From Iodobacter sp. (GTDB lineage Bacteria > Pseudomonadota > Gammaproteobacteria > Burkholderiales > Chitinibacteraceae): 51,325 nt of DNA. The notes under the pieces are model-generated. The model saw nothing but the letters and a program-made list of their open reading frames with translations, had not been told where the DNA came from and ran no database searches. Below are positions 1 through 51,325 of the stretch, in pieces. The number at the start of each line of letters is the position of its first letter. Positions within the stretch are counted from its first letter, which is position 1. The position numbers and the translations under genes were made by a program. The stretch lies in NCBI RefSeq assembly GCF_025352645.1, contig NZ_JANXSO010000020.1:1-51325 (forward strand). Reading direction: 5' to 3'.

Positions 1-93
1 GGGTCGTTCGAGACCAGGACGTTGATAGGTCGGGTGTGGAAGTGCAGTAATGCATTAAGCTAACCGATACTAATTGCCCGTAAGGCTTGATCC
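1..93 (+). rRNA. rrl: 23S ribosomal RNA, 3' end (partial)
   Basis: The first bases match the conserved 3' end of bacterial 23S rRNA: the stretch around GTTGATAGGTCGGGTGTGGA and the closing CTAACCGATACTAATTGCCC and AAGGCTTGATCCT. Only the last part of the gene lies in the window; the 5' part and any 16S/tRNA genes lie upstream. The exact 3' end is estimated by analogy with E. coli. Confidence 0.95.
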
Positions 94-278
94 TATAACC
101 TGAGACGCGTGTGCGCGAGGGTATGATCTACCCAAGATCGACTAATTTGAGTTTAAGCGAAACTACAGAGCGTAAAATGCTGTGTGGGCTAGTGAATGTG
201 CACGGCATGCCGTGGCCCTACTTCTTCTATATTGAATGCGTTGCAGAGCAGCATGTGCAGCGTATTACCCCGTTAAAG

Positions 279-391
279 TCTGGCGACCATAGCGAGGTGG
301 TCCCACTCCTTCCCATCCCGAACAGGACAGTGAAACACCTTAGCGCCGATGATAGTGCAGATACCTGTGTGAAAGTAGGTCATCGCCAGAC
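279..391 (+). rRNA. rrf: 5S ribosomal RNA
   Basis: About 113 nt beginning TCTGGCGACCATAGCGAGGT and ending AAGTAGGTCATCGCCAGAC. The two ends (TCTGGCGA / TCGCCAGA) form the terminal helix I, and the conserved CCCATCCCGAACAG loop is present. It follows the 23S gene by about 185 bp with no tRNA between them, the usual end of a proteobacterial rRNA operon. Confidence 0.96.
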
Positions 392-409
392 ACCTTATGT
401 AGTAAACAG

Positions 410-442
410 AACCCCCGTACTCGAAAGAGGCGGGGGTTTTGC
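410..442 (+). terminator. rRNA operon terminator
   Basis: Inverted repeat ACCCCCG / CGGGGGT with a short loop, followed by TTT, about 20 bp after the 5S gene. It fits a Rho-independent terminator of the rRNA operon. Confidence 0.85.
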
Positions 443-664
443 TTTGCGCGCAAGAAAGGGGTGTATGGGTGAAAACGAGTGATAGTTGGTGCTTATTTAC
501 TGTGCCACTTTGCGTTGTCCATGCATCAAAAAGGCCCACGGCCAACCTTAGCCGCATGCACTTAGCGGTATGTTCACTGGAGGGGGTTGTACTGAAATCT
601 TTTATGCCTGAGGCTTGACGCCGCTTCTTTAGATTAAATATTTAAGGTTTAGCTTTGATAAATA
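443..664. other. Spacer between rRNA operon and ubiA terminator
   Basis: No convincing coding sequence, RNA gene or repeat was seen. Open frames that cross this stretch and the 5S gene have no ribosome binding site and no protein-like composition. Confidence 0.6.
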
Positions 665-700
665 AAGAAGGTGAATACGTTGTGCCGTATTCGCCTTCTT
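665..700 (-). terminator. Terminator downstream of ubiA
   Basis: A 15-bp stem (AAGAAGGTGAATACG with its complement, one G-T pair) around a 6-nt loop. Read on the minus strand it is followed by CTTTATTTATC. It lies about 25 bp after the ubiA stop, so it most likely ends the ubiCA transcript. Confidence 0.85.
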
Positions 701-725
701 GGATTCTATCTATTTAAATTTAATC

Positions 726-1586
726 TTAATGTTTTAGCCAGTAATCCAGCACGATGCCGATAAAAATGATTGCCCCAACTCGGTTATTGCTTAAAAAAGC
801 TTTAAAACAATCCGCAGGTTCGCGGGCCATGATTTGGCTGTATTGTTGCAGACACAGGCCGCTGGCAATAAGTAGGGAAGTAAAGTAGATAGGGCCGCGT
901 TGGCTGCTAAAACCTAGGTAAACCATGGTGGCAATAAAACCGATAAAGCACAGCATAATGGCGGTGACGTCGAAGCGGCCAAAGGTAATCGCTGAAGTTT
1001 TAATGCCAATTTTTAAATCATCAGCACGATCAACCATTGCGTATTCGGTATCGTATGCGATGGTCCATAGGATATTGGCCACGAGTAAAATCCACGCAAA
1101 AGCGGGCACGCTATTAGTTTGCGCGGCAAAGGCCATGGGGATGCCAAAGCCAAAAGCGATGCCAAGATAAGCTTGTGGTAGGGCTAAAAAGCGTTTGGTG
1201 TAGGGGTAAGAGCCCGCTAGAAAAACGGCAGGAATCGTGAGTAAAAGCGTTAGTTTATTTAAAGGTAATACTAATAAAAAAGCGGCGATAGCTAAACCTG
1301 CAGCTAGCCAAAGTGCTTCTTTTGGCCGTACTTCGCCGGATACCAGTGGTCTAGCGAGGGTGCGCTCAACGTGGCCGTCAAAATTGCGATCGGCATAATC
1401 ATTAATGACGCAGCCAGCAGCGCGCATTAGAAACGTGCCTAGGCAAAAAATAAGCAGCAGCATGGGGTTGGGGTGGCCATTGCTGGCAAACCATAGGGCC
1501 CAAAGCGTGGGCCAGAGTAGTAATAATGTTCCAATTGGTTTGTCGATGCGCATGAGACGCGCGTAAGCAGAAATACGTGGCGGCAT
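726..1586 (-). CDS. ubiA: 4-hydroxybenzoate octaprenyltransferase UbiA
   Basis: Integral membrane prenyltransferase that attaches the polyprenyl tail to 4-hydroxybenzoate in ubiquinone synthesis, at the inner membrane. The 286-aa protein opens with the typical MRIDKPIGTLLLLWPTLWAL segment. It has the two Mg-diphosphate binding motifs of the UbiA family: NDYADRNFDGHVERT near residue 62 and YDTEYAMVDRADD near residue 180. Several hydrophobic helices alternate with these loops, and the length equals that of E. coli UbiA (about 290 aa). It lies about 100 bp downstream of ubiC on the same strand, so ubiC-ubiA is probably one transcript ended by the hairpin at 665-700. The ATG is the most upstream sensible start. 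Nothing unusual was seen. Confidence 0.95.
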   Translation of the reverse strand: MPPRISAYARLMRIDKPIGTLLLLWPTLWALWFASNGHPNPMLLLIFCLGTFLMRAAGCVINDYADRNFDGHVERTLARPLVSGEVRPKEALWLAAGLAIAAFLLVLPLNKLTLLLTIPAVFLAGSYPYTKRFLALPQAYLGIAFGFGIPMAFAAQTNSVPAFAWILLVANILWTIAYDTEYAMVDRADDLKIGIKTSAITFGRFDVTAIMLCFIGFIATMVYLGFSSQRGPIYFTSLLIASGLCLQQYSQIMAREPADCFKAFLSNNRVGAIIFIGIVLDYWLKH

Positions 1587-1689
1587 AGAGAAATGTTCTA
1601 TTAAGAAGGGTCTATAAGCTTACTTTACTGATCATTATCAGCTGGGGCAGTAAGGATAAGTTATGGCAAAGCAGCCATAGGCGTTTGGT

Positions 1690-2235
1690 TTATTGAGCTA
1701 ACTGCTTACAATCGATGCTGGATAAGAAGACTTCTGTAACTAATAGTTTATCGCAGCCAGAGTAAAATACTGAACGTCTTGCCCATAACCTTTGCGGTAA
1801 ATGACCCACTGCAGCTTGCGTTTTTTGCCAGAGAGGGTGGCGTGTATCGATACAGCACCAGCTTAGGCTTGAGCGTTGGATTTTAGGGTCAGCAAAAAGT
1901 AAGGCACCCAGTGGCCGGCTGCCACTACGACCAAATAGATGAAAGCCCTTGCGTAAGGCTGAGGCGGTGGTGATGCTGTGGGCGTATACCAGTGGCTGCT
2001 GATTACTTTTTAATAAAACTTCACGGCAGGCGATGTTTTGTTGATGAGCAACGTGGCCTAAGCAATCCATTTCATCTAAATGGGCCGCTTGCCAGCCTTG
2101 GAAGATCACTTCTACGGAGATATTGGGAAAGTGTGCCATCAGCATTGCGGTGAGCGAACCTCTCTCGGTAAGCCAAGGAAGTAAATGCCGTGGGGCAAGG
2201 CAGAGTGGGGTGCGCCAGTGTTGCGGCAATGACAT
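1690..2235 (-). CDS. ubiC: Chorismate pyruvate-lyase UbiC
   Basis: Cytosolic enzyme that converts chorismate to 4-hydroxybenzoate plus pyruvate, the first committed step of ubiquinone synthesis and the supplier of UbiA's substrate. The 181-aa product has the family's N-terminal pattern (W..PL....LLPWLTERGSLT) and the central WQAAHLDE..CLG, REVLL and VYAHSITT stretches, including the conserved Arg of REVLL. A later region reads RPLGALLFADPKIQRSSL, corresponding to the GE/PLG..LF segment of UbiC. It is slightly longer than E. coli UbiC (about 165 aa). It is first in a ubiC-ubiA pair; the first base of the ATG is at 2235. Confidence 0.9.
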   Translation of the reverse strand: MSLPQHWRTPLCLAPRHLLPWLTERGSLTAMLMAHFPNISVEVIFQGWQAAHLDEMDCLGHVAHQQNIACREVLLKSNQQPLVYAHSITTASALRKGFHLFGRSGSRPLGALLFADPKIQRSSLSWCCIDTRHPLWQKTQAAVGHLPQRLWARRSVFYSGCDKLLVTEVFLSSIDCKQLAQ

Positions 2236-2349
2236 AAAAACACGCCAAGGTACAGAAAACGTCGATTATAAGCAGTGCCTGTGGGATTGTGTACTTGCGA
2301 GGCGTTTTATATAGAAATATCTAATTTTAAATGGATTAAAATTAAAGCA

Positions 2350-2775
2350 ATGACAATTGATTACGATATTGAGTTGTTTTTCAGTCAATATTGCGCAGAG
2401 TTTAATTTATTAGATGGTGAGCGCATTGCCCAATATTATGCACTTCCCTCGGGGCTAGCGCAAAATGGCCAGTATATTCATTGGCGTGATTTTGATGCAC
2501 TGAAAAGCAATATGCTGGATCTATGCCATTTCTATACTGCAAATGCTTATAAGAAGGCTACGTTTATTATTTCAAGTATGATCAAGCAGGGGGCAAACCA
2601 TGCCATTGCTCATTTATATTGGACGATAGAGCGGGCAGATTTAGCGCCTTGGACTTTTCATACATCGTATAACTTGATTGATACCGAACCGAACCGAACC
2701 GAACCGAACCGAACCGAGCAGGGTTGGCGTATTCTTTTGTGCACTGCATATGAAGAATTTTCTTTGGCGATTTAA
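2350..2775 (+). CDS. NTF2-like (SnoaL-type) protein with in-frame pentanucleotide repeat
   Basis: A 141-aa protein starting MTIDYDIELFFSQYCAEFNL. The pattern of an N-terminal helix, then (H/Y)W-containing strands (IHWRDFDAL, AHLYWTIERAD) and a C-terminal strand (GWRILLCTAYEE) fits the NTF2-like/SnoaL fold; no catalytic residues can be assigned. An upstream in-frame ATG at 2275 would add 25 residues of poor composition, so 2350 is preferred, although neither has a strong Shine-Dalgarno. Near residue 112 six units of GAACC (2686-2715) encode PNRTEPNRTE; without them the frame would read NLIDTEQGWRILL, like a normal family member. The repeat is a possible phase-variation tract. The GNAT gene starts 9 bp after the stop, so the two are probably co-transcribed. 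Confidence 0.75.
   Translation: MTIDYDIELFFSQYCAEFNLLDGERIAQYYALPSGLAQNGQYIHWRDFDALKSNMLDLCHFYTANAYKKATFIISSMIKQGANHAIAHLYWTIERADLAPWTFHTSYNLIDTEPNRTEPNRTEQGWRILLCTAYEEFSLAI
2683..2717 (+). repeat. Pentanucleotide tandem repeat (GAACC x6) inside a gene
   Basis: Six perfect, contiguous GAACC units (2686-2715) preceded by a partial ACC and followed by GA. The total of 30 bp is a multiple of three, so the frame is currently open. Loss or gain of one 5-bp unit would shift the frame: five units bring in TGA at 2751-2753, and seven run to TAA at 2783-2785. Confidence 0.95.
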
Positions 2776-2784
2776 GGTGCAGTA

Positions 2785-3282
2785 ATGAACATTATTCCAA
2801 TAACCCCAGTATTGTTTTCTCAATTTTGGCCGACTTTTGCGGCGATTATTCAGGCAGAAGAGACCTATGCTTTTGATGCAGGGCTCACTGAGCAGCAGGG
2901 CTATGAGCTGTGGTGTGTGTTGCCTGCAGAGACTTATGCGCTGGTAGAAGACGGTGAGTTGCTTGGCTCTTACTATATAAAGCCCAATGCCAGCGGGCCG
3001 GGGGCGCATGTTTGTAATTGTGGCTATATGGTGGCTGCAGCGGCGCGAGGTAAGGGCGTTGCTCAGCGCCTTTGCTTGCATTCACAGCAGCGGGCTTTGG
3101 CCTTGGGGTTTAAAGCCATGCAATTTAATGCCGTGGTTTCCACAAATACAGTGGCGGTCGAGCTATGGCAAAAGCTGGGATTTGAGGCGGTGGGTAGAGT
3201 GCCTAAAGCTTATCAACATAAGCGTTTGGGTTTGGTTGATACGCTGGTGATGTATAAGTGGCTAGCAGCCTGTCGGGCTTAA
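2785..3282 (+). CDS. GNAT-family N-acetyltransferase
   Basis: A 165-aa GCN5-related acetyltransferase; the acyl acceptor cannot be told from sequence. The acetyl-CoA binding motif A is clear (YMVAAAARGKGVAQRLCLHS, near residues 80-99, matching the R/Q-x-x-G-x-G/A signature). It is followed by the motif B region NAVVSTNTVAVELWQKLGFE with the conserved N and LGF. The last residues (LAACRA) and the stop codon are encoded by the left terminal repeat of a MITE-like element (3262-3283); the likely ancestral end is near LVMYKWL. The start codon lies 9 bp after the stop of the NTF2-like gene and overlaps the TAA that would end its shifted frame (TAATG). Confidence 0.88.
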   Translation: MNIIPITPVLFSQFWPTFAAIIQAEETYAFDAGLTEQQGYELWCVLPAETYALVEDGELLGSYYIKPNASGPGAHVCNCGYMVAAAARGKGVAQRLCLHSQQRALALGFKAMQFNAVVSTNTVAVELWQKLGFEAVGRVPKAYQHKRLGLVDTLVMYKWLAACRA

Positions 3283-3306
3283 GACTGATCTACTACAGAA
3301 AAGCCG

Positions 3307-4634
3307 GAGCCTGTAAATCTTTCTGTGTAAATGCCTTTGGAATTATTGGTGGCCGTTCAGCCGGTCACCAAATTCTATAACGAAACGATTCAGCGCCATT
3401 CGCCAATTTTGAATCGGCATCGTCCATTTCTTTGAAGCCTGTTCGATCGCAAGGTAAATCACTTTCTTGGCCGATTCATCGCTTGGAAATACTTTGCGTC
3501 GCTTCGTCGCCGAACGAATCACGCTGTTCAGTGACTCGATGGCGTTGGTTGTATAAATCGCTTTGCGAATTTCCGGTGGATACTCGAAAATCGTACGCAA
3601 ATTGCCCCAGTTTGCTGTCCACGACCGTGAAATCAATGGGTAATTGGCTTGCCAGGTCTGCGTAAACCGCTCCAATTCCAGTAACGCTTGCTCTTCCGTG
3701 GTGGACTGGTAAATCTGTTTCAAATCCGCGGTAACGGCTTTGTAATCCTTCCAGGAAACATATCTTAAGCTGTTGCGCACCATGTGCACGATGCAAAGCT
3801 GAACCCGCGTGTGCGGGAATTCAACCGCAATCGCATCGGGGAAGCCTTTTAAGCCGTCGACACACGCAATCAAAATATCCTGCACCCCGCGTGTTTTTAG
3901 CTCAGTCAGCACGGAGAGCCAGAATTTAGCGCCTTCATTTTCGGACATCCATAAACCCAGTAATTCCTTGTGCCCGTCCATATTCACGCCCAAGGCTAAG
4001 TAAATCGCTTTGTTGATTACGCGTAAATTGTCACGGATTTTAATCACGATGCAGTCGAGGTAAACGATGGGGTAAATGGCATCCAGCGGGCGTGATTGCC
4101 ATAGGGTGATTTGCTCCAGCACGCGATCGGTGACGCGAGAAATCAAGGTGGCCGACACGTCTGCATCGTACATTTCTTTGAATGCCGCCACAATTTCGCG
4201 CGTGCTCAGCCCTTTGGCGTACAGCGTGAGAATTTGATCATCCATCTGCGTCAGGCGGGTTTGGCCCTTCTTGAGGAATTGTGGCTCGAATGAGCCATCG
4301 CGGTCGCGCGGCGTATGGATGTCCACCTCGCCATGCTGGCTTTTAAGGCGCTTTGGCGTGCTGCCATTGCGCGAATTGCCACGTTCACCCACCGTGCTAG
4401 CATGTTTCTCATAACCAAGATGGTCAGTTAATTCCGCATTCAGAGCGGTTTCGACGGTGAGTTTGAGTAGCTCACGCGAGAGCGCATTTAAATCCGCTTC
4501 AGTTTTAATATCTTTAGCGAGTTCAGCGGCAAGAGCCTGTAATTTTTGACGATCCATTGTGATGTCTGACATGAGTTTTCTCCGGGAAGAGATTAATCGG
4601 CCAAGGGCATTTACACAATTTTAGTTACAGGCTC
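3307..4634 (-). mobile_element. IS256-family insertion sequence
   Basis: About 1328 bp bounded by inverted repeats: left GAGCCTGTAA-N7-TGTGTAAATGCC and right, on the opposite strand, GAGCCTGTAA-N7-TGTGTAAATGCC. The left outer bases 3299-3306 (AAAAGCCG) and right outer bases 4635-4642 (AAAAGCGG) form an 8-bp target duplication with one mismatch; 8-9 bp duplications are typical of this family. The element holds one intact transposase gene, so it may still be active. Confidence 0.9.
3343..4572 (-). CDS. IS256-family (Mutator-type) transposase
   Basis: A 409-aa DDE transposase that moves the surrounding element by cut or copy-out and paste. The N-terminal part carries LTVETALNAELTDHLGYEKH and the RNG(S)TPKRLKSQHGEVDIHTPRDRDGSFEP motif of the family. 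The catalytic core contains YLDCIVIKIRD (first Asp), DILIACVDGLKGFPDAI (second Asp) and TTNAIESLNSVIRSATKRRK (Glu region), as in IS256/Mutator transposases. Length is normal and there is no frameshift. A leading MSDITMDRQKLQALAAELAKD is read from the ATG near 4572; the downstream MDRQ is an alternative start. Confidence 0.95.
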   Translation of the reverse strand: MSDITMDRQKLQALAAELAKDIKTEADLNALSRELLKLTVETALNAELTDHLGYEKHASTVGERGNSRNGSTPKRLKSQHGEVDIHTPRDRDGSFEPQFLKKGQTRLTQMDDQILTLYAKGLSTREIVAAFKEMYDADVSATLISRVTDRVLEQITLWQSRPLDAIYPIVYLDCIVIKIRDNLRVINKAIYLALGVNMDGHKELLGLWMSENEGAKFWLSVLTELKTRGVQDILIACVDGLKGFPDAIAVEFPHTRVQLCIVHMVRNSLRYVSWKDYKAVTADLKQIYQSTTEEQALLELERFTQTWQANYPLISRSWTANWGNLRTIFEYPPEIRKAIYTTNAIESLNSVIRSATKRRKVFPSDESAKKVIYLAIEQASKKWTMPIQNWRMALNRFVIEFGDRLNGHQ

Positions 4635-4818
4635 AAAAGCGGATTTGGCCATATTTCACGCATTTTCTCGTTGAATAGCCAGCTATTCGCCTCAAAAACC
4701 CGCGAAATCTGTCTCAAACCGGTCTTTCCCTCGCTACGATCGCTTAAGTCCGACAGGCTGCTAGAAGGCTAAGGTGGTGGGCATGTTTAAGCATCTTCCC
4801 CTTTCTGCGCCTACTCAA

Positions 4819-6033
4819 TTACTTTTTTAGATTCACCTTAAAGCAGCTTCCTCCCTCTAGGCTGGCTTGATATTCAACGCTGCCGCCGTGGTGCTCGGCG
4901 ATGCGTTTCACTAAAGCCAAGCCTAGGCCATGGCCGCCTTTGCCTTCTGGTGTGCCGGGGGGGCGGTAAAAGGGCTCGAATAAATGGGGCTGGGCTGCTG
5001 CTGCAATGCCTTTGCCTTGGTCGCAAATAGAGAGACAAACGTTTCCTGCTGTTTGACTGATGTGAATACTCAATGGGGCAAGGCCATAGCGCGCGGCATT
5101 TTCTAATAGATTACGCACCAGTCGTTTTAATAGCCTTGGGTCAGCATCGATATAGGTGTTTTGGCCCTCTACGCTTGCTTGGTAAGGGGCGGCTTCAATT
5201 TGGCATAGTTCAAGTAGATTAATCGATTGAGTTTGTAAGCTAGTGGGCTTGGCATCTAGCCGGCTCATCAGCAAGATTTCTTCTACTAGCTCGTTCAGCT
5301 CATTAATATTTTGGCTTAATTCGGTTTGTAAATGCGCTGGGGCGTGTTCTCCTAAAAGCGTGGCTGCCATTTGTAAGCGGGCTAGTGGCGAGCGTAATTC
5401 ATGCGAGGCGTGTGCAAGTAGGTTTTTGTGCGCATCCAGTAGCTCGGCAATTTGCTCGGCCGCGTGGTTAAAGCGGCTGGATAGTCTGGAAACTTCATCT
5501 TTGCCACGCACGGGTAAGCGGGCGGAAAAATCTCCTTCTGCCAGCGCATCCAGTTGGTTGGCCAAGGCCTCTAGGCGGCGGGTAAGCTTACGCGTCAGTG
5601 GCAACGCGCCAATGGCAACGGCCAGCGCCAGCAGGACAAAACTACCTAAGAGGCCAAAGTTTTTTTCGCGGTGGCGGGGTGGGGATAGGGTAAGCAGGCG
5701 CTGATCAGGCATGCGCAGCTGAATAAAGCGTGGTTTACGGCGTTCAGGCTCGTTTAAGGTGTCCCCTGTGCTGGCAATGAGTTGCCCATTGGCCGTATAA
5801 AAGCTGATGGGCACATCAAATTCCTGAGTGAGCTTGGTAAACGCAGTGGCTTGCTCGGCAATAGGGGCGCTGGCAGGTGGCAGTGCGGCGGCCAGCAGGT
5901 TGGCGGTGCCGTGGAGCAGACGCTTGGGAGGCGGATCGTCATGCAATTGGTAGAGCAGGCCTGCCAAGATGGCAAAGAGAGCGAGGCTACTGACCACGGT
6001 AAAGTAAATCTGCCAATAGAGCTTGTGCCGCAC
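4819..6033 (-). CDS. Sensor histidine kinase (CpxA-like)
   Basis: Inner-membrane sensor kinase of 404 aa. Transmembrane segments lie near residues 10-30 and 127-147 around a periplasmic loop of about 95 aa. Then come a HAMP linker (145-200, LTRRLEALANQLDALAEGDF), the HisKA box HASHELRSPLARL with phospho-accepting His211, the N box (ENAARYG), G1 (DQGKGI), F (FEPFYR) and G2 (GHGLGLALV). It is the last gene of a three-gene minus-strand operon: periplasmic Spy/CpxP-like protein, response regulator, kinase. The gene content and the CpxR-type box upstream of the operon suggest an envelope-stress system like CpxPRA. The sensor loop is shorter than in E. coli CpxA (whole protein about 457 aa), so the name is by analogy. 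Confidence 0.9.
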   Translation of the reverse strand: MRHKLYWQIYFTVVSSLALFAILAGLLYQLHDDPPPKRLLHGTANLLAAALPPASAPIAEQATAFTKLTQEFDVPISFYTANGQLIASTGDTLNEPERRKPRFIQLRMPDQRLLTLSPPRHREKNFGLLGSFVLLALAVAIGALPLTRKLTRRLEALANQLDALAEGDFSARLPVRGKDEVSRLSSRFNHAAEQIAELLDAHKNLLAHASHELRSPLARLQMAATLLGEHAPAHLQTELSQNINELNELVEEILLMSRLDAKPTSLQTQSINLLELCQIEAAPYQASVEGQNTYIDADPRLLKRLVRNLLENAARYGLAPLSIHISQTAGNVCLSICDQGKGIAAAAQPHLFEPFYRPPGTPEGKGGHGLGLALVKRIAEHHGGSVEYQASLEGGSCFKVNLKK

Positions 6034-6075
6034 GGTGAGTCCTTGCTTTATGTTGGGAGCTTGGCGCTCTAAGGC

Positions 6076-6759
6076 TTAATCATCATTCTTAGCAAACACA
6101 TAACCCACACCTCGCACGGTGATGATGCGCTTGGGCGATTTTGAATCGTCGCCCAGCGCTGCGCGGAGTTTGGAAATATGTACATCGATACTGCGATCAA
6201 AGGCTTCTAGTGCCTCACCACGCACTTGATCCATGATTTGCTCACGGCTCATCACCTTGCCAGCATGGCGGGCGAGGCACAGTAGCAGATCAAACTGATA
6301 GCTGGTGATATTGCAATCTTGCCCAGCCAGCTGCACGCTGCGGGCGCCTGGGTCTATCTCAATATTATTAAACCGTAAGCTGCCGTCAGAGGGCGTGCTA
6401 TGGCGGCGCAAGATAGCGCGCAGCCTTGCCAGTAATTCTCTGGCATCAAAAGGCTTGGCCAAATAATCATCCGCACCCAGCTCTAAACCGACGATTCTAT
6501 CGGTGACATCACCTCGGGCGGTGAGCATCAGTATGGGCAGCGGATGAATTTGGCGAATCTGCCGACATAAATCCAAGCCATCGGTGTCCGGCAGCATTAA
6601 GTCTAAAATCAGCGCCGAAAAATGCTGGCTGGCCAGCGCTGCCAAACCACTTTTACCGTCATCGCTAATCACCACACTAAACCCATGCTGGCGCAAGTAT
6701 TCGGCCAGCATGGCGGTGAGACGTTGATCGTCGTCGATTAGTAAAAGTGATTTGCTCAT
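6076..6759 (-). CDS. OmpR/PhoB-family response regulator (CpxR-like)
   Basis: DNA-binding response regulator of 227 aa, partner of the kinase that follows 42 bp downstream. The receiver domain (1-120) has the acidic pair at D9-D11, phospho-acceptor Asp53 (LILDLMLPDTDG), T80 and Lys102 (ADDYLAKPFD). The winged-helix output domain (130-225) has the typical DRSIDVHISKLRAALGDD recognition helix and RGVGYVF end. The upstream box GTAAA-N5-GTAAA (7362-7376) is the CpxR recognition consensus, suggesting that the operon is autoregulated. Assignment as CpxR rather than another OmpR paralogue rests on this box and on the linked CpxP-like gene. Confidence 0.92.
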   Translation of the reverse strand: MSKSLLLIDDDQRLTAMLAEYLRQHGFSVVISDDGKSGLAALASQHFSALILDLMLPDTDGLDLCRQIRQIHPLPILMLTARGDVTDRIVGLELGADDYLAKPFDARELLARLRAILRRHSTPSDGSLRFNNIEIDPGARSVQLAGQDCNITSYQFDLLLCLARHAGKVMSREQIMDQVRGEALEAFDRSIDVHISKLRAALGDDSKSPKRIITVRGVGYVFAKNDD

Positions 6760-6771
6760 GCGCTAAGTTCT

Positions 6772-7284
6772 TTATTTAGGTTGATGTTTATCACCACGAT
6801 GGCCGCGGCGTTGTTCCATTTTTTCAACCAGCTTCAGTCTTTGCTCTGGCGTGAGGATACGGCTGGCTTCGGCCATAAGAGCGGTGAGTTTACGCGAAGA
6901 ATCATCCATGGCCTTAATTTTAGCGGCGCGCAAGGTTTCAAGCTGTGCGGCATCCACGGTGCTTTGGCTAAATAATTTACGCAGCTCATCGTGATCATTT
7001 TTCATGGATTCACGTTGGATTTTCATCTCGGCAAAGGCTTGCTCGGCCAATGGCTTAAGTTGGCTTTTTTGTGCATCAGTAGCATTGATCTCTTGTAGCA
7101 TTTTTTCTAAGCGGCCTTGCATCATTTTTTGCATTTGCTCAGGATTGCCGTGGCGCATTCCTGGGCCGCCACAATGATCGGGGGCTGCGGCATAGGCTAG
7201 GCCACCGAGTGAAAGACCGATCACGGTGATGATGGCGGCACGGCGATGACGGTGTTGGAATTTAGCTTTCAGTGCATCAAACAT
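6772..7284 (-). CDS. Spy/CpxP-family periplasmic protein
   Basis: A 170-aa exported protein with a signal sequence (RRAAIITVIGLSLGGLAYAA, near residues 14-33) and a mature part made almost wholly of charged helices, as in the Spy/CpxP chaperone-like family. The LTPEQRLKLVEKMEQRR segment near the C-terminus matches the LTxxQ motif; a weaker first copy reads ATDAQKSQLKPL. In E. coli, CpxP inhibits CpxA and Spy prevents protein aggregation in the periplasm. The ATG at 7284 has a good AAGGA Shine-Dalgarno; a longer in-frame start at 7431 adds a non-signal N-terminus and is rejected. Regulator and kinase follow, the former 12 bp away. Confidence 0.88.
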   Translation of the reverse strand: MFDALKAKFQHRHRRAAIITVIGLSLGGLAYAAAPDHCGGPGMRHGNPEQMQKMMQGRLEKMLQEINATDAQKSQLKPLAEQAFAEMKIQRESMKNDHDELRKLFSQSTVDAAQLETLRAAKIKAMDDSSRKLTALMAEASRILTPEQRLKLVEKMEQRRGHRGDKHQPK

Positions 7285-7361
7285 AATGGCTTCCTTGGGA
7301 ATGAATAGGCTTGCAACACCTACAGAGTAGCCACCGGAGGTAAAGCGTTTGTGTGCTTTGT

Positions 7362-7376
7362 GTAAAGTTGTGTAAA
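7362..7376 (+). promoter_or_regulatory. Candidate CpxR box
   Basis: GTAAA-GTTGT-GTAAA is an exact match to the CpxR consensus GTAAA-N5-GTAAA. It lies about 80 bp upstream of the CpxP-like start codon, with an extra GTAAA at 7340-7344. The position suits transcription activation of the three-gene operon; ridA begins about 145 bp away on the other side. Confidence 0.7.
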
Positions 7377-7519
7377 GCATAAGCCGTGCAGACTCGGGTA
7401 TCATTGCACCTACCGATTGATTGATCGTCATCAGCAGTGCCTGCCCACAGCTTTGTGCCCCAAAAGGGTGTTTGGCATTGCTTATAGCGGTGATCGCTAT
7501 TCATTAATAAGGACACATC

Positions 7520-7900
7520 ATGAAAGATTTACATACCAGCCAAGCTCCTGCCGCCATCGGCCCTTACGTTCAGGCTAAAGATATTGGCCAGCTCGTATTT
7601 ACTTCTGGCCAGCTCCCTATCAATGTCGCCACAGGCGAGATGCCTGCTGCGCCGGGTGAGCAAGCGACACAATGCCTAGTGAATGCGGCGGCGATTATTG
7701 CAGAAGCGGGCTTGACTGCCGCTAATATCATTAAAACCACTGTTTTTGTTAAAGATTTAAATCATTTTGCTGAAATTAACGAAGCATATAGTCGCTTCTT
7801 TGAAGGCACCGGTAGCTACCCAGCTCGTAGCTGCGTAGAAGTTGCACGTTTGCCTAAAGACGCGTTGGTAGAAATTGAAGTGATTGCACTGCGTAGTTAA
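7520..7900 (+). CDS. ridA: 2-iminobutanoate/2-iminopropanoate deaminase RidA
   Basis: Small cytosolic enzyme (126 aa) that hydrolyses reactive enamine/imine intermediates released by PLP-dependent dehydratases, protecting other PLP enzymes. The YjgF/YER057c/UK114 family hallmarks are present: SQAPAAIGPYVQA at the N-terminus, LVFTSGQLP, IIKTTVFVKDLNHFAEINEAY, and the active-site Arg in YPARSCVEVARLPKDALVEIEVIA near residue 105. The ATG is preceded by AAGGA at correct spacing. It is monocistronic, with a hairpin 9 bp after the stop. A serine dehydratase and a DgaE-type lyase elsewhere in the window are typical sources of its substrates. Confidence 0.96.
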   Translation: MKDLHTSQAPAAIGPYVQAKDIGQLVFTSGQLPINVATGEMPAAPGEQATQCLVNAAAIIAEAGLTAANIIKTTVFVKDLNHFAEINEAYSRFFEGTGSYPARSCVEVARLPKDALVEIEVIALRS

Positions 7901-7908
7901 GCCATATT

Positions 7909-7942
7909 GGGTTTGCTAGCTCTTGATAGCAAACCCAACCTT
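7909..7942 (+). terminator. Hairpin after ridA
   Basis: GGGTTTGCTA / TAGCAAACCC, a 10-bp perfect stem with an 8-nt loop, between convergent ridA and the NodT-type gene. No long T-run follows on either strand, so termination efficiency is uncertain. Confidence 0.6.
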
Positions 7943-7973
7943 TGATGTATAAAGCGGCTCGTCCTGATGCAGC

Positions 7974-9389
7974 TTATTCTTCCCACCCTCCGCCTAGCGC
8001 CATAAATACCGCAATCTGATTGCTGGCTAGGGCTGCGTTTGAGCTGGCGAGCGCGCTTTCTGCGCTGGCTAGGCTGCGATTGGCGTCTAGCATGGTAAGA
8101 AATGTAGTTTTACCTGCTTTATAGAGTTGCTGCGCTTGGCTGGCGGCCTCGGTACTGGCACCACGGGCTTTGATTAAGGCGGCGTTGCGATCAAGCTCTC
8201 GAGCGTAAAGGGTAAGGGCGCTTTCTACTTCGCGCAATGCGGTGAGCACGGTGGAATCAAATTTAGCTAAAGCCCCTTCCGCCCCTGCTGTGGCGGCGTT
8301 GATTCTGGCGCGGACGGCCCCAGTATTGGGGATGGTCCATGAAATCAGCGGGCCTATGCCCCAACGCATGGTGTTGTTATCACCCAATTGATCGAGTAGG
8401 CCGGTTGATCCGCCGCTTAATCCAATGCTGATAGTGGGATAAAGATCAGCGGTCACTACACCAATACGGGCCGTGGCCGCTGCTAGGCCGCGCTCGGCTT
8501 GGCGAATATCAGGGCGGCGGCGGAGTAGATCGCTGCCTTTGCCACTGGGAATGGTGCTACTTGCGAGCTGCGGCGTAGTGTTGCACTGCAAGACGGAAGG
8601 GGGGAGTACTTTTTCTATGGATTCAGGAACATGGCCGGTGAGTACCGCAAGCCGGTACATGGCGATGCGACGCTGGGCTTCTAAAGGCGGTAGCGCGGCT
8701 TGCAATTGGGCGAGTTGCCCGCGCGAGCGCACCACATCTAGCGAGGTTCCCCTGCCTGCTTTAAACAGCTTTTCATCTAAGCTCAGGCTCTGCTGCTGCA
8801 GGCTGACTGATTGCCCAGCCACTTGCAGCTGTTTGCCAAATGAGCAGATATCGGCGTAGGCGCGGGTGGTTTCGCCAGCGACCGAGACGCGGACTAAATC
8901 GTAAGCGGCTTTAGCGGCTTCGCTATCGGCTTGTGAAGCTTCAATACCACGACTAATTTTGCCGACCAGATCAAATTGGTAAGCCAAACTAACGCCGGTA
9001 TCGTAGCTAAAGTCGTCTTCTAAAGCTTTGGGTGAACCTTTGGCTGCACCAGAAGCGCGACCATAGCCGGGCGCTGCATTCATGCTGATATTTGGAGATT
9101 GCAGGCTTTGTGCTTCACCCACTAAAGCGCGGCTGCGGGCTAGATTAGCCGCAGCTTGGCGCAGATCGGTGTTGGCCGCAAAGGCGTCTTCAAGCAATTT
9201 ATTTAATGCAGGCTCACGGTAAAGCTGCCACCAGTTTTTGGGCAGGGGCTGCTCATTATCGCTGCTGATAAATGCGCCTTGTGCGCTGTTGGTATCAATT
9301 TTGCTGTCTGCAGGGCCTTGGTAATTAGGGCCAACGGCTGCACAGCCACCCAAGGCAATCAGCAGCAGAAGAGGTATTTTTTTAAACAT
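7974..9389 (-). CDS. Outer-membrane efflux lipoprotein, NodT/OprM type
   Basis: Outer-membrane channel of a tripartite efflux pump, 471 aa. The N-terminus is a lipoprotein signal with lipobox LGGC (LLLLIALGGCAAVGPNY), followed by the typical GPNYQ.P start of the mature protein. Two OEP (TolC-like) repeats follow, with the LRQAAANLARSRALVGEAQ and DLYPTISIGLSGGSTGLLDQ segments typical of the RND/NodT family. It is the last gene of a minus-strand operon with a FUSC-type inner-membrane protein, a DUF1656 protein and an HlyD-like adaptor, 9 bp after the adaptor gene. It is therefore probably the exit duct for that pump, which in AaeAB-type systems exports aromatic carboxylic acids. Confidence 0.93.
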   Translation of the reverse strand: MFKKIPLLLLIALGGCAAVGPNYQGPADSKIDTNSAQGAFISSDNEQPLPKNWWQLYREPALNKLLEDAFAANTDLRQAAANLARSRALVGEAQSLQSPNISMNAAPGYGRASGAAKGSPKALEDDFSYDTGVSLAYQFDLVGKISRGIEASQADSEAAKAAYDLVRVSVAGETTRAYADICSFGKQLQVAGQSVSLQQQSLSLDEKLFKAGRGTSLDVVRSRGQLAQLQAALPPLEAQRRIAMYRLAVLTGHVPESIEKVLPPSVLQCNTTPQLASSTIPSGKGSDLLRRRPDIRQAERGLAAATARIGVVTADLYPTISIGLSGGSTGLLDQLGDNNTMRWGIGPLISWTIPNTGAVRARINAATAGAEGALAKFDSTVLTALREVESALTLYARELDRNAALIKARGASTEAASQAQQLYKAGKTTFLTMLDANRSLASAESALASSNAALASNQIAVFMALGGGWEE

Positions 9390-9398
9390 AATGGCCTC

Positions 9399-10268
9399 TT
9401 AGCGCTTGGTACTAGGGGTGACGTTTACCGTGACGGTTTGCCCAGAAACCAGCCGCACATCTTCAGGAATTTTATCTAGCGCAACACGCACGGGGATACG
9501 CTGGGCTAAGCGCACCCAGTTAAATGTGGGGTTAATATTAGGTAATAGATTGCTACCGGTGCCGCGATCCCTATCGGTAATCCCTGCGGCAATGCTTTCT
9601 ACATAGCCGGTGACAGCGGTTTTTTGGCCCATGATATTCATGGTTACGCTGTCATTTAGGTGGATTTTATCTAGCTTGGTTTCTTCAAAATAACCTTCCA
9701 CATAGAAAGAATCACGGTCGAGTAGCGCCAGCATGGGCTTGCCAGCAGTGGCAAAACCGCCTTTTTGTAAATCTAAATTGGTCACCACGCCATTCACTGA
9801 GGCATAAATGCGCGAGCGGGCCAGATTGAGCTTTGCCACATCATGGTTAGCTACGGCCTGAGCCAGCGCGGCTTGTAGCGATTCAACTTTAGCCTGTGTC
9901 TGCTCAATGCTTTCTTGTGATAACAGCCCGCTGAGTGAGCGATTACGCTGGGCCTCACGCTCTGCTTGCTTTAAGGCGCTACGCTGGGCCAGCTCTGCTG
10001 CGGTAGCTTGGCGCAAGGAAAGCGTAAAGCGCTCTGTATCAATCTCAAATAAAAGATCGCCAGTTTTAACCTGCTGATTATCTTTTACTGCCACGGCGGT
10101 AATTTGGCCGCTAACATCGGGCGCCACTTGAATCACTTGCACGCGAACGCGGCCATTGCGTGTCCAAGGCTCAACTTCATAATAATTCCAAAGCCGCAGG
10201 CCGGTAAAAATAGCGGCGCTAACAATGGCGAGGGTGATCAGGATTTTAATCATTTTTTTCATTAACAT
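9399..10268 (-). CDS. HlyD-family membrane fusion protein (AaeA-like)
   Basis: Periplasmic adaptor of 289 aa with one N-terminal membrane anchor (residues 5-25), a biotinyl-lipoyl-like half (VAPDVSGQITAVAVKDNQQVKTGDLLFEID), a coiled-coil hairpin (about 75-140, rich in A, Q, E) and the second lipoyl half (RIYASVNGVVTNLDLQKGGFATAG). It should link the FUSC transporter with the NodT channel. Its ATG overlaps the stop of the DUF1656 gene by one base (TAATG), implying translational coupling; in-frame ATGs at codons 3 and 6 are alternatives. The gene order FUSC-DUF1656-HlyD resembles aaeB-aaeX-aaeA but is reversed. Confidence 0.92.
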   Translation of the reverse strand: MLMKKMIKILITLAIVSAAIFTGLRLWNYYEVEPWTRNGRVRVQVIQVAPDVSGQITAVAVKDNQQVKTGDLLFEIDTERFTLSLRQATAAELAQRSALKQAEREAQRNRSLSGLLSQESIEQTQAKVESLQAALAQAVANHDVAKLNLARSRIYASVNGVVTNLDLQKGGFATAGKPMLALLDRDSFYVEGYFEETKLDKIHLNDSVTMNIMGQKTAVTGYVESIAAGITDRDRGTGSNLLPNINPTFNWVRLAQRIPVRVALDKIPEDVRLVSGQTVTVNVTPSTKR

Positions 10269-10465
10269 TAACTCTTTGCAAGCGTTTGTATTAGGCCTAA
10301 TAGCACGAGGTAAAGCGCAGTATCAAATAGCGCTGGATGCCATACCCAGTGATAAAAGCCCACACGTTTAAATATCCAGCGGCTAAGCCAGTAAGGAATA
10401 AAAGTAACAATGGTCAGTAGCAGTAGTTGTGGCACAAAGAGCCCAAATAGCTCAACTTCCATCAT
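10268..10465 (-). CDS. DUF1656 small membrane protein (AaeX-like)
   Basis: A 65-aa hydrophobic protein with two predicted membrane helices (about 8-25 and 45-62). The opening EVELFGLFVPQLL is typical of DUF1656/AaeX proteins that accompany FUSC-type exporters. Its role is not established; it probably sits in the inner membrane with the pump. The start overlaps the FUSC stop by four bases (ATGA) and the stop overlaps the adaptor start, so all three are tightly coupled. Confidence 0.9.
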   Translation of the reverse strand: MMEVELFGLFVPQLLLLTIVTFIPYWLSRWIFKRVGFYHWVWHPALFDTALYLVLLGLIQTLAKS

Positions 10466-12429
10466 GATTTGGTCTCCTGATAAGGCGCTGCCTGCGGGAA
10501 TAAATCACGACGTATTCCAACTAAGGCAGCAATTAAATTGAGTTGAATCGCCGCGCTAGGGGTGTTAATGGCGCCCTGTAATGTTTGATCTAATTGAGCC
10601 AATAAGGAGCGGCTAGCGGCTTGTGGGCGGTGTGAAAAATACTGCGATAACTGTGCGAGTAATGCTTTGATCTGCTCTGGAAGCTGCTCCTGATACTGAA
10701 TCAGTACGGTCATTTCGTGACCAATACGTAAATCAATCAGCACATCGCTGGCAGGTTGGGTATCGGCCAGTAGCGCTAGGCGAGGAGCGAGCAAACCCAG
10801 CCTATCAATCATGCGGGCGGTAAATGCGGGTGAGGGTATGGCGGCGTGAGAGAGCTGGGCTAAATCTCGCCAGCCTGCCCGTAGCAGCCGGTTGACAATC
10901 CATTCGCTACTGAAAGAGCGAATCAAACTGGTTACAAATAAGGCACAGGCAATCCCTGTTAATTCCCCCACTTTATTATTTAAGAATGAATTCATATCGG
11001 CCATGGCCGTGTCTTGTAGGGCCAAGGTGCTGGCAATAATCAAAGTAATCATCAGAGCCGGAAATGCACTGGCTGGCCGCAGCATGAATACCCCCAAAAT
11101 TAAAAATGTGGGGAACATCAAGAGCGCCAACATACCAAAACTGCTGGCGGCGGGCATAGCGGCTAGCAGATAAAAAGCCGAAATAGGGATCGTGGCAAAG
11201 CTTAAAATAAATGTGGCCTTAATGGCTGGGGCTGGGTCGTCCAAGGTGGCAAATAAGGAGCACGCTACCGCCGCCATCACGGGTGCCATCAGCCCTGATG
11301 GCCAAGCGCTGATAATCCAAAATGCACCACTTAATAGGATAGAAATAGCCGCGGTAAGCGCTGATCTAAACGCAATTCCCCTATCAAAATGCAGTGCTCT
11401 AATGCCGGTATGGCCCACGATCGTTTCAAGCTCGGCACTTAAAATCGATGAAGTTTGACCCATGCCATGGCGGATTTTTGCGGTATCACTCCAAGCTTGA
11501 ATCAGCGCACTTAAACGGGCGGCTAGATTAATCAGCAGCATCTCTTGCCAATCTTCTTGGGGGGCAGGGGTGAGTGCTTTAAGCTGATCTTGTAATGCTT
11601 CGGCTTCTGCTGGATTTGCCCCAGCATCAATCCATGCCGCAATCCGTGCGAGTAACGCTTGCCAAGGTTCGGACAACTCACCCAAGCTGTGTAAGCGGTC
11701 TTCAATGGCGTAGAGCAGCGGCAGCATCAGCGCTAATTGATCACAGAGCGCATTCACTAAGCGTGCTGCCCAGCTTAGGCGTGAGGTGTCAAAGGGTAGG
11801 TGGGTGGCCAAAATACGCAGCTCAGATAAGGTGGCGGACATATTGCGCCGATCACTATCGGTATCTTGCACACGGTTTAAAGCATTTAGGGACCAAGCAC
11901 TGGCTTTTTTACGGGCACCATCTATGCGGGCCAAAATGCTGGGGCCAACAGGGACGGGGAAAATCAAGCTATGAATCAGCGAGGCGCACACAATCCCCAG
12001 TGTGATTTCTTCGACACGGGCTAGCGCCACATCAAAAATCCCCGCTGGATTGCTGACGCTGGGAAAACCAATCAGCGCACAGGTGTAGCCTGCTAATAAG
12101 AATAAATAGCTACGTGGGGTGCGATCCAATAGTGAGATATAAATGCATAGGCCAATCCATAAGGCCAGTGCCAGCAAGAGTAATTCTGGGGCATTGACTA
12201 AGTTTGGCACCAAAAGCAAAGTCACTGCCGAGCCAATCAGCGTGCCTACCACGCGATAAACTGCTTTAGAGCGCACCGCACCAGAATAGGGGTTGGCAAC
12301 GATATACACCGTAAGCATGGCCCAAAATGGCCGCTGTAAATCCATGCTAAAGGCGATATACAGCGCCAACATGGCGGCGGCAAAGGTTTTAAGCGAAAAA
12401 GCAAGCTCGCCAAAAGTAGGCAGCTTCAC
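10462..12429 (-). CDS. FUSC-family inner-membrane efflux protein (AaeB-like)
   Basis: About 655 aa with two sets of membrane helices (residues about 10-165 and 350-500) separated and followed by soluble regions, the two-repeat layout of the FUSC/AaeB family. Motifs include RPFWAMLTVYIVANPYSGAV near the N-terminus and LARVEEITLGIVCASLIHS. Proteins of this type export p-hydroxybenzoate and other aromatic acids. The start is taken as the GTG at 12427-12429, which overlaps the MarR stop (GTGA) and follows AGGTG; a longer ATG start at 12492 would lie within marR and add an unconserved stretch. The operon is probably repressed by the MarR protein. Confidence 0.9.
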   Translation of the reverse strand: MKLPTFGELAFSLKTFAAAMLALYIAFSMDLQRPFWAMLTVYIVANPYSGAVRSKAVYRVVGTLIGSAVTLLLVPNLVNAPELLLLALALWIGLCIYISLLDRTPRSYLFLLAGYTCALIGFPSVSNPAGIFDVALARVEEITLGIVCASLIHSLIFPVPVGPSILARIDGARKKASAWSLNALNRVQDTDSDRRNMSATLSELRILATHLPFDTSRLSWAARLVNALCDQLALMLPLLYAIEDRLHSLGELSEPWQALLARIAAWIDAGANPAEAEALQDQLKALTPAPQEDWQEMLLINLAARLSALIQAWSDTAKIRHGMGQTSSILSAELETIVGHTGIRALHFDRGIAFRSALTAAISILLSGAFWIISAWPSGLMAPVMAAVACSLFATLDDPAPAIKATFILSFATIPISAFYLLAAMPAASSFGMLALLMFPTFLILGVFMLRPASAFPALMITLIIASTLALQDTAMADMNSFLNNKVGELTGIACALFVTSLIRSFSSEWIVNRLLRAGWRDLAQLSHAAIPSPAFTARMIDRLGLLAPRLALLADTQPASDVLIDLRIGHEMTVLIQYQEQLPEQIKALLAQLSQYFSHRPQAASRSLLAQLDQTLQGAINTPSAAIQLNLIAALVGIRRDLFPQAAPYQETKS

Positions 12430-12887
12430 TTGGCACCTGCGGCTAAAAATTGCTCTAACGAGCCTTGTAGGCGGCCAAAAACGTGTTGGCAAGTTTGCAT
12501 TTCCTCAATAGAAATGTCGGCAAAAACCTGTGCTCTTAGCTCGGCCAGCACAGCTTCAACTTTACCTGCATGCTTGCGGCCTTCATCGGTTAGGCAAAGA
12601 TTTTTGGCGCGTCTATCGTGCGTATCTTCGCTGCGTAAAACCAATTGATCGGCCACGAGGCGATCAATCACGCGGATTAAAGAAGCCGCTTCAATCCCTA
12701 CCATTTCGGCCAATACCCCATGGCGAATGCCTGCTTCGCTGCGGCCTATCAGCACCAAGGGCCAAGCACCGGCTAAGGTTAAATCATGGCGATGCGCGCA
12801 TTGATCGACGGCGCGGCGATACAGCCGCGACAGCAGAGTAAGATCGCTAGCGAGCGCAATACTTAATTGGGTTCTGATCGGATCCAT
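12426..12887 (-). CDS. MarR-family transcriptional regulator of the efflux operon
   Basis: A 153-aa winged-helix regulator. The DNA-binding domain spans about residues 35-110 (GVLAEMVGIEAASLIRVIDRLVADQL then DRRAKNLCLTDEGRK, the wing with its D-x-R motif). Flanking helices form the dimer interface. The ATG at 12887 has a strong GGGAGG five bases upstream; the ORF start at 12956 is rejected. A perfect inverted repeat at 12904-12923, just upstream, is a likely operator. By analogy with other MarR proteins it should repress itself and the FUSC/DUF1656/HlyD/NodT genes until an aromatic ligand binds. Confidence 0.92.
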   Translation of the reverse strand: MDPIRTQLSIALASDLTLLSRLYRRAVDQCAHRHDLTLAGAWPLVLIGRSEAGIRHGVLAEMVGIEAASLIRVIDRLVADQLVLRSEDTHDRRAKNLCLTDEGRKHAGKVEAVLAELRAQVFADISIEEMQTCQHVFGRLQGSLEQFLAAGAK

Positions 12888-12903
12888 ATACCTCCCATAG
12901 CTA

Positions 12904-12923
12904 ATAGTTAGCATGGTAACTAT
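12904..12923. promoter_or_regulatory. Probable MarR operator
   Basis: ATAGTTA-GCATGG-TAACTAT is a perfect inverted repeat with 7-bp arms, 17 bp upstream of the marR-like start codon. Its size and symmetry are typical of MarR operators. It could serve both marR and the divergent M16 protease gene. Confidence 0.7.
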
Positions 12924-13105
12924 TTTAGTGTCAGCTTGCACCCTTACTATTGCCATGTTTTATCGTATTCACTTAAATATACTGACTTGAGTTGGAGTTA
13001 ATAACATTGCGTCCTTGCATGAAATGCTTTCTCTTTATGCTGCAATATGGACATAATCCGGTAAGTTATCTTCTCGTCATAAACCGCTCATTATCGATGG
13101 AAACT

Positions 13106-15895
13106 ATGAAGCCACCTCGCCTTACGTTTTTAAGCTTAGCCCTCACTTTTGCTTTCCTCCCTACAATCAGCCCTGCGGCAGCCAAGCCACAAGCCAGCTC
13201 GCAAGCGGTGGTAGCAGGGATCAAGCTGATTCGTACCGTAGAAGGGATTCAGGAATATCAATTAGATAATGGTCTTAAAGTATTACTGGTGCCAGATGCT
13301 AGTAAGCCAGTGACTACGGTGAATATCACTTATCGGGTGGGTTCAAAGCACGAAAACTATGGCGAAACGGGCATGGCCCATCTGCTAGAACATCTGATGT
13401 TTAAGGGTAGTAAGGCGCATCCAAGATTGTGGGAAGAAATGAGCCAGCGTGGCGTGCAGTTTAATGGCACCACTTGGCTTGATCGCACCAATTACTATGA
13501 AACGTTCGCGGCAAAGCCAGAGACTTTGGAGTGGGCGATCTCGATGGAAGCGGATCGGATGGTGAATTCGCGCATCTCTGGCGACGATCTAAAAACCGAG
13601 TTTTCTGTTGTTCGTAATGAAATGGAAAAAAACGAAAATTCGCCTTCACGCGTGCTTATCCAACGCGTGCTGTCGGCGGCGTATCAGTGGCATAACTACG
13701 GTAAAGATACGATTGGTGCACGTACCGACGTAGAAAACGTCAGTATTCCACGCTTGCAAGATTTTTGGCGCAAATATTATCAGCCCGATAACGCGGTACT
13801 GGTGGTGGCAGGCTCGTTTGATACCGCCCAAACGCTGAAGCTAATTGAAAAGAAATTTGGCGTGATTCCACGGCCTAAACGCGTTATTGAAGCCACTTAC
13901 ACCCTAGACCCTGTACAAGATGGTGAACGTAGCGTGGTGGTGCGTCGTGTGGGCGATAGTCAGTTTGTGGCGGCTACCTATCATACCGTGCCCGCTGCTC
14001 ATCCTGATTACGCGGCTTTTGAAGCGCTGCAAGTGATTTTGGGTGATACACCAAATGGCCGTTTATATAAATCGCTGGTAGAAAGTAAATTAGGCACGGG
14101 CGTATTTTCATGGTCGGCTAATTTAGAAGAACCAGGTTTTATCATGTTTGGCACGGAGCTACGCAGTGAGCAAAATATTGTTTTTGCAACCGAGCTAAAA
14201 AACGATCAAACCATCGCGATGGCTAAAAAAGTATTAATCAATACCGTCGAAGATTTAGCCACTAATCCGATTAGCGATGAAGAACTAAGCCGCGCCAAGG
14301 CCAAAATTGATAGCGATATGGCCAAAGTATTTAATAGCCCAGAACAATTGGGCGTGGCTTTATCGGATCATATTGGTAATGGCGATTGGCGTTTGTTATT
14401 GCTATTAAGAGATCGCATTAAAGCCCTGACTAAAGCTGATGTGCAACGCGTCGCGCAAACTTGGTTAAAAGCCAGCAATCGCACTATCGGCGAGTTTATT
14501 CCAGAAGCCGATCCGCAGCGTGCACCGAAACCCGCTAAGGTGGATTTGGCCGCGCAATTGCAGCAGTTTAAACCGGGTATTGCCGTGGCAGCAGGCGAGA
14601 GCTTTGTGGCTACGCCAGAGAATATCGATAAGCGCACGCATAGTGGCCAATTTGCCAATGGTATGAAATACGCTTTCTTACCTAAAACCACGCGGGGTAA
14701 TACGGTTTCGGCCAGCTTATCTTTTAATATGGGCAATGAAAGTAATTTAAAAAATAAGGCCATGATTGCGGGCTTAACCGCAGAAATGCTGGATCGTGGT
14801 ACTAAAAAGCTCACCAGCAAGCAGTTTTCTGAGCAATTAGATCAGCTGCAAGCCAAATTGCAAATTAATGGCGATGTGAATCATTTATCTGTTTATGTAG
14901 AAACGATAAAGGATAAATTGCCTAAAGTATTGGATTTAGTTAACGATGCTTTGCGTCAGCCTGCGTTTGATGAAGCAGAGTTTGCGCTGCTGATTAATCA
15001 AGAATTGGCTCAGCTAGAATCTTCACGCAAGGAGCCGCAGCCAATTGCTTCTGACTTACTGAGCTCGCACTTAAACACTTGGCCAGTTGGCGATCCACGC
15101 GCTTATATCTCAATTGAGCAACGTATTACGCAATTGAAAAGCATTAAATTGGCGGAGCTTAAATCGTTCTGGCAAGAGTACTACGGTGCGAATCATGCTG
15201 AAGTTGCCGTGGTGGGCGATTTTGACGAGGTGGTGATTAAGGCACAATTGGCCGAGCAATATGGTAATTGGCAAGCCAAGCAAGATTACGCACGGCTAAG
15301 CAAGCCTTTTCAGGGGAATAAGCCGCTGGATATCAAACAGCAAACCCCTGATAAAGCCAATGCCTTTTTTGTGGGCCGTTTAGCATTGCCGGTTGGTGAT
15401 CAGCACGCTGATTATCCTGCTTTAGTGTTAGCTAATTACTTATTAGGCGGCAGCATGAATTCCAGAATATTGGAACGCATTCGCCAGAAAGATGGAATTA
15501 GCTATGGTGGCGGCTCTAGATTGCAAGCCTCTGCTACCGATGAATCGGGAAGCTTTGTGACTTACGCTATTTACGCCCCAGAAAATCGTGCCAAGTTAGA
15601 AACGGGGATGCGTGAAGAAATCGCTAAAGCGCGCCAAGAAGGCTTTAAGGATGAAGAGGTAAAATTAGGTAAAGAGAGTTTCTTGCAGCAAGTGCAATTA
15701 GCCCGTACTCAGGATGGAAGCCTTGCTGGTGCATTGAGCAGTAATCTATACCTTGGCCGAACTATGCAATTTAGCGCTGAGTTTGAAGCAAAAATTGCCG
15801 CACTAACACCGGAGAAAATCAAAGCCGTGATGGTGAAATACCTCGATCCAGCACAGCTTTCTGTAGTTTATGCAGGTGATTTTGCGAAGAAGTAA
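13106..15895 (+). CDS. M16-family zinc metallopeptidase, periplasmic
   Basis: About 929 aa with a signal sequence (LTFLSLALTFAFLPTISPAAA). The first M16 domain has the inverted zinc motif HLLEH (residues 92-96 from this start) followed by the Glu in VVRNEMEKNEN, so it should be catalytic. The second half repeats the fold (GQFANGMKYAFLPKTTRGN, then LLGGSMNSRILERIRQKDGISYGG) without an HxxEH, as in other two-domain members. It probably degrades small peptides in the periplasm. The longest reading frame starts at 12992, but GGAA seven bases before the ATG at 13106 and the position of the signal sequence favour 13106 (13097 is also possible). Confidence 0.9.
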   Translation: MKPPRLTFLSLALTFAFLPTISPAAAKPQASSQAVVAGIKLIRTVEGIQEYQLDNGLKVLLVPDASKPVTTVNITYRVGSKHENYGETGMAHLLEHLMFKGSKAHPRLWEEMSQRGVQFNGTTWLDRTNYYETFAAKPETLEWAISMEADRMVNSRISGDDLKTEFSVVRNEMEKNENSPSRVLIQRVLSAAYQWHNYGKDTIGARTDVENVSIPRLQDFWRKYYQPDNAVLVVAGSFDTAQTLKLIEKKFGVIPRPKRVIEATYTLDPVQDGERSVVVRRVGDSQFVAATYHTVPAAHPDYAAFEALQVILGDTPNGRLYKSLVESKLGTGVFSWSANLEEPGFIMFGTELRSEQNIVFATELKNDQTIAMAKKVLINTVEDLATNPISDEELSRAKAKIDSDMAKVFNSPEQLGVALSDHIGNGDWRLLLLLRDRIKALTKADVQRVAQTWLKASNRTIGEFIPEADPQRAPKPAKVDLAAQLQQFKPGIAVAAGESFVATPENIDKRTHSGQFANGMKYAFLPKTTRGNTVSASLSFNMGNESNLKNKAMIAGLTAEMLDRGTKKLTSKQFSEQLDQLQAKLQINGDVNHLSVYVETIKDKLPKVLDLVNDALRQPAFDEAEFALLINQELAQLESSRKEPQPIASDLLSSHLNTWPVGDPRAYISIEQRITQLKSIKLAELKSFWQEYYGANHAEVAVVGDFDEVVIKAQLAEQYGNWQAKQDYARLSKPFQGNKPLDIKQQTPDKANAFFVGRLALPVGDQHADYPALVLANYLLGGSMNSRILERIRQKDGISYGGGSRLQASATDESGSFVTYAIYAPENRAKLETGMREEIAKARQEGFKDEEVKLGKESFLQQVQLARTQDGSLAGALSSNLYLGRTMQFSAEFEAKIAALTPEKIKAVMVKYLDPAQLSVVYAGDFAKK

Positions 15896-15905
15896 TTGAT
15901 GTTAA

Positions 15906-15953
15906 TTAGGGCGGGTTAGCGAGGTGCTTTTTACCTAGCGTAACTCGCCCTAA
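15906..15953. terminator. Bidirectional terminator between M16 gene and ABC permease
   Basis: TTAGGGCG and its complement CGCCCTAA, extended by GTTA/TAAC with small mismatches, form a long stem around a T-rich loop, followed on the plus strand by GCCTGTTTTATT. It lies between convergent genes. Confidence 0.75.
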
Positions 15954-15971
15954 GCCTGTTTTATTAAGCTT

Positions 15972-18425
15972 TTATCCGGCATCTCTCAGCAGCACCATGG
16001 GTGATGTTCTGCTGATTTTATGTAAGCGTCTGAGTACGGCTAATCCAGTGATGATGGCTCCTGTAATCAAGCTGGAAAAAGGCAGCCAATAGTTGAAGGC
16101 CACGGGTAGCTCTAGTAATTCTTGGCCAATGACTACGCCGCCGATACTGGCCATTAATCCGGCAATTAGCCCTGCAATACTGCCAAGCAGCAGGCTTTCG
16201 GCCAGCCATAGATTGCGCAGCTTTTTAGATGTTGCCCCCAGCGCCCGCAAGATGGCGGCCTCGCGGCTACGTTCGGCTTCGGTGGTGTCCAGCGCGGCAA
16301 ATAGCACCGTGATACCGGCGGCGATGCAGAATATAAACACCAGCCTTAATGCCGCAGCAGATAAATCTAAAATGCGCCGCACTTCAGTGAGCACTTGGCC
16401 AACGTCGATAATGGTGACATTCGGTAGGGCTTGCACCAGCTCTGGCACTCGCTTTTTGTCTGCCTCGCTTAAATAAAAGCTGCTGATGAGGCTGGCGGGC
16501 AGCTCGGCCACCAGCGACTTGCTGGCCACAACAAAGAAATTCACCTTAAACGAATCCCAATTAACCTCGCGTAGATTCATCACTGGAGCCGTGATGGTGG
16601 TGCCTGCAATATCAAAGCTCAGCACATCGCCAATCTTGATGTTTAAGGTTTTAGCCAGCCCCGCCTCTACCGAAAAACCGGGCTGCGTTTCAGTTAATGG
16701 TTTCCCCGCTGTGATGCGGTTGTCGGCGTTTAAGCTATCGCCCCAAGATAGATTGAATTCTCGTTCGGCGAGGCGCTGAGCATTTTCTTCTTTAAACGCT
16801 TGCGGCTTAACCACGGTTTTATTTTGCATCGTCCAGCGGCCACGAATCATGCTGTGCAGGGCGGGGGGAGCAAGCTGCTTATCGCTGAATACTTGCTCAA
16901 AACGCAAAGCCTGCTCGGGTTGGATATTAACGGCAAAATGATTCGGCGCATTAGCAGGAATACGGCCTTCCCATGCTTTAAGCAGATCGCCTTCTACCAC
17001 TGTAAGTAGCCAAATACCTAAAAGACCAATTGCGAGCGCACCTAGTTGGGTAAAGGCTAGAGAGGGGCGGCGTAATAATTGGCGCAAGGCTAGCTGGAGC
17101 GGGTGCTCTGGCAGGATGCGCGGCAACAGCCACAGCAGGGCTAGGCCACATCCCCCCGCCAGCAGCAAAGTGGCAGCAATGCCACCGCCTACCATTAGGG
17201 CAAGTTTGGCCTCGCTGGCAATCCACCACAGCAAAAGCATCAGCGCGAGCAGCGTTAAAGCCCATTGTAAAATCAGGCTGGCTTTAGGCTCTAATTCATG
17301 GCGCAGCACCCGCAGTGGTGGGGTGTTGGCTAGCGCCAGCAACATAGGTCCAGCACTGCCCATTAGTAGAACCAAGCCAAGCAGCGAGGCCATCAGCCAA
17401 GGCAATACACTACCAGCAGGTAAAGCTGCGGGTAGGCGATCTTGAATACTGAACACCAGCAAGCTTTGTGCGCCCCAGCCGAGCAGGCCACCAAGCAGGC
17501 TGGCCGCTAACGTCAGCAGGGCAAGTTGCGATAACAGCAAAGTGCGCACTGTGGCGCGGCTTGCTCCTAGCGTGCGCAGCAGCGCCACGGTATCAAAATG
17601 ACGGCTGGCAAAGCGCCGTGCTGCCAACAAAATCGCCATGGCGGCTAAGCAGCCTGCTAGCAAAGATGTCAGGCGTAAAAAGCGCTCGGCACGTTCTAAA
17701 GCGGTTTTTACTTCGGGGCGGGCGTCTTTAACGTCTTCTAGTTTTTCGCCACGGCCAAGCTTAGGCTGCATCGTCTTATGCCAGATGGCTACGGTGGCGG
17801 GCGGGCCAGCTACCAGTAGGCGATATTTTACTCGGCTGCCAAAACCTAATAAGCCACTGGCGGCTAAATCTTGATGATTAATCATGAGCCGAGGCTGAAT
17901 GCCAGAAAAATCCATTGCTGCATCGGGTTCGCGCTCAATCAGCCCCGCCAGTTTTAGCTTGAGTTGGCCGATTTCTATTTCATCCCCCATTTGCAGTTTT
18001 AAAGTAGCCGCCAGCCGCGCATCGGCAAATGCCGTTCCCGCTTGCGGCGCCGTAGAAGCATGGCCGTCAGGCGCAAGCTTGAGTAAGCCGCGCAGCGGAT
18101 AGGCATGGCTGACTGCCTTCACCGACGACAGCATTACCTGGCCATTAAAGCCCGCCATGCTCGGAAAAACCGCTGTTTCTGCCGTCGTTAAACCCCGCGC
18201 CTCAGCAGCCTGCTTAAAATCAGCAGCCAGTGGATGATCTGAGCTAATGACCGCATCGGCTGCCAGTAAATTATTGGCCTCTAGCGACAGCAGCTGCTCC
18301 ATGCGGCCAGCCAACAGCCCTACGGCTGTCAGCGCCGCAATTGCAATAATCAACGCCGCCAGCAAAGTACGATATTCGCCAGCCTGAAAACTGCGATAAA
18401 ACAAACGCCAGCTGAGTTTATTCAT
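15972..18425 (-). CDS. ABC transporter permease, FtsX/YbbP type
   Basis: An 817-aa inner-membrane protein with the MacB/FtsX duplicated architecture: an N-terminal helix (about 20-40), a large periplasmic domain, groups of helices at about 255-480 and, after a second periplasmic domain (500-680), a final trio ending near 810. Motifs include RRFASRHFDTVALLRTLGAS and RSREAAILRALGATSKKLRN, the coupling segments of this family. With the ATPase encoded upstream (18606-19304) and TesA on the other side it matches the ybbA-ybbP-tesA neighbourhood of many proteobacteria. Its substrate is unknown; roles in lipid or lysophospholipid handling have been guessed from the TesA linkage. An unusual spacer of 180 bp separates it from the ATPase gene. 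Confidence 0.88.
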   Translation of the reverse strand: MNKLSWRLFYRSFQAGEYRTLLAALIIAIAALTAVGLLAGRMEQLLSLEANNLLAADAVISSDHPLAADFKQAAEARGLTTAETAVFPSMAGFNGQVMLSSVKAVSHAYPLRGLLKLAPDGHASTAPQAGTAFADARLAATLKLQMGDEIEIGQLKLKLAGLIEREPDAAMDFSGIQPRLMINHQDLAASGLLGFGSRVKYRLLVAGPPATVAIWHKTMQPKLGRGEKLEDVKDARPEVKTALERAERFLRLTSLLAGCLAAMAILLAARRFASRHFDTVALLRTLGASRATVRTLLLSQLALLTLAASLLGGLLGWGAQSLLVFSIQDRLPAALPAGSVLPWLMASLLGLVLLMGSAGPMLLALANTPPLRVLRHELEPKASLILQWALTLLALMLLLWWIASEAKLALMVGGGIAATLLLAGGCGLALLWLLPRILPEHPLQLALRQLLRRPSLAFTQLGALAIGLLGIWLLTVVEGDLLKAWEGRIPANAPNHFAVNIQPEQALRFEQVFSDKQLAPPALHSMIRGRWTMQNKTVVKPQAFKEENAQRLAEREFNLSWGDSLNADNRITAGKPLTETQPGFSVEAGLAKTLNIKIGDVLSFDIAGTTITAPVMNLREVNWDSFKVNFFVVASKSLVAELPASLISSFYLSEADKKRVPELVQALPNVTIIDVGQVLTEVRRILDLSAAALRLVFIFCIAAGITVLFAALDTTEAERSREAAILRALGATSKKLRNLWLAESLLLGSIAGLIAGLMASIGGVVIGQELLELPVAFNYWLPFSSLITGAIITGLAVLRRLHKISRTSPMVLLRDAG

Positions 18426-18605
18426 GGGGATGGGTCACTTTTGAGTACTTATTAGGCGGGTAAAATGTTTGATCCTGCCCACGCGTAGAGAATTGTGCTG
18501 AGCGTGTGGGCACGGGTACCCACCCTACATATTGGTGGATTACCTTGAATAGATTGCCACGGCTGCGTGGGCATAAAGCCCATCCAAGAAGATTGCGGAT
18601 TATGC
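18426..18605. repeat. Spacer of short inverted repeats inside the ybbA-ybbP operon
   Basis: This stretch holds several short palindromes: CCCACGCG ... GCGTGTGGG, GTGGG-CACGGG-TACCCAC and GTGGGC-ATAAA-GCCCA. The GGGTACCCACCCTAC part is related to the GTAGGGCGGGT seen at 30813 and 34233, a widespread kind of intergenic repeat. An open frame crosses it on the minus strand but has no protein-like composition. Confidence 0.6.
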
Positions 18606-19304
18606 TCACGCCGTTTCGCCGCTAAATTCAAGCTGTGTTCCTGCCGATAGCCGTAAGCGCCAGTTGCATCGGGCGGCGAGTTTTTCGTCGTGGGTAACCA
18701 GCACTAGTGTGGCCTTGCTTTCGCTATTGAGCTTAAATAAGAGATCGGCAATTGCCTCGCCCGTGGCGGCGTCTAGGCTGCCAGTTGGCTCATCGGCAAA
18801 TAAGATTTTGGGGTTGGCAGCAAAAGCGCGGGCAAGGGCGACGCGTTGCTGCTCGCCGCCGGATAATTGCCGAGGTGTATGCCCTAAGCGATGGCTAAGG
18901 CCAACGCGCTCTAGCCATATTTTTGCCTGTGCGCTGGCATCTTTTCGGCCCGCTAACTCCAGCGGCAGCATGGTGTTTTCTAGGGCGGTTAACTCGGGTA
19001 AAAGCTGAAACGATTGAAATACAAAGCCAGAGATCTGCCCGCGTAGCTGAGCACGCTGGTCTTCGTTTAAGCGGCTTAAATCCTGGCCTGCCAGCATAAT
19101 TTGCCCACGCGATGCATCATCCAGCCCCGCTAATAGCGCCAGTAGCGTGGATTTACCTGAGCCGGAGCTGCCAACAATTGCAAGGCTGGCTCCCGCTGGT
19201 AGTGAAAACTCAATATCATGTAAGAGATCAAGCTTTTCTACTGCGGTGAGGACTGTTTTACCAAGGCCGCGTACCGACAGCATTATTTCTGAGGAGTGGG
19301 TCAT
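18606..19304 (-). CDS. ABC transporter ATP-binding protein, YbbA/LolD type
   Basis: A 232-aa ATPase of the MacB/LolD/FtsE group. Walker A is GSSGSGKST (about residues 43-51), the Q-loop lies in FVFQSFQLLPELTALEN, the signature is LSGGEQQRVALARA, Walker B is KILFADEPTGSLD and the H-loop is LVTHD. It should power the FtsX-type permease encoded 180 bp downstream. The first in-frame ATG overlaps the tesA ATG on the other strand (CATG at 19302-19305); an in-frame ATG at codon 8 is an alternative start. Divergent tesA-ybbA organisation is also found in E. coli. Confidence 0.92.
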   Translation of the reverse strand: MTHSSEIMLSVRGLGKTVLTAVEKLDLLHDIEFSLPAGASLAIVGSSGSGKSTLLALLAGLDDASRGQIMLAGQDLSRLNEDQRAQLRGQISGFVFQSFQLLPELTALENTMLPLELAGRKDASAQAKIWLERVGLSHRLGHTPRQLSGGEQQRVALARAFAANPKILFADEPTGSLDAATGEAIADLLFKLNSESKATLVLVTHDEKLAARCNWRLRLSAGTQLEFSGETA

Positions 19305-19899
19305 GCGTTCTCTCTTATTAGGGCTTTGCTGCTTGCTGAGTACTCAAGCGCAAGCAGCAAATATTCTAGTGTTTGGCGACAGCTTATCGGCTGGTTATGG
19401 CATTGCGGCAAGTAAAGCTTGGCCAGCACTGTTAGATAAAGACTTAGTTGCGCGTGGTAAACCTTGGCGAGTGATTAATGCCAGTGTGTCAGGAGAAACG
19501 ACCGCTGGTGGGCTAACAAGGTTCCCGCAGGCTTTAAAAACACATCAGGCTAAAGTAGTGGTGCTGCAATTAGGTGCCAACGATGGCTTACGCGGCTTAC
19601 CGCTCGCTGCCATGGAAAAAAACCTAGCCAGCATGATTAAACTGGCCCAAGCCAGCGGCGCTAAAGTACATCTGATCGGCATGCAAATGCCGCCTAATTA
19701 CGGCGCAGCCTATACCCAAGGCTTTGCCGCGATTTATCCGCGATTAGCCAAGCAATACCGTAGTAGTTTAACGCCTTTTTTACTGGCACCTGTCATCAAA
19801 AATATCGAGCTCTTTCAGGCAGATCAGTTGCATCCCAAAGCTGAGGCGCAGCCGCTGTTGATGAAGATGGTGGAAAAGGATATGGCTAAGTTGCTTTAG
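19303..19899 (+). CDS. tesA: Acyl-CoA thioesterase I / arylesterase TesA
   Basis: Periplasmic SGNH hydrolase (198 aa) with thioesterase, lysophospholipase and arylesterase activity in characterised homologues. The signal peptide ends at AQA near residue 18. The four SGNH blocks are visible: FGDSLSAGYG with nucleophile Ser27, the Gly in INASVSGETTAGGL, the Asn in LGANDGLRGLP, and the DQLHP segment with catalytic Asp and His. The ATG at 19303 has GGAG just upstream and follows the divergent YbbA start with a one-base offset. A longer ORF starting at 19147 runs antisense through the ATPase gene and is rejected. Confidence 0.95.
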   Translation: MRSLLLGLCCLLSTQAQAANILVFGDSLSAGYGIAASKAWPALLDKDLVARGKPWRVINASVSGETTAGGLTRFPQALKTHQAKVVVLQLGANDGLRGLPLAAMEKNLASMIKLAQASGAKVHLIGMQMPPNYGAAYTQGFAAIYPRLAKQYRSSLTPFLLAPVIKNIELFQADQLHPKAEAQPLLMKMVEKDMAKLL

Positions 19900-19930
19900 G
19901 CTGGGTCTTAAAGGAGCTGGCTTCAATGTA

Positions 19931-19965
19931 AAAAGGGCAAAGCCTTAAATAGACTTTGCCCTTTT
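19931..19965. terminator. Bidirectional terminator between tesA and the TonB receptor gene
   Basis: AAAAGGGCAAAG and its exact complement CTTTGCCCTTTT around an 11-nt loop, with T-runs on both strands. It lies between convergent genes. Confidence 0.92.
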
Positions 19966-19982
19966 AATTTTAAACTCGCTGA

Positions 19983-22655
19983 TTAAAACTTGTAATTAGC
20001 CTTGGCGTACCAGCTGCGGCCATGTGGGTCTGTGTATTTAGGATCGAAACCCACTTGAAAGTGATCGGCCTGATTGGTGAAAGGCGGATCGGTATCAAAC
20101 AGGTTTTTAACCCCTAAAGTCAGCTCGATATTTTTGGTACGGTATGTACCTTGTAGGCCCCAAGTGCTATAAGCCTCAACGGTACGGTTGACTTGAGATT
20201 CAGCGCCGGTTTTAGGGTCTACGTATGTGACTTGATTTTGGTCGATATAGCTGGATGTCAGGTTATTGGTCAGTGCAGCACCCCATTCAGCCATATTCCA
20301 AGACAGCGTTAGATTGTGTCTCCAACGTGGGTTCATGCCAAGGTCGATATATTGACCAACGCTATCAAAGAAAGCGCCGTCTTTTTCACGCTGATACTCG
20401 TTGGTGATGGTGTAAGTGCCTTCTACGCCGAGGCGGAAAGTACCGTATTCTGTTTTAGGTGTTGCAGCCAGAAACGATACATCAAGACCGTCGGTGCGTA
20501 ATTCACCCAGATTTTGTGATTTGGAATCCACATAGTCGATCAAGCCTGGCAAGCCCGCTGCAATATCCGCTGCGGTTCGTGCTTTGCGAATCACTTTATC
20601 TTTATATTTAGCGTAGTCACCAAAGATGGTGGAATCGGATATTGAATCAATCCGATCTTTAATATTGATATTCCAGTAATCAACACCTAAGGAGATATTT
20701 TTAACTGGCTCAATTAAAAAGCCAAAGGTGTAATTGGTGGATAATTCAGGTGTCAGTGATTTATTGCCGCCTTGCACTAGATTTAATTGCAAATTGCAAT
20801 CCAGTGGGCTCTTGGTTGCCGCGCAGCGCTCAGGGTCATTGTAATTTGGCCCAGTGTTGGTTTTGCTGCTTGGGCGGTTTAAATCATCCAGCGTAGGGGC
20901 GTGATAACCCGTGCTGATCGAGCCGCGTAACACCAATTCATCGATGGGCTGATAGCGGAAGCTGATTTTAGGATTGGTGGTGCCGCCCATATCGTCATAA
21001 TGGTCATAACGAAGCGCTGCTTGTAATTCCAAGTTTTTAAGAATGGGTACGACCATTTCGGCAAAACCTGCATACACCAAGCGCTCACCATTGGTGGCTT
21101 GGCGATTACCGCCACCACCTAAGATATCGCCACTGGATAAAATAGCTTCAGGGGTATACGTATAGCTTTCTTTACGCACATCACCACCAAAGGCAAAGCC
21201 GACTTTACCCGCGTCTAATTGATAAATTTCTTTAGAGAATTGAACGTCGGCTGATTTATTGCTGGTTTCACCGCTTTGTACTTTGCCGGTGATTTTTGTG
21301 GCTTCTAATGCGGCTTTACCTGCGGCGTCTTGCGGGCCAAATGGGTTAATCACACCGCTTAGCATTGCTGGCAGGAGCTTGCTTTCGTATACCCAGCCAT
21401 TGGTATATTTATCTTCGGTTTTATTCAGTGCATAAACCAAGGCAGTGCGGTAATCCCAGCCTGCTACTTCACCTTCTGCACCTACAATAAAGCGGTGCTG
21501 ATCTGATGTTGCCTCGTTTTCACGTGCACCTGCATCAATGCCGCGCCATTGCAGTTTTAAATTGCCAAGTGTGCCTTTATAAGGATCATATTTGCCATTG
21601 GCAGGGTAAAGTAAATCATCGCCATTAAAGGTGGTGGCGCTGGAAACGGGTACAGGGGATGAAGAATAAGTTCCTACATTGCGGGTAAAAAGGTAATCCG
21701 CAAAGACTTGGGTACTGTCGTTAATTTTTAAAGTGCCTTTGCTATAGAAGGAAAGGCGCTCTTGCGGTGAAACAATATCAATAATGCTGGCGTAATCAAA
21801 ACGGCAATTACCGCCAGTGGCAAAACCTGGGGCAGCCACGGGAATGGAGCGGGGCTGATCGCAGCCGGTTAAATAGCCCACATTAACTGGCTTGCCGCCT
21901 GGGCCATTTAAAATGGTGGCAGGGAAGGTATTACCTGATGTTTTATTGACTTCTTTATCAGGGATATAAGATGTTTTGGAGTAGCTACGATCTTTAGCGG
22001 CTAGGGCTTCTTGCTTGGATACATCCAGCGCCATAAAGACGTTGTAATTGTCTTCGTCTAGGTTACCAAAGCCAAAGCTAAAGTTCGCTTTTTTGACTTC
22101 GCCGCCACCGTCAAACGTCTGCTCAACGCTACCGCCGATTTCTGCGCCAACAAAATTTTTCTTTAAAATAAAGTTCATTACGCCGCCGATTGCATCGGTG
22201 CCGTAAACCGCAGAAGCGCCATCTTTTACAATTTCAACCCGGTCCACTGCGCCCAGCGGGATTGAGTTCAAATCAACCCCCGAGCTATCAAAAGCGTAGT
22301 TGGCCATGCGGCGGCCATTGACTAAAATCAGCGTTTTGGATGTGCCAAGGCCGCGTAAGTTAGCGCCAGAAAAGCCTGGCTTACCAGAATCACCTACGGC
22401 CTGAGCCTGCGCGTAGCCATTATTGCTGGATGCTAGATTGTCTACCAGCTCGGCCACGGTAGTAGCGCCGGTTTTGGCAATTTCTTGTTTTCCCAGTACT
22501 TGGACTGGTGTTGCGCCAACTTTGTTAGCGCGTTTGATATTGGAACCGGTAACTTCAACCCGTTCAACTTTATTAACGGTATCCGCGGCTTGCGCATGGA
22601 TCATTGCGCCGGCACCGATCATTGCAATAGCAATGCTGAGTCGCTTCATCTTCAT
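19983..22655 (-). CDS. TonB-dependent outer-membrane receptor
   Basis: An 890-aa receptor with a signal peptide (SIAIAMIGAGAMIHAQA), a TonB-box-like stretch (VERVEVTGSNIKR), a plug domain (about 45-160: TPVQVLGKQEIAKTGATTVAELVDNLAS ... GGVMNFILKK) and a 22-strand barrel ending in the aromatic C-terminal YAKANYKF. The FRYQPIDELVLRGSISTGYHAPTLDDL segment is the usual barrel motif. The ligand (siderophore, vitamin or carbohydrate) cannot be read from sequence; there is no iron-uptake or ABC gene next to it and no clear Fur box. AAGGGGA lies seven bases before the ATG. It is monocistronic. Confidence 0.93.
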   Translation of the reverse strand: MKMKRLSIAIAMIGAGAMIHAQAADTVNKVERVEVTGSNIKRANKVGATPVQVLGKQEIAKTGATTVAELVDNLASSNNGYAQAQAVGDSGKPGFSGANLRGLGTSKTLILVNGRRMANYAFDSSGVDLNSIPLGAVDRVEIVKDGASAVYGTDAIGGVMNFILKKNFVGAEIGGSVEQTFDGGGEVKKANFSFGFGNLDEDNYNVFMALDVSKQEALAAKDRSYSKTSYIPDKEVNKTSGNTFPATILNGPGGKPVNVGYLTGCDQPRSIPVAAPGFATGGNCRFDYASIIDIVSPQERLSFYSKGTLKINDSTQVFADYLFTRNVGTYSSSPVPVSSATTFNGDDLLYPANGKYDPYKGTLGNLKLQWRGIDAGARENEATSDQHRFIVGAEGEVAGWDYRTALVYALNKTEDKYTNGWVYESKLLPAMLSGVINPFGPQDAAGKAALEATKITGKVQSGETSNKSADVQFSKEIYQLDAGKVGFAFGGDVRKESYTYTPEAILSSGDILGGGGNRQATNGERLVYAGFAEMVVPILKNLELQAALRYDHYDDMGGTTNPKISFRYQPIDELVLRGSISTGYHAPTLDDLNRPSSKTNTGPNYNDPERCAATKSPLDCNLQLNLVQGGNKSLTPELSTNYTFGFLIEPVKNISLGVDYWNINIKDRIDSISDSTIFGDYAKYKDKVIRKARTAADIAAGLPGLIDYVDSKSQNLGELRTDGLDVSFLAATPKTEYGTFRLGVEGTYTITNEYQREKDGAFFDSVGQYIDLGMNPRWRHNLTLSWNMAEWGAALTNNLTSSYIDQNQVTYVDPKTGAESQVNRTVEAYSTWGLQGTYRTKNIELTLGVKNLFDTDPPFTNQADHFQVGFDPKYTDPHGRSWYAKANYKF

Positions 22656-23549
22656 TGGATGTCCCCTTAGGTTAGATGCCTTGGTATCTGCTTGGCAGTG
22701 TCAAGACCGCTGCTAGGGAAAAATTAGCATTTGTTATTATTTACAATGTAACGAAATGTAACCACTTCACTCTCTTTGGTGTAATCCTAGCAAGGAAGCG
22801 CTGAGCAATTAAATGACAAGGAGATATATGGGTAACGCTAAAAAGTATAAGTAATCTAATTGAAAGTAAATGTTAAATAGCTGCTGTTTAAAAAATTTAA
22901 AATGGCTATTTTATTAAAAAAAACCTTTTGAAATAAGGCTTAATTGATGGTTTGTTAAGTTCAGATCAATCGCGGTTCACTTGGGTTTGTCTGTAAGTTT
23001 TTTGAAATTTTTATATTGCATTGCGTCAGAGTAGTGGTTTTCCCATGTGAATTTTAAGAAATTTATATGGCGCATTTAAAGGGTATATTTGTTTTTTTGT
23101 GCTAAATAAATCTACTTTATTGGCATTAAATTGATGCGTTATACCTATCTAAAATATTGAAACTATTTTTTTTAGCTTAGGTTTGTAGGTGGAATTGTGT
23201 GTTTTTTACACCACACTACAGCGGTAAATTGCAGGGTATTAAATAAAACAGAAATATATGCATCGATTGCCTGTGGCATATCGGCATATTCTGCCGCGGG
23301 CTATAAATGGCCAAGTCTGCCTTAAAGATGAAAATAGTTTTTATTTAGCCATTGCTTACTGCTGGCTTTGCCATGCAAAGCGAAATAGGAATAGCAACTC
23401 ACCTTGCCAAAAAAGGAGGGGGCAATCGGCATTGCTCTAGTGCAATGTTTCTAGATATATGTGATAAATCAGTATGAAAGAGTATTGCGCCCCTCGATAT
23501 AGGCAGGGTAAAAATAGAGATGTTTATTGAGCTCTACTGAGAAAATGCC
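22656..23549. other. Long AT-rich intergenic region
   Basis: Nearly 900 bp with marked AT richness, divergent between the receptor and the histidine kinase. No convincing gene was found; the 60-codon frame at 23258-23440 has no ribosome binding site. A small hairpin (CATTGC/GCAATG) lies near 23430. Promoters for both flanking genes must be here, but I could not place them confidently, and no riboswitch consensus was recognised. Confidence 0.5.
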
Positions 23550-26378
23550 TTGGAACTTTTCATATCAAATCAAGAATTAGCCGCGCTAGAGCCTCAGCTG
23601 AGCGGCCTACTTGGCAAGGCAAGGCTGGCCATGCTGGTACGTATGGCTTGGCATCAGCGGCAGCGAAATTGTGCGCTGGCTTTGGCGCTAGCAGATGAGG
23701 CTGAGTTGTTGCTTGGCTTAGCTGAGGAGCGTGAGGCTCAGCAATGGTTTGCGCGGCTGTTGTTGCTACGAGCAGAAGTCAAAATGCTTTTTTCTGATTT
23801 TGATGGGGCATTGCCGCTGATTGCTGCCGCCCAAGCTATTTTTGAAAATACTCAAGATACGCTGGGGCGGGGCGACGCGGCTTGGTTAGAAGCGTATGTG
23901 TTTAATGATCGAGGCCAGAGCCAGGCCACAGAGTGCTGTTTGCTGGTGGCCAGTGATGCTTATCGTTTGCTTGATGATGCGCTGCGTTTGCAAATGGTTG
24001 AGGCACGCCGCTTACTCTATGGGGTGTTTCGTGATCCTAGTACTGCTGGGGCTGCGCTACAGCGTGCTTTTCCAGAACCACAAAGCTACGCCTCCCCACT
24101 GTTTAGTTTTATCGCTGCGGCTAAAGGGCTGGTCGCAATTTTAACTAACTCGCCTAGTGCGGCAATTAAGTATTTTTTGCAGGCCTATGAGGCGGCACTT
24201 GATAGCGGGCAGTTGAGAAGCGCCTTGGTGTCGGCAAATAATATTGCAGATTCATTCGATCAATTAGGCGATCAAGAAACCGCACTTGAATGGGTAGAGC
24301 GGGCGATGTGTTTGGCACGATCGACAGGCTGGCCTGTGAGTATGGGAGCATGCAAATTAGTTGCCGCAGGCATTATGCGTAAGTTAGAAAAATACGATGA
24401 GGCACGCGCATGCTTACAAGGTGGCTTATTGCAGATGGAGCATTTGGCAAATACCAGAAATTATAGTTTGGCACTGGATGGGCTGGGCCTGCTTGAGCTG
24501 GATGTGGGCAATATTGAGGCCGGTTTAAGTTGGTTTGAAAAGTTAGAAGCGCATGAGCAATCACGTATTTCGCCAGACATACTTGGGCTTGCATGGCGGG
24601 GGCAGGCTAGTGCGCTATTTAAATTGGGCCGCTTAGACGAGGCTCGCAGCAAGGCGGAGGCCACTTTGCAATTGGCCATTGAGCGTGGTAATGCCGATGT
24701 GCAGATTAAGGCCTTATGGGTGCTGGCACAAATCTATACTCAGGCTGATTTACCCGCACCCATCGGCATGACTAAGCCAAGCGCTAGCTTGCATTATCTA
24801 CACCAAGCGCTGGATGTGGCGACTCGGATTGAGAGTTATGCAATCTCCCCTGAATTATTTACCCAAATTGCGGCGGCCTATGCCGTATGTGGTGACTACC
24901 CTGCGGCCTATGATTACAGCCTGACTGCGGCGGCTATTTATAAAAAAACGCATTCAATTGAAGTAGAAAAGCGTGCCTTGGCCATGCAAATTCGCCATGA
25001 GGTAGAGCGTGCACATGCCGAAACCGCCCACCATCGGCAAATTGCTGCTGCGCTGCAAGAAACCAGCGCCACCTTAGAAGTGCTGGGGCAAATTGGCCGA
25101 GAGATCACCGCAAATCTGAATGCCCATGCCGTGTTTACCGCCTTGCATCGTCATGTGTCTCAGTTGCTAGATGTCAGTAGCTTTGTGGTATTTTTATTAG
25201 ATGACCATGAGCCGGTCTTACATTTTGTGTTTGGCATGGAAAGCGAGCAGCTGATCTATGGTGAAAAAACGCCTTTAGCCCACCCTAGCTCTAAGGCGGC
25301 GCGTTGCGCGCGGGAAAAACAGGTGCAGCTCGTGCATTTAGAGCCAGATCATCAAGACGCCACGCTGATTCCAGGTACGGTGGCCACGATGAGCTTATTG
25401 TTTGCGCCACTGATGGTGGGGGAGCGCTTGCTGGGGGTGATGTCGATTCAAACACCCACTCTGCATGCTTATGGTGAACGCGAGTTATCCATCTTTCTTG
25501 CGCTTTGCGCTTACGGGGCGATTGCGCTCGATAATGCGGCGGCCTATGCGGCGGCTGAAGCCTCGCAAAGCTTGGCTGATCGCGCACTCAGTGATTTGCG
25601 CCAAACGCAGGGCGAGTTGATTCAAAGAGAAAAACTTGCCTCGCTTGGCTCTCTTGTGGCTGGGGTGGCGCATGAGCTGAATACCCCGATCGGCAATAGC
25701 TTATTAGTAGCCAGCACCATTAGCGATGATAGTGAGCGATTCTTGCGACAAATCAAGCAAGGTGGCGTGCGCCGCTCTGATTTAGAGCGTTATTGCCAGA
25801 GCGCCGAAGAATCATCGAGCCTATTAATCCGTTGTTTACAAAAAGCCGCTGGCTTGATTACTAGCTTTAAGCAGCTTGCCGTCGATCAAACGTCGGATCA
25901 GCAGCGATCATTTGATTTACGTACCGAATGCGAAGACGTGGCGCTGATGCTAGGCAGCCGTATTCGCGGCGCAGGCCACGAGCTAAAGCTGGATATTGCT
26001 GACGGCCTGCAAATGAATAGCTATCCTGGCGCATTTGGCCAAGTGCTGAGTAATCTGATTATCAACGCCATTGTGCATGGCTTAGAAGGGCGTAAGCATG
26101 GTTTGATGAGCATACAAGCTAATGCCCTCAATGAAAGCCACGTTAAAGTAATCTTTAAAGACAATGGCCGTGGTATCAGTAGTGATCATATTGATCGTAT
26201 CTTTGAGCCATTTTTTACCACGCAACTAGGGCAGGGCGGCAGTGGCCTAGGTTTACACATTAGCTACAACATTATTTACTCGGTGCTAGGTGGCAGCATC
26301 AGCGTGATCAGCCCAGAAGGCGAAGGGGCCATCTTTGAAATGATTCTGCCGTTTGTGGCTCAAGCTTCACCAAGCTAA
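23550..26378 (+). CDS. Soluble hybrid-domain histidine kinase (TPR-GAF-HisKA-HATPase)
   Basis: A 942-aa cytoplasmic protein with no membrane segments. Residues about 1-480 are helical TPR-like repeats (for example RSALVSANNIADSFDQLGDQETALEWVERA). A coiled linker (485-520), a GAF domain (about 530-670) and another coiled coil follow. The HisKA domain has His708 in GVAHELNTPIGNSLL, and the HATPase domain shows N (NLIINAIVHGLEG), G1 (DNGRGISSDH), F (FEPFFTT) and G2 (GSGLGLHISYNI) boxes. The E-x-N/T after His is the form of HisKA kinases. No response regulator is adjacent, so it is an orphan. The start is a TTG at 23550 after a weak GAGAAAA; the ATG five bases earlier is out of frame and closes quickly. 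recG follows about 100 bp downstream. Confidence 0.9.
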   Translation: MELFISNQELAALEPQLSGLLGKARLAMLVRMAWHQRQRNCALALALADEAELLLGLAEEREAQQWFARLLLLRAEVKMLFSDFDGALPLIAAAQAIFENTQDTLGRGDAAWLEAYVFNDRGQSQATECCLLVASDAYRLLDDALRLQMVEARRLLYGVFRDPSTAGAALQRAFPEPQSYASPLFSFIAAAKGLVAILTNSPSAAIKYFLQAYEAALDSGQLRSALVSANNIADSFDQLGDQETALEWVERAMCLARSTGWPVSMGACKLVAAGIMRKLEKYDEARACLQGGLLQMEHLANTRNYSLALDGLGLLELDVGNIEAGLSWFEKLEAHEQSRISPDILGLAWRGQASALFKLGRLDEARSKAEATLQLAIERGNADVQIKALWVLAQIYTQADLPAPIGMTKPSASLHYLHQALDVATRIESYAISPELFTQIAAAYAVCGDYPAAYDYSLTAAAIYKKTHSIEVEKRALAMQIRHEVERAHAETAHHRQIAAALQETSATLEVLGQIGREITANLNAHAVFTALHRHVSQLLDVSSFVVFLLDDHEPVLHFVFGMESEQLIYGEKTPLAHPSSKAARCAREKQVQLVHLEPDHQDATLIPGTVATMSLLFAPLMVGERLLGVMSIQTPTLHAYGERELSIFLALCAYGAIALDNAAAYAAAEASQSLADRALSDLRQTQGELIQREKLASLGSLVAGVAHELNTPIGNSLLVASTISDDSERFLRQIKQGGVRRSDLERYCQSAEESSSLLIRCLQKAAGLITSFKQLAVDQTSDQQRSFDLRTECEDVALMLGSRIRGAGHELKLDIADGLQMNSYPGAFGQVLSNLIINAIVHGLEGRKHGLMSIQANALNESHVKVIFKDNGRGISSDHIDRIFEPFFTTQLGQGGSGLGLHISYNIIYSVLGGSISVISPEGEGAIFEMILPFVAQASPS

Positions 26379-26461
26379 GCCTAAAAATAAGGGCTTGTTT
26401 GCATAAACTCCACATCTACCCTTTCCCTTACGCCACTTATGCCCTAAAGTAGCGTTCAATC

Positions 26462-26473
26462 GAACGATCGTTC
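26462..26473. promoter_or_regulatory. Perfect palindrome just upstream of recG
   Basis: GAACGATCGTTC is a perfect 12-bp palindrome ending six bases before the recG ATG. It belongs to an alternating series GTTC-N4-GAAC-N4-GTTC. It resembles TetR-type operators, but no regulator is linked and it may be chance. Confidence 0.35.
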
Positions 26474-26479
26474 AAAGAT

Positions 26480-28501
26480 ATGGATCTGGCTGCGCTACCT
26501 GAAGCACTTAAAACTCGTCTCACCAAATTAGGGCTGTTGCGCCCGTTTGATCTGGTGCTGCATCTGCCCTTGCGCTACGAAGACGAAACCCACCTTTACC
26601 CCATGGTGGATGCGCCGATGGGGCAAGCGGTGTTGCTAGAGGGCACGGTTGAATCCTGCGAGGTGCAATATAAGCCGCGTAAACAGCTGATTGCTCGGGT
26701 AAGCGATGCATCAGGAACCATCTCGGTGCGCTTGCTTAATTTTTATCCCAGCGTAGCCAAGCAGCTGGCGGTGGGTAAAACGGTGCGTCTCTATGGTGAG
26801 ATCCGCCGTGGATTTTTGGGCGATGAAATGGTGCACCCCAAAATACGCGCCGCCAATGAACAGGGCCTGAACGAAGCACTGACGCCCATTTACCCAACAA
26901 CGGCAGGATTAAACCAGCTGCAATTGGCAAAGCTGATCCGCTTAGCTTTAAAGCATTGCAACTTAGCCGACACCCTGCCGGAGCGAATACTTGGGCCGCT
27001 TGATCTGCCGGATTTTTCATCCAGCGTGCAGCTATTACATGCACCCACGCCAGATATTCCGAATATCTTATTGACCGAGCGCACCCACCCCGCTTGGCAG
27101 CGGCTGAAGTTTGACGAGCTGCTGGCCCAGCAGCTCAGCCTGCGCACGGCCCATGCCGCAAGGCGCGAGCGTACCGCACCGGTGATTGCGCCCAAAGGCG
27201 AGCTGGCGGCAAGTTTGCTGGCGAGTTTGCCGTTTACCTTGACCGGTGCTCAGGGCAAAGTTTTAAAAGAAATTACCCATGATTTAAACCAGCCTCACCC
27301 TATGCAGCGGCTGTTGCAAGGCGATGTCGGCTCGGGCAAAACCATTGTGGCGGCGTTGGCGGCGTGTCAGGCGATTGAATCGGGCTATCAGGTGGCACTG
27401 ATGGCCCCGACCGAGATTCTGGCCGAGCAGCATTTTAATAAATTATCCGCATGGTTTGCGCCGCTGGGCATCAAGGTGGTGTGGCTGGCTGGCTCTTTGG
27501 GGGCAAAAGCCAAGCGGCTAGCGATTGAAGACGCCGCACTGGGCACTGCGCCGCTGGTGGTGGGAACGCACGCCATCTTTCAGGCCAGCGTCACCTTTGC
27601 TAAGTTAGGGCTGGCGATTGTGGATGAGCAGCATCGCTTTGGTGTGGCGCAAAGGCTGGCGCTGCGTGAAAAAGGCGGCAGCCCACATCAGTTGATGATG
27701 AGCGCCACGCCGATCCCACGCACGCTCGCCATGAGCTACTACGCCGATCTGGATGTGAGCGTGATTGACGAGCTGCCACCGGGCCGCACCCCGATTGTCA
27801 CCAAGTTAATCAGCGATGCACGCCGCGATGAAATCATTCAGCGTATCGCTGCCAAGGTAGAAGAAGGCCGTCAGGTGTATTGGGTCTGCCCGCTCATTGA
27901 GGAATCTGAAGCGCTGCAATTGCAAACCGCCGTGGATACCCATCAGCAATTATCCGAAGAGCTAGAAGATATCGCAGTAGGTCTTGTGCATGGGCGAATG
28001 AAAACCGCTGAAAAAGCCGAGGTGATGGCGGCGTTTTTAAGAAACGAAGTGCAGGTGCTAGTGGCCACCACGGTGATTGAAGTGGGCGTAGATGTGCCGA
28101 ATGCCAGCCTGATGGTGATTGAGCACGCCGAGCGTATGGGCTTGTCGCAATTGCACCAGTTGCGTGGCCGAGTAGGGCGGGGCGCGCACGCATCGCTGTG
28201 TGTCTTGCTTTATACCACTCCGCTGGGCGAACTAGCTAAGGCGCGCTTACGGGTGATTTATGAAAATACCGACGGCTTTGAAATTGCCCGTCAGGATATG
28301 GAAATCCGCGGGCCGGGCGAGCTGGCTGGGGTAAGGCAATCCGGCGTACCGATGCTGCGCTTTGCCGATTTAGAAAAAGACGCCGATTTACTCGAAGAAG
28401 CCCGTCTGGTTGCAGAAGATTTACTGGCAAACGATGCCGCTACCGCATTAGTGCATCTGGATAGATGGCTACCTGGGCGGGAGATGTTGTTGAAAGTGTA
28501 A
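26480..28501 (+). CDS. recG: ATP-dependent DNA helicase RecG
   Basis: A 673-aa superfamily 2 helicase that remodels stalled forks and branch-migrates Holliday junctions. The N-terminal wedge/OB domain (about 40-150) starts with the family hallmark LHLPLRYEDETHLYPM. Helicase motif I is GDVGSGKT (about residues 281-288), the DExH box reads DEQHRFG (about 382-388), motif III is MSATPIPRTL and motif VI is QLRGRVGRG. The C-terminal TRG-type region (YENTDGFEIARQDMEIRGPGE) is complete. It is slightly shorter than E. coli RecG (693 aa), mainly at the N-terminus. There is no strong Shine-Dalgarno; the ATG follows a palindrome. Confidence 0.97.
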   Translation: MDLAALPEALKTRLTKLGLLRPFDLVLHLPLRYEDETHLYPMVDAPMGQAVLLEGTVESCEVQYKPRKQLIARVSDASGTISVRLLNFYPSVAKQLAVGKTVRLYGEIRRGFLGDEMVHPKIRAANEQGLNEALTPIYPTTAGLNQLQLAKLIRLALKHCNLADTLPERILGPLDLPDFSSSVQLLHAPTPDIPNILLTERTHPAWQRLKFDELLAQQLSLRTAHAARRERTAPVIAPKGELAASLLASLPFTLTGAQGKVLKEITHDLNQPHPMQRLLQGDVGSGKTIVAALAACQAIESGYQVALMAPTEILAEQHFNKLSAWFAPLGIKVVWLAGSLGAKAKRLAIEDAALGTAPLVVGTHAIFQASVTFAKLGLAIVDEQHRFGVAQRLALREKGGSPHQLMMSATPIPRTLAMSYYADLDVSVIDELPPGRTPIVTKLISDARRDEIIQRIAAKVEEGRQVYWVCPLIEESEALQLQTAVDTHQQLSEELEDIAVGLVHGRMKTAEKAEVMAAFLRNEVQVLVATTVIEVGVDVPNASLMVIEHAERMGLSQLHQLRGRVGRGAHASLCVLLYTTPLGELAKARLRVIYENTDGFEIARQDMEIRGPGELAGVRQSGVPMLRFADLEKDADLLEEARLVAEDLLANDAATALVHLDRWLPGREMLLKV

Positions 28502-28660
28502 GCTGGGCATCCAAATAAATGTATTAGCCCTCATGAGGCGCAGATCAAAGATCTCTTTGTGTCTTCTCTTTGGTTTACGGTAGAGGATAAAACGCAAGTA
28601 TTTGCTGTATTTAATTTAGCAGCAGAGCTGCAATATTTTGGATCGCTGTTTTTGGAATAA
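28502..28660 (+). pseudogene. Possible C-terminal gene remnant after recG
   Basis: Reading on in the recG frame after its stop, 52 codons stay open and end at 28660. The later part (SPHEAQIKDLFVSSLWFTVED then TQVFAVFNLAAELQYFGSL) looks like a genuine protein segment, yet there is no in-frame ATG. It may be the tail of a gene whose front has been lost; I do not recognise the family. It could also be chance. Confidence 0.35.
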
Positions 28661-28707
28661 CGAGAAGGGCGGGGAGTTGTTGGGTAAATTTCGCTGGGTG
28701 ATTGCCC

Positions 28708-30624
28708 TTAATGTGCTTTTAAAGTGCGAATCGCAGTGGCCTTAAATTCAGCAAAATCCATACACTCCAGCAAACGCGCGCTGGCGCATTCCCTAATTAA
28801 AGAGATAAATAAATCGTAAATCGCCATCGCCTCTTCGTAATCTTCCTTGCTAATCGCCAGCAAGAAAATCACCGAAGCCACCGCGCCATCGCCCCAAGCG
28901 ACGCCCTGAGGGGCAAGCACGGTATAGACCACGGAGCGCTTGGCAAGCAGGCCCAAGGAATGCGGCACAGCAATGCCATCGCCTTGAATCGTAGATAAAA
29001 TCGCCTCGCGCTCGGTGACAGAAGGATAAAAATCCTCGTTCACAATGCCTTCTTGCTCTAATTGCAGGCACAGGCGCTGAAACAGTGCGTCTTGGGTAAT
29101 CGGCTCATCAATGCGCAAAAAGTGTTTAGCATCAAAATAGCGATCAAGCATATAGGGATGAGCGCGGTTGATCTCTACCGTTTTGGCCAATTGCTCTAGC
29201 TGAAACTCGGTAGGAAACGGCGACACCACAATCACCGGCTTGCCCTTATTGTCTAGTGGCTGGGTAGAGATCACAAAGTCGTCAGTTACCCCATCTAAGG
29301 CGTAATAATCCTGCTGCGAGATTGATTTACTCAGCAATACCTGCGGGAATTTTCGCTGCAACATCGCCTCAATCATCCGCGAAGTCGAATTGCCCATATC
29401 GCACACCAGCAAGGCCTGCGGGCGGCAGACAAAGGCAATTTGATAATGCCGCTCCAGCCCCACGCCAATATGCAGCACCAAATAGCCAATTTCATTTTCA
29501 CTCACTTGATAGGCCGTGTGCTTGGCCCAGCTTGAAACCGCGCTCAGGGTAAAATCATAGGCCAAAGCGTAATGCTGCTTGATATCGGTCAGAACGGGGT
29601 TAGGTAAATTAATCTGATAGCGCAAACGCGTGATCATGGTTTTAACGTGGGTGAGCAAATCCAAGCGCAGGCGGCTATCGTGGCGCAAATCATAGTGATA
29701 ATGGCGGTTGATATAATCCAGAATATAGCTAACCAAGGCCTCTGCATCGTCGGCATTAATCGTGTCAGGCAAGATACCCTGCGCGCTGCGGGCGGCGATA
29801 TTAACGGCTAAAAAGTGCGTTTCAGCGCTTGATAGCTCGCAGTGCGTGATTTGCCTCAGCTCCGCCACCAAATCACTGGCAAGGGTGGCTACATCTGGGC
29901 TCACTTCTTCCCCCGATCGCTCTTCGATGGGGAAACCATCGCTAATTCTTTTACTTGCTACGGCACAATACTGGCTCAAAAAATGAAAGCCTTCATCGCT
30001 TAAGCGCACCGAGCTACACGCAAGTAAACGTGGTAAGGCGTTCATAAAATTCATAGCCGCATTGGCTAAAACCGGATCACTCGCCAGCAGCGGATGGTGG
30101 TTTTCTTCACGGCGCAGCTGGCAGAGTAAATCGCTTAAACACACCCGAATCGCCGATTCTCTGCCCATCAGCTTCATGCCGTAATGTGGCCGTGTTTCGA
30201 TGCTTAATTGATATTGGGCAAGCTGGCTGCGCACCTCTGCCATATCGATTTGTAGCACCGCGCGGTTCACATACCAAGAATCCGCAAGATCTTGCAATTT
30301 AAACGCATAGGCGGAGGTCAAAAAACTCATCAATAAGTATTGAACCCGCTCGCCAGCGGTGCGCGGCAGTGCTTTGCTCGATTTTTGGTTGAAAGTCAGC
30401 TGAGCAAAGCGCTCTTCATTATGAATACTGAGCACATAGCCTTCACCTCGCTGCAAAATAAATTGCGCGCCATGCTCGAGCAAAGTCTCATTTAGCGCCG
30501 TAATATCGGTACGCACCGTGCGCGTAGACACCGAAAACCGGCGCGCCAGCTCATCCTGCGGCAGCGTTTCTGCCTGCAAAGTACGATAAAGCAAAGCCAG
30601 ACGCTTATAAGGAAAACGAACCAT
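28708..30624 (-). CDS. BglG/LicR-type PRD transcriptional activator with EIIB and EIIA domains
   Basis: A 638-aa regulator: an N-terminal HTH (about 5-60, LPQDELARRFSVSTRTVRTDI), a second HTH-like region (about 85-150), PRD1 (about 180-285), PRD2 (about 290-395), an EIIB-like domain with the phospho-Cys loop LVCDMGNSTSRMIE, and a C-terminal EIIA domain (fructose/mannitol type) with the active-site His in IAVPHSLGL. PRD2 keeps both histidines (LLTHVKTMITR, LVLHIGVGLERH), while PRD1 has Asn in place of the second (LAVNIAA). Such proteins activate PTS-linked sugar operons according to PTS phosphorylation state. It lies at the downstream end of the nine-gene cluster and is its probable regulator. 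The ATG at 30624 is preferred over a GTG at 30663. Confidence 0.9.
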   Translation of the reverse strand: MVRFPYKRLALLYRTLQAETLPQDELARRFSVSTRTVRTDITALNETLLEHGAQFILQRGEGYVLSIHNEERFAQLTFNQKSSKALPRTAGERVQYLLMSFLTSAYAFKLQDLADSWYVNRAVLQIDMAEVRSQLAQYQLSIETRPHYGMKLMGRESAIRVCLSDLLCQLRREENHHPLLASDPVLANAAMNFMNALPRLLACSSVRLSDEGFHFLSQYCAVASKRISDGFPIEERSGEEVSPDVATLASDLVAELRQITHCELSSAETHFLAVNIAARSAQGILPDTINADDAEALVSYILDYINRHYHYDLRHDSRLRLDLLTHVKTMITRLRYQINLPNPVLTDIKQHYALAYDFTLSAVSSWAKHTAYQVSENEIGYLVLHIGVGLERHYQIAFVCRPQALLVCDMGNSTSRMIEAMLQRKFPQVLLSKSISQQDYYALDGVTDDFVISTQPLDNKGKPVIVVSPFPTEFQLEQLAKTVEINRAHPYMLDRYFDAKHFLRIDEPITQDALFQRLCLQLEQEGIVNEDFYPSVTEREAILSTIQGDGIAVPHSLGLLAKRSVVYTVLAPQGVAWGDGAVASVIFLLAISKEDYEEAMAIYDLFISLIRECASARLLECMDFAEFKATAIRTLKAH

Positions 30625-31183
30625 AATGACCTTGACCCCAGCAAGGCGCAGCTTCTTCGCCACAAGAAGCCCACCATAAATCGATCAATCAAAATCGCCT
30701 GAATCAGCGCGAAGTGAACAGGGTGAGACAATGCTCGCTTTAGTAAGTTGCTGGGCTGCATCGTAAGCTTTTACGCTATGTGCATCGAGTTAAACCACTC
30801 CCATACAGTGCATGTAGGGCGGGTGAAACTCCATATGCGCTAAGCAAAGTCAAAAAGACCTTTTTAGTGCCTTTGGCACGTTGATTTTGGAGCGGTTGGC
30901 CACCGCGGGGGCCTTCCTTTCTTGCTTCGCCAAGAAACGAAGCCAAAGAAGGCGACCCCACGAAACACGAAGGCCCCTGCGCTGCGGACAATCGAGTCGG
31001 CGGCGGGCGGGATTGGCTCGCTGCCTCGCTCCCTTGCCGAAACCCCGCCCCGCTTGTTCCTCGCTCCGGCGTGTTTCAAGGGGATTTTAAAAAGCCCTAT
31101 GCAGAGAGCGTAATCATTACATTTTTCGCTGTTTGCTAATGAAAAAGCAATTTGGTTAGCTTGTATAGGATTAAACCGCACAC
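30625..31183. other. Spacer with repeat copy A between regulator and enzyme genes
   Basis: No gene is supported here. Most of the space is taken by copy A of the dispersed repeat described separately. The remainder upstream of the regulator start should contain its promoter, but no clear site was seen. Confidence 0.6.
30813..31098 (+). repeat. Dispersed structured repeat, copy A
   Basis: About 285 bp that closely matches 34233-34520 (same orientation) and, in its central part, 51096-51206. Shared landmarks in order are GTAGGGCGGGT, AGTGCCTTYGGCACGTTGAT, GCCTTCCTTTCTTG ... CCAAGAAACGAAGCCAAAG, ACGAAGGCCCCT, TCGCTGCCTCGCT, CCGAAACCCCG and CGGCGTGYTTCAAGGGG. Several parts can fold into hairpins, such as GTGCC/GGCAC and TTTCTTG/CAAGAAA. 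It separates the aldolase gene from the BglG-type regulator gene. Confidence 0.85.
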
Positions 31184-31933
31184 TTACCCCAACTTTGCCT
31201 TCACCATCGCCAGCAAAGTTGCCACATCTTCCGGGCGGGTGTTGCCGCTGGCTTTGTCGATAATCGAGCTATAGATATGGGGGATGATTTTTGTGACGCC
31301 TGCGTCCAGCGCAATCCCCAAAATTTCTTCAAAGTTTTGCAGATCAATTCCACCGGTGGGCTCTAGCCAGAAATCATTGGCCGCGCAGGCTTTGGCCACG
31401 GCGATATATTCATCGCGGTATTTCAGGCCGTCCATTGAGAAATACTTTACCGAATTGCCGCCCATATCTTTCAGCATGGCAATGGCGGTGGCAACCGGCA
31501 CAATTCCATCTGCCTGTTGGCTGCTTAAAGGGCCGGTAGAGATTTTTACCATGCCAACTTGGCCAGTAGGGGAGATCAAACCATTCACCACCGTATTATC
31601 TTGCCCGACCAGAGCACGGGCTGGGCCTACTCCGGTGAACACTTGGTTGATATGCTGCGGCTGAATCTGGCGGCTGATCTCATTCACCATCGCCGATTGC
31701 CGAGGATCGCCCGCCCCTAGGCCCACAGAAATTGCATTCTCAATCAGCTGGGCATAGGCCTGCATATCTTCAACGGCAGTGGCCACATCGGGGTAGTTTT
31801 TAGAAAGCAGGCCCACCACCACGGCACCCTCTGCGGCCTGATAAATATCCACGGCATTTTGCTTGCTGCCGCCTAAAACATTCAAACACACGCGATCACG
31901 ATAAAAATTTGGACTTAATTGACTTAATTTCAT
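31184..31933 (-). CDS. dgaF: DgaF-type 2-dehydro-3-deoxy-6-phosphogluconate aldolase
   Basis: A 249-aa class I aldolase-like TIM barrel of the family found next to DgaE-type lyases. In Salmonella, DgaF cleaves 2-keto-3-deoxygluconate 6-phosphate to pyruvate and glyceraldehyde 3-phosphate. Visible family segments are NFYRDRVCLNVLGGSKQNA, VFTGVGPARALVGQDNTVVN, GMVKISTGPLSSQQADGIVP with a candidate Schiff-base Lys, and WLEPTGGIDLQNFEEILGIA. Its ATG overlaps the stop of the DgaE-type gene by four bases (ATGA). It acts in the cytosol as the last step of the predicted pathway. The true substrate could be a stereoisomer, as the cluster differs from the Salmonella dga operon in its transporter. Confidence 0.85.
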   Translation of the reverse strand: MKLSQLSPNFYRDRVCLNVLGGSKQNAVDIYQAAEGAVVVGLLSKNYPDVATAVEDMQAYAQLIENAISVGLGAGDPRQSAMVNEISRQIQPQHINQVFTGVGPARALVGQDNTVVNGLISPTGQVGMVKISTGPLSSQQADGIVPVATAIAMLKDMGGNSVKYFSMDGLKYRDEYIAVAKACAANDFWLEPTGGIDLQNFEEILGIALDAGVTKIIPHIYSSIIDKASGNTRPEDVATLLAMVKAKLG

Positions 31934-33048
31934 AGTAATTTTTCCTTTAATAATTGCTGAATCTGCTCGCTGATTGTGCTGAGCTGGCTATCGCTGACGC
32001 TGCGTACATCCACCTCAACCTTGCCTTCATTGGCTTTGTATTCACGGAAGTAAATAGCGATAGGCCCCCCTTTAAGCGCGGCCACCATATCGATGGCGCT
32101 GCGGCCCAAGGCGGCCTGATCAAAGGATATTTCTGTGCGGGCAATATCACGCCCTGCGCCATCCCAAACCACTTTGGCGCTCACGCCATGAATCTCGTTA
32201 AGCGCCGCAATAAAGGGCCGCATTTTGGCAACCATTTGCTCGCCGCTTTCTTTCTCACGCAATAGATAGGTTTCAATGGCACAAGTCAGGCCCAAAATGC
32301 CTTCTTTGCCGACCTTCATCGCGCGGCCAATGCCTTTGCCCTGCTTTTTAACCCAAGCCACGTACTGCTCGCGGCCCAGCACTAAGCCGCTGGATGGGCC
32401 TTCGATGGCTTTTGCACCGCTGTAAATCACCAAATCCGCGCCTAGCTGATAATAAAGACGCAAGTCTTCTTCGGCGGCCGCGTCCACAATCAAAGGCACG
32501 CCATGGCTTTTAGCTACGGCCACAGCCTCTGCCACGCTCAACATGCTTTTTTGCACGGTATGGTGCGATTTAATATATAAAATCGCGGCAGTATTGGGGG
32601 TAATCACCGCAGCCAGCTGCTCAGCCGAGCATTCATTGGCCCAACCCGCTTCAACCACTTTGCCACCACCCAGCGCCACCATCGTCGCCACTGGCGCGCC
32701 GTAATTCACGTTATGACCTTTTGCCAGCACAATTTCGCAAGGGCCATGAATAGGCTTGGCATGCAGATTGAGCAGCAAATCTGCGTCGTCTTTAATAATC
32801 ACAGCGGCCACCGCCTGAGCGATTCCGGCGGATGCGCAAGACACCACCACCGCGCTTTCTACCCCCAGCAAACCCGCAATATATGCACCGGTTTTATCGA
32901 CTAAATCCTGCATCTCGAAATAATGATTCAGCCCCAGATTAACCGCCGCCACCACCTCAGGCTGCGGGGTAGACACACCAAGAATAGTCATCCGCCCGGA
33001 AGCATTAATCACCGGCTTAAGTTGGTACTTTTTATAAATCGAAGACAT
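31930..33048 (-). CDS. dgaE: DgaE-type PLP-dependent ammonia-lyase
   Basis: A 372-aa SelA-like fold type I PLP enzyme. In Salmonella, DgaE removes ammonia from D-glucosaminate 6-phosphate to give 2-keto-3-deoxygluconate 6-phosphate. The PLP-binding Lys is Lys213 in DLVIYSGAKAIEGPSSGLVL; Asp189 in VPLIVDAAAEED should contact the pyridine nitrogen. The N-terminus (MSSIYKKYQLKPVINASGRMT) is typical of the family. The gene overlaps the amidohydrolase by 17 bp and the aldolase by 4 bp, so the three are co-translated. A phosphorylated 2-amino sugar acid is the expected substrate, although no kinase gene is in the cluster. Confidence 0.88.
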   Translation of the reverse strand: MSSIYKKYQLKPVINASGRMTILGVSTPQPEVVAAVNLGLNHYFEMQDLVDKTGAYIAGLLGVESAVVVSCASAGIAQAVAAVIIKDDADLLLNLHAKPIHGPCEIVLAKGHNVNYGAPVATMVALGGGKVVEAGWANECSAEQLAAVITPNTAAILYIKSHHTVQKSMLSVAEAVAVAKSHGVPLIVDAAAEEDLRLYYQLGADLVIYSGAKAIEGPSSGLVLGREQYVAWVKKQGKGIGRAMKVGKEGILGLTCAIETYLLREKESGEQMVAKMRPFIAALNEIHGVSAKVVWDGAGRDIARTEISFDQAALGRSAIDMVAALKGGPIAIYFREYKANEGKVEVDVRSVSDSQLSTISEQIQQLLKEKLL

Positions 33049-34168
33049 GATCTTTTTTTCCTTCTTCAGTCAAAAATACCTTTCCCGCGACAATCGCCGC
33101 CAAAGGCCTGAGTTGGTGATCAGAAATAAGCGATTCGCCCTCACAATCGCGCTGAGTATTGGGCGTTTTATCCAGAGCAAAAATCGAGATATCGGCATCA
33201 AAGCCAACAGCCAGTTGGCCTTTGCTAGGCAGATTAAGCGCCTTGGCGGCATGGGTGGTGACGCAGCTAATCACCTGCGCGAGGCTCATGCCCAAAGACA
33301 GAAACTTGGCCATCACTGGGGCCAAGCCATAGACCGGGCCAGCGATGCGGTTACGGCAGTAAATATCCGAGCTAATCGTGTTCGGCAAAATGCCCTGAGC
33401 AATCGCTTGCCTTGCCACCGCAAAACTAAAGCTCGCCCCGCCGTGGCCCACATCAAGGCAAACACCACGCTGAATCGCCCTATAAATACTAGGCCGCAGC
33501 ACGCCTTCGGCATTCAAAATGCGATTGGGTTTGCCGTTATAGCAGTGGGTTAAAATATCGCCCTCATCGAGTAACTCGGCAATATCATCCAAATCGGGCG
33601 GGGTATTGCCCACATGCACCATCAGCGGCAAATGGCGATGTTTTTGCTGAATTGCTTTGGCCATTTGCAAAGGGATAATCCCATTACTGCCCACGACGCT
33701 TGAGCTTAAACGCGCTTTTAAGCCAACGATAAACTCAGGGAATTGGCCAATTGCTTGGCTGGCGGCAGCCTCATCAATATCGGCCAAATCGGCCAGCTCG
33801 TGCTGAGTGACCAAACCGATGCGAGAAATATTCAATAAAGCCCGCACTTCAGTCTGGCAGGCCTGCGCCAGCTGATAAAAATGCGCAATATCATTAGCGC
33901 CACAACTACCCGCATCCACCACCGTGGTCACACCGCCCGCAATACCGACTAAATCAGGCTGATCGTTATAAATAGGCGAGGCCGAATAGCAATGCACATG
34001 GCCATCAATCCAGCCTGCGCTGGCATAAAACTGACCTTTTAAATCCATAGTTTGACGAGCTTGGGCGTTGATCTGGCCAATGGCCGCAATCTTGCCGTCC
34101 TTCATCGCAATATCAAAAATGGCATCGTCTGTGGGACTCACTGCACGACGGATGATTAAATCAAACAT
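33032..34168 (-). CDS. Amidohydrolase/deacetylase-family metallohydrolase
   Basis: A 378-aa amidohydrolase-superfamily enzyme of the subgroup that travels with DgaE/DgaF-type genes. It carries the full dinuclear metal site: HxH at His57/His59 (WIDGHVHCYS), the bridging carbamylated Lys151 (FIVGLKARL), His185 (LMVHVGN), His208 (ILTHCYNG) and the Asp in TISSDIYC. It may open a cyclic amide or remove an N-acyl group before the lyase acts; this is inference. The ATG at 34168 has AAGGAA upstream; the ORF start at 34201 adds only RYKQKKKRNP-like residues. It is followed by dgaE with a 17-bp overlap. Confidence 0.87.
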   Translation of the reverse strand: MFDLIIRRAVSPTDDAIFDIAMKDGKIAAIGQINAQARQTMDLKGQFYASAGWIDGHVHCYSASPIYNDQPDLVGIAGGVTTVVDAGSCGANDIAHFYQLAQACQTEVRALLNISRIGLVTQHELADLADIDEAAASQAIGQFPEFIVGLKARLSSSVVGSNGIIPLQMAKAIQQKHRHLPLMVHVGNTPPDLDDIAELLDEGDILTHCYNGKPNRILNAEGVLRPSIYRAIQRGVCLDVGHGGASFSFAVARQAIAQGILPNTISSDIYCRNRIAGPVYGLAPVMAKFLSLGMSLAQVISCVTTHAAKALNLPSKGQLAVGFDADISIFALDKTPNTQRDCEGESLISDHQLRPLAAIVAGKVFLTEEGKKDHVFDL

Positions 34169-34675
34169 GGGATTCCTTTTTTTTTTCTGCTTATACCGCA
34201 TCCAAGCTGAGCCAACGCCTGCAGTGTCTTTCGTAGGGCGGGTAAAACCCGCCGAGTAATACTAAGCCAAGTCAACAAGACTTTTTTTAGTGCCTTCGGC
34301 ACGTTGATTTAGGTGCGGGCGTCCCGCTGGGCCTTCCTTTCTTGAACGGCCAAGAAACGAAGCCAAAGAAGGCCGCCCCAGCCAGCACGAAGGCCCCTCA
34401 CTGCGGATAATCGGCTCGGCGAAAAAGGCTGCTCGCTCGCTGCCTCGCTACCCCTTTTCCGAAACCCCGATCCGCTTATTCCTCGCTTCGGCGTGCTTCA
34501 AGGGGGGATTTAAGCCCCGTGCCTAGAGTCGCGAGATATATCTAATTTTGCTGCGGTTGAAACTAATCAAAACCACATAACAGCTCAATTCCAAATAGTT
34601 TTTCTCCGTGAAACTCCGTGTTCTCTGTGGCCTCCGTGGTTCAAGATTTGGGTTTTCCGTCATCAAATCAGTAAA
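34169..34675. other. Spacer with repeat copy B and a second repeat inside the cluster
   Basis: About 500 bp between the amidohydrolase and DUF4310 genes. It holds copy B of the dispersed repeat and, at 34604-34656, a different interspersed motif (CTCCGTG units then GGTTCAAGATTTGGGTTTT) that recurs inverted at 49501-49528. No gene or clear promoter was seen. Confidence 0.6.
34233..34520 (+). repeat. Dispersed structured repeat, copy B
   Basis: Near full-length relative of copy A (30813-31098) in the same orientation. The inner hairpin keeps its stem while the loop differs: TTTCTTG-AACGG-CCAAGAAA here against TTTCTTG-CTTCG-CCAAGAAA in copy A. It sits between the transporter-like block and the enzyme block of the nine-gene cluster. 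Confidence 0.85.
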
Positions 34676-35338
34676 TCAAACAATCGCCACCGGAAACACC
34701 GAGCCAAACAGCATCGCGCCTAAAATCGCGCCGCCAGTAATGGGCTTGCCCCAGAGGTAGAAGGCTAAAGCGCCGATTAATGAGCCCACGCCAATGGGGA
34801 TGGATGCAGCAATCGCGGTGATGATGATCAAGGGGCCTAGAAAACGCCCCGATGAATTACCCGCACCCATCATCACGTCGGCACCAAAGGTTGAATTGGA
34901 TTGGTTCACCGTAAACTTACGCGCTAGGATAATAATTCCGCCGATGGCGCAGCCAATCACCATGCCTGTGGCGAGCGCGGCAAAGAAGTTATCCAGCGGA
35001 TAAGTCACGCCTGCGCCCAAAAACATGGCAGGAATGCCTAGGCCCACACCGGTCATAATCGCGCCGCCGATATCTAAAATACCGACCAGCGCGCCTTCGA
35101 TAATCCGTGCAAACAAAAAGCTCGCACCAAAGGCCGCCACTGCGCCATAAACGCCGGTATCCATTCCCGCACGCAGCATGGAGACAAAAGCCACTTCATT
35201 GAATGCGCCTATGCCGTAGACGTAATACATATGCGTTCCGGCAAATACCCCGGCTGACAGCAAGCCTACAAAGAAAGGAAAGCTCCAATCGGCGAACCAG
35301 AAATTAGCCTGTACTTCTTCTTTAGTGAGTTCAGTCAT
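34676..35338 (-). CDS. DUF4310-family membrane protein
   Basis: A 220-aa integral membrane protein with about six hydrophobic helices and many glycines (MTGVGLGIPAMFLGAGVTYP, MMGAGNSSGRFLGPLII). I recognise it as the DUF4310 family, known mainly from this type of gene cluster and without an assigned function. With DUF4311, encoded 10 bp upstream, it is the only membrane component in the cluster, so the pair is the best candidate for its transporter. It starts at an ATG with an AAGGAGA-like site and is the last gene of the transporter block before repeat copy B. Confidence 0.82.
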   Translation of the reverse strand: MTELTKEEVQANFWFADWSFPFFVGLLSAGVFAGTHMYYVYGIGAFNEVAFVSMLRAGMDTGVYGAVAAFGASFLFARIIEGALVGILDIGGAIMTGVGLGIPAMFLGAGVTYPLDNFFAALATGMVIGCAIGGIIILARKFTVNQSNSTFGADVMMGAGNSSGRFLGPLIIITAIAASIPIGVGSLIGALAFYLWGKPITGGAILGAMLFGSVFPVAIV

Positions 35339-35348
35339 TTTCGTCTCC

Positions 35349-36122
35349 TTAAGGCTTCAGCGTGTTATGCAGCAGCTCATACCAAGCCGGTATGGCTAAA
35401 TGGAAGGATTGAATCATTTTCAAATCAAAGCCACGGAAGAAGGCGCTTAATACAAATAACATCACCACGCTGACCATCATCGACTTGGTGATTCTGTTCC
35501 AGCCACCATCATCAACGCCTTTACCAATCAAGATACCCAGCACGAGGCCCGGTACGGCATTGCCCATAATCAGCTGCGCTAGGCCACCAAAAATCGTCCC
35601 CCAAAAGCCCGAGCGTTTACCCGCTTCAATCGCTGCCAGCCAGAAAATCACCGGCATGATGATATTGACCAGCATATTGGCCGCAGGCACCAAGACTTTA
35701 ACCGCGGTGACTTGTAAAGAAGGCGGCACAGCCGAGGCAGTGGTATTTAAAAACGCCACCACCGCCATACCGATCAAGCCACAGGCCAGCGCCATTTTTC
35801 TAGGGTTGTGCAGGGTCTCGGCCAGATTGGGATTTTTGCTCATCAGCGCCGCAGCGCCCCAATGCGGAATCACACGGTGATCCACATCCTGAGTAAACGC
35901 CCCAGCGGCCACCGATGAGGCCCAGGCATTAAAAAAGAAGCCCAAGCCAAAGGAGAAATGCGAAGCCGCATCGCCTTCACACGAATTAAGCTCGCCTAAG
36001 GTACGAAACGCGCCTATCCCCTGTGCCGTTGGCGCATGAAACATCCGCGCAGCCCCCGCCCCAACAGCAAAACCAACCAAGCCACCAATCACCAGCGACT
36101 TCATTAATATCATCAGCAACAT
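35349..36122 (-). CDS. DUF4311-family membrane protein
   Basis: A 257-aa integral membrane protein with about seven predicted helices. It carries the conserved FRTLGELNSCEGDAASHFSFGLGF segment near the N-terminal third and NAVPGLVLGILIGKGVDDGGWN later. I recognise DUF4311, the partner of DUF4310; biochemical function is unknown. The charged, Cys/His-containing loop (SCEGDAASH) between helices would suit substrate or metal contact. The ATG at 36122 follows GAGGAAGG and lies 14 bp after the DUF4312 stop; the ORF start at 36182 would overlap that gene by 47 bp and has no ribosome binding site. Confidence 0.82.
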   Translation of the reverse strand: MLLMILMKSLVIGGLVGFAVGAGAARMFHAPTAQGIGAFRTLGELNSCEGDAASHFSFGLGFFFNAWASSVAAGAFTQDVDHRVIPHWGAAALMSKNPNLAETLHNPRKMALACGLIGMAVVAFLNTTASAVPPSLQVTAVKVLVPAANMLVNIIMPVIFWLAAIEAGKRSGFWGTIFGGLAQLIMGNAVPGLVLGILIGKGVDDGGWNRITKSMMVSVVMLFVLSAFFRGFDLKMIQSFHLAIPAWYELLHNTLKP

Positions 36123-36135
36123 AACGGCCTTCCTC

Positions 36136-36444
36136 TTAGGACTTGGATGGGTGAGTAGTAAAAGACACCTGATCGATATCAATCGCCGTCACACTCACAA
36201 TCACTTCCAGCTGCACTTTGTAATGGGAGCGAATACGCGGCAGAAACAAGAATAAAAATCGCTCCTTCCTTTGTGACTCCTCAGCCATAAGTACCACCAC
36301 ATCTTGTGGCTCGATGCGCAGCAAAATCTTTTGGCTACCTGCCATCACGGCGCGCTGCACTTGGGAGAGCGCATCGGCAAAAGCCTTAGCTTTACTGTCG
36401 CCCATGCCGCTCACAATCACTTTGCTCTGGAAGTGTTCTTTCAT
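36136..36444 (-). CDS. DUF4312-family small soluble protein
   Basis: A 102-aa protein of alternating strand and helix (KVIVSGMGDSKAKAFADALS, then KILLRIEPQDVVVLMAEES) with no membrane segment. I recognise DUF4312 from the DUF4310/4311 neighbourhood. The single His4 near the N-terminus could be of interest if this cluster encodes PTS-like components, but this is speculation. Its ATG directly follows the stop codon of the SFCGS gene with no gap. Confidence 0.8.
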   Translation of the reverse strand: MKEHFQSKVIVSGMGDSKAKAFADALSQVQRAVMAGSQKILLRIEPQDVVVLMAEESQRKERFLFLFLPRIRSHYKVQLEVIVSVTAIDIDQVSFTTHPSKS

Positions 36445-36807
36445 TTAATTGCCGTACTTTTTCTGGTAAGCCACAACCAAGCGCTGGCCCAGCTCTTCCT
36501 TATCCATAAAGCCAAAGCCTAGGACGACGTAGCCTTCTTCAATCGCCGTAATGCCTTCTTCAACCGAGCGCATGCCATATTTCGCCTTATAGCCATGCTT
36601 GGTTTGCGCCGTAATCGCCCCAGCTCCGCCGCTGCCGCAAAATGAAATACCCAGCTGCGCGTTTTCAGTCTTCATCACATCGCCCAGCTTCATATCCGCA
36701 GCCACACCCGGAATCACCACCGCACGCCCCGCTGCCAATTCAACACCAGCACCTACTTTTTGGCCTTTACCTAAACGATCGCCAATTACCACGGTAATTT
36801 GAGTCAT
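36445..36807 (-). CDS. SFCGS glycine-rich family protein
   Basis: A 120-aa soluble, glycine-rich protein with the name-giving motif around Cys57 (LGISFCGSGGAGAITAQ). The family is known from this type of cluster and is uncharacterised. The motif looks like the phospho-cysteine loop of PTS EIIB proteins (C-x-x-G-x-x-T/S), so a role as a phosphoryl carrier is possible; this is an inference. A good AAGGA lies before the ATG. The PRD gene is upstream and DUF4312 follows immediately. Confidence 0.8.
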   Translation of the reverse strand: MTQITVVIGDRLGKGQKVGAGVELAAGRAVVIPGVAADMKLGDVMKTENAQLGISFCGSGGAGAITAQTKHGYKAKYGMRSVEEGITAIEEGYVVLGFGFMDKEELGQRLVVAYQKKYGN

Positions 36808-36849
36808 TTCAATTCCTTTTTAGTGAAGAGCTTATTGCAGAGATGGATA

Positions 36850-37170
36850 TTATTTATTCTTTGCCACTTCAAAATGAATCGATAACAGCAGCGCTTCCTT
36901 GTTTGGCAAATTGCCAAACATCGCCGTCACCGTTTCGGATAGCCGCATCGCAGTGGCTGAAATTTCGTCAAATAAATCGGCATCAAAATCAGGCAAACCC
37001 TCACCCGTCAAAGAGCGCCGAGCCATCGCCTTGATATGTGCATCCATCTTCATTTGCTGCACATCGCTGAGGTATTTGTTTTCTACCTCTAGCAACTCAG
37101 TAATCTGCCTCAGCACCCGCTCGGCCAAAGCCTGAATCTCAACCTCGCTTACTTCTGCAACTTCACCCAT
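36850..37170 (-). CDS. Stand-alone PRD-domain protein
   Basis: A 106-aa protein made of a single PTS regulation domain without a DNA-binding domain. Both characteristic histidine regions are present: DAHIKAMARRSLTGE near the middle and LLLSIHFEVAK at the C-terminus. It may modulate the BglG-type regulator at the other end of the cluster or sense phosphorylation of the transporter. The ATG at 37170 has GGGAG at good spacing and is preferred over the ATG at 37191. It is the first gene of the nine-gene cluster. Confidence 0.82.
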   Translation of the reverse strand: MGEVAEVSEVEIQALAERVLRQITELLEVENKYLSDVQQMKMDAHIKAMARRSLTGEGLPDFDADLFDEISATAMRLSETVTAMFGNLPNKEALLLSIHFEVAKNK

Positions 37171-37256
37171 GTTTACTCCCAAGCCTGTCATAGCTAGCTG
37201 TGATTAATTCGATGACTCATCGTAAGCAATATGGGAGGCGCTTTGTACCTGTTTTA

Positions 37257-37307
37257 TTTCCACTACAAAGTGGAAAAAAGAAGGGGTAGTGGAAGAATTT
37301 GGTGGAA
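37257..37307. promoter_or_regulatory. Candidate operator region upstream of the DUF4310/DgaE cluster
   Basis: A perfect inverted repeat TTTCCAC-TACAAA-GTGGAAA (37257-37276) is followed by two further GTGGAA copies (37289-37294 and 37302-37307). It lies 90-140 bp upstream of the first gene of the cluster. It is the only clear symmetric element there and may bind the BglG/LicR-type activator. Confidence 0.5.
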
Positions 37308-37348
37308 GCTGCCATGAGAGTCTTTGAGCTAAGGCGGGGGGCATTACA

Positions 37349-37401
37349 AAAGGAAATGGGCAAAACATCAGCTGTTTTGCCCGTGGGTAATGCCAGAATT
37401 A
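37349..37401 (-). terminator. Nested hairpin ending the amino acid transporter operon
   Basis: GGGCAAAACA / TGTTTTGCCC (10-bp stem, 5-nt loop) lies inside an outer pair GGCATTAC / GTAATGCC. Read on the minus strand the inner stem is followed by ATTTCCTTTTG. It is placed after the permease stop at 37478 and before the PRD gene. Confidence 0.75.
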
Positions 37402-37477
37402 TGGTGCAAAAATCACTTGTCTAAGATGCGGGTTTGTCTTGCGAAATTAAATGATCTACTTCTGCATCTTGGCATAG

Positions 37478-38164
37478 CTAAGCCACCAAACGCCCAGCCA
37501 GCACTCGCTTCCCCAGCCATTGCACGGCGGTGCATAGCAGCAAATACACCAGTGCAATAAAGCCGAAGACTTCCAGCGGGTAAACTTGCTCACGGCTGTT
37601 GACCTGGCTGGCGACGAAGGTAAATTCAGCCACACCAACGATATAGGCCAGCGAGGTGTCTTTCACCAGTACCACCCACTGGTTTACAAAGGATGGCTGC
37701 ACAATACGCAGGGCTTGCGGCAGAATGACGAGGCGCAAGACTTGATAGCGGTTTAGACCACTGGCGTGAGCGGCTTCCCACTGGCCTTCCGGCACGGCGC
37801 GTATGCCCGATTGCACGGTGTAGGCGAGATAGGCACCAGACACCAGCGACAGCGCGGCAATCACGGTGAGCACGCCGGGGATGTCGATGCCAAAGGCAAT
37901 CGGCAGTAAGAAGTAGCACCAGAAAATCAGCAGCAAAACAGGGATAGCGCGCAGCAGCTCGCAGACTGCCAGTAAAACCCGCCGCAGCCAGCCCTGGCTT
38001 AGCGTGAGGCTGATGCCCCAGACCAGCCCTAAAATACTGGCGAGGATGGCGGCACTGGATGCCAAAATCAGGGTAAGGGCGATGCCGCCCAGCGGGCCGT
38101 TGGGCCAAGCGCCGATAAAAAAGAACAGCAGATTATTGCTAATTACGGCGGTATTCATACCCAC
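37478..38164 (-). CDS. Polar amino acid ABC transporter permease (GltK-like)
   Basis: A 228-aa inner-membrane permease of the HisMQ/GltJK group with about five helices. The EAA coupling motif is EAAHASGLNRYQVLRLVILPQALR (about residues 130-153), where the ATPase docks. With the second permease, whose stop overlaps its start by 10 bp, it forms the membrane channel for a basic, acidic or polar amino acid. No ATPase gene follows; the operon ends in the hairpin at 37349-37401. Confidence 0.9.
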   Translation of the reverse strand: MGMNTAVISNNLLFFFIGAWPNGPLGGIALTLILASSAAILASILGLVWGISLTLSQGWLRRVLLAVCELLRAIPVLLLIFWCYFLLPIAFGIDIPGVLTVIAALSLVSGAYLAYTVQSGIRAVPEGQWEAAHASGLNRYQVLRLVILPQALRIVQPSFVNQWVVLVKDTSLAYIVGVAEFTFVASQVNSREQVYPLEVFGFIALVYLLLCTAVQWLGKRVLAGRLVA

Positions 38165-38889
38165 CTCCGCACAGGTTTGGCCACGGGGCCTGCCAAAGTG
38201 CGCTGCACCAGCACAATCAGCAGCACATAAAACACGCTGGCCACGGCAAAAGATTGGAATGTCAGCAGGGTTTGGGCGTCGATCTGGCGGGAGCGGTAAG
38301 AGAGCTCCATCACGCCAATCGCCATGGTGAGCGAGGTATTTTTAATGGTGTTCAGCCATTGCCCTAACAGCGGTGGCCATGCGGTTTTAATCGCCTGCGG
38401 CCAAATCACCCAGCGCAAAACATCCAGTGGGCGCAGCCCCAAGGCCCGGCCCGCATTCCATTGGCCCTGGCCCACGGCATTCATGCCAGAGCGAATATCT
38501 TCGGCAATAAACGCCATGGCGTAGAGCGACAAGGCCACCCACGCAGCGATAAACTCAAACGAGGGCAGGCCAAGAAAAATATCCCCCGCCTGCCAAAGCA
38601 CATGCGGGCTATTGAGCCAGAGCATCCACTCCTCGGGCAGCAAGGAGCCCACGGCAAAATACCAAAACAGCACTTGCACCAGCAGCGGGATATTGCGGAT
38701 TAGATGATGTGGCAGTGCCAAAATCCGGCTGCGTGATTGATGGCGGGCAATACCCAGCAGCACACCAGCGATAGTGCCGGTGAAAATCACGGCAACAGAG
38801 AGTAATAAGGTAATCAGCAAGCCTTGGCCCAGCGTCAGAATATGCGGCCAATCCAGCCAGCCATTGCCCAGCCATGCGGGGGGATTCAT
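38155..38889 (-). CDS. Polar amino acid ABC transporter permease (GltJ-like)
   Basis: A 244-aa partner permease of the same family. Its coupling motif reads GQGQWNAGRALGLRPLDVLRWVIWPQA. A later ATG (38889) is chosen over the ORF start at 39006 because GGAG lies before it and the extra N-terminal residues would run through the intra-operon terminator. It follows the binding-protein gene across that terminator, so expression should be lower than that of the binding protein. Confidence 0.88.
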   Translation of the reverse strand: MNPPAWLGNGWLDWPHILTLGQGLLITLLLSVAVIFTGTIAGVLLGIARHQSRSRILALPHHLIRNIPLLVQVLFWYFAVGSLLPEEWMLWLNSPHVLWQAGDIFLGLPSFEFIAAWVALSLYAMAFIAEDIRSGMNAVGQGQWNAGRALGLRPLDVLRWVIWPQAIKTAWPPLLGQWLNTIKNTSLTMAIGVMELSYRSRQIDAQTLLTFQSFAVASVFYVLLIVLVQRTLAGPVAKPVRRWV

Positions 38890-38912
38890 TTCCCTTACTC
38901 CAATAAAAAAAT

Positions 38913-38934
38913 GCGCAAGGGCGAACCCTTGCGC
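38913..38934 (-). terminator. Intra-operon terminator between binding protein and permease genes
   Basis: A perfect 9-bp stem GCGCAAGGG / CCCTTGCGC with a 4-nt loop, TTCG on the minus strand, followed there by ATTTTTTTATT. It is a strong Rho-independent terminator 24 bp upstream of the first permease start, so only part of the transcripts should read through. Confidence 0.9.
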
Positions 38935-39108
38935 TAAAAGTCGAGAATGTCGATACCAGGAGATAAAACAATGTCTAAAACAAGCTGCGTTTGTGCGGTA
39001 CGACAACTACATCCACACTCACACTCACACGGCCCTTACTACACCTACACAAAAACTTGTTCCTCATCTGTCCACTGAGCAGCAGCAAAGCAGAGAGGTG
39101 GAATCACT

Positions 39109-39912
39109 TTAAACCTTGTCACCAATCTTAAAGTCTCGCGGTAAGGCTGCGCGGCTTTTTGGGCCAAACCAGTGATCGTAAATCTTCTTTGCCTGACCGG
39201 ATTTTTCCAGCTCCAGCAAGGCGTCGTTCACCTCTTTGCTCAGGCGCTCTTCGCCACGCGGGATGCCAATGGCCTGATATTCACGCGTCAATGCAAAAGG
39301 GGAAATCTCGTATTTGATTTTGTCCGGCGCATTAGCCAGCAATGCCAGCAGCTTGGCATCATCTTGAGTAATGGCTTGCACATTGCCATTACGCAGCGCG
39401 GTGAAAGCCAATGGCGTATCGTCATAAGCCACTACAGGAGTGCTTGGATATTTTTCGCGCAGCAGAGTTTCTTGCGTGGTGCCTTTATCTACACCGATAC
39501 GCAGCTTGGCGATATCTTCAGGGGTTTTAAGTACGCCTTTTCTGGCGATAAACTTTTGCCCGGTGGCAAAATATGGCGTGCTGAATTCAACCTGCTTACG
39601 GCGCTCTTCGGTAACCGTAAAGTTAGCCGCAACCAAATCCACTTTATTTGCTGTCAGCAATGGAATACGGTTGGCCGGATTCGTTGCCAGCAGCTCCAGC
39701 TTTACGCCCAGCTTTTTGGCAATAGCCTGAGCGATTTCCACATCAAAGCCAGCCAGCTGACGTGTTGTCTCGTTGACAAAGCCAAAGGGTGGGTTGCTAT
39801 CAAATGCTGCTACGCGTAAAACACCGGCTTTTTTAATGTCATCGAGCTTATCGGCCAATGCTGGCCCAGTAATAGTTGTAAGAATAAGTGCTAGTAAAAG
39901 TGAGCGTTTCAT
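39109..39912 (-). CDS. Periplasmic amino acid-binding protein of ABC importer
   Basis: A 267-aa family 3 solute-binding protein. The signal peptide is LLLALILTTITGPALA. The SBP_bac_3 domain follows, with GVLRVAAFDSNPPFGFVNE, LAGFDVEIAQAIAKKLG and LVAANFTVTEERRKQVEFSTPY, the signature region of polar amino acid receptors. The Arg in TEERRKQV normally binds the substrate carboxylate. It is the first gene of the operon with two permeases. Specificity is not decidable; resemblance to Glu/Asp or Cys binders is general. Confidence 0.92.
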   Translation of the reverse strand: MKRSLLLALILTTITGPALADKLDDIKKAGVLRVAAFDSNPPFGFVNETTRQLAGFDVEIAQAIAKKLGVKLELLATNPANRIPLLTANKVDLVAANFTVTEERRKQVEFSTPYFATGQKFIARKGVLKTPEDIAKLRIGVDKGTTQETLLREKYPSTPVVAYDDTPLAFTALRNGNVQAITQDDAKLLALLANAPDKIKYEISPFALTREYQAIGIPRGEERLSKEVNDALLELEKSGQAKKIYDHWFGPKSRAALPRDFKIGDKV

Positions 39913-40201
39913 GTTTTTTCCCGCATAAAGTTTTATTTTAAACTTGGGTGAATCTTTGCTTTAAGATTCAGAATTTGGTAATCAACTGCAATGAATGCAT
40001 CATGCCTGATGGCTTAAAGCTTTAAAAAGAATTTAAAATTAAATTTATATAATTATTTAGAATATTAAGTGACGTAGATGTTTACTGAGTGGAGATATGC
40101 GTGGTTTTGCTAGGTCTTGCGTAAAATGCAATAAAAGTCATTTTTTGATAAAGGATTGTGAAAGGATGAGTAATTATTTTTGTCAAAAAGAGAATACCTA
40201 G

Positions 40202-40987
40202 ATGCGATTTTTATTAGCGGCAGCGTTGTTGGCTCTTACAGCATGCAAGCAACCCAGCCAGCCAGTGCAGGCGGATAACAGCCATGCTTCTACTCCACTA
40301 GCATTGCCGACCAAAGTGAAAGATATCCCAGCCGGAATCAGTATTCAGGGGAAGCTGCTGCAGGCATTACGCTGGCAAGATAAAAGTGGCGATAATTTGC
40401 TGCTGCTTAGTCAGGCTGAGGGTGATTTTCAGCCCTCTAAAGATGGATCTGATGACGTACGTGATGCACATGTCTACGCGGCTCATTATTTACTAAGTGC
40501 CGATAAACCACGGCGGCTGTGGTTGCTGCAGGACGGGGTAGAGCAGTGCATGTTTGATGTGGCGGCCGAGTTTGATCTAGCCGCTATCCACGTGGCTGAT
40601 TTGGATGGTGATGGTGTTATGGAAACCATCGTTGCTTATAGGCAGATCTGCACTAGTGATGTTAGCCCTTATAATTACAAGCTTATTTTGCATGCAGGCA
40701 AGGCTAAATACGGATTGCGGGGCACAGACCGCTTCGGTGTAACCTGGCGGGATGCAGATACCGGCCAGCTGTCGGGTACACCACTACTTGCTGATTGCAG
40801 CCGCAGCAGCCAGCAAGCTCTGCTTAACAGCAAAAAAACCGGTGGCTTTGATGAGCTGCCTTTACCAGGCTGCTATGCCGATGAAAAGGATTTTGCCGGA
40901 GCGCTCCCTGCATTTCTCTCTGCCATGCGCCAGCAGTGGCACAGCCTGATGCAGCAGCAAGAGGTCGAGTGGCGTAAAAACCTGTAA
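40202..40987 (+). CDS. Putative lipoprotein with calcium-binding-type DxDGDG loop
   Basis: A 261-aa exported protein with lipobox LTAC (LLALTACKQPS), so probably lipid-anchored. The mature part contains DLDGDGVMETIVAY (near residue 138), an EF-hand or FG-GAP-like calcium loop, in a beta-rich context. Similar motifs occur in surface proteins of unknown function. Four cysteines follow in the mature region (CMFD, QICTS, LADCSR, LPGCYA) and could form disulfides. It stands alone between the amino acid transporter and the HExxH protein. No function can be assigned. Confidence 0.75.
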   Translation: MRFLLAAALLALTACKQPSQPVQADNSHASTPLALPTKVKDIPAGISIQGKLLQALRWQDKSGDNLLLLSQAEGDFQPSKDGSDDVRDAHVYAAHYLLSADKPRRLWLLQDGVEQCMFDVAAEFDLAAIHVADLDGDGVMETIVAYRQICTSDVSPYNYKLILHAGKAKYGLRGTDRFGVTWRDADTGQLSGTPLLADCSRSSQQALLNSKKTGGFDELPLPGCYADEKDFAGALPAFLSAMRQQWHSLMQQQEVEWRKNL

Positions 40988-41141
40988 TAACTTGGCAGGA
41001 TCAACCGCTTTTTGTGAGTAGATAGTGGCTTTATTGGCGCATCAATTTCACTTTGAACCATGTGTATTTCAGAACCAAAAATTTTAAAAAAACACAAGGG
41101 AATACAGATAGGCGGATGGTTTTCTTTCGATTTGAGGGGGG

Positions 41142-41147
41142 TATAAT
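41142..41147 (+). promoter_or_regulatory. Candidate -10 element of the HExxH protein gene
   Basis: An exact TATAAT preceded by a G-run lies about 30 bp before the start codon. The matching -35 region is weak (TTTTCT at about the right spacing), so the promoter is only likely. Confidence 0.45.
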
Positions 41148-41177
41148 TATCTGTATCGCATAATTGATTGACGGATC

Positions 41178-41720
41178 ATGAGCAATATCGCTGGGCTTTC
41201 TTCTGCTGCATCTCCACCGCCCAAAGTGCAGACTTTGGCGGCACTGGGGGAGTCTGCCAGCAAAACTAAAACGGCAAATACGCAAACCAAAGCAAATGGG
41301 GAGCCATTAAGTGATGCAGAGCTTGCCACGATAGAAAAACTAGCTAAGCGGGATAGAGAGGTGCGCCAACACGAGCAAGCGCACCTTGGTGCAGCGGGGG
41401 GCTTAGCCACTAGCGGTGCAACTTATTCGATGGAGACAGGGCCAGATGGCAAGCAATATGCGGTGGGAGGGGAGGTAAAAATTGATGTTAGCCCAGGCAG
41501 TACACCTGAAGAAACGCTGAGCAAGGCCAGAATTATTCAAGCTGCCGCTTTAGCCCCTGCAGATCCTAGCGCAGCGGATCGCTCCATTGCCGCCGAGGCG
41601 GCATCCATGGCGCAAATCGCTCAAATGGAAATCGCCAAACGCAGCCCCTCCGCGCAAAAGCTGGCCACGCATTATGGTCAGAATGATTACCCACACAGCA
41701 CTTTGGCGATATCGGCTTAG
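41178..41720 (+). CDS. Putative metalloprotease of the SprA-related / CJM1_0395 family
   Basis: A 180-aa protein with a low-complexity N-terminal 60 residues (rich in S, A, P, T, K) and a conserved core starting RDREVRQHEQAHLGAAGG. HEQAH at residues 65-69 fits the HExxH zinc-protease motif. It is followed by the family segment GPDGKQYAVGGEVKIDVSPG and a helical end (AADRSIAAEAASMAQIAQMEI). There is no signal peptide. Role and target are unknown; proteolysis has been proposed only from the motif. A 12-bp hairpin overlaps the stop codon. Confidence 0.82.
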   Translation: MSNIAGLSSAASPPPKVQTLAALGESASKTKTANTQTKANGEPLSDAELATIEKLAKRDREVRQHEQAHLGAAGGLATSGATYSMETGPDGKQYAVGGEVKIDVSPGSTPEETLSKARIIQAAALAPADPSAADRSIAAEAASMAQIAQMEIAKRSPSAQKLATHYGQNDYPHSTLAISA

Positions 41721-41742
41721 CCGCTTGTAAAAGCGGCTAAGC
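41715..41742 (+). terminator. Hairpin overlapping the stop of the HExxH gene
   Basis: GCTTAGCCGCTT / AAGCGGCTAAGC, a perfect 12-bp stem with a 4-nt loop (GTAA), lies between convergent genes. It has no adjacent T-run. Confidence 0.7.
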
Positions 41743-41794
41743 ACTCTGTTTACAACAAACTGCCTTGGCATTTAAGTAGCCTCATTGCAATGGC

Positions 41795-42550
41795 TTAGTT
41801 GCCCATTTTTTCGTACTGACTTGCTATCTTATCCATGACTTCTAATAAACGTTCGCTAGTGCTGGCGATGTTTTTATCTGCATCACTATCTAGCCCACTC
41901 AGCGCGTTCTCTAAAAACACCCATTGCATTTGCGCTAGATCGAGCTGCTTGATAATGGAGGGGGTATTTTGCGGGGATGCACGCAAGGTAAGCAGGCCAG
42001 CGGAAAACTCTTTTTGAGCCTGAGCTTGCTGTTGTTTTAATGCTGGGTTTTGCTTGCCCCAGGTTTGCAAACAAGCAGTTTTAGCAAGGCGCTGGCTGAG
42101 CATGCGCTGACGGCCCGCAATGCGAATCAATTTGCCCTGCGGCTTGCCGAAGCTTGCTTCTAGGCGTTTTGCCAACTCACCTGCATCGTATTGCATCACT
42201 TCGGCAATATCATCCAGCTGCTTGGCTGTTTCTGGCTTGGGTGGAGTAAGCGCGAGTGTGCGCATGTTTTGCCATTGTGTTTCTTGTTTTTTTACTGTTT
42301 CAATACTTTCTGGCGCTGTTGCGCTTTCCAAAAGATTACTTAGCTGAGTAGAGAACTGTGTAATAGATGAGCTAATTTGTAATTTTGCAGCATCGCTTTG
42401 AATCCCTCGACCTTGCTGGCAATAGGCTTTCACAATGCGTTGGGTTAGCATGCGCTGCCCGCCGATAGCACTAATCGCTGCGCTAGGGCTGAGCACAGTT
42501 GCATGAGCCATGAGGGGCAATAAAAGGAAAGGAATTAAAATGATACGCAT
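41795..42550 (-). CDS. Exported protein with two PilJ-N/NarX-like sensor repeats
   Basis: A 251-aa protein with a signal peptide (ILIPFLLLPLMAHA) and two copies of the type IV pili methyl-accepting N-terminal domain (PilJ-N). Each copy has the P-box-like helix: GGQRMLTQRI at about 30-39 and AGRQRMLSQRLAKT at about 145-157, the same motif that binds nitrate in NarX/NarQ. There is no transmembrane anchor after the signal and no HAMP, kinase or MCP part, so it is a free periplasmic double sensor module. It could bind a small anion or act as a partner for a membrane receptor. It is monocistronic. Confidence 0.82.
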   Translation of the reverse strand: MRIILIPFLLLPLMAHATVLSPSAAISAIGGQRMLTQRIVKAYCQQGRGIQSDAAKLQISSSITQFSTQLSNLLESATAPESIETVKKQETQWQNMRTLALTPPKPETAKQLDDIAEVMQYDAGELAKRLEASFGKPQGKLIRIAGRQRMLSQRLAKTACLQTWGKQNPALKQQQAQAQKEFSAGLLTLRASPQNTPSIIKQLDLAQMQWVFLENALSGLDSDADKNIASTSERLLEVMDKIASQYEKMGN

Positions 42551-43037
42551 GGAGCAATCTCGTTAAATAAATTAAATATAGTCATATTTTGTGCTTGGTT
42601 ACATAAAGCAAAAAAATGACCCCCGTCTAGATAAACTCAGAGCGGGGGTTTAAATGAGCGGGGATGCTCAGAATGCCGAAGTTTAGCGTGATCTATTGAT
42701 ATGCAGTAGCAGGTAAATTACCCATTTATTCTATTTGATCTTGCCGTTGACATATGAATACGCTGGCATGATGTTTGCTGCTAACACACCTGGTGTTACC
42801 CAGCGAGATCACAAAACAAGCCGTTCACGAAATACACAAAAATCACGGGTAGATGCCACTTTTCGAGCAATTTTTGCTGTATTTAAACCATAAAACGCCT
42901 AATCACTCCCTTAGAATGTAAAGCAAACAAATTGCCCTGATGAAGAATAAATCGAGCAGAGACGATGCATTTTTGTCGATCTTTTCGTGCATTGAGTGTT
43001 TTTCGTGGACGTGAGATGTTGTGCGTAATATGGGTAA
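42551..43037. other. Intergenic region upstream of the PilJ-like gene
   Basis: Nearly 490 bp with no supported gene. Apart from the hairpin at 42619-42651, nothing clear was recognised. Confidence 0.5.
42619..42651 (-). terminator. Terminator in the region after the cytochrome c gene
   Basis: ACCCCCG / CGGGGGT with a loop that can pair further, followed on the minus strand by TCATTTTTTTGC. It probably ends transcripts from the cytochrome c gene or from an unseen RNA in the 390 bp between. Confidence 0.7.
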
Positions 43038-43340
43038 TTACTTAATACTTAGTACCCATTTCGCCAAATCTTTTGCTTCGGCATCGCTTACGGTATTAGG
43101 CGGCATAGGCATGGCGCCCCAAACGCCACTACCGCCTTTTTTGATTTTATCTGCCAGTTTTCCTGCGGCACTGGTATCGCCTTTGTACTTGGCGGCAACG
43201 TCTTTATAGGAAGGGCCAATGAGTTTTTTATCGGTTGCATGACAGGCGAAGCAGTTTTTTGCTTTGGCTAAATCAGCTGGGGCGACGGCATAGGCGCTGC
43301 TTACAATAAATAGGCTGAACAAGAAAATCACTTTTTTCAT
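43038..43340 (-). CDS. Class I cytochrome c (c551/c552-like)
   Basis: A 100-aa periplasmic electron carrier. The signal peptide is IFLFSLFIVSSAYA. The heme attachment motif CFACH is at residues 30-34, and the distal Met ligand lies in WGAMPMPPN (Met77 or Met79), as in small c551-type cytochromes that feed nitrite reductase, peroxidase or oxidase. It is transcribed divergently from cysG, with an FNR-type box between them, which suggests use under oxygen limitation. Confidence 0.94.
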   Translation of the reverse strand: MKKVIFLFSLFIVSSAYAVAPADLAKAKNCFACHATDKKLIGPSYKDVAAKYKGDTSAAGKLADKIKKGGSGVWGAMPMPPNTVSDAEAKDLAKWVLSIK

Positions 43341-43421
43341 ATTATAACTCCTGAGTAGTCAATAAAATGCAGGCAGCATGTTTGTTTGCTGTCAGTAAAC
43401 ATGAGATACGGCTTTCTATAT

Positions 43422-43435
43422 TTGATTTAGATCAT
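43422..43435. promoter_or_regulatory. FNR/DNR-type box between cytochrome c and cysG
   Basis: TTGAT-TTAG-ATCAT matches the FNR consensus TTGAT-N4-ATCAA at 9 of 10 defined positions. It lies about 80 bp from each of the two divergent start codons, where it could activate both promoters under low oxygen or nitric oxide. Confidence 0.65.
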
Positions 43436-43515
43436 ATCTATAGCTGAATGTGATTTTGCAAATGCAGAAAGACTAGCTCAAACTACTGCCAAATAGAATT
43501 TAAGGTTACTTGAGT

Positions 43516-44898
43516 ATGAATTACTTCCCACTTTTTTTAAATTTACACGAGCAAAATTGCTTGATTATTGGTGGTGGTGATGTGGCTGCGCGCAAAGTTC
43601 GCTTGCTGGCCGCTGCGGGTGGGAAAATCACGGTGGTCGCCCCACAGCTCTGTGAAGAGTTGGCGAGCGCTGCCGTTGCGGGGAAACTAATCTATTTGGC
43701 CACTCGTTTTTGTGAAGCACAACTGCAAAATGTAAGACTAGTTATTGCTGCCACTAATAATGAAGAGGTTAATCGTCATATCTTTGAGGCCTGTGAGGCG
43801 CGCGGTATTTTAGTGAATGCGGTGGATGATCCCGCTAGCTGCCGCTTTATTACCCCTGCTATTGTTGATCGATCACCACTGATGATTGCTATTTCTACCT
43901 CGGGTGGCGTGCCGGTGCTGGCGCGGCAATTACGCACCCAGCTTGAGGCGCTTATCCCTCATGGCTACGGTGATTTAGCCCAAATGGCGGCTGATTTTAG
44001 AGATGAAGTTAAAAACACCCTGCCAAGCACAGATGCTCGTAAGCAATTTTGGGAAAAAACTCTCGCCGGGCCTATCCCAGATATGGTGTTTGCTGGCCAA
44101 CATGCAGCAGCGCGTCAGGCATTAAGCGATTCGATTAAGGCCGATGCCGATGCCCCCTTACAAGGTGCGGTGTATTTAGTAGGCTGTGGGCCGGGTAATC
44201 CTGATTTACTGACCTTTAGAGCCTTACGCTTAATGCAGCAAGCCGATGTGGTGCTGTACGATAATCTGGTTTCTGCGCCTATTTTAGAAATGGTTCGCCG
44301 TGATGCCGAGCGGGTTTATGTAGGGAAAAAATCCAATAACCATGCCGTGCCGCAAGAAGAAATAAACCAGCTTTTGGTGCGCTATGCCCAGCAAGGTAAA
44401 AAAGTTTTGCGCTTAAAAGGTGGCGATCCATTTATTTTTGGCCGTGGCGGCGAAGAGATCGAAGAGCTTGCTGCCGCAGGCATTGCCTTTGAAGTAGTGC
44501 CGGGCATTACCTCGGCGGCGGGGGCATCGTGCTACGCCGGTATTCCGCTCACCCACAGGGATTACGCGCAATCGGTGACTTTTGTCACCGGCCATCGCCG
44601 TGATGGTGAGGTGGAGCTCGATTGGCCTCGTTTGGTTAGCCCCACGGAAACGGTGGTGGTGTATATGGGCGTGGCGCAGCTAGAAAAAATTTGCCAACAA
44701 TTAATTAAGCACGGTAGGAATCCAGACACTCCCGCTGCGATGGTCGAAAACGCAACGCTGGCTAAGCAGCGTGTGGTGGTGGGCACTCTAAGCAACCTGC
44801 CGCAGCGTGTGGCCGAGCGCGGCATTAAGCCGCCAGCCTTGATTATTATTGGTGAGGTAGTTAGCTTGCACGATAAGCTGAAATGGCGTGAGGATTGA
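43516..44898 (+). CDS. cysG: Siroheme synthase CysG (trifunctional)
   Basis: A 460-aa fusion that makes siroheme from uroporphyrinogen III. The N-terminal half (1-210) is the NAD-dependent precorrin-2 dehydrogenase/ferrochelatase ([22 protein letters not shown], then [19 protein letters not shown]). The C-terminal half (about 215-460) is the SAM-dependent uroporphyrinogen methyltransferase ([57 protein letters not shown]). Length and order match E. coli CysG (457 aa). Siroheme serves nitrite and sulfite reductases. The ATG at 43516 is preferred over a TTG two codons earlier. Confidence 0.96.
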
Positions 44899-44971
44899 TA
44901 TAAGCGCACTAAGCCCGCCTATCGCACCAAGATAAATCGACTAAAAACTAATCTGAAATAAATGGAATCTA

Positions 44972-45002
44972 AGCACTAGCCCTTTTGCAAAGGGCTAGTG
45001 CT
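44972..45002 (+). terminator. Hairpin after cysG
   Basis: AGCACTAGCCCTTT and its exact complement (14 bp) around TGC. A T-run (GTTTTTTG) comes only about 16 bp later, so it may also act as an mRNA stabiliser. Confidence 0.75.
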
Positions 45003-45320
45003 GCTTATCGTCTTGTGTTTTTTGTAAAATAAGATATTTGTTTTTGCGATATCTAAAATATTAATTAGAAATTTTTTGTAATAAATATAATGCTGTTATG
45101 TTTGTTTTTTGTTGGTTTTTTTTAAAAATTAAAAATAAAAAATATAATAATATCAATGACTAATAACAATATGTATTACGGATGAGACAGGTTTTTTATG
45201 CCATTCTTTAGAAGGTTGTTGACAGTATGTGTCAGTGTTGAAATACTGTATTGTCATAAAAAACCACGGTACTGAGCTTGTGAACTGTTAACCCTCATTT
45301 CATCTGAAGCAGGAAAAACC
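45003..45320. other. AT-rich leader of the S41 peptidase gene
   Basis: Very AT-rich, with runs of A and T at 45110-45150. It contains the candidate promoter listed separately and no other recognisable feature. Confidence 0.5.
45219..45249 (+). promoter_or_regulatory. Candidate sigma70 promoter with overlapping inverted repeat
   Basis: TTGACA (45219-45224), a 17-bp spacer and AATACT (45242-45247). The inverted repeat ACAGTAT (45222-45228) / ATACTGT (45243-45249) covers both elements and may be an operator. The start codon of the S41 peptidase gene is about 70 bp downstream. Confidence 0.55.
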
Positions 45321-47312
45321 ATGAAGCTAATTAAAGTTGCAACGATTGCACTGGCAATGATGTCGGCCTTTGCGCACGCAGAATTTAGAAATGATTTCTT
45401 ATCGAATATCCGTTCAGAAATCAAGTTTGAAGAATTAAGCAGAAATGATAAACAGGTGTTGGCTGAGCAGGCTCAGTTATTGCTGCGCGATTTATATGTT
45501 AATCGCTATGCAAAAGATCTTTATTATGGCAATAACCCCGATTGGAATAAGGGCCACGTTAATCCGGCTGATGCAGTACAGCAGGTGATTAATAATTTGG
45601 ATAAATTAAGCACTGCACAATTACATGCCAAGTTAAGCCAGATTTTTTTGAATCAGCGTGATTTGCATCTAAATTATAATTTTCCTCTACCGCACGCGGC
45701 ATTTTTAAGCTTTTTGCCGATTAATTTTTCCCGTACCACGCAGGGTGCAGAGCAAAATGAAGTGCGTATTGATCGTGTTTATCCACGCTATTTTGATGCC
45801 TTGTTGTCTTCAATAAGAAAGCCTGAAGTAGGTGATCAAGTGCTTGAATACGGTGGGCTGCCCATTAAACAGGCGGTAAATAAAGTGGTGATTAGTGGTG
45901 CTGGGGCTAATCTGTATGGCGGTTTTTCCCGTGCTATTCAGAAAATGACGTTGGTTTCACAATCATCTAATGTGCCTCCAGAAAATGACCGAGTTTTAAT
46001 TAAATTACGCTCGGCTAAAACAGGTGAAATCTATTCAATTGATTTGCCGTGGCTGGTGCAATATGACGATGCTGCCTTGCAGCCTAAAGCCACTACTACG
46101 GCAGCGGCAAAAGCATTAAAAGATCAGGCTTTTTCGCAAAGCGTAGAAAAATATCAGGAACAATATAATCAGTTTGTTAGCCGCAATACGGCAGCGGATG
46201 ATACTCAGGGTTTTATTAAGTATCCCACCTCAGAGTCAACTATTACATGGTCTATTGTCCCTAAGGGCGATAAGCAGCTTGGCTATATTAATATCAGCAG
46301 CTTTGTGCCGCAAAACCCCGATCAAGCTGTAGAAATTATTGCCGGTTTATTGCGCAATCAGCTGGCTAAAACAGATGCATTGGTGATAGATGTCCGCAGC
46401 AATGGCGGCGGATACATCAGTTATGCAGATAAATTACCGCAGCTATTTAAGCCAGGTAAAGCCACGACTAGCTCGGCACGCCTATTAAATACCAAGCTTA
46501 ATAATCAGTTCTTGAATCAAGATGATTTCAGACAGTATTGGCCAGAGTGGGTAAAGCTGATTAATGACGCAGCTAAAACTAAAAATACCTATAGCAAAAC
46601 AGGGGTATTTACTTCACCGGCAGAAGCCAATGCATTGGGGCAGGCTTATTACAAACCGGTGGGGGTATTAGCCAATGCCCGCAGCTATTCGGCAACCGAT
46701 TTGTTTACTTGCCAGATGCAAGATAACGGCGCGGCCACAATCTATGGGGAAGACCCAGCCACTGGGGCGGGCGGTGCCAATGTGCTGGAGCACGGCTTTT
46801 TTGCAGAATTAGGCCCGAACTGGTTTAAGCCGCTGCCAGGTGGGGTATCCATGCGTGTGTCTTGGCGTCAATCGGTGCGCGGTGGTTATAACCCGAATAC
46901 CATTATTGAAGACTACGGTTGCCAAGCTGACGTGAATGTACCGCGGGTCTTAAGTGATTTAAGTAATGGTGATCAAACCCAGTTTGATAAAATTGCGGCG
47001 GATTTATTGGCTAAGCCGGTGAGCAAATCTAGCTTTCAGTTCTTAAGCCCAGTTGCGGATGTGATTACGGTAAAAGATGCTGCGGGAACGCTGGATATTC
47101 AGGTGGCTGAAACGGAGCACGTAAAGGTGTATGTGGATGATCAGCTATTTGAAACAAAAACCGTTTATGCCTATGGCACGCCGCAAACGGTGCGTTTATC
47201 GCTACCGAAAAAAACAGCAGGACAATCCTATGTGATTAGTATTGCTGGGGTAGATGCTGGGCAGGCGGTGTTGTGGAACACTAAACGCGTTGTGAAGGTG
47301 CTAGCTCAGTAA
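45321..47312 (+). CDS. S41-family serine peptidase, exported
   Basis: A 663-aa protein with a signal peptide (VATIALAMMSAFAHA). The middle holds the S41 core: LGYINISSFVPQNPDQAVEI, then ALVIDVRSNGGGYI (about 350-363), and the nucleophile region ANARSYSATDLF with probable catalytic Ser457. A PDZ-like segment (PEVGDQVLEYGGLPIKQAV) precedes it. The last 100 residues form a beta-rich extension (VITVKDAAGTLDIQVAETEH). Substrates are unknown. Shine-Dalgarno AGGA lies before the ATG. It is monocistronic, ended by a strong terminator. Confidence 0.9.
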   Translation: MKLIKVATIALAMMSAFAHAEFRNDFLSNIRSEIKFEELSRNDKQVLAEQAQLLLRDLYVNRYAKDLYYGNNPDWNKGHVNPADAVQQVINNLDKLSTAQLHAKLSQIFLNQRDLHLNYNFPLPHAAFLSFLPINFSRTTQGAEQNEVRIDRVYPRYFDALLSSIRKPEVGDQVLEYGGLPIKQAVNKVVISGAGANLYGGFSRAIQKMTLVSQSSNVPPENDRVLIKLRSAKTGEIYSIDLPWLVQYDDAALQPKATTTAAAKALKDQAFSQSVEKYQEQYNQFVSRNTAADDTQGFIKYPTSESTITWSIVPKGDKQLGYINISSFVPQNPDQAVEIIAGLLRNQLAKTDALVIDVRSNGGGYISYADKLPQLFKPGKATTSSARLLNTKLNNQFLNQDDFRQYWPEWVKLINDAAKTKNTYSKTGVFTSPAEANALGQAYYKPVGVLANARSYSATDLFTCQMQDNGAATIYGEDPATGAGGANVLEHGFFAELGPNWFKPLPGGVSMRVSWRQSVRGGYNPNTIIEDYGCQADVNVPRVLSDLSNGDQTQFDKIAADLLAKPVSKSSFQFLSPVADVITVKDAAGTLDIQVAETEHVKVYVDDQLFETKTVYAYGTPQTVRLSLPKKTAGQSYVISIAGVDAGQAVLWNTKRVVKVLAQ

Positions 47313-47332
47313 GTGAGAGCATTGCGCTGATT

Positions 47333-47364
47333 AAAAAAGAGCAGGCTTTGGCCTGCTCTTTTTT
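47333..47364 (+). terminator. Terminator after the S41 peptidase gene
   Basis: A-run, GAGCAGGC-TTTG-GCCTGCTC, then TTTTTT. A textbook Rho-independent terminator 20 bp after the stop codon. Confidence 0.95.
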
Positions 47365-47553
47365 GCCTGTAATCTCTATGAAATTTAAATTTTATTGCAG
47401 GATATTTACACCATGATGTGGGCTTATCTTGCAAAGCCCTCACTCAGGCTTATTATAATTTCTTGTTGATGATGATCTAGGGCTAATCGTGAATTGACAG
47501 CTTGCGCAAGCTTGACTAGATTGGCGCAGCTAGGTGGAAACATCCACAGCGAT

Positions 47554-47796
47554 GACAGGAGAGACTGTGCCAGATTTATGGCTTGCATCAGTAAGCTGCA
47601 AGCGGCGCAGCGCCGAAGGGGAATCGCCCAGAAAACTCTCAGGCAAAAGAACTGTCATGGCTAGGTTTTGTTGGAATAGATTGTGACGTGATCTAAACAA
47701 AACCAGAGCACTCTGGAGAGTAGGCTTAAATGCCTCGCCGAAGAAGCATGGCCGATACGTCGCGCCGCAATCTCTCAGGCAAACGGACAGAGGGGC
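47554..47796 (+). promoter_or_regulatory. Tandem glycine riboswitch
   Basis: Two consecutive glycine aptamers. The first (47554-47656) runs from GACAGGAGAGAC to CTCAGGCAAAAGAACTGTC with the GCGCCGAAGGGG core. The second (47703-47796) runs from CCAGAGCACTCTGGAGAG to CTCTCAGGCAAACGGACAGA with CTCGCCGAAGAAGCA. The repeated GGAGAG, GCCGAAG and CTCTCAGGCAAA boxes are diagnostic. The linker is about 45 nt. It precedes the L-serine dehydratase gene by about 270 nt and probably switches it on when glycine is plentiful. Confidence 0.95.
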
Positions 47797-48065
47797 ATCG
47801 CTCAGCCAGCGCTGAGCGGGCACCCTTGTCGACTGCTATCGCCCGCTTAACTCCGCTGTACTTCCCCATTTAAGATTTATAAAGAGCCGTGATGATATGT
47901 GCTGGATGATTAAGCCATTCAGCCTGCTGTTTCAGATTGAACGATAAGCGCTTATCTAGCTCAAACTAAAAATATACTTATAAACCGTTACCTTGCGCGC
48001 ACTGCTCGTCAGTGAGATTCCCATACTGAAATGGGGCTGCGTAGGAACCACCAGAGATACTCAAA
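47797..48065 (+). promoter_or_regulatory. Expression-platform region between riboswitch and sdaA
   Basis: A hairpin CGCTCAGC-CAGC-GCTGAGCG (47799-47818) follows the second aptamer directly. A competing pairing GCGGGC (47816-47821) with GCCCGC (47841-47846) overlaps its 3' arm. No T-run follows. The remaining 200 nt to the start codon show no gene. Mutually exclusive stems suggest how ligand binding might reach the coding region, but the mechanism is not clear. Confidence 0.5.
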
Positions 48066-49466
48066 ATGGCTATCAGCGTTTTCGATTTATTTAAAATTGG
48101 CCTTGGGCCATCCAGCTCACACACCGTAGGCCCGATGCGTGCTGCGCGCACCTTTGCTCGCCGCTTAGAGAAAGACGGCCTGCTTGAAAAAGTGAGTAAA
48201 GTAAAAAGCGAGTTATTTGGCTCCCTAGGGGCCACCGGCAAGGGCCACGGCTCGGACATCGCCGTTTTATTAGGCCTACAAGGCGAATCCCCCCGCCTTG
48301 TGGATACCGACAAGGTGGACGAGATGGTGGCCGCGATCCGCGAAGGCCGCGTACTCAACTTGCTGGGCAAGCACGGTGTTGCTTTTGTTGAAGCCGAGCA
48401 TCTGATCTTGCATAAGCGAAAAACCCTGCCTTTTCACCCAAACGGCATGATTTTTGAGGCCTTTGATGCAGAAGGACAGAGCCTATCTAAGCGAGCTTAT
48501 TACTCGGTGGGGGGGGGCTTTGTAGTGGATGAAGCGGCCGTGGATGCTGGCTTTAACCCGCCAGGCGTCACCGAGCTAAAGCACCCATTTAAGAGTGGTG
48601 CCGAGCTATTGGCGCTGTGTGAGCGCCACGGCAAAAACATTAGCCAAATCATGCTAGAGAACGAGCTGGCTTGGCGCACCGAAGATGAAATTCGCACGGG
48701 TTTGCTAGAAATATGGGCGGTGATGCAAGCCTGTGTTAAACGCGGCTGCGAGCATGAGGGCATCTTACCCGGCGGGCTAAAAGTAAAGCGCCGCGCTGCC
48801 GATATGTACCAAAAGCTGCTGGCATCCCCCGAAGCCGCGTTGCGTGATCCGCTAACGGTGCTGGACTGGGTGAATTTATACGCGCTGGCGGTGAATGAAG
48901 AAAACGCCGGTGGTGGCCGTGTGGTCACCGCCCCTACCAATGGGGCCGCAGGGATTGTTCCTGCCGTCATGCACTATTACGCCCGCTTTACGCCCAACCC
49001 GACGGATGACGGCATTGTGCGATTCTTTCTAACCGCCGGTGCGATTGGTATTTTGTTTAAGCTTAACGCATCGATCTCTGGTGCCGAAGTAGGTTGTCAG
49101 GGTGAAGTGGGCTCGGCTTGTTCTATGGCGGCAGGTGCCTTGGCCGAAGTGCTAGGTGGCACGCCCGAGCAAGTCGAAAACGCGGCCGAGATTGGCATGG
49201 AGCACAATCTAGGCCTAACTTGCGATCCAGTAGGTGGCTTAGTGCAAGTGCCGTGTATTGAGCGCAATGCCATGGCATCCATCAAGGCCATTAACGCCGC
49301 CCGCATGGCGCTGCGTGGTGACGGCCAGCACTTTGTATCGCTGGATCGAGTCATCAAAACCATGCGTGACACCGGCCGCGATATGAATACCAAATACAAA
49401 GAAACCGCCCGTGGTGGCCTAGCCATTAATATGATTGAGTTGCCGGTAAATATTGTGGAGTGTTGA
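48066..49466 (+). CDS. sdaA: L-serine ammonia-lyase (iron-sulfur type) SdaA
   Basis: A 466-aa cytosolic enzyme that deaminates L-serine to pyruvate and ammonia. It is the single-chain type with the beta domain (1-150: [21 protein letters not shown]) fused to the alpha domain ([23 protein letters not shown]-like stretch near 275-300). The [4Fe-4S] cysteines are probably Cys344, Cys352 ([12 protein letters not shown]) and Cys386 (LTCDPVGG). Length is close to E. coli SdaA (454 aa). It is preceded by a tandem glycine riboswitch, fitting a route glycine to serine (via GlyA) to pyruvate. The Shine-Dalgarno is weak. Confidence 0.96.
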
Positions 49467-49484
49467 TTGGGGCGTGATACTTAA

Positions 49485-49580
49485 CTGATGTTACGCAGGC
49501 AAAACCCAAATCTTGAACCCACAGAGAAAAAAGGCGCTAAATTTAGACTTTTTTAGGTTGATCGTTGCGTCACATCAGTA
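49485..49580. repeat. Small inverted-repeat (MITE-like) element
   Basis: ACTGATGTTACGCA (49485-49498) and its near-complement TGCGTCACATCAGT (49567-49580) bound about 96 bp. The interior includes AAAACCCAAATCTTGAACC, the inverse of the motif at 34638-34656. ACTGATGTTACGCA recurs at 51087-51100. No coding capacity. Confidence 0.6.
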
Positions 49581-49614
49581 ATTAACTGATATCAAACATT
49601 GCTACAAAAATCAC

Positions 49615-49646
49615 CCAAAGGGACGCAGCGAGCTGCGTCCCTTTGG
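49615..49646. terminator. Terminator-like hairpin after sdaA
   Basis: CCAAAGGGACGCAG and its exact complement around a 4-nt loop, a 14-bp stem. A T-run (GTGATTTTTG) is present only on the minus-strand side. It probably ends the sdaA transcript or stabilises its 3' end. Confidence 0.65.
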
Positions 49647-49800
49647 CATAGACATTACCGTTGGCGATAGGATGGGGCATGGCTGGATGAATCAGGCCCA
49701 GAGGCTGACGACATACATACAGTTGACACCCCTGCAGCATGGGGCTAAGTACGCGCTATATTGCAATCAAACTTTCTAAATAAAGCAGAGGATGAAAGCT

Positions 49801-51078
49801 ATGTTGAGCAATGCATCGTTACAGGAAAGGAAAAATCAAGCCACTCCCCGTGGTGTGGGGGTGATGTGTGCGATCTATGCCGATAGGGCAGAGAACGCGG
49901 AGCTGTGGGATGTAGAAGGCCGCCGCTATATTGATTTTGCGGCGGGGATTGCGGTGACCAATACGGGGCATCGCCACCCTAAAGTGATCGCCGCGATGCA
50001 GGCGCAGCTGGAGCACTTCACCCATACGGCGTATCAAGTGATGCCCTATGCCTCGTATGTAGAACTGGCCGAACGGATTAATCTGGCCACACCAGGCATG
50101 CACGCTAAGAAAACCGCGTTTTTTACCACAGGCGCAGAGGCGGTAGAAAACGCGGTAAAAATTGCGCGGGTTGCAACTGGCCGCGCGGGGATTATTGCGT
50201 TTCATGGCGGTTTTCATGGGCGTACCATGATGGGCATGGCGCTGACTGGCAAAGTCTCCCCTTATAAAGCAGGCTTTGGCCCCTTTCCTGGTGATGTTTA
50301 CCACCTGCCTTTCCCCAATTCCCTGCATGGCGTAAGCGTTGCGGACGCTTTACAAGCGCTGACCCAATTATTTAAAGCGGACATCGAGCCTAGCCGTGTG
50401 GCGGCCATCATCATTGAGCCAGAGCAAGGCGAGGGCGGCTTTTATGTGGCGCCTGCAGAGCTGATGCATGCCTTACGCCAGCTCTGTGATGAGCACGGCA
50501 TTTTGCTGATTGCGGATGAGGTGCAAACCGGCTTTGCACGCACTGGCAAATTATTTGCAATGGAGCATTACGATGTAGAGGCGGATTTAATCACCATGGC
50601 GAAAGGTTTAGCCGGTGGTATGCCCTTATCTGCCGTTTGTGGCCGCGCCGAAATCATGGATGCCCCCAATCCTGGTGGCTTAGGCGGCACTTACGCTGGT
50701 AATCCGATTGCAGTGGCTGCGGCCCATGCCGTGCTGGATATTATCGAAGAAGAACAACTCTGCGAGCGGGCCAATATCTTGGGTGCGGCCGTCAAAACGC
50801 GTTTAAACGGCTTGCGTGAGCGCGTGCCGCACATCGCCGAGGTGAGAGGCTTGGGGGCGATGGTGGGGGTGGAGTTTATCCGCGAAGGCATTGCCGATGT
50901 GGCATTTACCCAGCATGTACAGGCCAAGGCGCTAGAAAACGGTTTGCTCTTATTGATCTGTGGCAGCTATGGCAATGTGATTCGCTTTTTGTTTCCCCTC
51001 ACCATCAGCGATGCCTTGCTCAATGAAGGGCTGGATATTCTTGAGCAAGCGCTGCTGAGCACCGTGGTGAAATTCTAA
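49801..51078 (+). CDS. gabT: 4-aminobutyrate aminotransferase GabT
   Basis: A 425-aa class III PLP aminotransferase that passes the amino group of 4-aminobutyrate to 2-oxoglutarate, giving succinate semialdehyde and glutamate. Family markers are DFAAGIAVTNTGHRHPKV, FHGGFHGRTMMGMALTGK, IADEVQTGFARTGKLFAMEH and the PLP Lys (about residue 268) in TMAKGLAGGMPLSAV. Length matches E. coli GabT (426 aa). GAGG lies nine bases before the ATG at 49801; the ATG at 49792 directly abuts it and is less likely. No gabD or gabP gene is adjacent. Confidence 0.93.
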   Translation: MLSNASLQERKNQATPRGVGVMCAIYADRAENAELWDVEGRRYIDFAAGIAVTNTGHRHPKVIAAMQAQLEHFTHTAYQVMPYASYVELAERINLATPGMHAKKTAFFTTGAEAVENAVKIARVATGRAGIIAFHGGFHGRTMMGMALTGKVSPYKAGFGPFPGDVYHLPFPNSLHGVSVADALQALTQLFKADIEPSRVAAIIIEPEQGEGGFYVAPAELMHALRQLCDEHGILLIADEVQTGFARTGKLFAMEHYDVEADLITMAKGLAGGMPLSAVCGRAEIMDAPNPGGLGGTYAGNPIAVAAAHAVLDIIEEEQLCERANILGAAVKTRLNGLRERVPHIAEVRGLGAMVGVEFIREGIADVAFTQHVQAKALENGLLLLICGSYGNVIRFLFPLTISDALLNEGLDILEQALLSTVVKF

Positions 51079-51095
51079 GCTTAAGAACTGATGTT

Positions 51096-51206
51096 ACGCA
51101 GTGATCCACTTTTAAGTGCCTTCGGCACGTTGATTTTGGTGCGGTCTTCCCGCGAAGTCTTTAATTTCTGCTTCGCCAAGAAAGTAAGCAAAGAAGGCGA
51201 CCCCGG
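51096..51206 (+). repeat. Dispersed structured repeat, copy C (truncated)
   Basis: Matches the central part of copies A and B (AGTGCCTTCGGCACGTTGAT, TGCTTCGCCAAGAAAGTAAG, AAAGAAGGCGACCCC), then stops at the start of an IS481-like element. It has a shorter and more divergent middle than A and B. The left end joins ACTGATGTTACGCA, also found at 49485. Confidence 0.8.
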
Positions 51207-51325
51207 TAAGGTTCACACTCATAGGTAACACATTCGTCCAAGGACATAGGTAACACTTCTCTGGTTTGTGATACGCACAACTGGAGCACGTTATGCCGTG
51301 GAATGAGGTGAAACCGATGGATGAA
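51207..51325 (+). mobile_element. IS481-family insertion sequence, left end (partial)
   Basis: Begins about where repeat copy C breaks off. It holds two direct copies of ATAGGTAACAC (51221-51231 and 51246-51256), likely transposase-binding sites in the terminal repeat, and then the first codons of a transposase gene. The rest lies beyond the window. Confidence 0.7.
51293..51325 (+). CDS. IS481-family transposase, first 11 codons
   Basis: MPWNEVKPMDE matches the usual opening of IS481-family transposases (MPWxExxPMDxR). GGAG lies upstream of the ATG. The gene runs off the window, so integrity cannot be judged. Confidence 0.75.
   Translation, partial: MPWNEVKPMDE

Follow-up and report, generated by a model that had tools for sequence, protein, structure and literature searches.

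The closest described system is DgaABCDEF of Salmonella, in which PTS uptake is followed by a DgaE-type lyase and the DgaF aldolase to give pyruvate and glyceraldehyde-3-phosphate, according to the accessible part of the report (PMC9529869). Judging by the title of reference 1 of that paper, DgaABCD is a mannose-family PTS permease. A second relevant system is the ong pathway by which marine bacteria use GlcNAc1A, where OngIT, OngB, OngC and KdgK serve to deacetylate, deaminate and form KDG-6-phosphate, as far as the available portion of PMC9537276 describes it. We compared these systems with a nine-gene cluster in a 51,325-nucleotide stretch of Iodobacter sp. DNA (the window). Like DgaABCDEF, this cluster codes for a DgaE-type ammonia-lyase and a DgaF aldolase that matches model NF047796. 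Unlike DgaABCDEF, it has genes for SFCGS, DUF4312, DUF4311 and DUF4310 proteins in place of DgaABCD, and it adds an amidohydrolase and a PRD-Mga-EIIA regulator; a Pfam scan found no mannose-family EIIABCD among the nine proteins. The cluster would share its chemical logic with ong if its substrate is N-acetyl-glucosaminate. Ong differs, by its annotation in the portion of that source available, in having the D-aminoacylase-like OngB, the SSS transporter OngIT, phosphorylation as the last step and the repressor OngR, and the families that Pfam and NCBIfam assign to the cluster proteins bear names other than those of the annotated ong set (OngIT, OngB, OngC, OngD, KdgK).

The open reading frames of the window place all nine genes on the minus strand at 28708-37191, in the order PRD protein, SFCGS, DUF4312, DUF4311, DUF4310, amidohydrolase, lyase, aldolase and regulator. 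The initial annotation gave the same order, although it started the cluster at 37170 and the first gene begins at 37191. Spacing is uneven, with gaps of ~470 and ~520 bp at the DUF4310/amidohydrolase and aldolase/regulator junctions. Each of these gaps holds one copy of a single repeat, at 34284..34505 and 30861..31083, respectively, with pieces of the former 86-91% identical to those of the latter. Throughout, family assignments are Pfam and NCBIfam profile matches above curated cut-offs, and in these scans the nine proteins include no kinase and no known transporter, as originally proposed. The expectation that similar clusters exist elsewhere was also borne out, as the gene order recurs in Pseudomonadota and Bacillota among 90 loci compared. 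A chance arrangement is excluded, since other genera, and a second phylum, carry the same genes in the same order. The five genes coding for PRD, SFCGS, DUF4312, DUF4311 and DUF4310 (the block) are also found without the enzymes beside them; specifically, L030 (from Vagococcus, genome G398) and L117 consist of the block plus a regulator with no adjacent enzymes. A blastn search with DUF4311 against an E. coli collection (5,426 genomes) gave no match. Literature searches on SFCGS, DUF4310-4312, EF_0830 and EF_0837, whose scope mostly excluded subscription journals, listed no paper on this subject. One paper, the only match with at least two of the tags EF_0832 to EF_0839, describes EF0839 as an Eda-like enzyme that is divergent and perhaps belongs to amino-sugar metabolism (PMC7701990).

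Enzymes and regulator of the cluster

The putative amidohydrolase/deacetylase (33032..34168, minus strand) is of the EF_0837 type (TIGR03583, 516.5 bits relative to a cut-off of 432.15). We place its start at an inner ATG at 34168, and its alignment with the solved 8wzy begins at residue 1. It is similar over its full length to EF_0837/cog3964 amidohydrolases (2ics, 2ogj, 8wzy), and residues H57, H59, K151, H185, H208 and D268 are each present in at least 98% of 87 sequences. A related amidohydrolase, Atu3266, is said to hydrolyse acetyl-R-mandelate and N-acetyl-D-serine. The enzyme is present in 86/90 loci, and the 4 loci that lack it (L016, L030, L074, L117) are also without an adjacent DgaE. 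The PLP-dependent ammonia-lyase (31930..33048, minus strand) belongs to the DgaE family (TIGR01437), which agrees with the initial annotation, but it scores below the model for true D-glucosaminate-6-phosphate lyase (NF047797; 370.7 relative to 600 bits). Its Arg304, Arg335 and Arg349 are kept in 86/86 sequences and align with Arg301, Arg332 and Arg346 of the solved DgaE, which form the docked phosphate site of that enzyme in the accessible text of PMC9529869. The DgaF-type KDGP aldolase (31184..31933, minus strand; PF07071/TIGR03581) exceeds NF047796 with 383.5 bits relative to a cut-off of 300. Together these enzymes probably carry out N-deacylation, loss of ammonia and an aldol cleavage that yields pyruvate and glyceraldehyde-3-phosphate. 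This enzyme order, already suggested earlier, is plausible, and the docked-phosphate residues of DgaE are kept. We are largely confident that the cluster codes for a catabolic route. The Arg triad does not prove phosphorylation before deamination, because it is family-wide and also occurs in DgaE proteins encoded beside kinases, which weakened the argument from the phosphate site.

The regulator (28708..30663, minus strand) contains HTH_11, Mga, PRD and EIIA_2 domains by Pfam. It had been described as a PRD-EIIB-EIIA protein, and of these parts PRD and EIIA_2 were found, whereas the EIIB part was undetected by Pfam. The regulator also varies among loci, as Pfam EIIA_2 is present in the window and in the Bartonella copies and absent from two Bacillota regulators scanned.

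Proteins of the conserved block

The small PRD protein (36850..37191, minus strand; EF_0829/TIGR03582, 98.7 bits relative to a cut-off of 69.35) is a candidate phospho-histidine carrier. His52 and His106 are each present in at least 97% of 84 aligned sequences, and both were also read by eye in 4/4 divergent Bacillota copies (L118-L121). The PRD domain is otherwise known from regulators. Fusions occur in two loci, PRD-SFCGS in L118 and PRD-regulator in L030.

The SFCGS protein (36445..36807, minus strand; PF14272/TIGR03577) looks like a remote relative of RpiB/LacAB with a conserved cysteine, Cys57, which is present in at least 97% of 89 sequences. Specifically, hhalign gave 94.6% and 94.2% with RpiB/LacAB relative to 0.2-2.3% for controls, and the SFCGS loop cysteine aligns with the RpiB/LacAB loop cysteine. 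NCBIfam also gave a weak match (E 0.023), to a model of ribose-5-phosphate isomerase, and 7/9 sub-threshold matches in a PDB profile search belong to the RpiB/LacAB family, the best two of the nine being unrelated proteins. Pfam PF02502 gave no match up to E 1. SFCGS is unlike RpiB/LacAB in its FCGSGGAG loop, its conserved N-terminal RLGKGQ loop and its uptake gene context. We dropped the reading of SFCGS as an ordinary EIIB in favor of the RpiB relation: despite its conserved Cys, it resembles RpiB, and hhalign detected nothing to connect it with glucitol EIIB, other EIIB families having been compared by Pfam only. DUF4312 (36136..36444, minus strand; PF14189/TIGR03578) is soluble by hydropathy and a candidate accessory protein; a phosphocarrier role was rejected, with no conserved His or Cys among 91 sequences.

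The two candidate permease subunits are DUF4311 (35349..36122, minus strand; PF14188/TIGR03580), with ~5-6 hydrophobic segments and with C48, H55, H82 and H105 kept in at least 97% of 89 sequences, and DUF4310 (34676..35338, minus strand; PF14187/TIGR03579), with ~6-7 hydrophobic segments. Mutual homology of the two was rejected at the depth of an hhalign comparison (0.4%). No homology of either to transporters was found with Pfam, NCBIfam, hhalign or PDB profile searches. Pfam matches up to E 1 included no PTS family, and the PDB searches gave one match for DUF4310 and two for DUF4311, all to unrelated proteins at E 0.39 or worse. A glucitol-type PTS was likewise rejected, as GutA, GutB and both GutE parts reached at most 2.5% by hhalign with SFCGS, DUF4312, PRD, DUF4311 and DUF4310. 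EIIC/EIID homology of DUF4310 and DUF4311 was not observed in the Pfam scan or in hhalign comparisons limited to the glucitol EIIC parts. A weak DUF4310 match in genome G470 (L112; E 7e-4, below cut-off) was dropped; judged by eye, the protein that contains it resembles a DUF421-type protein.

Uptake, phosphorylation and the alternatives

From the families, conservation and gene context observed we infer activities as follows. Our best explanation of the whole, held tentatively and at slightly less than even confidence, is that the cluster takes up and breaks down an N-acylated 2-amino-2-deoxy aldonic acid. DUF4311 and DUF4310 would form a membrane channel, and phosphate would pass from PEP via EI and HPr to His52/His106 of the small PRD protein and on to Cys57 of SFCGS, from where it would be transferred to C6 of the substrate as this is taken up. 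The amidohydrolase would then take off the acyl group and the DgaE homologue ammonia, giving 2-keto-3-deoxygluconate-6-phosphate that the aldolase would cleave to pyruvate and glyceraldehyde-3-phosphate, while the PRD-EIIA regulator would link expression to the PTS phosphorylation state. That the block is an uptake system is likely, PTS-dependent phosphorylation by the block has about an even chance, and the relay from PRD histidine to SFCGS cysteine is a doubtful part of the scheme. The enzyme-free blocks of L030 and L117 and the two PRD fusions also speak for the scheme, whereas the negative transporter homology searches for DUF4310 and DUF4311 and the resemblance of SFCGS to an isomerase family rather than to a known EIIB speak against it. 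In several bacteria the block stands where a transporter or sugar kinase would stand, and it is therefore perhaps an unrecognised phosphorylating sugar-uptake machine.

Evidence on phosphorylation comes from a draw of 398 genomes of Bacillota, the phylum of G398, in which 13 DgaE-family loci above cut-off occur in 12 genomes. There is no sugar kinase in the operon of the five block loci (L116, L118-L121) or of two loci with mannose-type PTS genes (L114, L180), whereas six loci with neither (L115, L175-L179) all have a sugar kinase, matching that of E. faecalis, directly after the aldolase. This operon contrast (0/5 relative to 6/6) has a Fisher p of 0.002 for loci that are not independent by descent. 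Among the 90 block loci a kinase is found in one, L013 of E. faecalis, where both are in one cluster. A DgaE tree (18 sequences, L116 left out) groups the mannose-PTS locus L180 with block loci L119 and L121 (node 1.000), and thus one system replaced the other there. However, G398 and G644 hold both the block (L030, L117) and a kinase operon (L115, L175), and per genome the kinase operon is found in 2/7 block genomes relative to 4/5 others (p 0.24), or 4/4 others without the mannose-PTS genome (p 0.06). The kinase contrast is thus clear per operon and not per genome, and the coexistence of block and kinase operon in two genomes lowered our confidence in phosphorylation from slightly better than even to even. 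A PTS gene also does not exclude a kinase, because the L115 and L175 operons carry PTS IIC as well.

These same two genomes favor a block that is a non-phosphorylating transporter, with the free acid deacylated and deaminated and KDG phosphorylated by a kinase whose gene lies elsewhere. The model for this is the marine ong pathway, which deacetylates before phosphorylation in the available text of PMC9537276. For the kinase of the two block-less operons scanned, the top-scoring models are those of KDG-type kinases, with scores below cut-off, and this kinase may therefore act after DgaE; a KDG kinase could be located elsewhere in block genomes. We consider this alternative rather unlikely given the operon contrast and the PRD proteins and EI/HPr genes that accompany the block. 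Specifically, an HPr-EI fusion gene comes after the cluster on a Bartonella plasmid, and an EI gene is near the block in Bacillota locus L120, which makes two lineages with such neighbors. An EI-type protein is present in 19/19 block genomes, a count with no background control. With kinase-less block operons and EI or HPr-EI nearby, the earlier view of DUF4310/DUF4311 as a new, perhaps phosphorylating, permease is still the best reading, except that the two are not alone, as SFCGS, DUF4312 and the small PRD protein travel with them.

Regarding the substrate, N-acetyl-D-glucosaminate (GlcNAc1A, to which LPMO-oxidised chitin is finally degraded) is the leading candidate, one that we put somewhat below an even chance, with a close relative as the alternative. 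A lactonase is present in 32/90 loci, with an export-signal-like start by eye in 31/32, and this apparently exported enzyme suits an aldonic acid as substrate. In one 398-genome draw AA10 LPMO is found in 3/12 block genomes, the window's own genome included, relative to 22/386 others (p 0.033 with the own genome and 0.14 without it, taxonomy uncontrolled). Among the 50 genomes of 80 scanned loci, 29 have an LPMO and 21 do not. LPMO co-occurrence is thus weak support for oxidised chitin. A peptidoglycan-derived substrate, such as a muramyl or anhydro-sugar acid or a fragment resembling an N-acyl-D-amino acid, would be congruent with the MupG plus PTS IIC found in two Enterococcus block clusters (L013, L095) and two kinase operons (L115, L175), and with L178, where the enzymes adjoin N-acetylmuramate-type genes (MurQ, a MurP-like IIBC and a MurR/RpiR-type regulator). 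It is nevertheless improbable, as MupG plus IIC occurs in only 2/90 block loci and the match to NF047796 points to a gluconate-type skeleton; an oxidised (aldonate) intermediate is also not known from MurNAc recycling.

Still less probable is that SFCGS functions as an RpiB/LacAB-like sugar-phosphate isomerase and that the block serves to take up and isomerise an aldose or ketose, with a loose tie to the enzymes. The profile match with its aligned loop cysteine and the enzyme-free blocks of L030 and L117 fit this reading, but the enzyme set occurs in 4 loci (L176-L179) of genomes without a DUF4310 match, L118 carries SFCGS as a fusion with PRD, and conversion of an amino aldonate to KDGP needs no isomerisation. 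Plain D-glucosaminate as for DgaABCDEF, with the amidohydrolase in a side role, accounts for the DgaE and DgaF homologues but is very unlikely given a DgaE below the true-DgaE cut-off and an amidohydrolase that is missing only where an adjacent DgaE is missing as well.

Possible implications for the PTS and for oxidised chitin use

New here are the operon-level kinase contrast, the HPr-EI/EI neighbors, the relation of SFCGS to RpiB/LacAB and the lactonase association. Literature searches on GlcNAc1A together with the PTS or DgaE gave no report of such a system among the matches listed, as judged by titles and abstract starts. In its furthest form, which we regard as unlikely, the block would be a group-translocating permease that depends on PEP and represents a new superfamily, with a phosphocysteine subunit derived from an RpiB/LacAB-type isomerase fold and a PRD protein that passes phosphate to it as the EIIA. 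It would import N-acetyl-glucosaminate and provide a phosphorylated oxidised-chitin route, in contrast to the free acids of the marine route, in many Enterobacterales, Aeromonas, Enterococcus and some other Bacillota. If the proposal is true, four uncharacterised families that are widespread in bacteria, including pathogens, would gain a function at once, and PTS permeases would include a further class, one for which no relation to the families compared was detected. AHA_3910 to AHA_3917, which appear in the family names, are Aeromonas hydrophila locus tags, and the cluster is therefore a candidate for oxidised-GlcNAc use in Aeromonas. For two Aeromonas strains grown on chitin, the accessible part of one report describes distant or no matches to OngB/OngC and leaves oxidised GlcNAc use unconfirmed (PMC11653859). 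This cluster may fill that gap.

The nine-gene cluster and its enzymes

The initial annotation had described a cluster of nine genes from named families, and this is borne out by nine open frames on the minus strand (window 28708-37191) whose products all exceed the curated cut-offs of those families. The enzyme genes overlap at 33032-33048 and 31930-31933, as in genes that are translationally coupled. Gaps of ~470 and ~520 bp, the two largest in the cluster, precede the amidohydrolase and regulator genes, and each holds one copy of the same ~220 bp repeat (30861-31083 and 34284-34505; pieces 86-91% identical). A search of the window with the core 24-mer of this repeat returned no third copy. 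A 409 aa frame at 3343-4572 looks by eye like an IS256-type transposase.

The amidohydrolase conserves H57, H59, K151, H185, H208 and D268, which we take to be metal ligands, and the aldolase meets the DgaF model. The DgaE homologue conserves His163, the PLP lysine and three arginines whose counterparts in the solved DgaE lie near a docked 6-phosphate (PMC9529869). DgaE relatives encoded beside kinases keep these phosphate-site residues too.

Distribution and integrity of the five-gene block

Scanning the species-genome collection with a sequence pattern yielded at least 498 confirmed relatives, 80 of which were retained for a compared set of 90 loci (L013-L096 and L116-L121). Across this set we counted PRD in 85, SFCGS in 89 and DUF4312 in 90 loci, with DUF4311 (90) and DUF4310 (89) inflated by design because loci were retrieved via similarity to one or the other; amidohydrolase, DgaE, aldolase and regulator were each found in 86. 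Part of the missing genes reflect contig ends (L058, L074), and four Bacillota loci counted as PRD misses, L118-L121, do encode a PRD-like protein when their sequences are read. In these four loci a HAD-type gene, Cof-like by eye, closes the cluster after the aldolase. The cluster of L016 looks decayed, since its amidohydrolase and DgaE are not detectable and its DUF4310 match spans only 40 residues; this locus comes from NZ_AP026896.1, an Aeromonas caviae entry of 4.94 Mb that is classed as a plasmid. DUF4310 occurs in 12 genomes of an even draw of 398 from the window's phylum, the window's own genome counted, and is above the cut-off in 7 of 398 drawn from the phylum of the Vagococcus genome G398, which is itself among the seven and was picked for having the block.

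The genes for PRD, SFCGS, DUF4312, DUF4311 and DUF4310 behave as one unit. Specifically, the Vagococcus locus L030 and locus L117 carry the regulator and all five block genes with the enzymes absent alongside. The PRD forms the C-terminus of the regulator in L030, and in L118 it is fused upstream of SFCGS in one protein.

Possible phosphorylation by the block or by a kinase

The block belongs to none of the PTS families by the tests made, but judged by its gene context it may work like a PTS permease. In the phylum of G398, 13 DgaE-family loci above the cut-off occur in 12 of 398 genomes, and all 13 were read. Five have the block and no kinase, two (L114 and L180) have mannose-type PTS genes and no kinase, with other genes intervening between PTS genes and enzymes in L180, and six have amidohydrolase-DgaE-aldolase followed by a sugar kinase. 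Per operon, a kinase is therefore found in 0/5 block loci versus 6/6 others (p 0.002), where a gene in L119 and L121 that by eye resembles an acid-sugar kinase, located in a separate gene group past the regulator, was counted as another operon. At the operon level the block occupies the position of a kinase or PTS. L180 also groups with block loci L119 and L121 (support 1.000 in a DgaE tree of 18 sequences), which indicates that mannose-type PTS and block were swapped at that branch, in either direction.

This contrast shrinks when counted per genome, with the kinase operon in 2/7 block genomes versus 4/5 others (p 0.24), or 4/4 others upon removal of the mannose-PTS genome (p 0.06). The reason is that G398 and G644 hold kinase loci L115 and L175, which also have an E. 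faecalis-type PTS IIC and MupG, and carry the block elsewhere (L030 and L117). This coexistence weakens the case for a PTS, and with it the overall reading, and strengthens the alternative that the block is a non-phosphorylating transporter with phosphorylation by a kinase encoded elsewhere, which we regard as less likely than not. We give PTS-dependent phosphorylation by the block an even chance.

Two loci have PTS energy genes nearby. In L015, from a Bartonella plasmid, one gene directly after the regulator (8047-10062) encodes HPr and full EI domains, and in L120 an EI gene lies ~650 bp past the HAD gene. The L015 plasmid is 55.7 kb, and its HPr-EI fusion constitutes a portable PTS energy unit. 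As to co-occurrence with PTS genes, proposed earlier as a check, an EI or HPr-EI gene is near the cluster in 2 of 90 loci and an EI-type protein is found in 19 of 19 block genomes examined, a count confined to block genomes.

Of the His and Cys positions in the soluble block proteins, just three reach 97% conservation or more, namely His52 and His106 of PRD and Cys57 of SFCGS, and the DUF4312 alignment contributes none; the membrane protein DUF4311 likewise keeps Cys48 and several His. The conserved PRD and SFCGS residues would be compatible with a His-to-Cys phosphate relay. The SFCGS profile matched an RpiB/LacAB profile of 23 Bacillota proteins at 94.6% (E 7e-8, 73 columns) versus 0.2-2.3% for one reversed and five column-shuffled controls, and at 94.2% when enlarged to 88 sequences; it had no match to glucitol PTS profiles. 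A ribose-5-phosphate isomerase model was its second-best NCBIfam match (E 0.023), and 7 of 9 sub-threshold PDB matches were RpiB/LacB, the top two being unrelated. Cys57 aligns onto the Cys of the CGTG loop of RpiB/LacAB, a residue that serves RpiB as catalytic base.

The substrate

The DgaE/aldolase chemistry and a lactonase gene in the cluster suggest an aldonic acid, and the amidohydrolase suggests that it is N-acetylated. The lactonase occurs in 32 of 90 loci (PF10282 in L014), and 31 of these 32 have by eye an export-signal-like start, with the start codon ambiguous in some and L089 cut. According to PMC12017989, LPMO-oxidised chitin finally yields GlcNAc1A, which equilibrates with its lactone. 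The association of LPMO with the block is mixed, as raw counts across taxa give 3/12 block genomes versus 22/386 others, and 29 of 50 genomes of scanned loci. A real hint pointing away from oxidised chitin is L178 (5159-13677), where amidohydrolase-DgaE-aldolase-kinase genes lie beside a MurR/RpiR-type regulator, a MupG-like protein, a MurP-like IIBC and MurQ. This locus presents an unexplained tie between amino-sugar-acid breakdown and N-acetylmuramate use. Genes for a PTS IIC, an unknown 90-99 aa protein and MupG are also found in the Enterococcus/Vagococcus-type loci L013 (9794-12529), L095 (11597-14339), L115 (10855-13634; IIC of the lactose/cellobiose family) and L175 (3213-5904), and perhaps serve a disaccharide ending in a sugar acid.

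Overall, we tentatively read the cluster as directing PTS-driven uptake and breakdown of an N-acyl-2-amino aldonate, at slightly less than even probability. The chemistry of this pathway is already known, and it is the import machinery that appears to be new.
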